Virus record (IMG/VR): IMGVR_UViG_3300020172_005269
Coordinates: 1 to 42,268 of that record
Reading direction: 5' to 3' (one strand)
DNA length: 42,268 nt
Source: a virus
Part shown: positions 1 to 42,268 of the stretch, piece by piece
How positions within the stretch are numbered: position 1 is the stretch's first letter
Layout: each line of letters begins with the position of its first letter
Notes under the pieces: generated by a model
The model's input: only the letters and a program-made list of their open reading frames with translations
The model's database searches: none
Told to the model about the DNA's origin: nothing
Translations under genes and position numbers: made by a program

Positions 1-234
1 GAAGAGTTTATTGAAAGCACCACTGCAAGTGAAATCAGTAATCTTGTGATAGATTTGGACGAATATCTAGAAGGTGGTGCTGACGAAATTCATAAACAAT
101 TGCGTGAAGGTTATGGACATATTCCAAAACCACAAGCAAGAAAGATACGAAATTATCTTTATGCAATTCTTGAAGACGCTTGGAGATATAATAATGACAA
201 GAGGCCAGGAAGGAGAAAGAAAAAAACTAAATAA
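1..234 (+). CDS. Hypothetical protein, 3' fragment
   Basis: An open frame runs in from the left edge and ends with TAA at 232-234, so only the C-terminal 77 residues are present. They are charged and probably helical, and end in a very basic tail (RPGRRKKKTK). A GTG at 46 could serve as a start, but nothing in the frame stops before position 1, so a longer gene is more likely. The next gene starts inside its end in another frame, the compact packing usual for small cyanophage genes. I do not recognise the family and no function can be inferred. Confidence 0.6.
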   Translation, partial: EEFIESTTASEISNLVIDLDEYLEGGADEIHKQLREGYGHIPKPQARKIRNYLYAILEDAWRYNNDKRPGRRKKKTK

Positions 235-400
235 ACCAGAACCTCAAATTAATCGAGGTATTGAGTTATTACTTAGGAATAGGAGGAGAAAGTCATTAAG
301 ACCAAAAACATTTCAAGTGAAGTTTGGTAAAATGATTTCTCTTTTCCGAAGAGAGTTTCATTTTTTTATAGAATTTCACTTTGATGTTAGAAAAAAATAG
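194..400 (+). CDS. Small basic hypothetical protein
   Basis: A 68-residue protein starting at the ATG at 194, which overlaps the end of the upstream gene by 41 bases. A longer in-frame extension to 74 would lie almost wholly inside the upstream coding frame, so I prefer the internal start. The product is strongly basic in the middle (RNRRRKSLRPK) and aromatic near the end (REFHFFIEFHFDVRKK). The composition could suit a nucleic-acid-binding accessory protein, but that is only an impression. No family recognised. It sits in a row of short genes of unknown function preceding the halogenase and speD. Confidence 0.55.
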   Translation: MTRGQEGERKKLNKPEPQINRGIELLLRNRRRKSLRPKTFQVKFGKMISLFRREFHFFIEFHFDVRKK

Positions 401-418
401 ACTCTCTGGAGAAAGCAA

Positions 419-655
419 ATGGAACCCGCATATGTAGTTACATTCACTGCAATGTTTACCTTGATTTTTTTTATGGTAGGAGGTATAATTGGTTGGTTAA
501 CTTATAGACATTTGCTAGAATCAAGACCTCCCTATTTACACCCAGAGTTTTTTGATGAAAATGGGCAGGTGATACCCGACGAAATAGTATCTGTACGATT
601 TGAAAATAGAGATTACGATTATGACTACGACGAAGACGAAGAAGACGACGACTGA
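419..655 (+). CDS. Small single-pass membrane protein with acidic tail
   Basis: A 78-residue protein. Residues about 6-28 form one long hydrophobic helix (TFTAMFTLIFFMVGGIIGWL), followed by a soluble stretch and a highly acidic C-terminus of Asp/Glu/Tyr repeats. With no cleavage site visible, it is probably an inner-membrane protein held by an N-terminal anchor. Its end overlaps the start of the next gene, because the acidic tail codons double as that gene's start region. Function unknown. Small membrane proteins of this layout are common in cyanomyoviruses, but I know of no experimental role. Confidence 0.6.
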   Translation: MEPAYVVTFTAMFTLIFFMVGGIIGWLTYRHLLESRPPYLHPEFFDENGQVIPDEIVSVRFENRDYDYDYDEDEEDDD

Positions 656-1190
656 AAAATCAATCGAAACTCTTCCAACAAATCCATTTGTTTTTGAAGT
701 TCTAGAACTTGCTTCAAAACAAAGAATTAATGCAAAAAAAGTTGAAGTTCTAAAAACATATGAGCATGATTCGTTAAAATCAATTTTTATTTGGAATTTT
801 GATGAATCTGTAATTTCACTTCTTCCTGAAGGCGATGTTCCATATGGTGGAGCAACAGAACAAACAGTTTACTCTGGCACACTTTCTGAAAATCTTTCTA
901 GAGAAGCGGCAGGTGGAGAAGCTGCAGTTGGGCAAGATTTGGATGGTAGAGGACGCACATCTTTACGCAGAGAATATCAAAATCTTTACCACTTTGTAAA
1001 GGGTGGTAATAATACACTTTCTACAATTCGTAGAGAGATGATGTTTATTAATATTCTTGAGGGACTTCATCCAAAAGAAGCAGAACTTTTGTGTTTGGTA
1101 AAGGACAAAAAACTTGAAACTAAATATAAGATAAGTTTTGACACTGTGAAAGAGGCTTACCCTGAAATTACCTGGGGAGGTCGTTCATGA
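621..1190 (+). CDS. Conserved phage protein, DUF6433-like
   Basis: 189 residues from the ATG at 621. An upstream ATG at 600 would add seven residues within the previous gene. The start overlaps the upstream gene by 35 bases. The conserved-looking body begins near FVFEVLELASKQR and contains an LPEGDVPYGG segment, a Gly/Ala-rich loop, then a helical region with GLHPKEAELLCLVKDKKL. This pattern resembles, from memory, a family of T4-like phage proteins of unknown function (DUF6433). The stop codon overlaps the next start as ATGA, suggesting translational coupling. No catalytic motif can be seen and no function is assigned. Confidence 0.6.
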   Translation: MTTTKTKKTTTEKSIETLPTNPFVFEVLELASKQRINAKKVEVLKTYEHDSLKSIFIWNFDESVISLLPEGDVPYGGATEQTVYSGTLSENLSREAAGGEAAVGQDLDGRGRTSLRREYQNLYHFVKGGNNTLSTIRREMMFINILEGLHPKEAELLCLVKDKKLETKYKISFDTVKEAYPEITWGGRS

Positions 1191-1519
1191 CAGCAGTTGC
1201 GGAGAAAAAAATGGCAGAACAAAGACGAGAAGATAAAAAGATTGTTGCTGCCGAATATGGATGTGAAATTGTTTTAGAAAAAACAACTCTGCAACAAGTA
1301 AATGATCCTTCATTTCCAAGTGATGCCAAACTAATTTGGTATCAAGTTGATGGTGAAATCCATATGGATCTTTGTCGTGGTAGAAATGTGAAGATATTTG
1401 ATATGTACTATGACAAGTATGGTTCTGGTTCTATTAAGAAAATTGATTTTGGGTATGGAAGAGTAAATCCTAAACTATGGGGATATAAGGCGCCTGAATC
1501 GAAAAGAAAAAGAAAATGA
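1187..1519 (+). CDS. Hypothetical protein
   Basis: A 110-residue protein whose ATG overlaps the preceding stop (ATGA at 1187-1190) and whose end overlaps the next ATG. It therefore belongs to one polycistronic unit. The N-terminal 25 residues are charged and probably helical. The middle (AKLIWYQVDGEIHMDLCRG) looks like a small beta sheet, and the C-terminus is basic (KAPESKRKRK). The pattern of aromatic residues and glycines (DMYYDKYGSGSIKKIDFGYG) suggests a compact folded domain. I do not recognise the family and assign no function. Confidence 0.55.
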   Translation: MTAVAEKKMAEQRREDKKIVAAEYGCEIVLEKTTLQQVNDPSFPSDAKLIWYQVDGEIHMDLCRGRNVKIFDMYYDKYGSGSIKKIDFGYGRVNPKLWGYKAPESKRKRK

Positions 1520-1734
1520 AAAAAATTATTCGTAAAATTAAATCAAATGTTTCGGCAACAAGAATGACTTATTTTTCTGTTGCTTGTGTGGTTGCTATAG
1601 GCAATACATTAACTGGTTGGGGAGTCATTAGCTGGGTACTTTACATTCCACCCATTGCTTTATCTTTAGCTGCTGTTACTGGAGTTTGTCCTTTTAAAAT
1701 TATATTTGAAAAACTTGGATTTGGATCTGATTGA
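1516..1734 (+). CDS. Small inner-membrane protein, DUF2892-like
   Basis: 72 residues with a basic N-terminus (MKKIIRKIK) followed by two closely spaced hydrophobic helices at about 19-38 and 40-58, then TGVCPFKIIFEKLGF. A paired transmembrane hairpin ending in a G-x-C-P motif is typical of the DUF2892 family of short membrane proteins found in bacteria and phages, whose function is not established. The positive N-terminus predicts a cytoplasmic location for that end. The start overlaps the upstream stop. The halogenase-like gene follows only three bases after its end. Confidence 0.5.
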   Translation: MKKIIRKIKSNVSATRMTYFSVACVVAIGNTLTGWGVISWVLYIPPIALSLAAVTGVCPFKIIFEKLGFGSD

Positions 1735-1737
1735 AAA

Positions 1738-3222
1738 ATGCATGTATGTATTGTTGGAACAGGAGCTGCTGGGTGGATATCTTGTAATATTTTGAAATCT
1801 ATTCCCTTTATCGCGGAAATAACAATAATAGGATCTCCAAATATACCTTCCATAGGTGTTGGAGAATCTACTACTCTTTCTATTATCAGAGCTCATAAAA
1901 ATATTGAGGATCATGATAGAAAAGAGTTTATAAAAACTTCTGACGCAACAGTAAAGTATGGAGTATATTATAAAGATTGGTCTAAAAATGACTTCATACA
2001 TTCATTCAAAGCTTATGAAAAACCAAAACAATTAAAAGATTTAAAGATTAAAAGTGTGTATCAATACATGAGAACTTTTGGTAATAAATCGGAAAATGTA
2101 CAATATCATGATTTGATTAACCGAAAATTTTTTAATTTAATTAGAGAAAATAAAGTTTTTCTTTCACCAGAAGAATCTCACTCTTGGCATTTTGATGCTT
2201 CAAAGTATATTAGTTACTTAAAAAATCTTGCACTAAAAAATCAAAAAATAAAACTAGTAAAAGAAACTGTTGTTGACTGTATTAGAAATGAACGAGGATT
2301 GATTGAGGAACTAATACTTTCAAATGGAAAACGAATAAAGGCAGATTATTATATAAATTCAAGCGGAACTTCTGAGGTAAACACTAAAGTATTTGACGAA
2401 AAATATCAAGATTTATCTGATGTTCTACTTACAAATAAAGCTGTATTTTGTCCAATAGAATATGAAACTTATGAGGATAAAAAAAATAAACTTCACCCAT
2501 ATACTATATCAAAAACTATGGATTATGGATGGAGGTGGATTACTCCAACTTGGTCTAGAATCGGGACAGGATATGTTTTCAGTACAAATCACGTAAGCAT
2601 TTCTAATGCTATTGATGAGTTTATTGACGATTTGGATGAAGAAGGTGTTTCTCCAAGAACAGTAGATTTTAATCCAAGATATAACAAAGAACCTTTTAAA
2701 TTTAATACTTGTTCCATAGGATTATCTGGTGGATTTTTAGAACCTTTAGACGCCCCCGGTCTAGCTTTTACTTATGACTTTTCTGTAAAACTTCCCCAAT
2801 TATTATCAAAATATTATGATTGTACTATGTTCGGTGAAAATAAAAATTATTTGAAAGAGGTTGAATCTCTTAATAATGAATATATTGATTCCATGAAATG
2901 GTGGACATCATTTATATTGTGCCAATACAAAACTTGTCATAGAGATGACACTGATTTTTGGTTGGATCAAAAGAATGTTGAATATGATTATTATAATGAA
3001 ATACTGGAAAGTATTGATAATTTGGACGAAAGATATCCAAATAAAGAAGATGATATTAACATGTTCACATTTACTATGGCAGCAAAGGATATTAATTGGA
3101 AAACTAAATTAGAGATAGAACCGTTTTCTTTAGAAGACGAGGAATATCTAACTGTAGATCATATAAAATGGATAGAGAGTTTTCATAGTGATCACTGGAA
3201 ATCAATTGGAGAAAATGTATGA
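1738..3222 (+). CDS. Flavin-dependent tryptophan halogenase-like oxidoreductase
   Basis: A 494-residue protein of the FAD-dependent halogenase family (Trp_halogenase, PrnA/RebH type). Visible motifs are the N-terminal dinucleotide fold GTGAAG at residues 7-12, GVGEST at about 40-45, a lysine-containing helix (FIKTSDATVKYG) where the catalytic Lys of PrnA lies, and a WRWITP segment matching the family WxWxIP signature. The later flavin-loop motif reads GFLEPLDAPG (D338 to G341), where tryptophan halogenases have PLESTG. Known members use FADH2, O2 and halide to form hypohalous acid in a buried cavity. The changed loop makes true halogenation uncertain. It is transcribed with the neighbouring small genes and speD. 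The family call is firm; the reaction is not. Confidence 0.8.
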   Translation: MHVCIVGTGAAGWISCNILKSIPFIAEITIIGSPNIPSIGVGESTTLSIIRAHKNIEDHDRKEFIKTSDATVKYGVYYKDWSKNDFIHSFKAYEKPKQLKDLKIKSVYQYMRTFGNKSENVQYHDLINRKFFNLIRENKVFLSPEESHSWHFDASKYISYLKNLALKNQKIKLVKETVVDCIRNERGLIEELILSNGKRIKADYYINSSGTSEVNTKVFDEKYQDLSDVLLTNKAVFCPIEYETYEDKKNKLHPYTISKTMDYGWRWITPTWSRIGTGYVFSTNHVSISNAIDEFIDDLDEEGVSPRTVDFNPRYNKEPFKFNTCSIGLSGGFLEPLDAPGLAFTYDFSVKLPQLLSKYYDCTMFGENKNYLKEVESLNNEYIDSMKWWTSFILCQYKTCHRDDTDFWLDQKNVEYDYYNEILESIDNLDERYPNKEDDINMFTFTMAAKDINWKTKLEIEPFSLEDEEYLTVDHIKWIESFHSDHWKSIGENV

Positions 3223-3407
3223 ATTCTGGATTCAAAAATAACAATCTAAATATTACGATAAATACGGATGAAGTAAAAACCTTACTAAAAAAATATAAGA
3301 AGATTAAGAAGTATATGAAATCTTCTTTATATACTATTAAAACTATAGATGGAAACGAAAAAATTGTTAGTGATTTAATTGGAGATTTGAAGGAAACTGA
3401 TGGGTAA
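3219..3407 (+). CDS. Hypothetical small lysine-rich protein
   Basis: A 62-residue protein joining the halogenase-like gene and speD. Its ATG overlaps the upstream stop (ATGA at 3219-3222), and its end overlaps the speD start by eight bases. The central part is a lysine-rich amphipathic helix (KTLLKKYKKIKKYMK) followed by a short probable beta segment and an acidic end. The overlaps at both ends argue for a real, translationally coupled gene rather than a chance frame. I do not recognise a family and no function can be proposed. Confidence 0.5.
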   Translation: MNSGFKNNNLNITINTDEVKTLLKKYKKIKKYMKSSLYTIKTIDGNEKIVSDLIGDLKETDG

Positions 3408-3726
3408 GCATTATTTACTTAATTTATACGGATGCTCATTTGTCCTTTTAGATGATGAGAACTATCTTATAGATTTACTAGAAAATGCAGCAATTGCAAG
3501 TGGCGCCACTGTAATTCAAACTATTTCCAAAAAGTTTGAACCACAGGGTGTCACTGTTATTTGTTTGCTTTCAGAAAGTCATATCTCAATTCATACCTGG
3601 CCTGAGGAAGGTAAAGCTGCAGTGGATGTTTATACTTGTGGTGATTGCAATCCAAAAATTGGTTGTGATATTATTATCCAACAATTATATGCAACTAATC
3701 ATACTATGAGTTACATAGAGCGGTAA
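3400..3726 (+). CDS. speD: S-adenosylmethionine decarboxylase proenzyme
   Basis: 108 residues. This is the pyruvoyl-dependent enzyme that decarboxylates S-adenosylmethionine to supply aminopropyl groups for spermidine synthesis. It is made as a proenzyme that self-cleaves. The cleavage motif LSESHISIHTWPE is intact, with scission expected between E59 and S60, and S60 becoming the pyruvoyl group. His65 and Cys80 have the same spacing from the serine as the processing and catalytic residues of the short Thermotoga-type enzyme. speD is a known auxiliary metabolic gene of marine cyanophages. It ends a tightly packed operon and is followed 63 bases later by a strong terminator. Confidence 0.95.
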   Translation: MGKHYLLNLYGCSFVLLDDENYLIDLLENAAIASGATVIQTISKKFEPQGVTVICLLSESHISIHTWPEEGKAAVDVYTCGDCNPKIGCDIIIQQLYATNHTMSYIER

Positions 3727-3789
3727 TAAAATGAATAATTACTTTTTACAATTTAATATTGCAAGCATTTAAAAGTTGTTTGGGTTATT

Positions 3790-3815
3790 GAGAGGTTGAC
3801 ACCTCTCTTTTTTTT
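3790..3815 (+). terminator. Rho-independent terminator after speD
   Basis: A perfect seven-base-pair stem (GAGAGGT/ACCTCTC) with a TGAC loop is followed directly by eight T residues. It closes the operon ending with speD. The right half doubles as a promoter: TTGACA overlaps the loop and stem. Confidence 0.9.
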
Positions 3816-3824
3816 ACGTATAAT
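3796..3824 (+). promoter_or_regulatory. Consensus sigma70-type promoter nested in the speD terminator
   Basis: TTGACA at 3796-3801, a 17-base spacer and TATAAT at 3819-3824 give a perfect match to the bacterial housekeeping promoter. The -35 box spans the loop of the terminator hairpin, so the same bases end one transcript and start the next. The first downstream gene begins at 3848, which suits an early transcript covering the small gene and thyX. Confidence 0.85.
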
Positions 3825-3847
3825 CATTTTGTAAGATTTTTTAAAAA

Positions 3848-4021
3848 ATGGATAGGGAAAAACTTAAACTAATAATAGGAAATCTTGAGTCTCTAGTAGA
3901 TTGTCTCAAGTCAGAAGTTTATTCTGATGTAGATTCACATAAAATGGACTACAAAGAAATCACCACACACCTTTCAGATTACGACGAAATTTTTTATGAC
4001 GATGATGGATATGCCGACTGA
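3848..4021 (+). CDS. Small acidic hypothetical protein
   Basis: 57 residues from the ATG at 3848, 24 bases downstream of the -10 box of the consensus promoter. The protein begins with a probable helix (MDREKLKLIIGNLESLVDCLK), and its second half is very acidic (DYDEIFYDDDGYAD). It overlaps the longest possible thyX reading frame. Its position as the first gene after an early promoter supports it being real and expressed early. Very short acidic phage proteins sometimes act as inhibitors or DNA mimics of host factors, but nothing here specifically shows this. Family not recognised. Confidence 0.55.
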   Translation: MDREKLKLIIGNLESLVDCLKSEVYSDVDSHKMDYKEITTHLSDYDEIFYDDDGYAD

Positions 4022-4721
4022 GTTTGAGTTTATGAAACCAGAAGTAAAACTCATTAGTGTTACACCCAATGCAGAGAAGCATATGGCTTACTGCGCTCGG
4101 GTAAGTAATCCTAACAATCAAGACAATGAAAAATTTTCGGGACTTCTTAAATATTGTATTAATCACCAACATTGGAGTATTTTTGAACAAGCTTCAATGA
4201 CTGTAGAGATTAATACGACTAGGGGACTGGCAGCTCAAATTTTACGTCATAGGAGTTTTACATATCAAGAATTCTCGCAAAGATATGCTGATACAAATCT
4301 TTTGGGAGGGGCTATTCCTCTTCCAGAACTTCGAAGGCAAGATACAAAGAACCGCCAAAACAGTATCGACGATATTCCTGATTATCTGAAATTGACACTT
4401 TTAGAAGATATCCGAGTTCATTTTGAACATGCTCAGAGACTCTATGATCGTCTGCTGGAGAAGGGAGTGGCAAAGGAGTGTTCAAGGTTCGTACTGCCCC
4501 TAGCTACGCCCACAAGACTCTATATGACCGGTTCTGTGCGGTCATGGATCCATTATATTGATCTTCGTTCGTCACATGGAACTCAGAAAGAACATATGGA
4601 AATTGCAGAACTGATTCGTTGTATTTTTACCTGCCAGTTTCCTTCTGTATCTGAAGCACTGGGATGGACTCGTGAAGGTTGTGACGAATGTGTTGATCCA
4701 CGTTCAGTGACTATTGAATAA
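3996..4721 (+). CDS. thyX: Flavin-dependent thymidylate synthase
   Basis: ThyX converts dUMP to dTMP using methylene-tetrahydrofolate, FAD and NADPH, supplying thymidine for phage DNA. The signature RHRxxxxxxxSxR is present as RHRSFTYQEFSQR at about residues 84-96 of the 241-residue frame. Other typical family segments are present: HWSIFEQASMT, LRHRSF and the C-terminal WIHYIDLRSSHGTQKEH. The exact start is uncertain. ATGs at 3996, 4011 and 4032 are all in frame; the core fold seems to begin with KPEVKLISVTPNAEKH, so the 4032 start (229 residues), which also avoids overlap with the upstream gene, is quite possible. It is followed by a late-promoter-like box. Confidence 0.95.
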   Translation: MTMMDMPTEFEFMKPEVKLISVTPNAEKHMAYCARVSNPNNQDNEKFSGLLKYCINHQHWSIFEQASMTVEINTTRGLAAQILRHRSFTYQEFSQRYADTNLLGGAIPLPELRRQDTKNRQNSIDDIPDYLKLTLLEDIRVHFEHAQRLYDRLLEKGVAKECSRFVLPLATPTRLYMTGSVRSWIHYIDLRSSHGTQKEHMEIAELIRCIFTCQFPSVSEALGWTREGCDECVDPRSVTIE

Positions 4722-4724
4722 ATA
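4717..4724 (+). promoter_or_regulatory. Late promoter box
   Basis: AATAAATA matches the T4-type late promoter -10 element (NATAAATA). It overlaps the thyX stop codon and lies 22 bases before the ATG at 4747. No -35 element is expected for this class, which depends on the phage late sigma factor, gp33 and the sliding clamp. Confidence 0.6.
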
Positions 4725-4746
4725 TTAATATATCTTTATGTAACTT

Positions 4747-4995
4747 ATGGCAACTTATCCTGTTATTAATAGGACCACAGGCGAACAAAAGGATGTGGTC
4801 CTTAGTGTTCATGATTGGGATCAATGGAAGAAGGATAATCCTGAATGGGAAAGAGATTGGTCTGATCCCACAACTTGCCCCTCTTCTGGAGAGATGGGTG
4901 AGGTGTATGACAGACTTAAAAAATCTCATCCTGGTTGGAATGATGTTCTTTATAAAGCTTCAAAAGTTCCTGGTTCAAAAGTAAAATCAATTTAA
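4747..4995 (+). CDS. Conserved cyanophage hypothetical protein
   Basis: An 82-residue protein with its own late-promoter-like box upstream, suggesting it is made late and could be a virion or assembly component. Its sequence is tryptophan-rich and acidic (VHDWDQWKKDNPEWERDWSD) and ends with a conserved-looking basic tail (ASKVPGSKVKSI). I remember very similar small proteins beside thyX and phoH in other cyanomyoviruses, but know no assigned role. There is no signal peptide or membrane segment, and only one cysteine, so a zinc site is unlikely. After the stop comes a run of about 13 T residues before phoH. Confidence 0.6.
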   Translation: MATYPVINRTTGEQKDVVLSVHDWDQWKKDNPEWERDWSDPTTCPSSGEMGEVYDRLKKSHPGWNDVLYKASKVPGSKVKSI

Positions 4996-5012
4996 TTTTT
5001 TTTTTTTTATAT

Positions 5013-5765
5013 ATGGCAAGAAGAAGGAAAGAGGATCAACCGATTGGTGTTGGAATGACTGCTAAGCAAATGAAACGCAAAAAGCCAATCAATATTGACT
5101 TAATGAAAGATATTGATCCTTTAACAGAAAATCAAAAGAGATTGTATGCATCTTACGAATCTAACAAAAACATTGTTGCTTACGGATGCGCTGGAACTGG
5201 AAAAACTTTTATAACACTTTATAATGCTATTCAAGATGTTCTAGATGATAGAACTCCATATGAAAAAATTTATATCGTAAGGTCACTTGTTGCCACTAGA
5301 GAGATTGGATTTCTTCCTGGAGATCATGAAGATAAATCTTCTCTTTACCAAATTCCATATAAGAATATGGTAAAATATATGTTCCAGTTACCTACAGATG
5401 CAGATTTTGAAATGCTTTATGGAAATCTAAAAACACAGGGTACAATTGGTTTTTGGTCAACTTCTTTTATTAGGGGAACAACTTTAGATAATTCTATTAT
5501 TATTGTAGATGAGTTTCAGAATTTGAATTTTCATGAACTAGATTCTATTATTACTCGTGTTGGCGAAAATTCAAAGATCATGTTTTGCGGTGACGCATCG
5601 CAATCAGATTTAGTGAAAACAAATGAAAAAAATGGTATTATTGATTTCATGAAGATTCTTCGCGTTATGCCCTCCGTTGATATTATTGAATTCCAAGTAG
5701 AAGACATTGTAAGATCTGGATTTGTTAAGGAGTATATTCTCGCTAAAATGGAAGTAGGTGTATGA
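5013..5765 (+). CDS. phoH: PhoH-like ATPase
   Basis: 250 residues of the PhoH family, a P-loop NTPase with a helicase-like ATPase fold. The Walker A motif GCAGTGKT lies at residues 58-65, and the Walker B motif SIIIVDEFQN has D166 and E167. An N-terminal basic extension precedes an ENQKRLYASYE segment resembling a Q-motif. phoH is very widespread in marine phages. It was first linked to phosphate stress in E. coli, but its biochemical role in phage infection is unproven, and RNA or nucleotide metabolism has also been suggested. No clear Shine-Dalgarno precedes the ATG; a T-rich run does. Its stop overlaps the next ATG. Confidence 0.95.
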   Translation: MARRRKEDQPIGVGMTAKQMKRKKPINIDLMKDIDPLTENQKRLYASYESNKNIVAYGCAGTGKTFITLYNAIQDVLDDRTPYEKIYIVRSLVATREIGFLPGDHEDKSSLYQIPYKNMVKYMFQLPTDADFEMLYGNLKTQGTIGFWSTSFIRGTTLDNSIIIVDEFQNLNFHELDSIITRVGENSKIMFCGDASQSDLVKTNEKNGIIDFMKILRVMPSVDIIEFQVEDIVRSGFVKEYILAKMEVGV

Positions 5766-6442
5766 GTTTTATTCATTGTAATTTTTTAGGTGATCTTGAA
5801 CTAGAAAAGAAAGAAACTAATGGCATCCGTCTGTACAATCTTCCTGATGGGCAGTGGGTGCCTTCTATTACTTCAGTAACCAGTTTCTATAATCGACAAA
5901 TCTTCATTGATTGGCGCAAAAGAGTTGGACTTGAAGAAGCAAACCGTATTACTAAAAGAGCAACTGCAAGAGGAACTGATTTTCACCAAGTCTGTCAGGA
6001 CTATTTGGAAAATAAAGAATTGGATTGGAATGATTACCAACCAATGACAAAGATTATGTTCATTCATGCTAAACCTTATCTTGATAAGATAAATAATATT
6101 CATGCAATTGAAAGAACTCTTTATTCAGAATATCTTGGACTTGCTGGAAGAGTAGACTGTATTGCTGAATATGAAGGAGAACTTGCAGTTATAGACTTTA
6201 AGACTTCAGATAAGATTAAACCAGAAGCTTGGATTGAAAATTACTTTGTCCAAGAAATGTTTTATGCTGCTGCATACTACGAATTGACTAAAATTCCTCC
6301 AATTAAGTTAATTACTCTAATGGTTACTCCTGGTGGAGAAGTCAAAGTATTTGACAAAAGAAACAAAGGGGATTATATTAAGTTATTAGTTCGATACATC
6401 AAAGAATTTGTACGTCACAATACTGGGCAAAATGGAGAATGA
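5762..6442 (+). CDS. PD-(D/E)XK exonuclease, RecB/MGME1-like
   Basis: 226 residues, starting at an ATG that overlaps the phoH stop (ATGA). The RecB-type nuclease motif is clear: GRVD (D132), then AVIDFKTS with D145 and K147, the DxK pair that binds metal. It is followed by a helix with the QxxxY-like element of this nuclease class (VQEMFYAAAYYEL). An earlier SVTSFYNRQIFIDWRKRVGLEEAN segment resembles single-stranded-DNA exonucleases such as the mitochondrial MGME1 group. A role in DNA recombination or host DNA breakdown is likely from family knowledge. Its end overlaps the gp33 start by 11 bases, and a possible promoter for gp33 lies inside its 3' part. Confidence 0.85.
   Translation: MSFIHCNFLGDLELEKKETNGIRLYNLPDGQWVPSITSVTSFYNRQIFIDWRKRVGLEEANRITKRATARGTDFHQVCQDYLENKELDWNDYQPMTKIMFIHAKPYLDKINNIHAIERTLYSEYLGLAGRVDCIAEYEGELAVIDFKTSDKIKPEAWIENYFVQEMFYAAAYYELTKIPPIKLITLMVTPGGEVKVFDKRNKGDYIKLLVRYIKEFVRHNTGQNGE
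6351..6379 (+). promoter_or_regulatory. Possible sigma70-type promoter before gp33
   Basis: TTGACA at 6351-6356, a 17-base spacer and TATATT at 6374-6379 lie inside the end of the nuclease gene, 52 bases before the gp33 ATG. The -35 box forms most of the right arm of a small inverted repeat (GTCAAA, three bases, TTTGAC at 6341-6355). It is weaker than the 3796 promoter because it lies in coding DNA and could be chance. Confidence 0.45.
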
Positions 6443-6689
6443 ATTAGAAAAGGCATTAGAAAATAAATTTTTCTGTCCTTCGAGGTTTGCTAAAGAAATT
6501 GAGTCTTTGGTTCAAATAAATGAGGAGATGAATTATATTGATGCAATAGTTCATTTTTGCTCAGAAAATAATATTGACATTGAATCAGTTCCCAAACTTC
6601 TTTCAAAACCATTGAAAGAAAAGATAAAGTATGAAGCAATGGAACTAAACTTCTTGAAAAAGAGTTCTCGTGCTAAATTACCAATTTGA
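6432..6689 (+). CDS. 33: Late transcription coactivator, T4 gp33 homologue
   Basis: 85 residues from the ATG at 6432; an in-frame ATG at 6408 would extend into the nuclease gene. T4 gp33 binds the beta-flap of host RNA polymerase and links it to the sliding clamp to activate late promoters. The features seen are a helical body with CPSRFAKEIESLV, YIDAIVHFCSENNIDIESV, and the strongly conserved-looking LKEKIKYEAMELNFLKKSS end. The order 33-59-(DUF1825)-32 matches the T4 33-59-32 cluster, which supports the call. The many NATAAATA boxes in this window are its expected targets. Confidence 0.75.
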   Translation: MENELEKALENKFFCPSRFAKEIESLVQINEEMNYIDAIVHFCSENNIDIESVPKLLSKPLKEKIKYEAMELNFLKKSSRAKLPI

Positions 6690-6744
6690 TTACATTTTTT
6701 CCTGAAAAAAATTTCGGCAAAAAAATTCACATATTAGTTTTTTA

Positions 6745-7341
6745 ATGATGCCATTTGACGCTTATAAAATTTATCTTGCTCTAAAAAATCACTTTACCAA
6801 AAGCACTTATGATTATCATAAGTATGCAGGAAAGACCAGAGCAAGTTTACAGTCTTTTTACAAAAGAAAAGATCGTTTTTGGTTTGAAAAACTTTCTAGA
6901 AATAAAACTGAAGAAGAAGTTATTAATTTTTTTGTTTCAAATTTCGTATCTTCTGATGACCCAACTAATTTGTGGATTGGAAGTATTATTAGAGAAGGTG
7001 AAGATAATTATAAAAAATGGCAAAAGAGAGTTCAGTCATTAACGTATTTCTTCAAGGAAGAGACTGAAGATTTGTTCAGAGAAAATAAAGTAGACGAAGT
7101 TTTTGATTGTTCAAAGGGACATCCTATTATTCTCAAAAAATTCTTAACTGGAAAAATTTCTCCAGAAACAATGATCATTTATGATCAAATTTTTGGTTAT
7201 CTTAATAATTTTGATAAAAAACTAAAAGATCCTGTTTGGGAAACTGTCAGTTTAAAATTAAAAAAATATTCGCCGTTCATACATATAGATGTATTTCATT
7301 ACAAAAAAATTTGTAAGCAAATTATTCTAGAGGAAGCATGA
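6745..7341 (+). CDS. 59: DNA helicase loader, T4 gp59 homologue
   Basis: 198 residues, close to the 217 of T4 gp59, which loads the gp41 replicative helicase onto gp32-coated single-stranded DNA at forks and recombination intermediates. The N-terminus FDAYKIYLALKNHFT and the following YHKYAGKTRASLQSFYKRKDRFWFEKLS are typical of the family's DNA-binding HMG-like domain. The C-terminal half is helical and ends in a metal-free helical bundle pattern. It sits between gp33 and gp32 as in T4. The second codon is also ATG, so the start could be 6748. Its end overlaps the next start (ATGA). Confidence 0.85.
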   Translation: MMPFDAYKIYLALKNHFTKSTYDYHKYAGKTRASLQSFYKRKDRFWFEKLSRNKTEEEVINFFVSNFVSSDDPTNLWIGSIIREGEDNYKKWQKRVQSLTYFFKEETEDLFRENKVDEVFDCSKGHPIILKKFLTGKISPETMIIYDQIFGYLNNFDKKLKDPVWETVSLKLKKYSPFIHIDVFHYKKICKQIILEEA

Positions 7342-7682
7342 GTTTTTTTGAATCTGATGTAGTTCGCTCAGAAATTGTAGAAATTTCAGATCTACAAGAA
7401 CAAATTTGTCAAAGTGTTTTTAAGTTTCCTGTAATGGGGAAACGGGAAAAAATTGCTCATGTCAATCTCCTGCAAAGACTTTTAGATAAGCAGCAAATTC
7501 TTTATACTAGGTTATGTCTTTCTGATGATCCCGAAGCGATACAAATGAAAAATAATATAATAGAGTCTGCTAAATTAATGGGACTGCCTTCAAATGTTGA
7601 TATAAAAATATTATTTTCAAATATGTCTAGCATCATTGAGGGTATGCGAGAGCAGATTGACAAGTCTGCCACTGACCTGTAG
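7338..7682 (+). CDS. DUF1825 family protein
   Basis: 114 residues beginning MSFFESDVVRSEI. The N-terminal MxFFxSxxV pattern, the helical body with a KREKIAHVNLLQRLLDKQQILYTRL segment, and the terminal SSIIEGMREQID match what I remember of DUF1825. That family is found in cyanobacteria and their myoviruses, and its function is unknown. Sharing it with the host lineage is a further hint that the host is a cyanobacterium. It is translationally coupled to gp59 by an ATGA overlap and lies just before gp32, so a role near replication is possible. The gp32 promoter lies in its last codons. Confidence 0.7.
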   Translation: MSFFESDVVRSEIVEISDLQEQICQSVFKFPVMGKREKIAHVNLLQRLLDKQQILYTRLCLSDDPEAIQMKNNIIESAKLMGLPSNVDIKILFSNMSSIIEGMREQIDKSATDL

Positions 7683-7685
7683 AAT
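7652..7685 (+). promoter_or_regulatory. Sigma70-type promoter of gp32 with hairpin around the -35 box
   Basis: TTGACA at 7657-7662, an exact 17-base spacer and TAGAAT at 7680-7685 precede gp32 by 44 bases. The -35 box lies in the loop of a five-base-pair hairpin (GCAGA/TCTGC, 7652-7669). The promoter overlaps the end of the DUF1825 gene and would give gp32 its own transcript, as in T4. Confidence 0.7.
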
Positions 7686-7729
7686 AATGAAGTACCAAAA
7701 GCCAAATCCAATTAATCCGAGGTATAAAA

Positions 7730-8704
7730 ATGTCTTTTTCTGATCTCAAAAAACAATCCAAACTGGGTTCTCTCACTTCCAAACTGGTAAAGGAAGTTGA
7801 GAAGATGAGCACTACTTCTGGTGGTGCCGATGAGCGTCTCTGGAAACCAGAGATGGATAAAACTGGTAACGGATTTGCAGTTATCCGTTTTCTACCTGCT
7901 CCAAATGGTGAAGAACTTCCTTGGGCAAAACTATATAGTCATGCTTTCCAAGGTCCTGGTGGTTGGTATATTGAAAACTCTCTTACTACCATTGGGCAAA
8001 AAGATCCTCTTGGAGAATATAACCGCGAACTGTGGAACACTGGATCTGAAGCAAATAAAGAAATTGTTCGTAAGCAAAAGCGTAAACTGTCTTACTACTC
8101 TAACATCTACGTTGTAAAGGATCCTACTAATCCTCAGAATGAAGGTAAAGTCTTCCTCTTCAAGTATGGCAAAAAAATCTTTGACAAGATTATGGAAGCA
8201 ATGCAACCCGAGTTTGAGGATGAAACTCCAATTAATCCATTTGACTTCTGGCAAGGTGCAAACTTCAAACTGAAGATTGTCAAGAAAGACGGGTATTGGA
8301 ACTATGATAAGTCCGAGTTTGGATCTGCGGAAGCACTTCTAGATGATGATGATGCTCTCGAAGCAATTTGGAAAAAGTGTTTTTCACTTACTGCAGTAAC
8401 TTCTCAAGATCAATTCAAAACTTATGAAGAACTTGAGCGGCGCTTGAACATGGTTCTGGGCAAAAAAACTTCTCCAACTCAATCACAATCTGTGATTGCA
8501 CAAGAAGAAGAGTATGAATCTTACGTGGAATCCTACAGTTCCTCTAAAAATGTAGAGAAAGAGATTGAAGAATCTTACAATCGTAGTAAAAATGTTCCTG
8601 AAGATTTGAGTCGTCAACTTTCTTCTTTGAGTCCTTCAACGACTAGCGATGACGACGAAGAAGACGATGCTCTGAGTTATTTTCAAAGGTTGGCAGAAAG
8701 TTGA
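7730..8704 (+). CDS. 32: Single-stranded DNA-binding protein, T4 gp32 homologue
   Basis: 324 residues. gp32 coats single-stranded DNA during replication, recombination and repair and recruits gp59. The N-terminal cooperativity region (SFSDLKKQSKLGSLTSKLVKE) is followed by the OB-fold core with SYYSNIYVVKDPTNPQNEGKVFLFKYGKKIFDKI, nearly superimposable on the T4 segment. The C-terminus is Ser/Asp/Glu-rich (TTSDDDEEDDALSYF), like the acidic protein-interaction tail of T4 gp32. Unlike T4, the Cys cluster that binds structural zinc is absent, and the only cysteine is far downstream. A good ribosome-binding site (GAGGT) precedes the start, and a dedicated promoter lies at 7657. Confidence 0.95.
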   Translation: MSFSDLKKQSKLGSLTSKLVKEVEKMSTTSGGADERLWKPEMDKTGNGFAVIRFLPAPNGEELPWAKLYSHAFQGPGGWYIENSLTTIGQKDPLGEYNRELWNTGSEANKEIVRKQKRKLSYYSNIYVVKDPTNPQNEGKVFLFKYGKKIFDKIMEAMQPEFEDETPINPFDFWQGANFKLKIVKKDGYWNYDKSEFGSAEALLDDDDALEAIWKKCFSLTAVTSQDQFKTYEELERRLNMVLGKKTSPTQSQSVIAQEEEYESYVESYSSSKNVEKEIEESYNRSKNVPEDLSRQLSSLSPSTTSDDDEEDDALSYFQRLAES

Positions 8705-9373
8705 TTATTCGTAAAGTTTAATATTATCTCCTTTTTTTAGGGTTCTATCTACATATTGGATAGAACCCTGTTTATATGCCATAATTTCTTCAATATCATT
8801 TAATACAACATTTAAGTAAACTGGTTTTAGTATGTAAATATTTCTTTTATCATTTTCTTTAGATTCTTCATATTGATAATTTGTTATTTCCTCTGTAATA
8901 TTTGTCTTTGTAACTTCTTGACCTAATCCATAATCGTAGAATGTTATACTATAATTTTTATCTACTTGAAGACCTGCAGGTAAAATTAAAACGCTTAAAC
9001 TATTATAAACTGCAATAGTTTCATAGTGGTGAGTATCATAGATCTTATCGTAAGTTCCATATTTTTCTATTAAATATTTGTCGAATGCAATTTGTGGTAC
9101 TGGCCACTCCGAGTATATGTTTAATATATTATTTGATAATAATACAACCCAATCTAAAGATTCATCATCATAAAATTTAAATGCCACATTATCTGGCCTT
9201 TCATCACCAATAATTTTATATTTTGTGAAAAAATTTAGATTTTCAACAATATCATCGCGAAGTTTTCCTCTTTTAAATAAATTTTTAACTCTTATAGAAT
9301 CATTGATTGTTGATTCGGGAAATCTATCAACATAGTCAAAATCTGGAACTTTGCTAAAATATGGGGTTGTCAT
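8705..9373 (-). CDS. 53: Baseplate wedge subunit, T4 gp53 homologue
   Basis: 222 residues, against 196 in T4. gp53 joins neighbouring baseplate wedges around the hub. The start FSKVPDFDYVDRFPES, the NLFKRGKLRDDI segment and the DESLDWVVLLSNNILNIYSEWPV stretch are characteristic of the family. It is the last gene of a minus-strand unit with the gp48-like, unknown and gp4 genes, one base separating it from the upstream gene. It converges directly on gp32, whose stop is adjacent, and its 3' end carries the gp32 terminator hairpin. Confidence 0.9.
   Translation of the reverse strand: MTTPYFSKVPDFDYVDRFPESTINDSIRVKNLFKRGKLRDDIVENLNFFTKYKIIGDERPDNVAFKFYDDESLDWVVLLSNNILNIYSEWPVPQIAFDKYLIEKYGTYDKIYDTHHYETIAVYNSLSVLILPAGLQVDKNYSITFYDYGLGQEVTKTNITEEITNYQYEESKENDKRNIYILKPVYLNVVLNDIEEIMAYKQGSIQYVDRTLKKGDNIKLYE
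8739..8769 (+). terminator. Terminator-like hairpin for gp32, inside the gp53 coding region
   Basis: A perfect 11-base-pair inverted repeat (AGGGTTCTATC/GATAGAACCCT, nine-base loop) lies 35 bases after the gp32 stop and is followed by GTTTAT. Seven T residues precede it on this strand. It lies wholly within the 3' coding end of the convergent gp53 gene, so the protein sequence and the RNA structure are both constrained. Termination in the plus direction is likely; in the minus direction the hairpin is followed by A residues, not U. Confidence 0.65.
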
Positions 9374-9374
9374 T

Positions 9375-10865
9375 TTAATATCCTACTCCTGAAATTGGTT
9401 TTCCATTATCAACATAATCGCTAGAATATACAGGTTCAATTTCACTAAACTGTAAATTTAATTGATATGAAGTCATAATTCCGTCTTCAAAAGTCATATA
9501 TGATCCGTCTGGTGTATAATCAACAGTACATGCCAGCAATGCACATGTTTTAAACTTATTTAATCCTGGGTGTGATTGATCTCCCTTATGCTTATATTCA
9601 ATTTTAAACACATTTGGAGCTTTAAGGAACAAGTTTCCCGCACCTTTTTTTGGTGCCGATCCCTCTTTAAAAAATCGTATTATACCAAGAACAGTTTCGG
9701 ATTCTTTTTCACTTCTAGGACTTAATCTAAAAGTAAAATTAAATGGTCTTAGTTGTGGACCTTGGAATAATAGTTCTAAATTAGGATTTACGACAGCACC
9801 AGAGACTCTAGATAACAATCCTTGGGCACTTACTGCTTGCTGGGCCAATTCTAATTTTATGGCTGTTTTGAGCGCATCTGAAACTCCACCTTCCCCCAAT
9901 GTTCCTTCTATCTGTGATATAAATGAATTGACAGGATCTCCACCTTCCATTGCAGAGAAAGCTCCAGAAGCTAATCCATATTGATATGCATTTAATCCTA
10001 ATCCATTCCAATCGACAGAGTTTTGATCTGAAATTGTGGGTTGTATTGGCAATGTTACATATCCTTTAGGAATTTCTGTTAATGTTCTATCCCCCCAACC
10101 TAACTTATTTTCTAATGGAGATCTAGTTCCATACTCTAACATATTAAATTGAATATAGTCTTGCGTTGGACTTCTATCAATAGGATAACGCAAAATTGGA
10201 TATTCTTTTCTTTCTGAAGATCCTTCTAGACCAGGTATCCCTGTTTGTGCTAAAGATTGTATTCCCTCTGTTAAATCTTCAGAAACTATTTCTTCGTCTG
10301 TTGGTGTAGGAGTTTCTTCAATTTCTTCATCAGTTCCTGGTCTTCTTCTGTTATTACTTTGTCCAGTATTTGTTTGTTTTGCTACTAAAGTTTGTGCTAA
10401 TCCGGGTTTAACTTTAACTGCAGTGTTTATAACAGAATTTTGAACTGCGGTGTTTAGTGATCCACTATATAATGACCCTATAGCTTCAGTGCTAAGAACT
10501 ACGTCTCCTACTTTTTTCCCCGGCGGAATTTTAAAATTATCTTTATCTTCTTCCGTATATACAGTTGGATTATCTACTAGGGACTCTCCTTCTGGATTTA
10601 CAAAGGTTTTTACCTTATCTGTTGTAGATCCTACAAACTTATATGTACCAGAATTAAATCCGTTTCCTTTTTCATCTCCTGGAGTCCATTTTGCACCAAT
10701 ATCCGTCCTTTGTCCTGCATAATACACATATGTTCTAGTTCTTCCATTTGGTATTGGATTTCCACTAGAATCTGCGTCGTAACCAGTAATTGTCCTAAAA
10801 TATAATTTTGTCCCATTAAGAGACGGTCCAGTTTGATCGCTGTAGATATATCTGATCTCGCTCAT
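9375..10865 (-). CDS. 48: Baseplate tail-tube cap protein, T4 gp48-like
   Basis: 496 residues, longer than T4 gp48 (364). The C-terminal third (from about residue 360: RPFNFTFRLSPRSEKESETV, then VFKIEYKHKG and YMTFEDGIMTSYQLNLQFSE) has the pattern of tail-tube-fold proteins that cap the hub and start tube polymerisation. The N-terminal region contains a long low-complexity Thr/Pro/Glu linker (RRPGTDEEIEETPTPTDEE), which probably accounts for much of the extra length. It lies upstream of gp53 in the same late minus-strand unit. gp48 is the best fit; the paralogous gp54 role cannot be fully excluded. Confidence 0.7.
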   Translation of the reverse strand: MSEIRYIYSDQTGPSLNGTKLYFRTITGYDADSSGNPIPNGRTRTYVYYAGQRTDIGAKWTPGDEKGNGFNSGTYKFVGSTTDKVKTFVNPEGESLVDNPTVYTEEDKDNFKIPPGKKVGDVVLSTEAIGSLYSGSLNTAVQNSVINTAVKVKPGLAQTLVAKQTNTGQSNNRRRPGTDEEIEETPTPTDEEIVSEDLTEGIQSLAQTGIPGLEGSSERKEYPILRYPIDRSPTQDYIQFNMLEYGTRSPLENKLGWGDRTLTEIPKGYVTLPIQPTISDQNSVDWNGLGLNAYQYGLASGAFSAMEGGDPVNSFISQIEGTLGEGGVSDALKTAIKLELAQQAVSAQGLLSRVSGAVVNPNLELLFQGPQLRPFNFTFRLSPRSEKESETVLGIIRFFKEGSAPKKGAGNLFLKAPNVFKIEYKHKGDQSHPGLNKFKTCALLACTVDYTPDGSYMTFEDGIMTSYQLNLQFSEIEPVYSSDYVDNGKPISGVGY

Positions 10866-10893
10866 ATTTTGAGGACTTGTAGAAGTCTTTTAC

Positions 10894-11280
10894 TTATTTA
10901 GTTCTAAATTTTGCATATTGAAGAGATCTCATATAATTAATTTCATTTTCTTCTACTAATAAAAGTTTTCCATTAACTTCTTTCCATGTATATCTTCTCA
11001 TTTCTCCCCAGTGAAAATTGATTCCTTGAAATCCCCAAGGTTCTACGGAAGTTACTGCTACAAGTGGGAATTCATCATAAGTAACATTTTTTGTTTTTGT
11101 CGAGTATACGAAGGTATAATATTTTCCAACTTCAGGGACAACTTTTTCAGTTTTAAAAACCTCCATAATAGCAAGCATAATATCGTCTGCTTGTTTATAA
11201 TTATTTTTTTCTATATTAAATTTTAATGCAGAAATTCTTCTAGATTTTTTTTCTATTTCTTGACCGAATCCCTGTGCCAT
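10894..11280 (-). CDS. Conserved hypothetical protein of the gp4 unit
   Basis: 128 residues between the gp48-like gene and gp4 on the minus strand; its ATG overlaps the gp4 stop. After a charged helical N-terminus with ALKFNIEKNNYKQADDIM, it has a probable beta domain (GKYYTFVYSTKTK, then FPLVAVTSVEPWGFQGINFHW). The PLVxVTxxxPWGFxGxNFHW pattern recalls segments of small T4-like virion proteins, but I cannot name one. Expression from the late promoter at 11757-11764 and the neighbours suggest a structural or assembly role. It is too short and different to be called gp2 (head DNA-end protection), which neighbours gp4 in T4. Confidence 0.55.
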   Translation of the reverse strand: MAQGFGQEIEKKSRRISALKFNIEKNNYKQADDIMLAIMEVFKTEKVVPEVGKYYTFVYSTKTKNVTYDEFPLVAVTSVEPWGFQGINFHWGEMRRYTWKEVNGKLLLVEENEINYMRSLQYAKFRTK

Positions 11281-11723
11281 TACTTAATGCCTAATTCTTC
11301 TTCTGTGATGACCTTAAATTCTATCAATCTATCTGCACAAAATTCTTTTGCTGCTTTCCATTTAGATTGATTTACTGCATATGTTTTGCATTCGTGCAAA
11401 TATGATTTAGTAACTCTTGATTTTTGCTTTGGTGGAACTGTTTGTTTTTTTGGTTTAACCTCAACAATATATGTTTTTGTTTTTCCTGATTGATCTTTGA
11501 CTTTTATTATAAAATCTGGAAAATATCTATGAACGCGATTATCTACTGGAGAAATATACGGTATCCAAAATTCTTCGCTTCCCCATTCAATTATATTTTC
11601 GTTTAAGTCACACCAATGGCAAAATTTTCTTTCCCAACTACTACGACAGATAATATTATTTGGATCACCTTTATATTTTTGGGGATGTGAAGGTTTATAC
11701 CTACTTTTAATACTTTCTGCCAT
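11280..11723 (-). CDS. 4: Head completion protein, T4 gp4 (gp50) homologue
   Basis: 147 residues, about the length of T4 gp4 (150). gp4 acts after DNA packaging so that heads can join tails. The signature KYKGDPNNIICRSSWERKFCHWCD is close to the T4 protein, followed by IEWGSEE. A PD-(D/E)XK-like constellation is visible: E31 in SWERKF, YFPDF with D70, and VEVKPK with E88 and K90. This agrees with the nuclease-like fold suspected for this family. It is the first gene of the minus-strand late unit, and its start lies 33 bases from the late promoter box. Confidence 0.9.
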   Translation of the reverse strand: MAESIKSRYKPSHPQKYKGDPNNIICRSSWERKFCHWCDLNENIIEWGSEEFWIPYISPVDNRVHRYFPDFIIKVKDQSGKTKTYIVEVKPKKQTVPPKQKSRVTKSYLHECKTYAVNQSKWKAAKEFCADRLIEFKVITEEELGIK

Positions 11724-11756
11724 TTATTATTGATACATAATATACACGGTTAAAAT

Positions 11757-11764
11757 TATTTATA
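11757..11764 (-). promoter_or_regulatory. Late promoter box for the gp4-gp53 unit
   Basis: Read on the minus strand, these bases are TATAAATA, a full match to the T4-type late consensus, 33 bases before the gp4 start. The box lies in the 42-base gap between two divergent genes and ends one base before the ATG of the plus-strand gene at 11766. Confidence 0.7.
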
Positions 11765-11765
11765 G

Positions 11766-12587
11766 ATGGCATTCGGATCTCCATTTCCTAGTATTAAGGG
11801 AATAAGTTCAATAAAATCCGCTTTACTTAGACCAGCATTAACTTCTCATTATGAGTGTTATTTTAATCCTCCAAATGATGTTACCGCATGGTTAAAAAAC
11901 TCTGGAAGATATACTTATGACTCATCTTTGATTTCTCTCTCTTGTTCTGAAGCATCTCTTCCAGGAAGTTCTTTAGCTACTCATGAAATTAATAATGATT
12001 TCACTGGAGTAACGGAGAGACACGCATATAGAAGAATATATGACGATAGAGCCGATTTTACTTTTTATGTCGATCATGATTATAATATAATTTCATTTTT
12101 TGAAGGTTGGATAGCATACATTGCTGGCGAAGAATTTTCAGAAAAACTTTCAGAATCTCAGTACTATTATAGAGTAAGATATCCAGATGGAACAGGTACT
12201 CCTCAATCAAAACTTAAAAGCGGAGGTCCTGGTAGTGGATATAGAGCTTCTAGTTTGTATGTCAATAAATTTGAAAGAGATATGTCTGGAAAATTTTTAA
12301 CTTATAGATTTATAAAAGCATATCCAATATCAATCAACTCAATGCCAGTTTCTTATGATGGGTCAAATCTTTTGAAATGCACAGTATCTTTCACCTATTT
12401 AAGATATGTTGTGAACAAACAAGATTATCAATTAACTCCTTCGACCACTACTCAAACAACAAATGCTGTAGATCTTCCAGAAGGATCAACAAGAGTTGGA
12501 TCTGTTGATATTGGTCCAAATACTAGACAAAGTGAATGGTTAACTCCCGATGGAAGAATTGTTCAAGTAATTGAACCCGTCTATTGA
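11766..12587 (+). CDS. Baseplate tail-tube initiator-like protein (gp54-like)
   Basis: 273 residues. The pattern LTSHYECYFNPP, LISLSCSEASLPGSSLATHEI, TERHAYRRIYDDRADFTFYVD is typical of the tail-tube fold shared by gp19, gp54 and gp48: an early beta strand, a Ser/Pro-rich loop and a tube-forming sheet. The C-terminal part (YPISINSMPVSYD then KCTVSFTYLRY) also fits the tube-protein end pattern. T4 gp54 has 320 residues. Its place among hub genes supports a baseplate-tube junction role, though a second tail-tube protein is possible. No clear late promoter box is visible upstream in the 42-base divergent gap, only a weak TACATAATA stretch. Confidence 0.6.
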   Translation: MAFGSPFPSIKGISSIKSALLRPALTSHYECYFNPPNDVTAWLKNSGRYTYDSSLISLSCSEASLPGSSLATHEINNDFTGVTERHAYRRIYDDRADFTFYVDHDYNIISFFEGWIAYIAGEEFSEKLSESQYYYRVRYPDGTGTPQSKLKSGGPGSGYRASSLYVNKFERDMSGKFLTYRFIKAYPISINSMPVSYDGSNLLKCTVSFTYLRYVVNKQDYQLTPSTTTQTTNAVDLPEGSTRVGSVDIGPNTRQSEWLTPDGRIVQVIEPVY

Positions 12588-12590
12588 TCA

Positions 12591-12598
12591 AATAAATA
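12591..12598 (+). promoter_or_regulatory. Late promoter box before gp26
   Basis: AATAAATA, 28 bases before the gp26 start and three bases after the preceding stop codon. It matches the late consensus and would drive the long hub operon. Confidence 0.7.
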
Positions 12599-12626
12599 AT
12601 CATATCTGAAATTTCTATAGGACATT

Positions 12627-13346
12627 ATGCCTTTACCAAAGATTTCTACGCCAACATATGAGTTGGAATTGCCTTCTACTGGACAAAAAATTAATTATCG
12701 ACCATTTCTCGTAAGGGAAGAAAAACTTCTTGTAATTGCTTTAGAAAGTGAAGATACAAAACAAATTACTACTGCAATTAAAACTGTAATTAAAAATTGT
12801 ATTCAAACCAAAAATATTAAAGTTGAGTTTTTGCCAACATTTGATATAGAATATTTGTTTTTAAATATTAGAGGAAAATCTGTAGGAGAAGAGATAGAAG
12901 TTAATATCATTTGTCCAGATGATGGGGAAACAACTGTCCCTGTAAAAATTAATATTGATAATATTAAAGTTCAGAGAAGTGAGGATCATAATCCAAAAAT
13001 TCAAGTTGATGAAAATATTATCATGGAAATGAAATATCCTTCATTGGATCAATTTATTAAAAGTAATTTTGATTTTTCTGGTGATAACAACATGGAACAA
13101 TCTTTTGATCTGGTTGCTTCATGTGTTGATAAGATTTACACCGAAGAGGAAGTGTGGAGTTCTTCCGATGTAACTAAAAAAGAACTTATTGAATTTCTAG
13201 AGCAAATGAATTCTGCACAATTTAAACAAATTGAAAAGTTTTTTGAAAGTATGCCAAAATTATCACATGAAATTAAGGTTTCTAATCCAAACACTGAAGT
13301 TGAGAGTACGGTAGTTCTTGAGGGATTATCAAGTTTTTTCGCATAG
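12627..13346 (+). CDS. 26: Baseplate hub subunit, T4 gp26 homologue
   Basis: 239 residues, compared with 208 in T4. This is the baseplate hub protein family in which the N-terminus reads like PTYELELPSTGQKINYRPFLVREEKLL and is followed by a helical region that ends KNCIQTK. Both are present near residues 8-60. The central part (FLNIRGKSVGEEIEVNIICPDDGE) is beta-rich, as in other members. The following gene is the short gp51 homologue, the same 26-51 order as in T4. A late promoter box lies 28 bases upstream. Confidence 0.85.
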   Translation: MPLPKISTPTYELELPSTGQKINYRPFLVREEKLLVIALESEDTKQITTAIKTVIKNCIQTKNIKVEFLPTFDIEYLFLNIRGKSVGEEIEVNIICPDDGETTVPVKINIDNIKVQRSEDHNPKIQVDENIIMEMKYPSLDQFIKSNFDFSGDNNMEQSFDLVASCVDKIYTEEEVWSSSDVTKKELIEFLEQMNSAQFKQIEKFFESMPKLSHEIKVSNPNTEVESTVVLEGLSSFFA

Positions 13347-13348
13347 GA

Positions 13349-13525
13349 ATGGTCCATATGGACCTTGAAAATTATTTTCAGTTAAATTTTGCCTTAATGC
13401 AGTATCATAAATACTCATTAACTGAGATTGAAAATATGATTCCTTGGGAAAGGGATGTTTATGTTGCATTATTGAAAAATCATTTAGAAGAAGAAAAACT
13501 CAAGCAGCAACAAAATGGCAGTTGA
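13349..13525 (+). CDS. 51: Short gp51-like baseplate hub assembly protein
   Basis: 58 residues from the ATG at 13349; an in-frame ATG at 13358 gives 55. It starts two bases after the gp26 stop and overlaps the following ATG by 11 bases. Sequence features are DLENYFQLNFALMQYHKYSL, then a helix ENMIPWERDVYVALL and a charged Gln/Lys end. From memory, short proteins with this position and the IPWERDVYxxLL pattern are annotated in cyanophages as the gp51 hub assembly catalyst, although T4 gp51 is about four times longer. The homology to T4 gp51 therefore rests mainly on gene order and could be a functional analogy. Confidence 0.65.
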   Translation: MVHMDLENYFQLNFALMQYHKYSLTEIENMIPWERDVYVALLKNHLEEEKLKQQQNGS

Positions 13526-15578
13526 AGCAGGAAAACTTGCTCTTTACGAAGGAACAAGAGAATCTGATTTGGTCAATGAGGACATTGACGAAAGGATTCT
13601 TGAGATACTTGGTCTAGAGGAACTTTATGATTTTACGTATGGAGAATATAAACAACTTCTTTTTTCTGAACTTCAAAGAGTAAATCGAGGAGAAGAAAAA
13701 TCTACTGATAGAGCTATGCTCATTCAGGATGAATTTAAAAGAGTAAAAAATAAAATTGGCAAATTTAAAATTAAAAAAAAGAAAATAACGGCAGAAATTA
13801 TAGGTGTAACAGGTCCAATTAAAGTATCTAAAGAGAAATTTTTTCTTGCAGGAAAAGCAGTAATTCCTGAAGTTAAAGAACCTCCTTTAGGAAAAAATGT
13901 TAAAAAGTCTTTGGAGGATATATCTTCTACATTAGATACTATATTGCATAGATTATTGGTACAGAATCAATATGCCAAAACTAGTGCAGAAACTGAAAGG
14001 AAGAAAGAAGAAAATATTGGCAGAAGAAAAAAAGAAAGTGATTTAGAGAAATCGACACAAAGAATGATTTCTTTAGCAACTAAAATGTTAGCACCTGTCC
14101 AAAATATTTTGGATAGTATTTTTAAGTTTATATTTTCTGTATTATTAGGTAGAGCATTTGTAAAAATTACCAAATGGTTTGCAGATCCTAAAAATAAAAA
14201 AAAGATTGAAACTTTAAAGAAATTTTTAAAAGATTGGTGGCCAAGCATATTAGGTGCATTCGTATTGTTTGCTACGCCGTTTGGAAAATTTGTAAGATCT
14301 ACTATAGCGACTCTTGCAAGATTTACTCCAAAATTATTGTCTTTGATAAAGGCAAATCCATTGACAAATTTAATTGTTTCTAGTTCTGTTGCAGGAACAA
14401 TATCTAGAACTAAAGAAAGAGAAAAACTTAAACCTCTATTAGAAAATCAGAGAAAAATTATAGAGAAAGAAGAAAAAAATCAAAACTTACCCTGGTATAA
14501 AAGTTTTGGTAACTTTTTTGCTAAACAAGAATTAACAACAGGTCAGAACAAGCAATCAATTGTTGCACCATCTCCTGGTGCTATGTATTCTAGTGGTGGC
14601 ACAGTATCTGGATTTAGTGGATTGGTTACTGAAGGCACTGGAATTAAAGTTTCTGGTGCCGGACAAGATACGCAAGCATTTCCAATAGAAGGTGGTGGTA
14701 CCGGTATTTTGAAGAAAGGTGAAATTGTAATGAATACTGATGCTGTTAATGCAATTGGTAGAGATCGTTTATTGTCTTGGAATAGAGTCTTTGGTGGTCC
14801 TGGTGCAAATAAACCAATATCTATTGGTAATGGAGTAGAAGCACATAGAACTGGTGGAGTTATTGGTTCTTCAGGAACTCCTAGACTTGGTATGGGTTTT
14901 TTGAATAGAACATTTGCAGCATTACAGGGAGCCAATAGAACCAGTAAAAATCAACAACCATTAGGATCTGGAATCTTAAATCAACTTGGAAGAGTTATTC
15001 CGGGAACCGGAAGTGTTGTATCTCCAAGGTACACTGAGATGGGTCTTCAAAATAAATTTCTTGGCATACCTTTAAACAGAAGTGTTATTGATCAAGAAGG
15101 AGGATATAGACTTTCTCCAAAAGTGGTTGATAGATACAATCAAAGTCCAACTTCCCCAAGTATAATACGACCATGGAGTGCTTTTGATTCTACTCAAGTT
15201 AGTTTTCCCAAACCTAACTCAGCAGCACCAACTTCAACAAGTGTTGTTAGAGATTCATTTAGAAACTTTGGGTCAAACGTACAAACTATAAGAGACTCAG
15301 CAAAACGACAAGAACTGGAAATGGGAAAACTTGGTATTAAACCCGATGGGTATGTAAATCTTCGTGGACAACCCATTAATCTTGGACCCCAATCAAAACT
15401 TAGTCTTCCTGGTCCACCGACTGGTGGTGGAGTCAATGTCAGTGTTATTCAGTTGCCAGATGTTGTTAGAAATATTGGACCAACTGCACATGCAAAGGGT
15501 TCTACTACAGTTCCTAATATCCCAGATCAATATAGTATTAATCAAAAGATTAATAAGTCAATTTATGGAATAGCATAA
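13515..15578 (+). CDS. Tape-measure-like hub protein 1
   Basis: 687 residues. Residues 1-170 are charged and helical (coiled-coil-like, ERKKEENIGRRKKESDLEK). About 185-290 hold several hydrophobic helices (LDSIFKFIFSVLLGRAFV, WWPSILGAFVLFATPFG), then a glycine-rich C-terminal half with GIKVSGAGQDTQAFPIEGGG and LKKGEIVMNTDAVNAIG. That last motif type is common in phage tape-measure and tail-lysin proteins. The ending INKSIYGIA resembles IYGMA in the next protein, and both share the basic-coil plus hydrophobic layout, so they look like paralogues. Its position in the hub operon suggests it occupies the tail lumen, filling the T4 gp29 role, but this is inference. Confidence 0.5.
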   Translation: MAVEAGKLALYEGTRESDLVNEDIDERILEILGLEELYDFTYGEYKQLLFSELQRVNRGEEKSTDRAMLIQDEFKRVKNKIGKFKIKKKKITAEIIGVTGPIKVSKEKFFLAGKAVIPEVKEPPLGKNVKKSLEDISSTLDTILHRLLVQNQYAKTSAETERKKEENIGRRKKESDLEKSTQRMISLATKMLAPVQNILDSIFKFIFSVLLGRAFVKITKWFADPKNKKKIETLKKFLKDWWPSILGAFVLFATPFGKFVRSTIATLARFTPKLLSLIKANPLTNLIVSSSVAGTISRTKEREKLKPLLENQRKIIEKEEKNQNLPWYKSFGNFFAKQELTTGQNKQSIVAPSPGAMYSSGGTVSGFSGLVTEGTGIKVSGAGQDTQAFPIEGGGTGILKKGEIVMNTDAVNAIGRDRLLSWNRVFGGPGANKPISIGNGVEAHRTGGVIGSSGTPRLGMGFLNRTFAALQGANRTSKNQQPLGSGILNQLGRVIPGTGSVVSPRYTEMGLQNKFLGIPLNRSVIDQEGGYRLSPKVVDRYNQSPTSPSIIRPWSAFDSTQVSFPKPNSAAPTSTSVVRDSFRNFGSNVQTIRDSAKRQELEMGKLGIKPDGYVNLRGQPINLGPQSKLSLPGPPTGGGVNVSVIQLPDVVRNIGPTAHAKGSTTVPNIPDQYSINQKINKSIYGIA

Positions 15579-15579
15579 A

Positions 15580-18500
15580 ATGGCAATAATAGATTCGAAA
15601 AAATTATTACCACCTTCAAAAAGAACAACCAATCTAAGTATTGCTGCCAAAAAAATATTGGTGCCAATATCAAATGTAAAGAAAAAAGATAGTGCCAGAA
15701 TTAACCCAGAGGATTTAAAGACAGAAAAGGAAAATATTTCTATTTCTGACCAATTTTTAGATCTGAGAAAAAAACTTGAAATTATTTCTAAAATTTTAGA
15801 AAATACGACAGTATACAACAAAAAAGAATTTGAAAGAAAACGAAAGGTATCCGAGAAAAAAAGATTTGAATCTAGAGAAAAGAGTCTAGAGTCTCCTTCT
15901 GTTAAAGGATCTTCTGCAAAAAGTATCATACCAAAGCAAGGATTTAATTTTTTTGAATATATTAAGAGATTTTTATCATATACTTTTTTTGGATTTATTT
16001 TTGATAAGTTAAGTGGAAAGATTCCACAATTACTTAATGTTGCTAGAAATTTGAGTCCAATATTTAATTTTGTAGAAGATTTTTCTGGAAATATACTTAA
16101 TGGAATTGTCAATTTTATTGATTTTGGTTATGATACTAAGAAAAAATTTGATTCTATTGTTGAAAATATTGGAGGAAAAGAATCTGGGAAAAAATTTGAT
16201 GAATTCTCTAAAAATTTAAATGTAGCATTAAATGCTGCAATTATTGCTGCCATGGCAGCTTCTGGTATAAAATCTGGAAGTAGAGATGGTGGAAAAATAA
16301 AACCACAAGGAACTGTTGCTGGATCCCAGAGTGCAGCACGATATGGATATAGACCACAACCACTTCCTGAAGGAGTAAAACCTGGTACTGTAGAAGGAAG
16401 AGGAATAACAAGTCAACAAAGGATTGCGCGAAGAGCTGAAGGTAAAGCAGCGAGGCGCATTGCCGGCGCACAGTTGAGAAGAGGATCTGTTGGAGAAACT
16501 GCAGAACAAATTGCCAAGAAGGGATCTAAAAAATTTATTGGTAGGTTAGCGGGGAAAGCATTTGGTCGTATCCCTATTATTGGTGGACTTGTAGATTTCT
16601 TATTTGCTTTATGGTCTGGTGAAAAACCAGGAAGAGCGGCAGCAAAAGCAGTTGGAGCAACTATTGGTTCTGCACTTGGAACTTTTGTTCCTGTTCCATT
16701 CGTAGGTACTATTCTTGGGGGTATTCTTGGTGATATTGTTGGTGGAGCATTGTACGACACATTATCCCAACAACAAAAACCTAAGAAATATGCTAAAGGT
16801 GGTTCAGTTACCAGATCTGGCAAAAAGGTTGGGGGAACAATAGGAAGAAATATAAAACCAATAAGGAAAAGAAATCCAACAAAAGTTAATCCACAAAAAA
16901 CAAATCCTGGTAAGGATATTGGTGGTAAAGGAAAGATTGAGAAACTTTTTTCTAAGGAAATTCCAGGTAAAAAAAGTGCTCTAAGGTCTTTAAAAAAGAC
17001 TTCTGAAATATTAAAGAGGATTCCTTTGTTTGGTCCCATTATGGGAGCCTCTGTTGATATTGCTATGGGGCAAAAACCTAGCAGAACTGTCTATGGATCT
17101 ATCAGCAACTTTTTTGGGGCAACTATTCAAAGTATTATAGACAATAAAGTTCATTTATCCGTTTCTGATTTGCAACGACAAATATATGGAATGGCAAATG
17201 GTGGTGTTATTCCACAAACTACACAAGACGTTGGAAATCAACTTACTGATATTTTAAATAAATCTTTTTCTAATCTAATACAAACTAGATTGAATGATAT
17301 TTTTACGAATATTACAAAAGAACTTTCTTTGAGAGATCCTGTATCAGATACTCTAAGAGGTCCTATTCCTAATGGAGATTCTGGAGGATTTTTGCCTGGA
17401 ACTCAAGTTGTTGGATATGTCGGAACAACTGGAAGCTCTACTGGACCACATATTCATATTGAAACTGGTGACGGATATAGTGGTGCTGGCGGAAACATAC
17501 CCGAGAATGTTTTGAGTAATGTTATTGTTGGTGGGAAGTCTTTGAATAAATGGTCCTTTACTTCTGGTATTGGGTGGAGATGGGGAAAAATGCATAAAGG
17601 ACTTGATTATGGAATACCTGAGGGGACTCCTATCCAACTTACGGGCGGATTGAAATTTGTAAAATATTCTGCTGGAGATAATGCTGGTTATGGAAATGTT
17701 CTTTTAATACAGGATTCTTCTGGAAAAACATACTTATTGGGGCATTTGCAAAAAGGTCCTGCTAATCCAGAAGAGATGGCGAGATTGCAGAGAAAACATC
17801 TTGGAGAGTCTCTTTCCAGAATGAGGAGAACTGGAAATTCTTTAACAGGAGAAGCTAGTTGGTATGGTCCAGGATTTCATGGAAAAAGAACAGCTTCTGG
17901 CGAAACTTATGATATGAACAAAATGACTGCAGCAATGTATCAACCTGGATGGGGAGTAGGATCTAACCCATTTTATGTTGAAGTTACAAATCTTTCTAAT
18001 GGGAAAAAGGTTAGAGTTAAAGTAAATGATACTGGACCTTTTGCGATGTCTTCTAATGGTGAGCCAATTTATCCATTAAGACCACATCCAAGAAGAATTA
18101 TTGATTTAAGTAAAGCTGCCATGAATAGGTTGGGTGGAAGTGGTGTTATCAATGTTAGTGTACAAAAATTGGGTTCTGCTCCCAGAACGGCACCACCACA
18201 ACAAAATCAAGATCTTGCACAACAGCCAACAGGAAATGTTACTGGGTATGGTAAAGTTTATGGTACTGAATATTTTTATTCAAATGGCAAATATTGGGAA
18301 AGAAAAAATGGAAAAACAAAAGAAATAGATTCTCAAATTTATGCTACAATAAGATCAAATCATGCTAAAGCATTTGGAATTAAATCTGGAATAGATGTAA
18401 ATAAATTAAAACTTCCTGGTGGTGGATATCGTGATCCAAAAAATTATCAAGCATCCGTATCAAGTTCACAGCAAAGAGGTCCATCAGTAGAACCTTTAAA

Positions 18501-18651
18501 AATGCAAACTGGTTATGAAATTGCAAGTAATTATGTGATTATAAAACAAAAAGAAGTAATTAAGGAATCGATTCCTGTTGGTGGCGGATATTTTGGTGGA
18601 TTTTCTGGTTCTTCTATAGATAGTAATAATATTGCAGAATCTTTAGTATAA
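15580..18651 (+). CDS. Tail-hub cell-wall hydrolase: permuted M23 endopeptidase plus RlpA-like domain
   Basis: 1023 residues. Residues 1-200 match the layout of the preceding gene (charged coil, then hydrophobic FFEYIKRFLSYTFFGFIFD). About 230-540 are Gly/Lys/Arg-rich with hydrophobic, glycine-zipper-like segments (SALGTFVPVPFVGTILGGIL). About 600-740 carry all M23 zinc-peptidase elements, but in swapped order: TGSSTGPHIHIE (H624, H626) comes before WRWGKMHKGLDYGIPEGTP (H672, D676) and YLLGHL (H722). About 755-860 resemble the RlpA double-psi barrel: GEASWYGPGFHGKRTASGE, VKVNDTGPF and RIIDLS. The first would cut peptide crosslinks and the second glycan strands, from family knowledge. Likely a tail-delivered wall-opening protein, replacing T4 gp5 lysozyme. 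Confidence 0.75.
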   Translation: MAIIDSKKLLPPSKRTTNLSIAAKKILVPISNVKKKDSARINPEDLKTEKENISISDQFLDLRKKLEIISKILENTTVYNKKEFERKRKVSEKKRFESREKSLESPSVKGSSAKSIIPKQGFNFFEYIKRFLSYTFFGFIFDKLSGKIPQLLNVARNLSPIFNFVEDFSGNILNGIVNFIDFGYDTKKKFDSIVENIGGKESGKKFDEFSKNLNVALNAAIIAAMAASGIKSGSRDGGKIKPQGTVAGSQSAARYGYRPQPLPEGVKPGTVEGRGITSQQRIARRAEGKAARRIAGAQLRRGSVGETAEQIAKKGSKKFIGRLAGKAFGRIPIIGGLVDFLFALWSGEKPGRAAAKAVGATIGSALGTFVPVPFVGTILGGILGDIVGGALYDTLSQQQKPKKYAKGGSVTRSGKKVGGTIGRNIKPIRKRNPTKVNPQKTNPGKDIGGKGKIEKLFSKEIPGKKSALRSLKKTSEILKRIPLFGPIMGASVDIAMGQKPSRTVYGSISNFFGATIQSIIDNKVHLSVSDLQRQIYGMANGGVIPQTTQDVGNQLTDILNKSFSNLIQTRLNDIFTNITKELSLRDPVSDTLRGPIPNGDSGGFLPGTQVVGYVGTTGSSTGPHIHIETGDGYSGAGGNIPENVLSNVIVGGKSLNKWSFTSGIGWRWGKMHKGLDYGIPEGTPIQLTGGLKFVKYSAGDNAGYGNVLLIQDSSGKTYLLGHLQKGPANPEEMARLQRKHLGESLSRMRRTGNSLTGEASWYGPGFHGKRTASGETYDMNKMTAAMYQPGWGVGSNPFYVEVTNLSNGKKVRVKVNDTGPFAMSSNGEPIYPLRPHPRRIIDLSKAAMNRLGGSGVINVSVQKLGSAPRTAPPQQNQDLAQQPTGNVTGYGKVYGTEYFYSNGKYWERKNGKTKEIDSQIYATIRSNHAKAFGIKSGIDVNKLKLPGGGYRDPKNYQASVSSSQQRGPSVEPLKMQTGYEIASNYVIIKQKEVIKESIPVGGGYFGGFSGSSIDSNNIAESLV

Positions 18652-18653
18652 AA

Positions 18654-19991
18654 ATGGCAGTAATTTTAGGAAATAAAGCATCACTTTTAGTAAATATAAC
18701 TAAATTTGAAATAAGCTCTAACCGAAATAATAATGTTGTTAATATTATTGGTGGAAATGGATTTGTAAGTTTGATTTATCATGAAAGTGTTCTTGAAAAT
18801 TGCATAAAAGCAACCGCCACAATTGCAGATACTGGATATGCATTATCCAAAGGAAATACAAAAGATAGAGTTGGTTTGATTGAAGGACTAGATCTTTGTG
18901 GAGGAGAAAAAGTTGAATTAGAATTTACTGATGGATATGGAAATAAAATACAATTTTCTAATGAAAAATCTCTCTATATTGGAAAAATAAGGAATAGAAT
19001 AGAAAGCAATCAGAATATGATTTTTGTTATAGATTTAGTAACAAAAGAATTTTTGACAAATGAGTTACAAGAAACACGTGTTGTTCAAAGATATAATGGA
19101 AAAATATCAGATTCAATTACTTCTATTTTAAAGAAAAGTTTAAAAACGCAAAAAAATATACACGTAGATCCAACAATTAATTCATATAGTTTTAATGGAC
19201 ATACTGAAAAACCTTTATATAAGTGTACGTGGTTAGCAAAAAGATCTGTTCCAGACATTAAAGGTGCATCTGGAAAAACTGCTGGGTATTTTTTCTTTGA
19301 AAATTATGATGGATTTCAATTTAAATCGATCGATAATCTTTTAAATAATGAAAAAAGATCATACAAGTCTTACATTTATGATGGAGTTATTGAGGGATTA
19401 CCACCTCCAACATACGATGGAAAAATTGTAAGTAAATCTTTTCATATTAATATTGATGTCCAAGAAAAACTTATGATCGGAGCATATGGTACACAAGTTA
19501 GAACGTATGATTTTTATAAAAACAATTATGAAGAAAATGAAGTAATTCCTTCAGAATCGGAATCTGACGGATCAAATTACGCTGGATACAATTTGCCGTC
19601 CTTTCCAAAAGAAATATCTGATAAACCAACAAGAATAATAAGCAAAATTCAACCAGTTGGTATTTTAAAACCAATAAAAAAGTCAAAAGAATTTGACTAT
19701 GATGTAAAATCTATTGTTGCCCAATCTGCAAGTAGATACAATCAACTTTTTACGATCAAAATGTCTATAACTATAGCAACAGATATGAGTCTCAGAGCAG
19801 GTGATTTAATTTTTTGCGACTTTGCGGAAATGTCTTCAGAAAAGAATCAGAAAGTGAGTAGTAAGGATAGTGGTATATATATGATAGCAGATGTTATAAC
19901 TTTGATCGAACCTCAAAAATCCTACACTAAATTAAATCTAGTGCGGGATTCTTATGGTAGAAAACCTAATCCCAATAGGACAATATCTTAA
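18654..19991 (+). CDS. 27: Baseplate hub protein, probable T4 gp27 homologue
   Basis: 445 residues (T4 gp27 has 391). gp27 forms the trimeric hub cylinder that holds gp5. The sequence is beta-rich, with FVSLIYHESVLENCIKATAT near residues 38-57, GGEKVELEFTDGYGNKIQF, and a helical insertion with FLTNELQETRVVQRYNGKISD. This order (tube-like domain, then TRVVxxYxGxISD) is the general pattern of gp27/gpD-type hubs. It starts two bases after the hydrolase gene and is followed by a small gene and gp5, agreeing with the hub assignment. Similarity to T4 itself is weak, so the symbol rests on fold pattern and context. Confidence 0.65.
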   Translation: MAVILGNKASLLVNITKFEISSNRNNNVVNIIGGNGFVSLIYHESVLENCIKATATIADTGYALSKGNTKDRVGLIEGLDLCGGEKVELEFTDGYGNKIQFSNEKSLYIGKIRNRIESNQNMIFVIDLVTKEFLTNELQETRVVQRYNGKISDSITSILKKSLKTQKNIHVDPTINSYSFNGHTEKPLYKCTWLAKRSVPDIKGASGKTAGYFFFENYDGFQFKSIDNLLNNEKRSYKSYIYDGVIEGLPPPTYDGKIVSKSFHINIDVQEKLMIGAYGTQVRTYDFYKNNYEENEVIPSESESDGSNYAGYNLPSFPKEISDKPTRIISKIQPVGILKPIKKSKEFDYDVKSIVAQSASRYNQLFTIKMSITIATDMSLRAGDLIFCDFAEMSSEKNQKVSSKDSGIYMIADVITLIEPQKSYTKLNLVRDSYGRKPNPNRTIS

Positions 19992-19998
19992 ACGAACT

Positions 19999-20211
19999 AT
20001 GGAAAAAACTATTAATCACCACATCGAAAATAACAAGAAAGAGTTGGATGGCACTACTCTTAGTGCCCAAAGAAGAAGACATTTAGAGGATGAAGTTGAG
20101 TCCTTGGAAAAATATAGATTAAATCATCCAGATGAAACTAAAGATCCAACTTCTTTAGAACTTTTTTGTGATTCTCATCCAAATTCTCCAGAATGTAAAA
20201 TTTACGAATAA
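19999..20211 (+). CDS. Small hub-operon protein
   Basis: 70 residues from the ATG at 19999; a longer in-frame start at 19954 would run inside the gp27-like gene. The first 45 residues form a charged helix (LSAQRRRHLEDEVESLEKY), and the end LELFCDSHPNSPECKIYE has two cysteines flanking acidic and proline residues. I remember similar endings in small proteins between hub genes of other cyanomyoviruses. Its stop overlaps the gp5 start as TAATG, so expression is coupled to gp5. It could be an assembly factor of the hub in the place of T4 gp28, but the sequence gives no direct support. Confidence 0.55.
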   Translation: MEKTINHHIENNKKELDGTTLSAQRRRHLEDEVESLEKYRLNHPDETKDPTSLELFCDSHPNSPECKIYE

Positions 20212-22520
20212 TGACAGATAGTGCTGTATTTAACCCGGAAGTAATTGGTGGTAATGGTTTTTATTGGTGGGTTGGGGAAGTTGTTGATGATCGAGTTTGG
20301 AAGACAAACGAATTAAGAAAAAAATGGAAAGAATCTAATCAACTTCCTGGATGGGGAAGTAGATATAAGGTTAGAATTGTTGGAAGACATGCTGAAGCAA
20401 GAAGTAGTATTGCGGATAATGATTTAGAAATGTGTGAAGTGATGCTTCCTGTTACTGCAGGAAGTGGTCATGCTCTTTCATATCAATCTCCAAATATTAG
20501 AAAAGGTACCATTGTAATTGGATTTTTTAAGGATGGGAGAGATGGAAATGAACCAATAATAATTGGTTGTTTGCCAAACAATGATCAAACTCCACTAAAA
20601 TATAAACAAGGTCAAAGTGGATTTGAACCTATTAGTGGATTGTCTGGAGAGACAGTTCCTGTTTATGGGATACCTGCTGAGGGAAGTGACGGAAAGGCAG
20701 CAAATAATGCAAAACCAATAGAAGGAGGAACATCTTCTTCTTCAAATAGAACAAATATCGCAGATCAACAACAGAAAAAAGCAGGAAAAAAGAAAAGCGC
20801 AGTCACAAAAATATCAGACTGTGGTGGAAATGACGCTAAAGGAATACAATTAGTTTTACAAAAACTGATACAAAAAATTCAAGATATTACTTCAAAACTT
20901 AAGTCTTGGCAATCTTCAGTTGCAAATTTACAATCAGATATACAAAGAATAATTAGAGAAGCTGCTGAAGACACATCCAAATTTTTTAAAAATATCATTA
21001 ATGGTATACGAGAATTTGTCCTTGAACAAACTGTCGATAAAATAAAAAAGTTTTATGACAAGTTATTTCCAAATGAAAGAGACAAGCTTTTAAAAGCTAC
21101 TAAAAAAGCGGTTAATAGTATTTCTTGTATCTTTAATAAGATTATTGCAAATCTTATTAAAATGTTAATATCTATATTAGAAAAAATTATTGATAGGTTT
21201 ATTAATGTGCCCCTATGTGCTATAGAAAATATTATAGCATCTATTTTAGGTAAAATTTTTGGATTAATAAGCGGACTCGTTGATTCTATACTGGGTCCAA
21301 TAAACGCAATATTAGGAACTATAATAAGTTTGGGTGAAGAAATTTTCGGAGCTTTACGACAAATATTGTCGTTTATTTCTTGTGATGAAAAATCTTCTTG
21401 CCCTGAAGTTGATCAATGGAGTTTATGGGATGGAGCTGGAAATAATGGTGGAAACTTAACTATAGATATAAATTCTATTTTTAATAAAGCAAAAAGTATT
21501 GGATTGAGTGCTAAAAAAGCTATAGATTTGGATAATTTTGACTTTAATATGGATTTTTCTGATATTTTTCAAGATTCTTGTAATGTTGGTGCTGTATATT
21601 GCGGACCACCAAAAGTAGAATTTTATGGTGGAGGTGGATCGGGCGCAACTGGAAACGTTTTGGTTAGTGCCATTGGCGATATAATAGGAGTTGATATTAT
21701 CACTTCTGGACAAGGTTATACAAGTCCTCCTTTTGTATCATTTACTGATAACTGTGGAAAAGGTGACGGTGCAGTGGGATATTCTAGGATTAATGATGAC
21801 GGATCAATAAAGGACGTTATAGTTACTGATCCAGGTGCTGGATATCTTCCATTTCCAGATGGAAGTCTTGGTGGTGATGACAGAGAGTGGGCTAGACCCG
21901 ATCAAGCAGTTGTTTTAAGATCTGACGGGACATATGATACTCCATACGATCTTGGTGAAACTATTGATTTGGATCCTGGAGATGAAATATATGCGCCAAG
22001 AGATTCTGTCGGAGCCAGTGGTATTATCCTAGATGAAGATAATCAAGAAATTGGGACAATATCAATATCTCCCGGAGAAAAAATAATAGTAAATAATAAA
22101 TCAACTGTGACAATTTCAACTCAAAAATCTTCAGCCACTTCTGTTCAAAATATTGACAATTATCCCACAAATTCTGAGGGAGTTTATCCAGTAATGCTGT
22201 ACTTATGCGAGATAGTTATTCAAAATGGTGGAATTAATTACTCAAAAACTGATAAAATAACTGTTACTCCAAATAATGGTGCAGAACTAGAACTTGTTCT
22301 CGATTCTGCTGGGTCTATAGAAAAAATACTGGTGAAAAATAGTGGTATTGGTTATAAAGAAAGACCAACATTTGTAATTGAGACAGAAACGGGTTATAAT
22401 GCAGAATTAATACCAGTTCTATGTATTAAGAGAATTGGTGACGAAATACAAGAAGGTATGGATGATCAAGTTCCTCTAGATTCGATTCTAAGCGTAGTAG
22501 ATTGTGTAGGTAGAGTATAA
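20211..22520 (+). CDS. 5: Baseplate hub subunit gp5 homologue without a lysozyme domain
   Basis: 769 residues. Residues 1-130 are the gp5 OB fold: GFYWWVGEVVDDRVW, YKVRIVGRHAEARS, EMCEVMLPVTAGSGHALSYQ, GTIVIGFFKDGRDGNEPIIIG. In T4 this is followed by a lysozyme domain, but here residues about 195-400 are long helices with hydrophobic stretches and show no lysozyme catalytic pattern. The C-terminal part repeats a beta motif ending in GxGY or similar (VDIITSGQGYTSPP, VIVTDPGAGYLPF, VIQNGGINY, ILVKNSGIGYKERP). It should sit at the hub tip with gp27. Wall-degrading activity seems moved to the 15580 gene and the beta-helix spike to the next gene. Confidence 0.8.
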   Translation: MTDSAVFNPEVIGGNGFYWWVGEVVDDRVWKTNELRKKWKESNQLPGWGSRYKVRIVGRHAEARSSIADNDLEMCEVMLPVTAGSGHALSYQSPNIRKGTIVIGFFKDGRDGNEPIIIGCLPNNDQTPLKYKQGQSGFEPISGLSGETVPVYGIPAEGSDGKAANNAKPIEGGTSSSSNRTNIADQQQKKAGKKKSAVTKISDCGGNDAKGIQLVLQKLIQKIQDITSKLKSWQSSVANLQSDIQRIIREAAEDTSKFFKNIINGIREFVLEQTVDKIKKFYDKLFPNERDKLLKATKKAVNSISCIFNKIIANLIKMLISILEKIIDRFINVPLCAIENIIASILGKIFGLISGLVDSILGPINAILGTIISLGEEIFGALRQILSFISCDEKSSCPEVDQWSLWDGAGNNGGNLTIDINSIFNKAKSIGLSAKKAIDLDNFDFNMDFSDIFQDSCNVGAVYCGPPKVEFYGGGGSGATGNVLVSAIGDIIGVDIITSGQGYTSPPFVSFTDNCGKGDGAVGYSRINDDGSIKDVIVTDPGAGYLPFPDGSLGGDDREWARPDQAVVLRSDGTYDTPYDLGETIDLDPGDEIYAPRDSVGASGIILDEDNQEIGTISISPGEKIIVNNKSTVTISTQKSSATSVQNIDNYPTNSEGVYPVMLYLCEIVIQNGGINYSKTDKITVTPNNGAELELVLDSAGSIEKILVKNSGIGYKERPTFVIETETGYNAELIPVLCIKRIGDEIQEGMDDQVPLDSILSVVDCVGRV

Positions 22521-23086
22521 TGGCAAAAAAAGAAAATTACCATACCATAAGATATGGAAATAAAGACGGAGAAATAAAATTTGGACACATACATGAAGAT
22601 AATGTGTTATCAGCTTTTATGGTTAGGAGTGGATATGATAGTGAACATTACATGCAGTTTGATTCCGACAGTAAGAGAAAGGGTTGGACAACAAATGTCT
22701 GCCCTGGAACTTTTGCCGTACAAGCAGGTAGAGATACTAAAAAAAATCAATTTGCTGTCGTAGTTGAAGCTATCAACGGAGATCTTTTGTTAAATGCCCC
22801 AAGAGGTAGAATTAGAATTAATGCGGAAAATATTGATATAATTGCATCTGGGGGAGATAATAAAAATGGTGTAGTAAATATTCACGGAAACGAAAAGGTA
22901 AATATAACAGGCAACAATATTAAAATTAAATCTAGCACCGCTAGTAGATTTTTTTCATCTGGATCTACAAAAATTATATCCCAAAATTATCTGGATATAT
23001 ACTCTGGATTCATTGATTGTGCAGATGGCGCTACCGTAAATGTTAAGTCTCTGCTTAGTTCAGAAAACGAAGAAGAAAACCAGTAA
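22520..23086 (+). CDS. Beta-helical spike protein (gp5 C-terminal-like)
   Basis: 188 residues starting at an ATG that overlaps the gp5 stop (TAATG). Residues 85-165 consist of short alternating hydrophobic strands (GDLLLNAPRGRIRINAENID, then NGVVNIHGNEKVNITGNNIKI), the pattern of triple-stranded beta-helices in gp5 and VgrG needles. The N-terminal region (GKDGEIKFGHIHEDNVLSAF) may attach it to gp5. In T4 this needle is the C-terminal domain of gp5 itself, so here the cell-puncturing spike seems to be a separate subunit. No metal-binding HxH apex motif of PAAR type is seen at the end. Confidence 0.55.
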   Translation: MAKKENYHTIRYGNKDGEIKFGHIHEDNVLSAFMVRSGYDSEHYMQFDSDSKRKGWTTNVCPGTFAVQAGRDTKKNQFAVVVEAINGDLLLNAPRGRIRINAENIDIIASGGDNKNGVVNIHGNEKVNITGNNIKIKSSTASRFFSSGSTKIISQNYLDIYSGFIDCADGATVNVKSLLSSENEEENQ

Positions 23087-23092
23087 AAAATT

Positions 23093-23767
23093 ATGAAAGT
23101 TCCCGACATATCGATAGGAAGACAACTTTTTTGTGGTCTAGGAAGACCTGAACTTTTGGGTAGGGGAAGAGCAGTTGTAAGAGGATCTGCTTTTATTCAA
23201 GGACCAGAATTTGTTGGAGATCCTTCTACAGTAAATAAACCAATTCCGACTGAATTTGGTACTCTAACATGTACCGAAACAACAAATGTTGAAATGAAAC
23301 CGTTACCTTTTTATTCTTTATTTGTAAAAACTTTTGCAAGAATAAAAGGATTTTTGAAGATTGATTATCTGTTATGCGTAAAATATATAAAATCGCAAGT
23401 AGTTTTAACTTCAGTATTGAAGGCTGGAGTTAAAAATTTTGAAATAGATCACCCCCTAGATCCTGAGAGACAGAATTTGGTGCATTCTTGTTTAGAGGGT
23501 CCAGAAATTGGAGTATACGTTAGAGGCAGAGTAACTAATAATACCGAAATTAATCTTCCAAACTATTGGACAAAACTGATTAATCCATTATCAATATCAG
23601 TGCAATTGCAGCCAATTGGTGCGCATCAAGACATTATAGTAAAAAGAATAGGTGAGAATAAAATATTTTTGCAATCAAAATCCGGTATTCCTATTGATTG
23701 TTTTTATCATGTATATGCCGAAAGAGTTGATGTTCCAAAATTACAAGTTGAGGTTCTAAAAAAATGA
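23093..23767 (+). CDS. Virion structural protein with CLEGPE domain (copy 1)
   Basis: 224 residues. The C-terminal 100 residues carry a domain also found in the next gene: NFEIDHPLDPERQNLVHSCL, EGPEIGVYVRGRV, INLPNYWTKLI, IVKRIGENKIFLQSKSG and DCFYHVYAERVD. The CLEGPExGVYxRGR motif is common in tail-associated proteins of cyanophages, from memory, and may be an alternative C-terminal tip domain. The N-terminal half differs from its neighbour and starts with VPDISIGRQLFCGLGRPELLGRG. The place at the end of the hub operon suggests a baseplate or short-fibre component. Exact role unknown. Confidence 0.55.
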   Translation: MKVPDISIGRQLFCGLGRPELLGRGRAVVRGSAFIQGPEFVGDPSTVNKPIPTEFGTLTCTETTNVEMKPLPFYSLFVKTFARIKGFLKIDYLLCVKYIKSQVVLTSVLKAGVKNFEIDHPLDPERQNLVHSCLEGPEIGVYVRGRVTNNTEINLPNYWTKLINPLSISVQLQPIGAHQDIIVKRIGENKIFLQSKSGIPIDCFYHVYAERVDVPKLQVEVLKK

Positions 23768-24504
23768 GTTTGTTTGATTTTAAACGATACGCGGTTTTAA
23801 CTGGACCGGGTAATGGAGATTACCAATTTGACGACAGCGAACCAAATTGGTGGAAAAATGATGATTTTGGTAGCGATTTTAATTTGAATGATGTTGCTGT
23901 TGTATTATTGAATACAACAACAGATTATGCTTACTTAAAGATTAATGGATATGATACAAGTACAGTAACGCTTGGAAGAAATACTGGACCTATTAGCATA
24001 TTTACTGTCGATGCAACACAAACAAATTTTTCAGGAACAGTATCTGCACCAAATTTTCAAGGAACAATTAATGTTCAATCCTGGAAAGGGTTTGATATTA
24101 AACACCCAAATAAACCAAATCATAGATTAAGACATATTTGTTTAGAAGGTCCAGAAGGAGGTGTTTATTTTAGAGGTAGACTTACAAATTCTAATGTAAT
24201 AGATTTGCCAGATTATTGGGATGGATTAGTTGATCCAGAAACAATTACAATTTCTTTAACACAAATTGGTTATTCTCAAGATTTAATTGTTGAAAAAATA
24301 GAATGGGGTAAAAAAATTATATTGAAGTCTGCAAATGGCGCAAATATAGATTGTTATTACTTGGTAAATGCATCAAGAATGGACGGAGATTCTTTGATTG
24401 TTGAATATGAAGGGGAATCTCCAAAGAATTATCCTGGAGACAACACTCAATATTCTATTTCAGGATATCACTATGACGTTAGGGGGCTTGACACCCCCTC
24501 CTGA
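23764..24504 (+). CDS. Virion structural protein with CLEGPE domain (copy 2)
   Basis: 246 residues, starting at an ATG overlapping the previous stop (ATGA). The domain at about residues 110-215 (GFDIKHPNKPNHRLRHICLE, GGVYFRGRL, IDLPDYWDGLVDPETITISL, DCYYLVNASRMDGDSLIVEY) is clearly homologous to the previous protein. The N-terminus is different: an acidic stretch with WWKNDDFGSDFN, then a small beta domain (LNDVAVVLLNTTTDYAYLKI) that looks like a fibre segment. The final codons contain the hairpin and -35 box of the next promoter, so the last residues (RGLDTPS) may reflect that constraint. A tail-tip or short-fibre role is inferred from context. Confidence 0.55.
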   Translation: MSLFDFKRYAVLTGPGNGDYQFDDSEPNWWKNDDFGSDFNLNDVAVVLLNTTTDYAYLKINGYDTSTVTLGRNTGPISIFTVDATQTNFSGTVSAPNFQGTINVQSWKGFDIKHPNKPNHRLRHICLEGPEGGVYFRGRLTNSNVIDLPDYWDGLVDPETITISLTQIGYSQDLIVEKIEWGKKIILKSANGANIDCYYLVNASRMDGDSLIVEYEGESPKNYPGDNTQYSISGYHYDVRGLDTPS

Positions 24505-24516
24505 CCGTGCTATGAT
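24481..24516 (+). promoter_or_regulatory. Sigma70-type promoter with hairpin around the -35 box
   Basis: TTGACA at 24488-24493, a 17-base spacer and TATGAT at 24511-24516 with an upstream TG (extended -10). The -35 box is in the seven-base loop of a perfect G/C-rich hairpin (AGGGGG/CCCCCT, 24481-24499) that overlaps the end of the structural gene. It would drive the small accessory genes beginning at 24542. Confidence 0.8.
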
Positions 24517-24541
24517 ACATAGGTAATCAACGGACGACCGA

Positions 24542-24724
24542 ATGCAAGACGAGTACCTCTCACGCTGTGTTGTGGACCCTCTCAAGCGTACAGTCTACCT
24601 GTACTCCAGCGAGGGGTCAGAAAAGCAAGTGACCTGCGATACAGTCGAAGAGTTTATGAATGTGCTAGACTTTGTTCGCAACACACTTGACGAAAGCACT
24701 CTTTCTTACGCAAATCCACTATGA
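24542..24724 (+). CDS. Small early hypothetical protein
   Basis: 60 residues, starting 26 bases after the -10 box of a strong promoter. The sequence (DEYLSRCVVDPLKRTVYLYS, SEKQVTCDTVEEFMNVLDFV) suggests a small beta-hairpin followed by a helix, with two cysteines. Its DNA is about 50 percent G+C over the first 120 bases, well above the surrounding genes, a sign of a different history or selection. The stop overlaps the next ATG (ATGA), so the two genes are coupled. I do not recognise the family; the promoter type suggests early expression and a takeover or regulatory role. Confidence 0.6.
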   Translation: MQDEYLSRCVVDPLKRTVYLYSSEGSEKQVTCDTVEEFMNVLDFVRNTLDESTLSYANPL

Positions 24725-24900
24725 GGAAAGAAACAAGAGAATCAATGGAAATGCTTTTCACTGCAAAGTGGAACGTTCCAAAGGCAGCAGAAAACTGTAA
24801 TCTCACCAATAAAGAAATGAAGATTACGTTTAATGAATACTGCCGTTTACATCCTGCCACTTATATGGTAGAATGTAACAGTCAACTCAGTTTCCTCTGA
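24721..24900 (+). CDS. Small helical protein, possible helix-turn-helix
   Basis: 59 residues. It was found by reading the frame from the ATG at 24721, which overlaps the previous stop. The middle (WNVPKAAENCNLTNKEMKIT, then FNEYCRLHP) has the spacing of a helix-turn-helix: an Ala-Ala helix, a short turn at CNLT and a second helix. It could therefore bind DNA, although the match is only by eye. The stop codon is part of the stem of a terminator hairpin, and the tRNA cluster follows. No family name is assigned. Confidence 0.5.
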   Translation: MRKETRESMEMLFTAKWNVPKAAENCNLTNKEMKITFNEYCRLHPATYMVECNSQLSFL

Positions 24901-24907
24901 GTTTTTT
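24884..24907 (+). terminator. Rho-independent terminator before the tRNA genes
   Basis: A seven-base-pair stem (AACTCAG/CTGAGTT) with loop TTTCCT is followed by TTTT and ends two bases before the first tRNA. The stop codon of the preceding gene is within the stem. It should limit transcription from the 24488 promoter into the tRNAs. Confidence 0.75.
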
Positions 24908-24909
24908 AT

Positions 24910-24984
24910 GGGACTGTTGCTTATTGGTTAAAGCCCACTGCTTATAACGGTGTGAACAGAGTTCAATTCTCTGCAGTCCTACCA
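24910..24984 (+). tRNA. tRNA-Ile (anticodon UAU)
   Basis: A full cloverleaf can be drawn: acceptor GGGACTG/CAGTCCT (last pair G-U), D stem GCTT/AAGC, anticodon stem CACTG/CGGTG with loop CTTATAA, and T stem CAGAG/CTCTG with loop TTCAATT, then discriminator A and an encoded CCA. The loop places TAT at positions 34-36, reading the isoleucine codon AUA. AUA is frequent in this AT-rich genome, while most bacteria read it with a lysidine-modified CAU tRNA. Confidence 0.8.
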
Positions 24985-24985
24985 A

Positions 24986-25068
24986 GGGAGTATGGTGGAA
25001 TCGGTAGACACACCAGACTTAAAATCTGTTGGGCATTGCCCGTGGGAGTTCAAGTCTCCCTACTCCTA
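24986..25068 (+). tRNA. tRNA-Leu (anticodon UAA)
   Basis: A class II tRNA with acceptor GGGAGTA/TACTCCT, the typical leucine D-arm GTGGAATCGGTAGACAC, anticodon loop CTTAAAA (TAA), a long variable arm (GGGC/GCCC) and T stem GGGAG/CTCCC with loop TTCAAGT. The outer pair of the anticodon stem is a C-U mismatch. No CCA is encoded. It reads UUA, a favoured codon in AT-rich phages. Confidence 0.85.
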
Positions 25069-25091
25069 TTAGAGGACATAAATCACCTCTA
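25067..25091 (+). other. Hairpin after tRNA-Leu
   Basis: TTAGAGG and CCTCTAA are separated by ten bases just after the tRNA-Leu 3' end. There is no T run, so it is more likely a processing or stability element of the tRNA transcript than a terminator. Confidence 0.35.
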
Positions 25092-25117
25092 AATAAACAA
25101 AAGTAAGAAACTATTCT

Positions 25118-25387
25118 ATGAAGTACAGAATAGATGCCAGATATTGTTGGTATGATAAAGGAACCCAAATTGTCCTAATGTACTTTATAAATCAAGTTCC
25201 TTTTACTTTTGACGAACTTCCAGATAATTCAATCTATGATCTGGAATTAGTTGAATTAGCAGACACAGAAAGAAGGTTCGAACCAGAGGATTTATACAGA
25301 ACATCATTCTATTTGATTGATGAACAATGTCATCCTATGTTGTTTGAACTTGAACTGGAAAATCCAGAAATGTTGCCTGTTGATTAA
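25118..25387 (+). CDS. Hypothetical acidic protein within the tRNA cluster
   Basis: 89 residues between tRNA-Leu and tRNA-Thr. The protein is acidic and rich in aromatic residues (MKYRIDARYCWYDKGTQIVL, FTFDELPDNSIYDLELVELA), suggesting a compact alpha/beta fold, and it ends a few bases before the tRNA-Thr. Short proteins interspersed with tRNAs are common in T4-like genomes and often poorly conserved. No family, metal site or membrane segment is seen, so no function is offered. Confidence 0.55.
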   Translation: MKYRIDARYCWYDKGTQIVLMYFINQVPFTFDELPDNSIYDLELVELADTERRFEPEDLYRTSFYLIDEQCHPMLFELELENPEMLPVD

Positions 25388-25390
25388 TTT

Positions 25391-25462
25391 GCCCTTGTAG
25401 CTCAGTGGTAGAGCAACGGTTTTGTAAACCGTTGGTCGTCTGTTCGAATCAGATCGGGGGCT
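25391..25462 (+). tRNA. tRNA-Thr (anticodon UGU)
   Basis: Acceptor GCCCTTG/CGGGGGC (two G-U pairs), D stem GCTC/GAGC, anticodon stem ACGGT/ACCGT with loop TTTGTAA (TGT), T stem GTCTG/CAGAT with loop TTCGAAT, and discriminator T. No CCA is encoded. It reads ACA, common in this genome. Confidence 0.9.
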
Positions 25463-25483
25463 TGAGTTCTATAAAACTCCAAA

Positions 25484-25657
25484 ATGAATATTAAACTCTG
25501 GTATTGCGAGTCTATGAAACAATGGCGTTGGACTCTTACAGATAGTTCTCGTCCTATTCGCAGACAAGAATCAGGACAACAACCATTTCTTCGTGATGCT
25601 ATGAATGATGTAGCAAGCACAGTAGAATATATGTTAGAATGCAAACAAAATGAGTAA
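25484..25657 (+). CDS. Small hypothetical protein
   Basis: 57 residues from the ATG at 25484, 21 bases after tRNA-Thr and 10 bases before the Mom-like gene. The sequence begins MNIKLWYCESMKQWRWTLTD, a probable beta-hairpin rich in Trp and basic residues, then a helix (QPFLRDAMNDVASTVEYMLE). The pattern resembles a tiny modified beta-beta-alpha fold, but no family is recognised. Position and spacing suggest co-transcription with the Mom-like gene. Confidence 0.5.
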   Translation: MNIKLWYCESMKQWRWTLTDSSRPIRRQESGQQPFLRDAMNDVASTVEYMLECKQNE

Positions 25658-25667
25658 TAATACTTAA

Positions 25668-26279
25668 ATGAAATCGGATTTTTATATAGATAAGGTTGGT
25701 AAGAATGAAGTAAAAAATTTACTTTACACTCACCATTATCTAAAAGATGAATCCAAAGATTTTAAGTCGGGTTATAACTATGGACTTTATCGAAATTCTT
25801 TCACAGACATCCTTAGGATTGGCAACTGCCTTGGTGTTTGTATTTTTACTGGTCTCCCAGTTCCAGAAATCGCAGTAGGTGCGTTTGGATTAAATCGTAA
25901 TGAACAGCAAGGAATCTTTGAACTCTCAAGACTTTGCATAGAACCTAATACACAGTCAGAAGAATATAACATCACTTCTTGGTTTGTGTCACGGGCGATT
26001 AGACAATTTCGGAAAGATACCGAAGTTAAAGCAATTATCTCTTATGCCGATAGCAGTCACCATGTTGGTACAATCTATCGGGCTTGCAATTTTAAATATT
26101 ACGGTCTTACAGATCGAAAAAAAGATTTCTACTATTCAGACGGAACTAAACACTCTCGTGGAAAAGTAAAAGGTTCTGAAGGTGAATGGAAAGAACGAAC
26201 TAGAAAGCATAGGTATGTAATGGCATTTGATAAGAATTTAAAATGCTTGTGGAATGAAGAAAGTTATGGTATAATTTGA
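25668..26279 (+). CDS. Mom-like DNA modification protein (GNAT fold)
   Basis: 203 residues resembling the Mu Mom family, acetyltransferase-fold proteins that modify adenine in phage DNA and block host restriction enzymes. Seen in order are LLYTHHYLK near residue 18, the central strands with GVCIFTGLPVPEIAVGAFG, the FELSRLCIEPNTQ segment, SWFVSRAIRQF, and AIISYADSSHHVGTIYRACN followed by FKYYGLT. This last block, with its Asp and His-x-Gly-x-x-Tyr pattern, is the most Mom-like part. The gene is the last of the accessory island and is followed by a terminator. The family call is by eye; the actual base modification is unknown. Confidence 0.75.
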   Translation: MKSDFYIDKVGKNEVKNLLYTHHYLKDESKDFKSGYNYGLYRNSFTDILRIGNCLGVCIFTGLPVPEIAVGAFGLNRNEQQGIFELSRLCIEPNTQSEEYNITSWFVSRAIRQFRKDTEVKAIISYADSSHHVGTIYRACNFKYYGLTDRKKDFYYSDGTKHSRGKVKGSEGEWKERTRKHRYVMAFDKNLKCLWNEESYGII

Positions 26280-26316
26280 AAGGCGATACTAACCAAACCC
26301 CTTCCGTGTGACTTCG

Positions 26317-26340
26317 AAACCTCCCTTGTGGAGGTTTTGT
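26317..26340 (+). terminator. Terminator after the Mom-like gene
   Basis: An eight-base-pair stem (AAACCTCC/GGAGGTTT) with a five-base loop, followed by TGT. The T run is short and partly in the stem, so strength is moderate. It separates the accessory island from the fibre operon. Confidence 0.65.
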
Positions 26341-26345
26341 TGTAT

Positions 26346-26353
26346 GATAAATA
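26346..26353 (+). promoter_or_regulatory. Late promoter box before the large fibre
   Basis: GATAAATA, 29 bases before the fibre ATG, directly after the terminator. It matches the late consensus NATAAATA and gives the fibre block its own late transcript. Confidence 0.7.
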
Positions 26354-26382
26354 ATCTATAACGGAACTTTCATAGTAATAAA

Positions 26383-29300
26383 ATGGGTCTCAGTCGCTTA
26401 GATAATTTTCTTAAGAATACGAAAGGAACAATTCTCTACGTCGATCCTTCAAGTATTGACGCAACAGATGGTGTAGAGAATCAAGGTAATTCTCTTACGA
26501 GACCCTTCAAAACAATTCAAAGAGCTTTAGTTGAAGCAGCAAGATTTTCCTATCAAAAAGGAAGGGATAATGATAGGTTTGGAAAAACAACGATCTTATT
26601 ATATCCAGGAGAACATGTAGTTGATAACAGACCAGGATATCTGGTTAATAATTTAAATGATTACACCCTTAGAAGTGGTGGAGTAACTAATGACTTATCT
26701 CCGTTTGATTCCCAAACCAATTTTGATTTAACTACTGAGGATAATGCATTATTCAAACTCAACAGTGTTCATGGTGGAGTTATTATTCCACGTGGTACTT
26801 CAATAGTTGGTTTAGATTTAAGAAAAACTAAAATTAGACCAAAGTACGTACCAAATCCAGAAAATGATAATATTAAAAGATCTTGCATTTTTAGGGTAAC
26901 TGGATCATGTTACATTTGGCAGTTTAGTATTTTTGACGCTGATCCAAATGATGTTGTATATAAAGACTATACAAGTAATGTCTTTGTTCCAAATTTCTCT
27001 CACCATAAGCTTTCTTGTTTTGAATATGCAGACGGTGTTAATAAGGTAGAAATTGAAGATACTTTCCTATCTTATTATTCTGAAAAAACTGATCTTGACA
27101 TGTATTATGAAAAGGTCGGGGCTGTTTATGGATCAACTAGTGGAAGAGCTCTTCCTCCAGAATTTGTTGGTGATCCTATCGATATTCAAACAAAAATTGA
27201 TGAATTTAGAATCGTCGGATCAAAAGGTGCAGAAATTGGAATTACTAGTATTAGATCTGGAGATGGAATAACACCGACCACAACTATTACAGTTGATCTT
27301 CAAGATAATGATGCAGGTCTTCAAGTCGATACTCCAGTAAGAGTTGAGGGTGTAAACGCATCTGGATATGATGGGCAATATGTTCTTAGTGAAGTTATTA
27401 GTAATACCCAAGTAAAGTATAAAGTTCAAAACTCCCCATTAAACCCACTTCCTTCAGTTGCTGGAGCAACCTTAAGTATTTTAGTTGATACAGTTACTTC
27501 TGCTTCCCCATATATCTTCAACATTTCGTTGAGATCTGTTTATGGTATGTGTGGAATGCTTGCTGATGGAGAAAGGGCGGATGGATTCAAGAGTATGGTT
27601 GTTTCCCAATTCACTGCAATTGGGCTTCAGAAAGACGATAATGCTTTTGTAAAATATAATTCTATTAGTGGTACATTTACTGATAAAACCTCTAGTGGCA
27701 ATGAAAATATTCACACAGATTCTAGGGCAAGATATAAGCCCTCGTATACAAACTTCCACATTAAAGCAACAAATAATTCATTTATTCAGGTAGTTTCTGT
27801 TTTTGCTATTGGATACGCTCAACATTTTATCGCCGAAAATGGCGGTGACCTTTCTATAACAAACTCAAACTCAAACTTTGGAGCTAAGTCTTTAGTTGCT
27901 TCTGGATTCCAAAAAGAATCTTTTAGAAGAGATGACGTTGGTTATATTACTCATATTATTCCGCCAAGAGAATTGGAAACAACGGAAACTAGTGTTGAAT
28001 TTTTATCTATTGATATTGCAAAAACAGTAAGCATAGCTTCAACCAATCGCCTTTATCTTTATAATGAAGTAAATCAATCCACTCCACCAGAAGGAGTTAT
28101 TGAAGGGTATAGAATTGGTGCTAAGAGAAATGAAAATATAAATGTACTATTCTCCTCCGGAGGAATCAGCACTCAGTATTCGGCAAGGGTTATTATGCCG
28201 AATACTCAATTTACTTCTTCAGAAACAACTTCAGAAAAAATATTTGTTGTTAATAGAAGTATAACTGGAATTAATAGTATCACAAGTAATGTAATTACTT
28301 TAAGTGATACACACTCATTCATAAACGGAGAATCTATAAGGATTATAAGTGAAACTGGACAAATTCCAGATGGTATTCTTCATAATCAAATATATTATGC
28401 TATTACCAATGGAAGCAATATTACAAATGGAAAGCAACTTAAACTTGCACAAACATTAAATGACGCCTTAAATGATGATGATATCACAATTAATAGTAAA
28501 GGTGGAATACTTCAAGTAGTAAGTAGAGTATCTGATAAGAAGTCTGGAGATATTGGACACCCGATTCAATGGGATGGAAGTCAGTGGTATATTAATGTTG
28601 CAACTGCTTCTACCGAAAATTCAATCTATCCAACTGTTATTAGTGCAGGAACAACTTCTCTTGGGCAAGCAAGTCCTAGAACATTTATTACAAGAAGACC
28701 TGACAATAGATCTCTAGACGATACAATTTATAGAGTTCGCTATGTAATTCCTTCAGATTCAACTATTGTCTCGAGACCGCCAGTTGAAGGATATGTAATT
28801 CAAGAATCAAATACTTCAATTGGGTCAACTGACTCTGAAGTTGCATATCAATTCAATCCTTCTTCTGCAAGTTTATCAAACTCAACAGAATTGAGGAATT
28901 TTAGAATAATTTCTAATGCAAGTTGGAATATTGGAACTGCAAATATTTTAACTGAGATTCCACATAATTTAAAGGTTGGATCGGAAATTGAAATCAACAA
29001 TATAACTAGTTCCAATAACACGGCTGGTATTGCAAATACAGGATTTAATGGAACATATACTATCAGTGGTATCAGTAGCTCTAAGCATTTTAGCTTTAAC
29101 TTATCAAATGATCCTGGATCATATAACAATAACAACTCTTCCAGAAACGTATCTCTACCATATTTTAAAAGGAAAAGATATTCCGGAACATATTATATCT
29201 ACAAGAGTCAAGAAGTTCAGGAATATATTTCAGGAAAGCAGGACGGAATATATCATTTACACATAGTAAATTCTTCAAACTCTCCAACTTCCGAACCATT

Positions 29301-32253
29301 TACTGGACTTAGATTTTCACAGCCACTGCAAAATCTCTATCCACAATTAGATAGAGATAACCCAACATCTGATCCAAAATCAGCATCATGCTTTGCTTTA
29401 TCAGAACCTGCAGGACAAGTAGTTGTTAATAATTCACAATATAGTATCACAAAGGAAACAATTGAAAAATTATCTCATGATAATAATATTGGAATAGGTC
29501 TTACTAATATTGTTTCAAACTCTGCAGGAACTGCTCATACCTTCTTCACTTCCTATGATCATGGATTAAATGGAATAACAAAAGTTGGTATTGTAAGTTC
29601 TGGATATGCATATGGTTCCGGATCTTCAGGAACATTATATAATGCTCGCTTAGTTGGATTGGCAGGATCTATTACTGGCATTAATGCTACTGCTAGAATA
29701 TCCTTTGATACTGCAGGCAAACTAACCAATGTTTTCATAATTAATGGTGGTAGTGGATATGGAATTGGAAATAGTCTTGCTGTTGTCGGTGTAGCAACTA
29801 CTTCTGGACATATTATTGGAATTGTAAGTGTAACATCGATAAACAATAATATAAATGATACTCTTGTTCTTTGTGGTATTTCTTCATTATCATATCAAAA
29901 TTATAATACATCTTATAGAATTACTGGAATTTCTACTACAACTATTGCCGTCGAGTCTTCTAGCCCAATATCTGGCGTTTCTACCATAACTGGAATTGGT
30001 ATTACTGCAGCACTTTATTCGGAAGCAATTCTTACTGGAAAAACTCTAGGTATAAGCGCCATTTCTTACAATCCAGTAACTGGATTAGCCACTGTTACAA
30101 CTGATCAAAATCATGGATTATTCACCAATAACAAGGTAAGATTTAGTGGAGCAAACTCTTCAATATTCAATGGAGATTTTGTTATCAAGGGTATCGTTGG
30201 ATTAACTACATTTGTTGCCAACATTGGTATTGGAACTGCAAATTATGATACGAGCGGGACAAAATATATCTATAGACTTGGTTATACTTCTAATGCCGGA
30301 ATTGTCAAAAAGGACGATGAAAATATTTCTGGACGTTTAATAACAGAATATGCTGGTATTACAACAACGTTACAATCAGCAATTGCTTCACAAACAACTA
30401 CAACTATATCGATAGTAAATGTAGAAAATCTTAATTTACAGATTGGCGATTTTCTACAAATAAATGATGAAATTTTTAGAATTAAAACTACAGTAACTGG
30501 AAATCCTGTCACTGTTTTCAGAGGTGTTCTTGGATCTAGAAGACAAACACATGATGTAGGATCTGTTATTAGAAAAATAAGACCTATACCTGTTGAACTT
30601 CGTAGAAACTCTATTATTCGTGCTTCTGGACATACCTTTGAGTATGTTGGATATGGTCCTGGTAACTATTCCTCATCTCTCCCAGAGAGACAAGATAGAC
30701 AAATATCAGCACAAGAAGAAATTCTATCGCAATCAACAAGAATTGATGGTGGTATTAATTATTACAATGGAATGAATGATAAGGGTATTATATACTCAGG
30801 AAATAAAAAGGTAAATTCCTCTACTGGTCAAGAAGAAGTATTTGATACTCCAGTTGCAACAGTTGTTGGTGAGGATATTGTTTCAAACGATATTAACGTT
30901 GGATTTAATGTTATCAATCCTCTAGAAGCTACTATAAGCAGATCGATCAGGGTTGAGGGTGGAGTAGACGGAAATATTATTTCCAAATTTGACGGGCCAG
31001 TTATCTTTAATAACAAATTAACTTCAAATTCTTCTAAAGGTATTGAAGCAAGTTCTCTATTCTTGCAGGGAGATGTTCAAGTTTCTAGAAAATATACTGT
31101 AGGAATTTCAACTCCCACTGCTTCCTCAAACCCAGGAGATGTTGTTTATAATGGAAATCCATTAAGTGGTGGTAGTCTTGGTTGGATATACACTCAAAAT
31201 AATCGTTGGGAAGAATTTGGAAATATTGCCGATAATGGATTACTTACCAACTTCCTAACCATAGGTATATCATCAAATTACAATTATGTAGGCCTTGCTA
31301 CATTAATTAATTTTGTTGGTACTGGTATTTCTATCGCACATTATTATGACAATACATCTGGAATTACAACATTAACCTTCTTCTCAAGTTCAGTTGCACC
31401 TGCTACATTAAATGTTGCTGGAGTTTCAACCTTTAATGAAAATGCTATCTTCAATAATGGCATAAATGTTATTTCTGGAGTTTCTACTTTCTCCTCCGCA
31501 ACAAACTTCTCCAGAGAGGTTAATTTATCACAAAGATTAATTGCAGAAAATATTAGATCCACTGGTATCACAACACTACCAAATCTCGATCTATCAACTG
31601 TTATAAGTGGAATTACTACTTTCAATGGTGATGTTTCAATAGGATCTTCTACAAGAGCATCTGATTCTTATCTCAGAGTTCTTGCTGGTGATAATAATAA
31701 TGCTGGATTTGAAGCATATGGATCTGTTCAGGGAACTGGATATTTATTTGTTGGACAATCCAGCGTATATGGTGGTGGTGTATATTATAATGGAGATGGA
31801 ACACCAGGATTTGCTTCTGGCGAATCTTCGGATCAAGTTTCCTTCTATAGAAAAGACAATTCGGTTAATGAAGTAGTATTCTCATACCCTTACGATAGCA
31901 ATAGCGTAACCTTTAGAGGTCCAATAAATTCCACATTCATAACTGTTTCTGGAATAGTAACTGCTTCCGATTTTAATTCTAGTTCAGATGTTAATCTGAA
32001 GAAGAACATTGAACCATTACAAAATTCACTAGATAAAATTGCAAAACTGCAAGGTGTGAGTTTTGAATGGAAATCTAATGAAGAAAAGGCAATTGGTTTA
32101 ATTGCTCAGGAAGTTGAAAAAATATTCCCAGAAATGATTGGTCAAAGTGAGGATGGATTCAAAACTATTAGATATAATAATTTAATTGCCGTTCTCATTG
32201 AAGCAGTCAAAGAACTTAAGGAAGAGGTTGATGAATTAAAAAACAATAAATAG
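26383..32253 (+). CDS. Large tail fibre with beta-helix start and S74 chaperone end
   Basis: 1956 residues. Residues 1-270 look like a right-handed beta-helix of the pectin-lyase type (GTILYVDPSSIDATDG, RPFKTIQRALVEAARF, HGGVIIPRGTSIVGLDLRKT), often used to attach fibres. The long middle is made of short beta repeats, including a GxSGYGxGN-type motif also found in gp5. The C-terminal about 90 residues are a Peptidase_S74 intramolecular chaperone: TASDFNSSSDVNLKKNIEPL, LIAQEVEKIFPE, YNNLIAVLIEAVKEL, then a coiled coil. S74 domains trimerise the fibre and then cut themselves off at the Ser of SSD, around residue 1865. It is probably a main host-recognition fibre. Confidence 0.85.
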   Translation: MGLSRLDNFLKNTKGTILYVDPSSIDATDGVENQGNSLTRPFKTIQRALVEAARFSYQKGRDNDRFGKTTILLYPGEHVVDNRPGYLVNNLNDYTLRSGGVTNDLSPFDSQTNFDLTTEDNALFKLNSVHGGVIIPRGTSIVGLDLRKTKIRPKYVPNPENDNIKRSCIFRVTGSCYIWQFSIFDADPNDVVYKDYTSNVFVPNFSHHKLSCFEYADGVNKVEIEDTFLSYYSEKTDLDMYYEKVGAVYGSTSGRALPPEFVGDPIDIQTKIDEFRIVGSKGAEIGITSIRSGDGITPTTTITVDLQDNDAGLQVDTPVRVEGVNASGYDGQYVLSEVISNTQVKYKVQNSPLNPLPSVAGATLSILVDTVTSASPYIFNISLRSVYGMCGMLADGERADGFKSMVVSQFTAIGLQKDDNAFVKYNSISGTFTDKTSSGNENIHTDSRARYKPSYTNFHIKATNNSFIQVVSVFAIGYAQHFIAENGGDLSITNSNSNFGAKSLVASGFQKESFRRDDVGYITHIIPPRELETTETSVEFLSIDIAKTVSIASTNRLYLYNEVNQSTPPEGVIEGYRIGAKRNENINVLFSSGGISTQYSARVIMPNTQFTSSETTSEKIFVVNRSITGINSITSNVITLSDTHSFINGESIRIISETGQIPDGILHNQIYYAITNGSNITNGKQLKLAQTLNDALNDDDITINSKGGILQVVSRVSDKKSGDIGHPIQWDGSQWYINVATASTENSIYPTVISAGTTSLGQASPRTFITRRPDNRSLDDTIYRVRYVIPSDSTIVSRPPVEGYVIQESNTSIGSTDSEVAYQFNPSSASLSNSTELRNFRIISNASWNIGTANILTEIPHNLKVGSEIEINNITSSNNTAGIANTGFNGTYTISGISSSKHFSFNLSNDPGSYNNNNSSRNVSLPYFKRKRYSGTYYIYKSQEVQEYISGKQDGIYHLHIVNSSNSPTSEPFTGLRFSQPLQNLYPQLDRDNPTSDPKSASCFALSEPAGQVVVNNSQYSITKETIEKLSHDNNIGIGLTNIVSNSAGTAHTFFTSYDHGLNGITKVGIVSSGYAYGSGSSGTLYNARLVGLAGSITGINATARISFDTAGKLTNVFIINGGSGYGIGNSLAVVGVATTSGHIIGIVSVTSINNNINDTLVLCGISSLSYQNYNTSYRITGISTTTIAVESSSPISGVSTITGIGITAALYSEAILTGKTLGISAISYNPVTGLATVTTDQNHGLFTNNKVRFSGANSSIFNGDFVIKGIVGLTTFVANIGIGTANYDTSGTKYIYRLGYTSNAGIVKKDDENISGRLITEYAGITTTLQSAIASQTTTTISIVNVENLNLQIGDFLQINDEIFRIKTTVTGNPVTVFRGVLGSRRQTHDVGSVIRKIRPIPVELRRNSIIRASGHTFEYVGYGPGNYSSSLPERQDRQISAQEEILSQSTRIDGGINYYNGMNDKGIIYSGNKKVNSSTGQEEVFDTPVATVVGEDIVSNDINVGFNVINPLEATISRSIRVEGGVDGNIISKFDGPVIFNNKLTSNSSKGIEASSLFLQGDVQVSRKYTVGISTPTASSNPGDVVYNGNPLSGGSLGWIYTQNNRWEEFGNIADNGLLTNFLTIGISSNYNYVGLATLINFVGTGISIAHYYDNTSGITTLTFFSSSVAPATLNVAGVSTFNENAIFNNGINVISGVSTFSSATNFSREVNLSQRLIAENIRSTGITTLPNLDLSTVISGITTFNGDVSIGSSTRASDSYLRVLAGDNNNAGFEAYGSVQGTGYLFVGQSSVYGGGVYYNGDGTPGFASGESSDQVSFYRKDNSVNEVVFSYPYDSNSVTFRGPINSTFITVSGIVTASDFNSSSDVNLKKNIEPLQNSLDKIAKLQGVSFEWKSNEEKAIGLIAQEVEKIFPEMIGQSEDGFKTIRYNNLIAVLIEAVKELKEEVDELKNNK
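32245..32252 (+). promoter_or_regulatory. Late promoter box before the second fibre
   Basis: AATAAATA overlapping the stop codon of the large fibre and lying 36 bases before the next ATG. Confidence 0.65.
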
Positions 32254-32288
32254 TAGAAACAATTTACTCGGGTGGAGAGTGAAACCCA

Positions 32289-34592
32289 ATGGGAATCAAT
32301 AAAAATTTTGTAGTAAAGAACGGTTTAGAAGTATCTACAGATTTAATTGTTGCCGATTCCTTAACTGAAAAGGTTGGAATTGGCACTTCTATTGCAAAAT
32401 ATTTGTTCCATGTAAGTGGTGGTATTGGAGTTACTAACAGTTATACCACTGGAGTATCTACTGTCAGAGAAAAACTTCAAGTTGGACTTGATGGCATTGT
32501 TATGACTGCGGGCAAAGATGATGCCTATGTTGGATTTGGTACCAATTTGCCGGTATATCAAGTAGAAATAAAAGGATTTTCCACAGGAGCTGGAACTACA
32601 TCATTCTTCATAGAAGGAAATTCTAAATTTAATGGTGATCTTATTGTTAATAATGTAAGTGCAAATGGAATTCAACTAACTAGTATCAATCTCTCAGGAA
32701 TTTCTACTCTTGCCGTTGGCATAATAACCACCCTCAGAGGTACTAATTTAAATTACAGTGGTATTGGCACCATTGTTAATGTAAGAGGAACAGATCTTAG
32801 TTACAGTGGTATTGGCACCATTGTTAATGTAAGAGGAACAGATCTTAGTTACAGTGGTATTGGCACATTTGCAAATATAAGCAATACAAATCTTTATTCC
32901 CAAAATGCGTATATTAATACTGGCATAATAACAACTTTAAGTGGTACTAATTTAAACTATAGTGGAGTAGGAACTGTTGTTAATGTAAGAGGTACTAATT
33001 TAAACTACAGTGGTATTGGCACCATTGCTACATTTAATTCAACAACCTCTAACATAACTACATTAAATCCAACGACAATTAATAATACTAACCTTTATAG
33101 TACTAATTCATACATTAATACTGGTGTAGTCACATCTATATCAGGATCTACTGCAACTTATGCTGTTGGAGATATTACTGCAGTAAGAGGTACTAATTTA
33201 AACTATAGTGGTATTGGAACTATTGCCACTCTAAATTCTACCACTTTAAATAACACCAATTTTTACAATACAAATTCATATGTCAATACTGGCATAATAA
33301 CAACTTTAAGTGGCACTAATTTAAACTATACCGGTATTGGTACTATTACCAATGCGACAGGTACTAATTTAAACTATAGTGGTATTGGAACTATTGTCAC
33401 ATTTAATTCAACAACTTCCAATATAACCACACTAAATCCAACAACAATTAACAATACGAATCTATACAGCAATAATTCATACATTAATACTGGTGTAGTC
33501 ACATCTATTTCTGGTAGTACTGCAACTTATGCTGTTGGAGATATTACTGCAGTAAGAGGTACTAATTTAAACTATAGTGGTATTGGCACCATTGCTACAT
33601 TTAATTCAACAACCTCTAACATAACTACATTAAATCCAACGACAATTAATAATACGAATCTATACAGCAATAATTCATATATCAACACTGGAGTTGTAAC
33701 GTCTATATCCGGATCAACAGCAACTTATGCTGTTGGAGATATTACTGCAGTAAGAGGTACTAATTTAAACTACAGTGGTATTGGCACCATTGCTACATTT
33801 AATTCTACCACTCACAACAATACAAATTCATACGTTGGTAATTTATATGCAACTTCAGGTATAGTAACAACATTAACAGGTGCTTTTGTAAACTATACCG
33901 GTGTAGGGACTATTGCGGCAATAAGAGGCAACAATATCAACTATACGGGAGTATCTACAATTACTAGTGCTCAAGGAACAAGTCTTAATTATACTGTATG
34001 TGATATTGTCAATACTAGAGGTACTAACTTAAATTATACTGGAATTGCAACTATCGGTAATGTTTTAATTTCAAATGGAAATGTTAGTGGTATAGGTATT
34101 ACAGTTTACTACTATGGAGACGGTTCTAATTTAACAAACACACCTCCAGGAAATCCTGCAGGATCCAATCAAACTGTCCAGTACAATAATGGTGGGGCAT
34201 TCGCTGGATCAAACAATTTAACCTTTGATGGCACTACGGTTACTTTTGGTTCTGTTGTTAAGGCCAATGGAACAGGCGTAAATGCTGGGGTTGGTATTAT
34301 AACCGCAACCGACTTTAATTCTACTTCTGATATTAATTTAAAGAAAGATATTAGTGTGATTGACAATGCCCTAGAATTAATTAACAGTATCGAAGGAGTT
34401 AGATTCAAATGGAAATATGATGACAAACCTTCAATGGGAGTTATTGCCCAGCAAGTGGAGAAAGTTATTCCAGAACTAGTATCTACAGGAGACTCTAAAA
34501 CAGTCAATTATAATGGTTTCGTTGGTGTTTTAATCGAAGCTATTAAAGAATTGACTTTGAAAGTAGAAGATCTTGAACGTAAGTTATTATAA
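32289..34592 (+). CDS. Repetitive tail fibre with S74 chaperone end
   Basis: 767 residues. The N-terminus (MGINKNFVVKNGLEV, then a beta-rich start with VGIGTSIAKYLFHVSGGIGV) is a common phage-fibre beginning. About residues 150-580 consist of many copies of GTNLNYSGIGTI-like repeats alternating with Asn/Thr-rich strands, likely a long trimeric beta shaft. The C-terminal domain from about 670 (ATDFNSTSDINLKKDISVID, VIAQQVEKVIPELV, YNGFVGVLIEAIKEL) is an S74 self-cleaving chaperone like that of the preceding fibre. The proteins share this end but differ in the shaft, so they probably form distinct fibres or fibre parts. Confidence 0.85.
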   Translation: MGINKNFVVKNGLEVSTDLIVADSLTEKVGIGTSIAKYLFHVSGGIGVTNSYTTGVSTVREKLQVGLDGIVMTAGKDDAYVGFGTNLPVYQVEIKGFSTGAGTTSFFIEGNSKFNGDLIVNNVSANGIQLTSINLSGISTLAVGIITTLRGTNLNYSGIGTIVNVRGTDLSYSGIGTIVNVRGTDLSYSGIGTFANISNTNLYSQNAYINTGIITTLSGTNLNYSGVGTVVNVRGTNLNYSGIGTIATFNSTTSNITTLNPTTINNTNLYSTNSYINTGVVTSISGSTATYAVGDITAVRGTNLNYSGIGTIATLNSTTLNNTNFYNTNSYVNTGIITTLSGTNLNYTGIGTITNATGTNLNYSGIGTIVTFNSTTSNITTLNPTTINNTNLYSNNSYINTGVVTSISGSTATYAVGDITAVRGTNLNYSGIGTIATFNSTTSNITTLNPTTINNTNLYSNNSYINTGVVTSISGSTATYAVGDITAVRGTNLNYSGIGTIATFNSTTHNNTNSYVGNLYATSGIVTTLTGAFVNYTGVGTIAAIRGNNINYTGVSTITSAQGTSLNYTVCDIVNTRGTNLNYTGIATIGNVLISNGNVSGIGITVYYYGDGSNLTNTPPGNPAGSNQTVQYNNGGAFAGSNNLTFDGTTVTFGSVVKANGTGVNAGVGIITATDFNSTSDINLKKDISVIDNALELINSIEGVRFKWKYDDKPSMGVIAQQVEKVIPELVSTGDSKTVNYNGFVGVLIEAIKELTLKVEDLERKLL
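32737..34050 (+). repeat. Tandem coding repeats of the fibre shaft
   Basis: The DNA coding for GTNLNYSGIGTI (for example near 32805, 33000, 33195, 33365, 33570 and 33765) recurs many times, with near-identical bases. A larger unit that includes the FNSTTSNITTLNPT segment appears at about 33031, 33400 and 33598, the last two 198 bases apart (66 codons), and the first 369 bases before the second. Such repeats can expand or shrink by recombination and change shaft length. Confidence 0.85.
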
Positions 34593-34595
34593 ATA
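34588..34595 (+). promoter_or_regulatory. Late promoter box before the adhesin block
   Basis: TATAAATA overlapping the fibre stop codon, 32 bases before the small gene at 34628. It is a full match to the T4-type late consensus. Confidence 0.7.
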
Positions 34596-34627
34596 TTAAT
34601 ATCCCCTAGCCTAGTGGAGACACGAAA

Positions 34628-34792
34628 ATGGCAGTCAAAATTAGTAATACGACCGTTATTGATAACGACAGGAATATAGTTAACGTTCCAAATGCAAATT
34701 ACACTGGAATTGTGACAGCCTCTAGTTTTGTCGCTAACAACACAGCTCTACCTAGTAGAGGGCAAGTAATTGCTTTTTCACTTGTTCTATAA
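34628..34792 (+). CDS. 54-residue fibre-related protein
   Basis: A short gene with its own late promoter, found by reading the frame from the ATG at 34628. The product (starting MAVKISNTTVIDNDRNIVNV and ending RGQVIAFSLVL) contains NYTGIVTASSFVA, close to the GIVTASDF and GIITATDF segments just before the S74 domains of the two upstream fibres. It looks like a minimal piece of fibre shaft without a chaperone. It could be a small fibre tip or attachment subunit, or a relic of a larger fibre. The promoter and neat spacing argue for a functional gene. Confidence 0.55.
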   Translation: MAVKISNTTVIDNDRNIVNVPNANYTGIVTASSFVANNTALPSRGQVIAFSLVL

Positions 34793-34817
34793 TTCAACAA
34801 AATAAGAGGTATCACAA

Positions 34818-35180
34818 ATGGCCGCACCTAATATTGTAAACACTACTACAATTACTGGGAAATCCGCTCATTATACAGCTACTACTTCTTTAGCAGATAC
34901 TGGAGTTACAAACACCAGTGGAAGTAATAAAGTTTTTAAAATAAATAGCATCATACTTGCAAATAAAGGAGCTGCCACGGTTCCTGTGAGGGTTTCGATT
35001 TTATCGGTATCTACGACATATTATTTGGCATACGATATTCCCGTGCCAATCGGAGCATCTTTGGTTCTCATTGGAAAAGATGACGCAACTTTTTACTTGG
35101 AAGAGAATGAAAAAATTCAAGCATACGCAGCTTCTTCCAGCGCAATAGATATTAATATTAGTTACGAGGAGATTTCATAA
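34818..35180 (+). CDS. Small beta-rich virion protein
   Basis: 120 residues beginning MAAPNIVNTTTITGKSAHYT. The protein has alternating hydrophobic strands and polar turns (FKINSIILANKGAATVPVRV, YYLAYDIPVPIGASLVLIG, IQAYAASSSAIDINISYEEI) like a small beta-sandwich. Similar proteins with the pattern LxNxxGxxxxVxVxI and IPxGxSL are common structural proteins in cyanophages, from memory. Its stop overlaps the start of the Gly-rich adhesin (TAATG), so it may be a collar or connector for that adhesin. The function is an inference from context. Confidence 0.55.
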   Translation: MAAPNIVNTTTITGKSAHYTATTSLADTGVTNTSGSNKVFKINSIILANKGAATVPVRVSILSVSTTYYLAYDIPVPIGASLVLIGKDDATFYLEENEKIQAYAASSSAIDINISYEEIS

Positions 35181-36175
35181 TGCCAGGAAATGGAGGATTT
35201 ATTGGTACTACAGGAATTTCTAATACAACTAACGCTTATGGCGTTTGGGGTATAAGAGAAGTTTTTACTGCATTAAGAAATAACAGTTGGCCAAAGCTAT
35301 ATATTTCTGCTTCTGGAGGAACCCCAACAACTTCCGGTGGATATACAATTCATACATTTACTTCAACACAATCATTCTCAATAAATTATGCTCCTCCAGG
35401 AGCAACAATGGAATATTTGGTTGTTGCTGGTGGCGCCGCTGGTGGTGCATATCAGGCTGGCGGCGGTGGTGCCGGTGGATATAGAACAGGATCTATGTCT
35501 ATGTCTACTGGAACAACATACACAATGACTGTTGGTGGCGGTGGAGCGGCAGTTCCTGGTGGATCTGGTGGAGTTGGTGGAGATAGTTCTATTGGAGCCT
35601 CCGTTATTTCTACCGGTGGTGGCGGGGGTGGATCATATGGAGCTTCTGGAGCTTCTGGAGGATCTGGAGGAGGTGGTGGTCCTTACGACCCATCTCCATA
35701 TACTGCTCCTGGTGGAGCAGGAAATACTCCAGCAACTTCACCTTCACAGGGAAATCCCGGCGGGTATGGAAATAGAGGAACTACTTCATTTCCTGGCGGT
35801 GGAGGAGGAGGAGGAGCTGGTACTAGTGGAAGCAATAAAACTTCTTCTTTTGCTACCGCTGGCCCAGGTGGTTCTGGAACTTCTTCTAGTATATCCGGAT
35901 CTAGTATTGAATATGCTGGCGGTGGCGGTGGTGGCCAATATTATGACCCAACACAGCCATACGTACCTGCTGGATCTGGTGGATCTAGTGTTGGAGGCAA
36001 TGGGGGTGTAGGTTTTACTGGGTCCACAGCTGGCGCTACAAATAGAGGTGGTGGTGGAGGAGGAGCTAGTGCAGATTTTGTTCCTTTCCAAGGACCTACT
36101 CCTAGTGGAGGGGTTGCATCTGCTGGGGGGTCAGGAATTATTATTGTCAGATATTTGACAGCTTATACTGCTTAA
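35180..36175 (+). CDS. Glycine-rich tail adhesin, one module
   Basis: 331 residues. After a 50-residue start (TNAYGVWGIREVFTALRNNSW), it holds one module: a beta entrance (GYTIHTFTSTQSFSI, MEYLVVAGGAAGG), then long glycine runs with GGAGGYRTG, loops such as GNTPATSPSQG, and the exit SGGSGIIIVRYLTAY. Dense glycine runs with exposed loops recall gp38-type adhesins of T-even phages, in which polyglycine helices pack and the loops bind the receptor. Its module is homologous to both modules of the 38269 gene, sharing a stretch of 39 identical bases. Likely role: receptor binding at the fibre tip. Confidence 0.7.
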   Translation: MPGNGGFIGTTGISNTTNAYGVWGIREVFTALRNNSWPKLYISASGGTPTTSGGYTIHTFTSTQSFSINYAPPGATMEYLVVAGGAAGGAYQAGGGGAGGYRTGSMSMSTGTTYTMTVGGGGAAVPGGSGGVGGDSSIGASVISTGGGGGGSYGASGASGGSGGGGGPYDPSPYTAPGGAGNTPATSPSQGNPGGYGNRGTTSFPGGGGGGGAGTSGSNKTSSFATAGPGGSGTSSSISGSSIEYAGGGGGGQYYDPTQPYVPAGSGGSSVGGNGGVGFTGSTAGATNRGGGGGGASADFVPFQGPTPSGGVASAGGSGIIIVRYLTAYTA

Positions 36176-36194
36176 TACAACTTATTGGAGAGAT

Positions 36195-36572
36195 ATGGCA
36201 CATTTCGCAGAATTAAATCAAGATAATATCGTAAAGCAAGTTGTTGTTGTTGATAACGATGTAATTTTGGATGAAAATGGAGTGGAAGATGAAGATTTAG
36301 GAATCTCTTTCTTAGAGAATCTATATGGACATAGAAATTGGAAACAAACTTCTTATAATAAGAACTTTAGGGCACATTATGCTGAAATAGGAGGATCTTA
36401 CGATCAAGACAAAGATATATTCATTCATAAAAAACCATATCCAAGTTGGATTTTAAGCGAAGAGAGTAATACTTGGAAACCCCCTGTACCAAAACCAACT
36501 CCTATAGATGGATCATTATTTATTTGGAATGAAGAAACTGGAGAATGGATAGATATTGTAAATATACAGTAA
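36195..36572 (+). CDS. Small paralogous protein A, possible fibre assembly factor
   Basis: 125 residues, paralogous to the gene at 37225. The N-terminus MAHFAELNQDNIVKQVVVVD, the shared core GHRNWKQTSYNKNFR, and the C-terminus (YPSWILSEESNTWKPPVP, FIWNEETGEWIDI) suggest two small domains. The last, with repeated Trp in WxLxEExxxW and PPVPKP, is reminiscent of tail-fibre assembly chaperones but not diagnostic. I remember the same MAHFAELDxxNxVxxVxVV proteins in many marine phages next to fibre genes. Position right after an adhesin supports an assembly or structural role. The two copies share 46 identical bases. Confidence 0.6.
   Translation: MAHFAELNQDNIVKQVVVVDNDVILDENGVEDEDLGISFLENLYGHRNWKQTSYNKNFRAHYAEIGGSYDQDKDIFIHKKPYPSWILSEESNTWKPPVPKPTPIDGSLFIWNEETGEWIDIVNIQ
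36326..36371 (+). repeat. 46-base direct repeat, copy 1
   Basis: Identical to 37356-37401, within the two paralogous small genes; it encodes the GHRNWKQTSYNKNFR core. The copies are 1030 bases apart and bracket the degenerate oxygenase gene. Such perfect identity within otherwise diverged genes suggests recent duplication or gene conversion. Confidence 0.9.
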
Positions 36573-36596
36573 ATGTAGTTATTAATTTATTTTTTA

Positions 36597-37205
36597 ATGA
36601 GTATGAACGAAATTATTAAACAATCTCCCCCTATCATGGAGAAGCATAATTCTTTAGGGGTTTATTTTTCTATTGACGAGGGATATCCAGCTGTTCCTTA
36701 TGGAGCGTCTCAATATTTTGAAAAATATGGATATATGTTGGTAAAAGATTTATATAACACTAGATATTTTAAAAATCACCAATACGAAAATCTAAGAAAA
36801 AATAATGTCTTCAGTATTTTTTCTCAAGAGTATTACAAATGTTTTGAAGAAATTAAAAATATTTTAGAAAGTGTTTTGAATGCAAATTTGTATAAAAAAT
36901 CGTACTATGACAAATTTTATACATCTTCAAGTGGAAATTTGAATCATTTTAATCAAAACTCCGATATTTGTGTAAGATATCAATTAAGTTCAAAATCAAA
37001 TAAAACTATAGTTTATATTAAAACTGATACTGAAGAGATTCACCAAGTCAATCTATGTGATGGTGGAGCTTTAATATATAAAAATAGTTTAGAAAGAAAT
37101 ATAACTATTAAGAATGTCAGGGATTCTAATAATTTATTTAAAAAAATAATCCCTAATAATTTTTTCAGTCATCAAATTTTCTTTCATTACGATTATTGTA
37201 AATAA
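36597..37205 (+). CDS. Degenerate Fe(II)/2-oxoglutarate oxygenase-like protein
   Basis: 202 residues. The fold pattern follows the oxygenase at 40089: YYDKFY, then NLNHFNQNSDICVRYQL where the enzyme has YLKCHIDRPSCEISLSI, then GGALIYKNSLERNIT where it has GSALLYKGIDLPHWR, and HQIFFHY at the end. Compared by eye, the metal motif HxD has become H117-F-N119, the distal His is Asn168, and the Arg that binds 2-oxoglutarate is Thr170. It probably cannot hold iron. It may be a pseudo-enzyme with a binding or structural role, or a gene in decay that is still open. It lies between the two copies of a small paralogous gene. Confidence 0.6.
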   Translation: MSMNEIIKQSPPIMEKHNSLGVYFSIDEGYPAVPYGASQYFEKYGYMLVKDLYNTRYFKNHQYENLRKNNVFSIFSQEYYKCFEEIKNILESVLNANLYKKSYYDKFYTSSSGNLNHFNQNSDICVRYQLSSKSNKTIVYIKTDTEEIHQVNLCDGGALIYKNSLERNITIKNVRDSNNLFKKIIPNNFFSHQIFFHYDYCK

Positions 37206-37224
37206 ATTCTGGAGTAAGTAAAAA

Positions 37225-37593
37225 ATGGCACATTTTGCAGAACTAGATGAAAACAATGTTGTAAAGCAAGTCATTGTTGTGGGAAATGAAGATATGATAA
37301 ATGAAAATGGTGAAGAAATTGAAGAAATTGGAGTAAATTTTTTAGAAAGTTTGTTTGGACATAGAAATTGGAAACAAACTTCTTATAATAAGAACTTTAG
37401 GAAAAGGTATGCTTGCGTAGGCGATACCTACAGGGAAGATAAAGACTGTTTTATAGGAGAACAACCATTTCCTAGTTGGACTCTAAACGAAGAAACTATG
37501 GAATGGGATCCTCCTGTACCAAAACCAATAATACACGGATCATTTTATGTCTGGGTCGAATCAGAACTAAACTGGAAAAATCTTCTTGAATAA
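37225..37593 (+). CDS. Small paralogous protein B, possible fibre assembly factor
   Basis: 122 residues, paralogue of the gene at 36195. It begins MAHFAELDENNVVKQVIVV, shares the GHRNWKQTSYNKNFR core, and has the C-terminal pattern PSWTLNEETMEWDPPVPKP. The central part after the repeat is different (KRYACVGDTYREDKDCFIGE against AHYAEIGGSYDQDKDIFIHK), so the copies have diverged outside a conserved core. A weak ribosome-binding site (GGAG) precedes the ATG. It precedes a complete oxygenase gene, so the locus alternates small protein and oxygenase twice. The function remains unknown. Confidence 0.6.
   Translation: MAHFAELDENNVVKQVIVVGNEDMINENGEEIEEIGVNFLESLFGHRNWKQTSYNKNFRKRYACVGDTYREDKDCFIGEQPFPSWTLNEETMEWDPPVPKPIIHGSFYVWVESELNWKNLLE
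37356..37401 (+). repeat. 46-base direct repeat, copy 2
   Basis: Second copy of the perfect repeat at 36326-36371. Recombination between the copies would delete 1030 bases, including the degenerate oxygenase gene, and leave one fused small gene in frame. Confidence 0.9.
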
Positions 37594-37634
37594 GATCAAC
37601 TATATACCTAGTATCCAATGAGGTTATTATTTTT

Positions 37635-38237
37635 ATGTCATTTCAAACTGTGTGGTATGAAACCAAAATGCCAGAAGAAATTATTAATATCTTCGAAAAA
37701 GATCTAGAAAATGTTCCCACAGAAGACGGTCAGGTTGGGCAAGTAGACAATTTTAGGATTTCTTATAAAACAAGAAAGTCTAAAATTGGTTGGGTTGGTG
37801 CAAATTGTTGGTTTTCTGGACTTTTATATTCTTATATTTTAAAAGCCAATAATGAGAATTTCTTTTATGATATTAACGGATTTGAAGCAGATACGATTCA
37901 ATATAGCATTTATACCAAAGACAGTCATTATACTTGGCATACTGATATGTCTCTTCCCAATTTTTATCACCCAACAAAAAACACAGAAGAAGATTTTGTA
38001 AAACTAGGGTCAGAAAGTGTTAGAAAACTATCAGTTAGTTTGCAACTTTCTGGTGAAGACGAGTATGAAGGTGGAGAAATGCAATTTTTAGATGATAATA
38101 ATCAACTTTATACTGCACCAAAATCTAGAGGTACTGTAATTATTTTTGACAGTAGAGCTAAACATAGGGTAAGAAAAGTAAAATCTGGGTGCAGAAGATC
38201 TATTGTTGGGTGGGTTGTTGGACCTAGATGGAAATAA
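37635..38237 (+). CDS. Fe(II)/2-oxoglutarate-dependent oxygenase
   Basis: 200 residues. The double-stranded beta-helix oxygenase signature is complete: HTD at H102 and D104, a central LSVSLQLSGEDEYEGGEMQF strand pair, then GTVIIFDSRAKHRVRKV with the distal H177 and a CRRS arginine about ten residues on that binds 2-oxoglutarate. The EGGEMQF and PSxAxHRVxxVxxGxR style resembles PKHD-type hydroxylases. Substrates in phages are not established; cyanophages carry several such enzymes, proposed to modify proteins or nucleic acids. Here it sits directly before a glycine-rich adhesin, which makes a virion protein a reasonable candidate substrate. Confidence 0.85.
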   Translation: MSFQTVWYETKMPEEIINIFEKDLENVPTEDGQVGQVDNFRISYKTRKSKIGWVGANCWFSGLLYSYILKANNENFFYDINGFEADTIQYSIYTKDSHYTWHTDMSLPNFYHPTKNTEEDFVKLGSESVRKLSVSLQLSGEDEYEGGEMQFLDDNNQLYTAPKSRGTVIIFDSRAKHRVRKVKSGCRRSIVGWVVGPRWK

Positions 38238-38240
38238 ATA
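38233..38240 (+). promoter_or_regulatory. Late promoter box before the two-module adhesin
   Basis: AATAAATA overlapping the oxygenase stop codon and 28 bases before the adhesin ATG. Confidence 0.65.
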
Positions 38241-38268
38241 TAAAATAATAGAGCAATAGTTAGATAGT

Positions 38269-40092
38269 ATGCCACTTCCTAGTTCTGGAGAAATAAGCTT
38301 ATTACAAATTGCCCAAGAGTTTTTGGATGGATCCCCACATGCTATAGATGAATTCTATAGGGGAGGTAGTAAAGTATTTCCAAGTCCAGCAAATAATCCT
38401 ATTCCTACTAGTGGCACTATTGCATTTTCAAATTTTTATGGTGCAACATTAAAACTTACAAGTGGTGGAACAGAATCATTGAGTCCTAGCGGAGGATCTC
38501 AAAGACATACTTTCACTTCTACTGGTAATTTTATCAGTATTGGAACAATCCCAAGTTTAAATTACATGGTTGTTGGTGGAGGAGGTGGAGGAGGTTCTAC
38601 TTATGGTGGTGGTGGAGGTGCTGGTGGATTTAGACAAGGAACATTTACTAATTTTGCTGCAGGAACGTATCAAGCAACTATTGGTGGGGGTGGGGGAGAT
38701 AGGGGTAATGGAAATAGCAGCGTTTTTAGCACTATCACTTCCGCTGGTGGGGGTGGCGGCGGTAGAGGATATCAAGGAAGTCCTGCCACTATTCCAGGAG
38801 TAGCTGGAGGATCTGGAGGTGGTGGAGGATTTTCTGCAAACTATATTGGACTTTTTGGTGGAGGTGGTGGAGCAGGAAATACTCCAGCAACTTCACCTTC
38901 ACAAGGATTTAATGGGGGAAGTGGTGCTCATGGATCTCCATCATATCCTGGAGGAGGTGGAGGAGGAGGCGCTTCTGGAGGGGGCGCTAGCAAGTATTCT
39001 GCATTTGGATCTGCAGGAAGAGGGGGAAACGGTACTGTTTCTGCAATAAATGGATCCACTTATGCGGGAGGGGGAGGGGGAGGACAGTATAGAAACCCAT
39101 CCCAACCCTTTGCTCCTGCTGGGCCCGGAGGAACTGGGGGTGGAGGTAATGGAGGTGTAGGTGCTGGTGGCGCGTCTGGAAGTGCAAACACTGGTGGAGG
39201 TGGTGGTGGTGGAGCTGGACCTGGTTCTGGTGGGTCTGGGATTGTAATTTTATCCTATGGAAATGCTACTGGAGGAACTGTAACTGCAGCAAGTGGATAC
39301 ACAATTCATACCTTTACTTCTACTGGAACTTTCACTGCAAATTCTACAATAACAGCAGAGTATTTGGTTGTTGCTGGAGGTGCTGGAGGTGGAATGGGGT
39401 CAGGTGGTGGAGGAGGTGCCGGCGGATACAGAACAGGATCGATTACAATACCCGCAGGATCTTATACCGTAACTGTTGGTGGTGGAGGAGGTGGAGGAAC
39501 TTCATATGGAGCAAGAGGTCCAAGTGGAAATCCAAGTACTTTCAGCACAATAACTTCTGCTGGAGGTGGTGGTGGAGGAACTTCTTATCCTTCCTCAGCG
39601 TATCCGGGAGTAGCGGGAGGATCTGGCGGAGGAACTAGTGGAGAAGGTGGATCTATTGGCCCAGGAAACTCTCCAGCAACTTCCCCATCGCAAGGAACTA
39701 ATGGTGGACAGGGAAGACAGCTAGGATATTCTGGTGGTGGTGGTGGCGGTGGTGCAGCTGGTGGTGGAGGTAGTAAATATTCTACCTTTGGATCTGCTGG
39801 ACCAGGAGGTTCCGGAGCAACTAGTGCTTTTAACGGAACTAGTACAGTTTATGCTGCTGGTGGGGGTGGTGGTCAGTATAATGATTATACCCAACCATTT
39901 GCACCATCTGGAAATGGAGGTTCTGGTGGTATTGGGGGAAGAGGAGGAACTAGAGCAACTCCTGTTGGAAGCGGTACAGCTAATCGTGGAGCAGGTGGAG
40001 GTGGTTCTGGGAATGGTTGGCAAGGAGGATCCTTCTTTTCAACCGGAGGAGGTGCGGGTGGTTCCGGAATTGTTATGATTAGATATACTTAA
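38269..40092 (+). CDS. Glycine-rich tail adhesin, two modules
   Basis: 607 residues. The N-terminal 60 residues (MPLPSSGEISLLQIAQEF, DEFYRGG, IPTSGTIAFSNFYGA) form a widespread phage tail attachment segment. Two glycine-rich modules follow (about 65-330 and 335-607), each with a strand entrance (FTSTGNF or GYTIHTFTSTGTF), GGGGAGG(F/Y)R(Q/T)G, loops with GN(T/S)PATSPSQG, and the exit SGGSGIVI or SGIVMIRYT. They are homologous to the single module of the 35180 gene. Polyglycine repeats with variable loops fit a receptor-binding adhesin. Its stop overlaps by two bases the stop of the convergent minus-strand oxygenase. Confidence 0.7.
   Translation: MPLPSSGEISLLQIAQEFLDGSPHAIDEFYRGGSKVFPSPANNPIPTSGTIAFSNFYGATLKLTSGGTESLSPSGGSQRHTFTSTGNFISIGTIPSLNYMVVGGGGGGGSTYGGGGGAGGFRQGTFTNFAAGTYQATIGGGGGDRGNGNSSVFSTITSAGGGGGGRGYQGSPATIPGVAGGSGGGGGFSANYIGLFGGGGGAGNTPATSPSQGFNGGSGAHGSPSYPGGGGGGGASGGGASKYSAFGSAGRGGNGTVSAINGSTYAGGGGGGQYRNPSQPFAPAGPGGTGGGGNGGVGAGGASGSANTGGGGGGGAGPGSGGSGIVILSYGNATGGTVTAASGYTIHTFTSTGTFTANSTITAEYLVVAGGAGGGMGSGGGGGAGGYRTGSITIPAGSYTVTVGGGGGGGTSYGARGPSGNPSTFSTITSAGGGGGGTSYPSSAYPGVAGGSGGGTSGEGGSIGPGNSPATSPSQGTNGGQGRQLGYSGGGGGGGAAGGGGSKYSTFGSAGPGGSGATSAFNGTSTVYAAGGGGGQYNDYTQPFAPSGNGGSGGIGGRGGTRATPVGSGTANRGAGGGGSGNGWQGGSFFSTGGGAGGSGIVMIRYT
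38865..38903 (+). repeat. 39-base identical segment shared with the first adhesin
   Basis: Identical to 35710-35748 in the 35180 gene; it encodes the GAGNTPATSPS loop start. A third, diverged copy of the loop is at about 39663-39690 in the second module. These identities could serve as exchange points between adhesins. Confidence 0.85.
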
Positions 40093-40664
40093 TCTTGATT
40101 CAGTAGATTAAAGCAATCAATATCTTTATCATAAGCATATTCTTTATACTTACCGTTTTTTCTGACATAGTGCAAAAACAATTGCACATGATTTTCATTT
40201 TTACCACAATTTAGAGGAGATCTCCAATGAGGGAGATCAATTCCTTTATATAAAAGTGCAGAACCAATATCAATATTGATTTTTTGTTTTTTATTATTAG
40301 AATCTAGAATTTGTAGTGGCCATTTTGTGGGACTATCAATTGTAATTGATAAGGATATTTCACAAGACGGACGATCGATATGACATTTTAAATATGATTT
40401 ATTGGGATATGCGGTCATAAACCAATAGGTTGGTATTATTTCTTCACCAATTAATTCTTCAATAATTATTTTTGCTTTCTTTACAGCAAAAACTGCATAC
40501 TTTGGGGAATAAAACATTATTACATTTCCCCTTGTTTTATCATATTCTGGTTGATATAAGTTTATATTATTTTTGTATGCTCCCCTTCTAATAGTCGCGA
40601 TTTCGGATCTAGTAAATATATTTTTTAGATATAACCAACCGTTTTTCTCAAATTCTCTACTCAT
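40089..40664 (-). CDS. Fe(II)/2-oxoglutarate-dependent oxygenase (prolyl hydroxylase-like)
   Basis: 191 residues on the minus strand. The metal triad is intact: H95-I-D97 in KCHIDRPSCEISLSI and H146 in YKGIDLPHWRSPL, with R148 in the WR pair likely to hold 2-oxoglutarate. The N-terminal FEKNGWLYLKNIFTRSEIAT is typical of oxygenases in this class. The HxDRPSCEIS and GxALLYKGxxxPHWR pattern defines a subgroup common in cyanophages. The unrelated-looking gene at 36597 is a degenerate relative. It converges on the adhesin and is probably transcribed from the repeat-rich region at 40665-40856, but no clear minus-strand promoter is visible. Confidence 0.85.
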   Translation of the reverse strand: MSREFEKNGWLYLKNIFTRSEIATIRRGAYKNNINLYQPEYDKTRGNVIMFYSPKYAVFAVKKAKIIIEELIGEEIIPTYWFMTAYPNKSYLKCHIDRPSCEISLSITIDSPTKWPLQILDSNNKKQKINIDIGSALLYKGIDLPHWRSPLNCGKNENHVQLFLHYVRKNGKYKEYAYDKDIDCFNLLNQD

Positions 40665-40856
40665 TTTTTCTTAAAGAAAGTGGACACTTTTTGAACTGAC
40701 CACTTCTTGACAAAAAAGATTTGTTGTGGTCTAGAATTTGAACAGTTCACAAAAAAGGTGTGTAATTGTTCAACACTTTTGATAGGGTTTTATTTCTGGG
40801 GTCTATTATTTGGTTTTTTCATTGGGCAACAAAGCTAACTGAATTGACTATTAATC
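40665..40856. promoter_or_regulatory. Repeat-rich divergent intergenic region
   Basis: A 192-base gap between divergent genes with several nested inverted repeats. AAGTGG (40678) pairs with CCACTT (40700). GACCAC (40698) pairs with GTGGTC (40726), enclosing TTGACA at 40707-40712. TTGAACA (40738) pairs with TGTTCAA (40767). A possible plus-strand promoter uses that TTGACA with TAGAAT at 40732 (19-base spacer, long) or TCTAGA at 17. Another candidate -10 is TATTAT at about 40804. The first two stems share bases and cannot form together. Operator-like, but without proof. Confidence 0.4.
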
Positions 40857-41285
40857 ATGCTTTCTTTTAAATTTATTGGATATGGTTATAAAAAAAGACT
40901 CTGTGAAAACGTAATTTTATGGTTTACTGAAAGTTATTTACCAAGACACAAAATTGATTTAATCGTCAATCATAGAGGATTAAAAAGAGAAGGTGTTTAT
41001 GGTTTTGCAAGTATTGAAGATCAATTCTATAGACCTCGTTCTTTTTTCATTGAAATTCAAAGTTCTTTAAAAGAAGAAGATTATATTGCCACTTTACTAC
41101 ATGAACTTTGGCATGTCTACCAGTGGGTAAAGGGTTTCATGAAAGAAAAAGGAAAAAAACGTCTTTGGAAAAACATTGATTATACCGAAGTTTGTTATGA
41201 AAATCAACCATGGGAAATAGAAGCAAGTAATATGGAGAAAATTCTTTTCAAAGAATACCTTGACAGGACCCTCAATTCTAACTAA
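40857..41285 (+). CDS. Putative zinc metallopeptidase (HExxH, SprT-like)
   Basis: 142 residues with a clear zinc motif LLHELWHVYQW (H82, E83, H86) and a downstream PWEIEASNMEK segment whose glutamate (E120 or E122) can be the third ligand. The general layout, with a beta-rich first half ending in a strand followed by the HExxH helix, resembles SprT-like and other small phage metallopeptidases. No signal peptide is seen, so it should act in the cytoplasm. Targets are unknown; proteolysis of host or virion proteins is possible. The promoter for the next gene lies inside its last codons. Confidence 0.75.
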   Translation: MLSFKFIGYGYKKRLCENVILWFTESYLPRHKIDLIVNHRGLKREGVYGFASIEDQFYRPRSFFIEIQSSLKEEDYIATLLHELWHVYQWVKGFMKEKGKKRLWKNIDYTEVCYENQPWEIEASNMEKILFKEYLDRTLNSN

Positions 41286-41288
41286 AAT
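41260..41288 (+). promoter_or_regulatory. Sigma70-type promoter before the last gene
   Basis: TTGACA at 41260-41265, an exact 17-base spacer and TAAAAT at 41283-41288, 23 bases before the ATG at 41311. It overlaps the end of the metallopeptidase gene. A short CCT/AGG dyad flanks the -35 box, too short to weigh. Confidence 0.6.
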
Positions 41289-41310
41289 GACCTTTGTGGG
41301 CGTTAAAAAA

Positions 41311-42268
41311 ATGAAAACTCTTTGGGTACTTGGAGAAGAGCAACTCTCCACAGACATTCTTAACTTGATTCATTGGGTATGTAATGGTAACGTTTGGATA
41401 AGAGATGTAAAGTATGATCTTACTGTAATTGATAGTAAGATTTTCTTTAAGATCTCTGGTATTAAGAGTTTTCAGTACTCAGAGTTTTACTATGGATTGG
41501 TGTCACGATCTGGTAATGGATTTGTAGATTTTCTTTTCTATGAAGGAGATCAACCTCCTCTAGAGAATAGTGTTCCTATTGCTGCAGCAGAAGCAACAAA
41601 AAACAATGGAAGAGAGTCTGGGAATATGAATTCTCAGAGAGCATCTAAGAAGATCTCTATCATTGAGAAGTGGGGTAATATTCCTTTTGCATACCTGATT
41701 GCTAACTCATGGGACATTCAAAAAACCCAAAGGTCTTTTAGTCATTCCCATAATTGCGATTTTGCAACTATGGAGTATTTCGGTACTGATATTCTGATTT
41801 CAAAGATTGATAAGTTGGGATATGAAAAGTATAATAATCCAGTCCAATTCAACAGTATTCAAGAGGTATGTGAGTGTGAGGGACTGAAGAAGTCTAAGTC
41901 TGGTTTTATTCCTTCTCGTGTATTCTGTGGAGAAGACGTAATTCAAGTCCAGGCAAATCTTTACAAGGATAATGGTAACAATGATCCTGGGGAAGGATAT
42001 ATTGCAAGTCGTGCTTATTTGTGTCGCTTGTTGAATCCAGATGTAGAGATTCAAATTGTGAATCATAATCGTCCTATTGAATATTTTAAGAAGAAAAACA
42101 ATAAACTAATCAACGTCCTTAAGATTGTGGGTGTGACTGCAGTTTTTCCTGATGGGGAAACTCTGGTGATTGAGAAGCAACCAGGAATTTATGAGAAAGA
42201 TTATTGGGAGTATTCAACCAGGGGTGAAAAGATTTCTTCGATTGTTATGGAGAACTACTATGTTAATC
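41311..42268 (+). CDS. Hypothetical protein, 5' part; possible PD-(D/E)XK-type nuclease
   Basis: An open frame of 319 codons from the ATG at 41311 runs off the right edge with no stop. It has a sigma70-like promoter 23 bases upstream, suggesting early expression. The sequence includes FVDFLFYEGDQPP (D73 or D80) followed by AAAEATKNNGRESGNMNSQR (E94, K97). An acidic strand then E-x-x-K in a strand, followed by a Ser/Asn/Gln-Arg motif, is seen in some PD-(D/E)XK restriction-type nucleases. I remember similar ExTKxxxxESxNxxxxQR strings in that setting. This is a weak, by-eye resemblance. Local G+C is somewhat above the fibre genes. The product could also be an unrelated phage protein. Confidence 0.5.
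   Translation, partial: MKTLWVLGEEQLSTDILNLIHWVCNGNVWIRDVKYDLTVIDSKIFFKISGIKSFQYSEFYYGLVSRSGNGFVDFLFYEGDQPPLENSVPIAAAEATKNNGRESGNMNSQRASKKISIIEKWGNIPFAYLIANSWDIQKTQRSFSHSHNCDFATMEYFGTDILISKIDKLGYEKYNNPVQFNSIQEVCECEGLKKSKSGFIPSRVFCGEDVIQVQANLYKDNGNNDPGEGYIASRAYLCRLLNPDVEIQIVNHNRPIEYFKKKNNKLINVLKIVGVTAVFPDGETLVIEKQPGIYEKDYWEYSTRGEKISSIVMENYYVN

Follow-up and report, generated by a model that had tools for sequence, protein, structure and literature searches.

A domain with M23 endopeptidase motifs in circularly permuted order in a tail-associated protein of a T4-like virus

Few cell-wall hydrolases have been studied as much as the M23 endopeptidases. Their canonical motifs follow one another as HxxxD, YxHL and HxH, and the family (Pfam PF01551) includes LytM, lysostaphin, the NMB0315-type enzymes (3slu and 6muk) and StM23 (9gy1). 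The domain described here shares with them the HxGxD, (Y)xxGHL and STGPHxHxE motifs and, in its predicted model, the same set of strands minus one connecting strand; its N-terminal half superposes on LytM and StM23. In contrast to M23, its motifs come in the order HxH, HxxxD and HL, the classical termini appear joined, and the connection xxVKxGDxVKKG is absent, the new termini lying at that place. Permutation of a peptidoglycan-peptidase fold with retention of the catalytic residues has been described for NlpC/P60 enzymes (YaeF- and LRAT-like), and in one of their branches it accompanied a shift to lipid substrates (PMC6403190, PMC12994826). Theirs is a cysteine peptidase fold, unrelated to M23. 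A second enzymatic-type domain of the protein studied here matches the RlpA-type DPBB lytic transglycosylases (PF03330).

Pfam, NCBIfam and PHROGs hold no permuted-M23 family and give matches to the halves only. No published permuted M23 or LytM enzyme was found in the literature searched, which excludes preprints and covers few subscription journals, so that novelty is unproven; the permutations mentioned there concern the 'circularly permuted' ends of phage genomes, NlpC/P60 and other unrelated uses. An earlier note on this DNA had known of no named family for the arrangement, and this holds for the three databases and for the literature searched.

The window, that is, the whole stretch of 42,268 nucleotides analyzed here, is a metagenome-derived virus record from IMG/VR. 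Its sequence points to an uncultured T4-like virus of cyanobacteria, the host being suggested by the nearest relatives. The single-strand-binding protein and the tail-lysozyme gene are closest to those of cyanomyoviruses: gp32, along 77% of its length, is 83.5% identical to that of Synechococcus phage S-SM2, and cyanophages or marine viruses account for 381 of the 382 records that match the gp5-like gene. The cyanobacterial host presumed in the earlier note is in line with both.

Two M23 pieces in swapped order

The gene of interest is an uninterrupted open reading frame with an ATG start, and the PHROGs matches of its product are of the endolysin/tape-measure type. Its parts relevant to the M23 domain are as follows.

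15580..18651, plus strand: 1023-aa tail-associated protein, with the candidate permuted M23 domain and a DPBB/RlpA domain behind it (ORF, Pfam, PHROGs, synteny)
17350..17787, plus strand: candidate permuted M23 domain in the bounds used for alignment and folding, residues 591-736 (alignments A1/A2, AlphaFold2)
17401..17466, plus strand: M23 C-terminal half, which comes first, profile positions 66-87, VGYVGTTGSSTGPHIHIE (PF01551, E 7.3e-5)
17443..17463, plus strand: GPHIHIE motif, with the catalytic-type His H624 and the zinc-ligand-type His H626 (sequence, invariant)
17464..17586, plus strand: proposed junction of the classical C terminus to the classical N terminus, TGDGYSGAGGNIPENVLSNVIVGGKSLNKWSFTSGIGWRWG (permuted-template alignment, DSSP)
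17587..17847, plus strand: M23 N-terminal part, which comes second, profile positions 1-84, holding HKGLDYG and YLLGHL (PF01551, E 7.9e-8)
17593..17613, plus strand: HKGLDYG motif, with H672 and D676, both zinc-ligand-type (sequence, invariant)
17740..17748, plus strand: GHL motif, with the catalytic-type His H722 (sequence, invariant)

Farther upstream, residues 333-393 (window positions 16576-16758) form a glycine-rich hydrophobic stretch that is kept across cyanophage homologues and resembles the membrane-inserting segments of tape-measure proteins; its match to DUF456 is weak and under the cut-off.

The earlier note had read from the letters that the HxH motif precedes HxxxD and HL in this gene, and two independent profile searches agree. 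The whole protein matches Pfam M23 with 39.4 bits (cut-off, 28.7 bits), split over two stretches; searched singly as DNA, the two pieces score 27.9 and 18.4 bits, each below the cut-off, and lie on the same strand with the C-terminal half upstream of the N-terminal half. A profile of the permuted family, in turn, splits into two matches of reversed order on the sequences of the M23 crystal structures 3slu and 6muk, profile positions 71-134 falling on chain residues 236-297 and positions 13-40 on residues 302-329 (whole-sequence E ~4e-14). As a sequence match, the swapped order is far beyond chance. Both halves proposed in the earlier note are recovered in swapped order. A slight correction concerns the domain boundary: the Pfam match of the N-terminal half has a weak extension as far as residue 755, which reaches into the spacer that precedes DPBB and covers a stretch without HxH. 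The active-site residues had been placed exactly, with H722 of YLLGHL located at 17743, and the roughly 45 residues said to join the two halves are precisely the 45 between H626 and H672. The protein has the HxxxD motif, an HxH in the TGxSTGPHxHxE context, the third histidine (YxHL) and a profile score above the cut-off; since the order is HxH - HxxxD - HL instead of the canonical HxxxD - YxHL - HxH, we file the domain as a circularly permuted variant of M23. Judged from its sequence, it is homologous to M23, and it very probably works as M23 enzymes do.

The arrangement is not peculiar to one contig. Two scans of IMG/VR yielded about 20 distinct relatives with 44-85% identity over the domain; the closest ones are all metagenomic contigs, from many independent assemblies. 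The C-half/N-half order was found in all 19 loci of the first scan and in about ten more from the second, and a 20-sequence alignment (A2; 44-85% identity to the window) shows no change at H624, H626, H672, D676 or H722. A motif scan of all fetched loci gave one HxH motif and one HxGxD for each window-family protein, the latter always 52-61 residues past the start of the HxH motif and never before it, and the opposite order for the classical M23 proteins. The conservation of the order and of all catalytic residues in ~20 independent relatives argues for a real rearranged M23 rather than a broken gene, and this is what the domain looks like at the sequence level. The earlier note had also considered homologues whose missing half comes, in normal order, from a further, complete M23 copy. 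No second or complementary copy was found by the motif scan in any window-family protein or locus; indeed, about half of the relatives are short proteins of 515-600 aa with the permuted M23 as their only M23, so that no second copy completes the domain. In many relatives it is also the sole enzymatic domain detected by Pfam. The bacterial genomes searched gave DPBB matches or classical M23 only (e.g., Nostoc L022/L023).

Junction and predicted fold

To compare the two orders, the classical Nostoc M23 L022 was cut between its YxHL and VGxVG strands and rewritten in permuted order. This template aligns without a break with residues 18 to 135 of the window domain (score 201, z 26.6), whereas the natural-order template reaches a score of 141 (z 16.2); the permuted template wins in 15 of 15 sequences. 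Within the junction, the classical tail SGKGAVNPITYLANRIV pairs with SGAGGNIPENVLSNVIV and the alignment then continues into TSGFGWRWGKMHKG, the short helix IPENVL being aligned with the classical VNPITYL tail. The classical beta6-beta8 connection is missing from the window domain. Since the alignment runs continuously through the junction, the classical C and N termini would be fused and the new ends would lie at the former beta6-beta8 connection. The spacer RMRRTGNSLTGEASWYG was considered as a relic of a lost second C-terminal half, an idea that was rejected, ASWYG being the common beginning of RlpA and the other residues too few for a judgment.

AlphaFold2 predicts residues 591-736 (alignment A1) as a confident single domain, with a pLDDT of 85.2 and a pTM of 0.81, only the first 12 residues falling below 50. 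Folded alone, the N-terminal half has a pLDDT of 82.8 and a pTM of 0.67, and most shared residues gain confidence once the C-terminal half is included, as expected of one folding unit. A superposition on LytM, as proposed in the earlier note, was obtained for the N-terminal half. In Foldseek searches of the PDB with the N-terminal half, StM23 and LytM are among the three best matches, with E-values that are not significant alone (9gy1, probability 1.00, TMq 0.63, 2.8 Å over 74 columns, E 0.16; 2b13, probability 0.91, 3.0 Å, E 0.43). The whole-domain model has no PDB match at E <= 0.001; Foldseek aligns in sequential order, and this result is expected for a permutant without being proof of one. 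Against the BFVD, the same model finds four viral proteins over its whole length (E 4e-8 to 6e-5), namely, A0A510E7V3, H6WFX6 of S-TIM5, a tape-measure protein of an uncultured phage and L0CQF1 of P60. Taken with the motif order and its conservation, the single-domain model supports the proposal of a circularly permuted M23 which would keep the same active site with new termini.

We consider it highly probable that the protein carries an active, virion-borne, single-domain circularly permuted M23 zinc endopeptidase in the tail hub or tube lumen, whose activity and site geometry we infer. Residues about 605-736 would form the domain, in which the classical C terminus, past HxH and an NPxxYL-like helix, is joined to the classical N terminus before HxGxD. 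The YxHL and VGxVG strands would flank the new ends, at a place where the classical connecting strand or loop xxVKxGDxVKKG has been lost. H672, D676 and H626 would bind zinc and H624 and H722 would serve catalysis, all meeting as in LytM-type enzymes. The protein would be built into the virion as part of the tail hub or of the tube lumen, where its hydrolase modules, which can be exchanged, would breach the peptidoglycan when the genome enters. This proposal presumes that the domain binds zinc and acts as a peptidase, that a single chain assembles the site and that the protein works at entry.

Tail gene cluster and distant copies

The neighboring genes are those of a T4-like baseplate-hub cluster; the last entry below is a domain of the permuted-M23 protein itself.

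12627..13346, plus strand: gp26-like baseplate hub gene (phrog_150, E 3e-81)
13515..15578, plus strand: 687-aa gene preceding the permuted-M23 gene, phrog_35029-like (phrog_35029, E 3e-38)
18654..19991, plus strand: tail protein directly behind the permuted-M23 gene (phrog_350, E 2e-81)
20211..22520, plus strand: gp5-type baseplate hub subunit and tail lysozyme gene (phrog_1922, E 9e-99)
17845..18159, plus strand: DPBB_1 domain (RlpA-like lytic transglycosylase fold), residues 756-860 of the permuted-M23 protein (PF03330, 57.7 bits; cut-off, 28.8)

The order gp26 - X - permuted gene - phrog_350 - gp5 is fixed in the loci checked, by PHROGs in L008, L018 and L049 and, where the contig reaches, by gene sizes in L004, L010, L012, L014, L016, L043 and L053. 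This gene order speaks for the tail-hub protein proposed in the earlier note; on the sequence evidence, the product could equally be a tape-measure or hub-lumen protein. The modules beside the permuted M23 vary. The DPBB domain is confined to the window and its closest relative (L001/L002), a glucosaminidase (Pfam, 34.1 bits) precedes the M23 in L043, and other unnamed modules lie before it in L044, L048 and L049 or behind it in L003, L004, L010, L015 and L019; some relatives have no module beside it. Exchanged hydrolases in a fixed gene order are what is expected of a virion protein that opens peptidoglycan locally at infection. Judged from family and location, the peptidase and, in some relatives, a glycan-cleaving enzyme may act together at that step.

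Elsewhere in the window, three tRNA genes (Ile-TAT, Leu-TAA and Thr-TGT; 24910-25462) lie in a cluster between the hub and tail-fiber genes, and the adjacent overlapping genes at 23093-23767 and 23764-24504, both phrog_17490, are a tandem paralogue pair. A 200-aa gene at 37635-38237 matches a 2OG-type oxygenase (PADLOC PDLC01653, E 6e-16), and its product is likely a common 2OG-Fe(II) oxygenase of cyanophages and not a defense protein.

The permuted order was also read directly in distant copies from S-TIM5, S-EIVl, P60 (gp33), Acinetobacter phage BUCTT11 and Moraxella phage Mcat19. All of these belong to phages, and the majority carry an annotation as a virion or tail protein. Their halves are swapped as in the window, from which they differ in their low identity (~26-31%) and, in most cases, in having HxD in place of HxH. 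HxD is found in L058, L065, L059 and L148, which comprise Acinetobacter and Moraxella tape-measure proteins and the copies of S-EIVl and P60; in P60 gp33, an internal virion protein, the histidine of HxGxD is also gone (SFGVD). Metal binding may be altered or lost in these copies. Some distant permuted copies have lost a ligand, and not every permuted copy need be active. The Acinetobacter type, common in Acinetobacter prophages, matches the family member L041 over both halves (E 2e-13), and the L041 domain as a query found S-EIVl, S-TIM5 and Acinetobacter phages. The L010 domain gave no match among 50,697 phage records, nor did the S-TIM5 domain among the viral contigs searched. In S-TIM5, an M23-like stretch lies directly upstream of the permuted copy (L060:4359-5033, residues about 301-525); residues 430-464 match Pfam M23 positions 45-79 (E 2e-7) without HxxxD or HxH, and the stretch is possibly a relic of a tandem duplication.

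Both M23 topologies alternate at one hub locus. In ACG-2014f, S-MbCM7/ACG-2014h, Sf-CH8 and Sf-CH3 (L061, L062, L063 and L064), the same gene slot, flanked by gp26 and the gp5-type lysozyme gene (gp7 in S-MbCM7), is occupied by a protein with the same kind of N-terminal tail-protein region and an M23 near the C terminus, which differs from that of the window in its classical order. The HxH motif of S-MbCM7, GPHLHIETGTGY, is close to that of the window family, GPHIHIETGDGY. In a tree of the two halves, built on 96 columns and with several long branches, the window family forms one clade (support 97/99), and the remaining permuted copies fall close to classical copies of cyanophages that share an RxAPTxGASS-like motif. 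The AU test (p 0.204 for one clade) does not reject descent of all permuted copies from one permuted ancestor, and on this sequence evidence the distant ones may have a separate origin.

Alternative readings and biological meaning

Could the swapped order be an accident of the data? The window is a metagenome-derived record without a cultured copy, and an assembly or recombination artifact of the contig might therefore be suspected; since ~20 distinct relatives, drawn from many independent assemblies, show the same order, as do sequenced isolates of other phages, we reject this reading as extremely improbable. Hardly more credible is an unrelated zinc-binding fold with M23-like motifs. Such a fold would agree with the lack of a significant PDB match for the whole-domain model, but both halves match M23 HMMs and crystal-structure sequences well beyond the motifs, and the N-terminal half superposes on M23 structures.

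Two other readings keep the M23 homology and seem to us unlikely, to about the same degree. The active site might be completed in trans, the N-terminal half of one hub subunit meeting the C-terminal half of its neighbor by domain swap. The baseplate-hub counterparts in T4 are trimeric, the gene sits in the corresponding cluster, and the ~45-residue junction could be partly flexible, all of which would suit a swap. Yet AlphaFold2 packs both halves within one chain (pTM as above), the junction, a classical C-terminal tail followed by a classical N-terminal strand, favors closure within that chain, and the permuted relatives that Foldseek recovers over the whole length belong to virion proteins of quite other kinds. 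Alternatively, an M23 duplicated in tandem may have lost its first N-terminal half and its last C-terminal half, leaving a domain without catalytic activity that now serves a structural or wall-binding role. One standard way in which permutations arise is by tandem duplication followed by loss of the outer halves; S-TIM5 retains a degenerate M23-like stretch just before its permuted copy, and the same protein often holds other hydrolases. However, this route accounts for the origin of the domain and not for inactivity; the five active-site residues, which dead modules normally lose, do not vary among 20 sequences, and in about half of the relatives Pfam detects no further hydrolase in the protein. 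An active, single-domain permuted enzyme thus remains our preferred reading.

Far more tentatively, and with considerable doubt, permuted M23 domains might form a virus-specific branch of multiple origin in phage tail, tape-measure and internal virion proteins, in which the new termini serve a purpose. If so, termini at the former beta6-beta8 connection may fit the enzyme into a chain that threads the tail tube and refolds; alternatively, they may open the substrate groove and change the cross-link that is cut. Since the permuted branch of NlpC/P60 turned to lipids, the substrate is the most interesting question for the permuted M23. A natural permutant with classical versions in the same slot offers a natural experiment on fold tolerance, the origin of permutation and substrate choice. 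Profile and structure searches that depend on residue order recognize just one half of such a domain; phage virion proteins with a permuted M23 are therefore overlooked at present or bear the label 'hypothetical', 'tape measure' or 'virion structural protein'.
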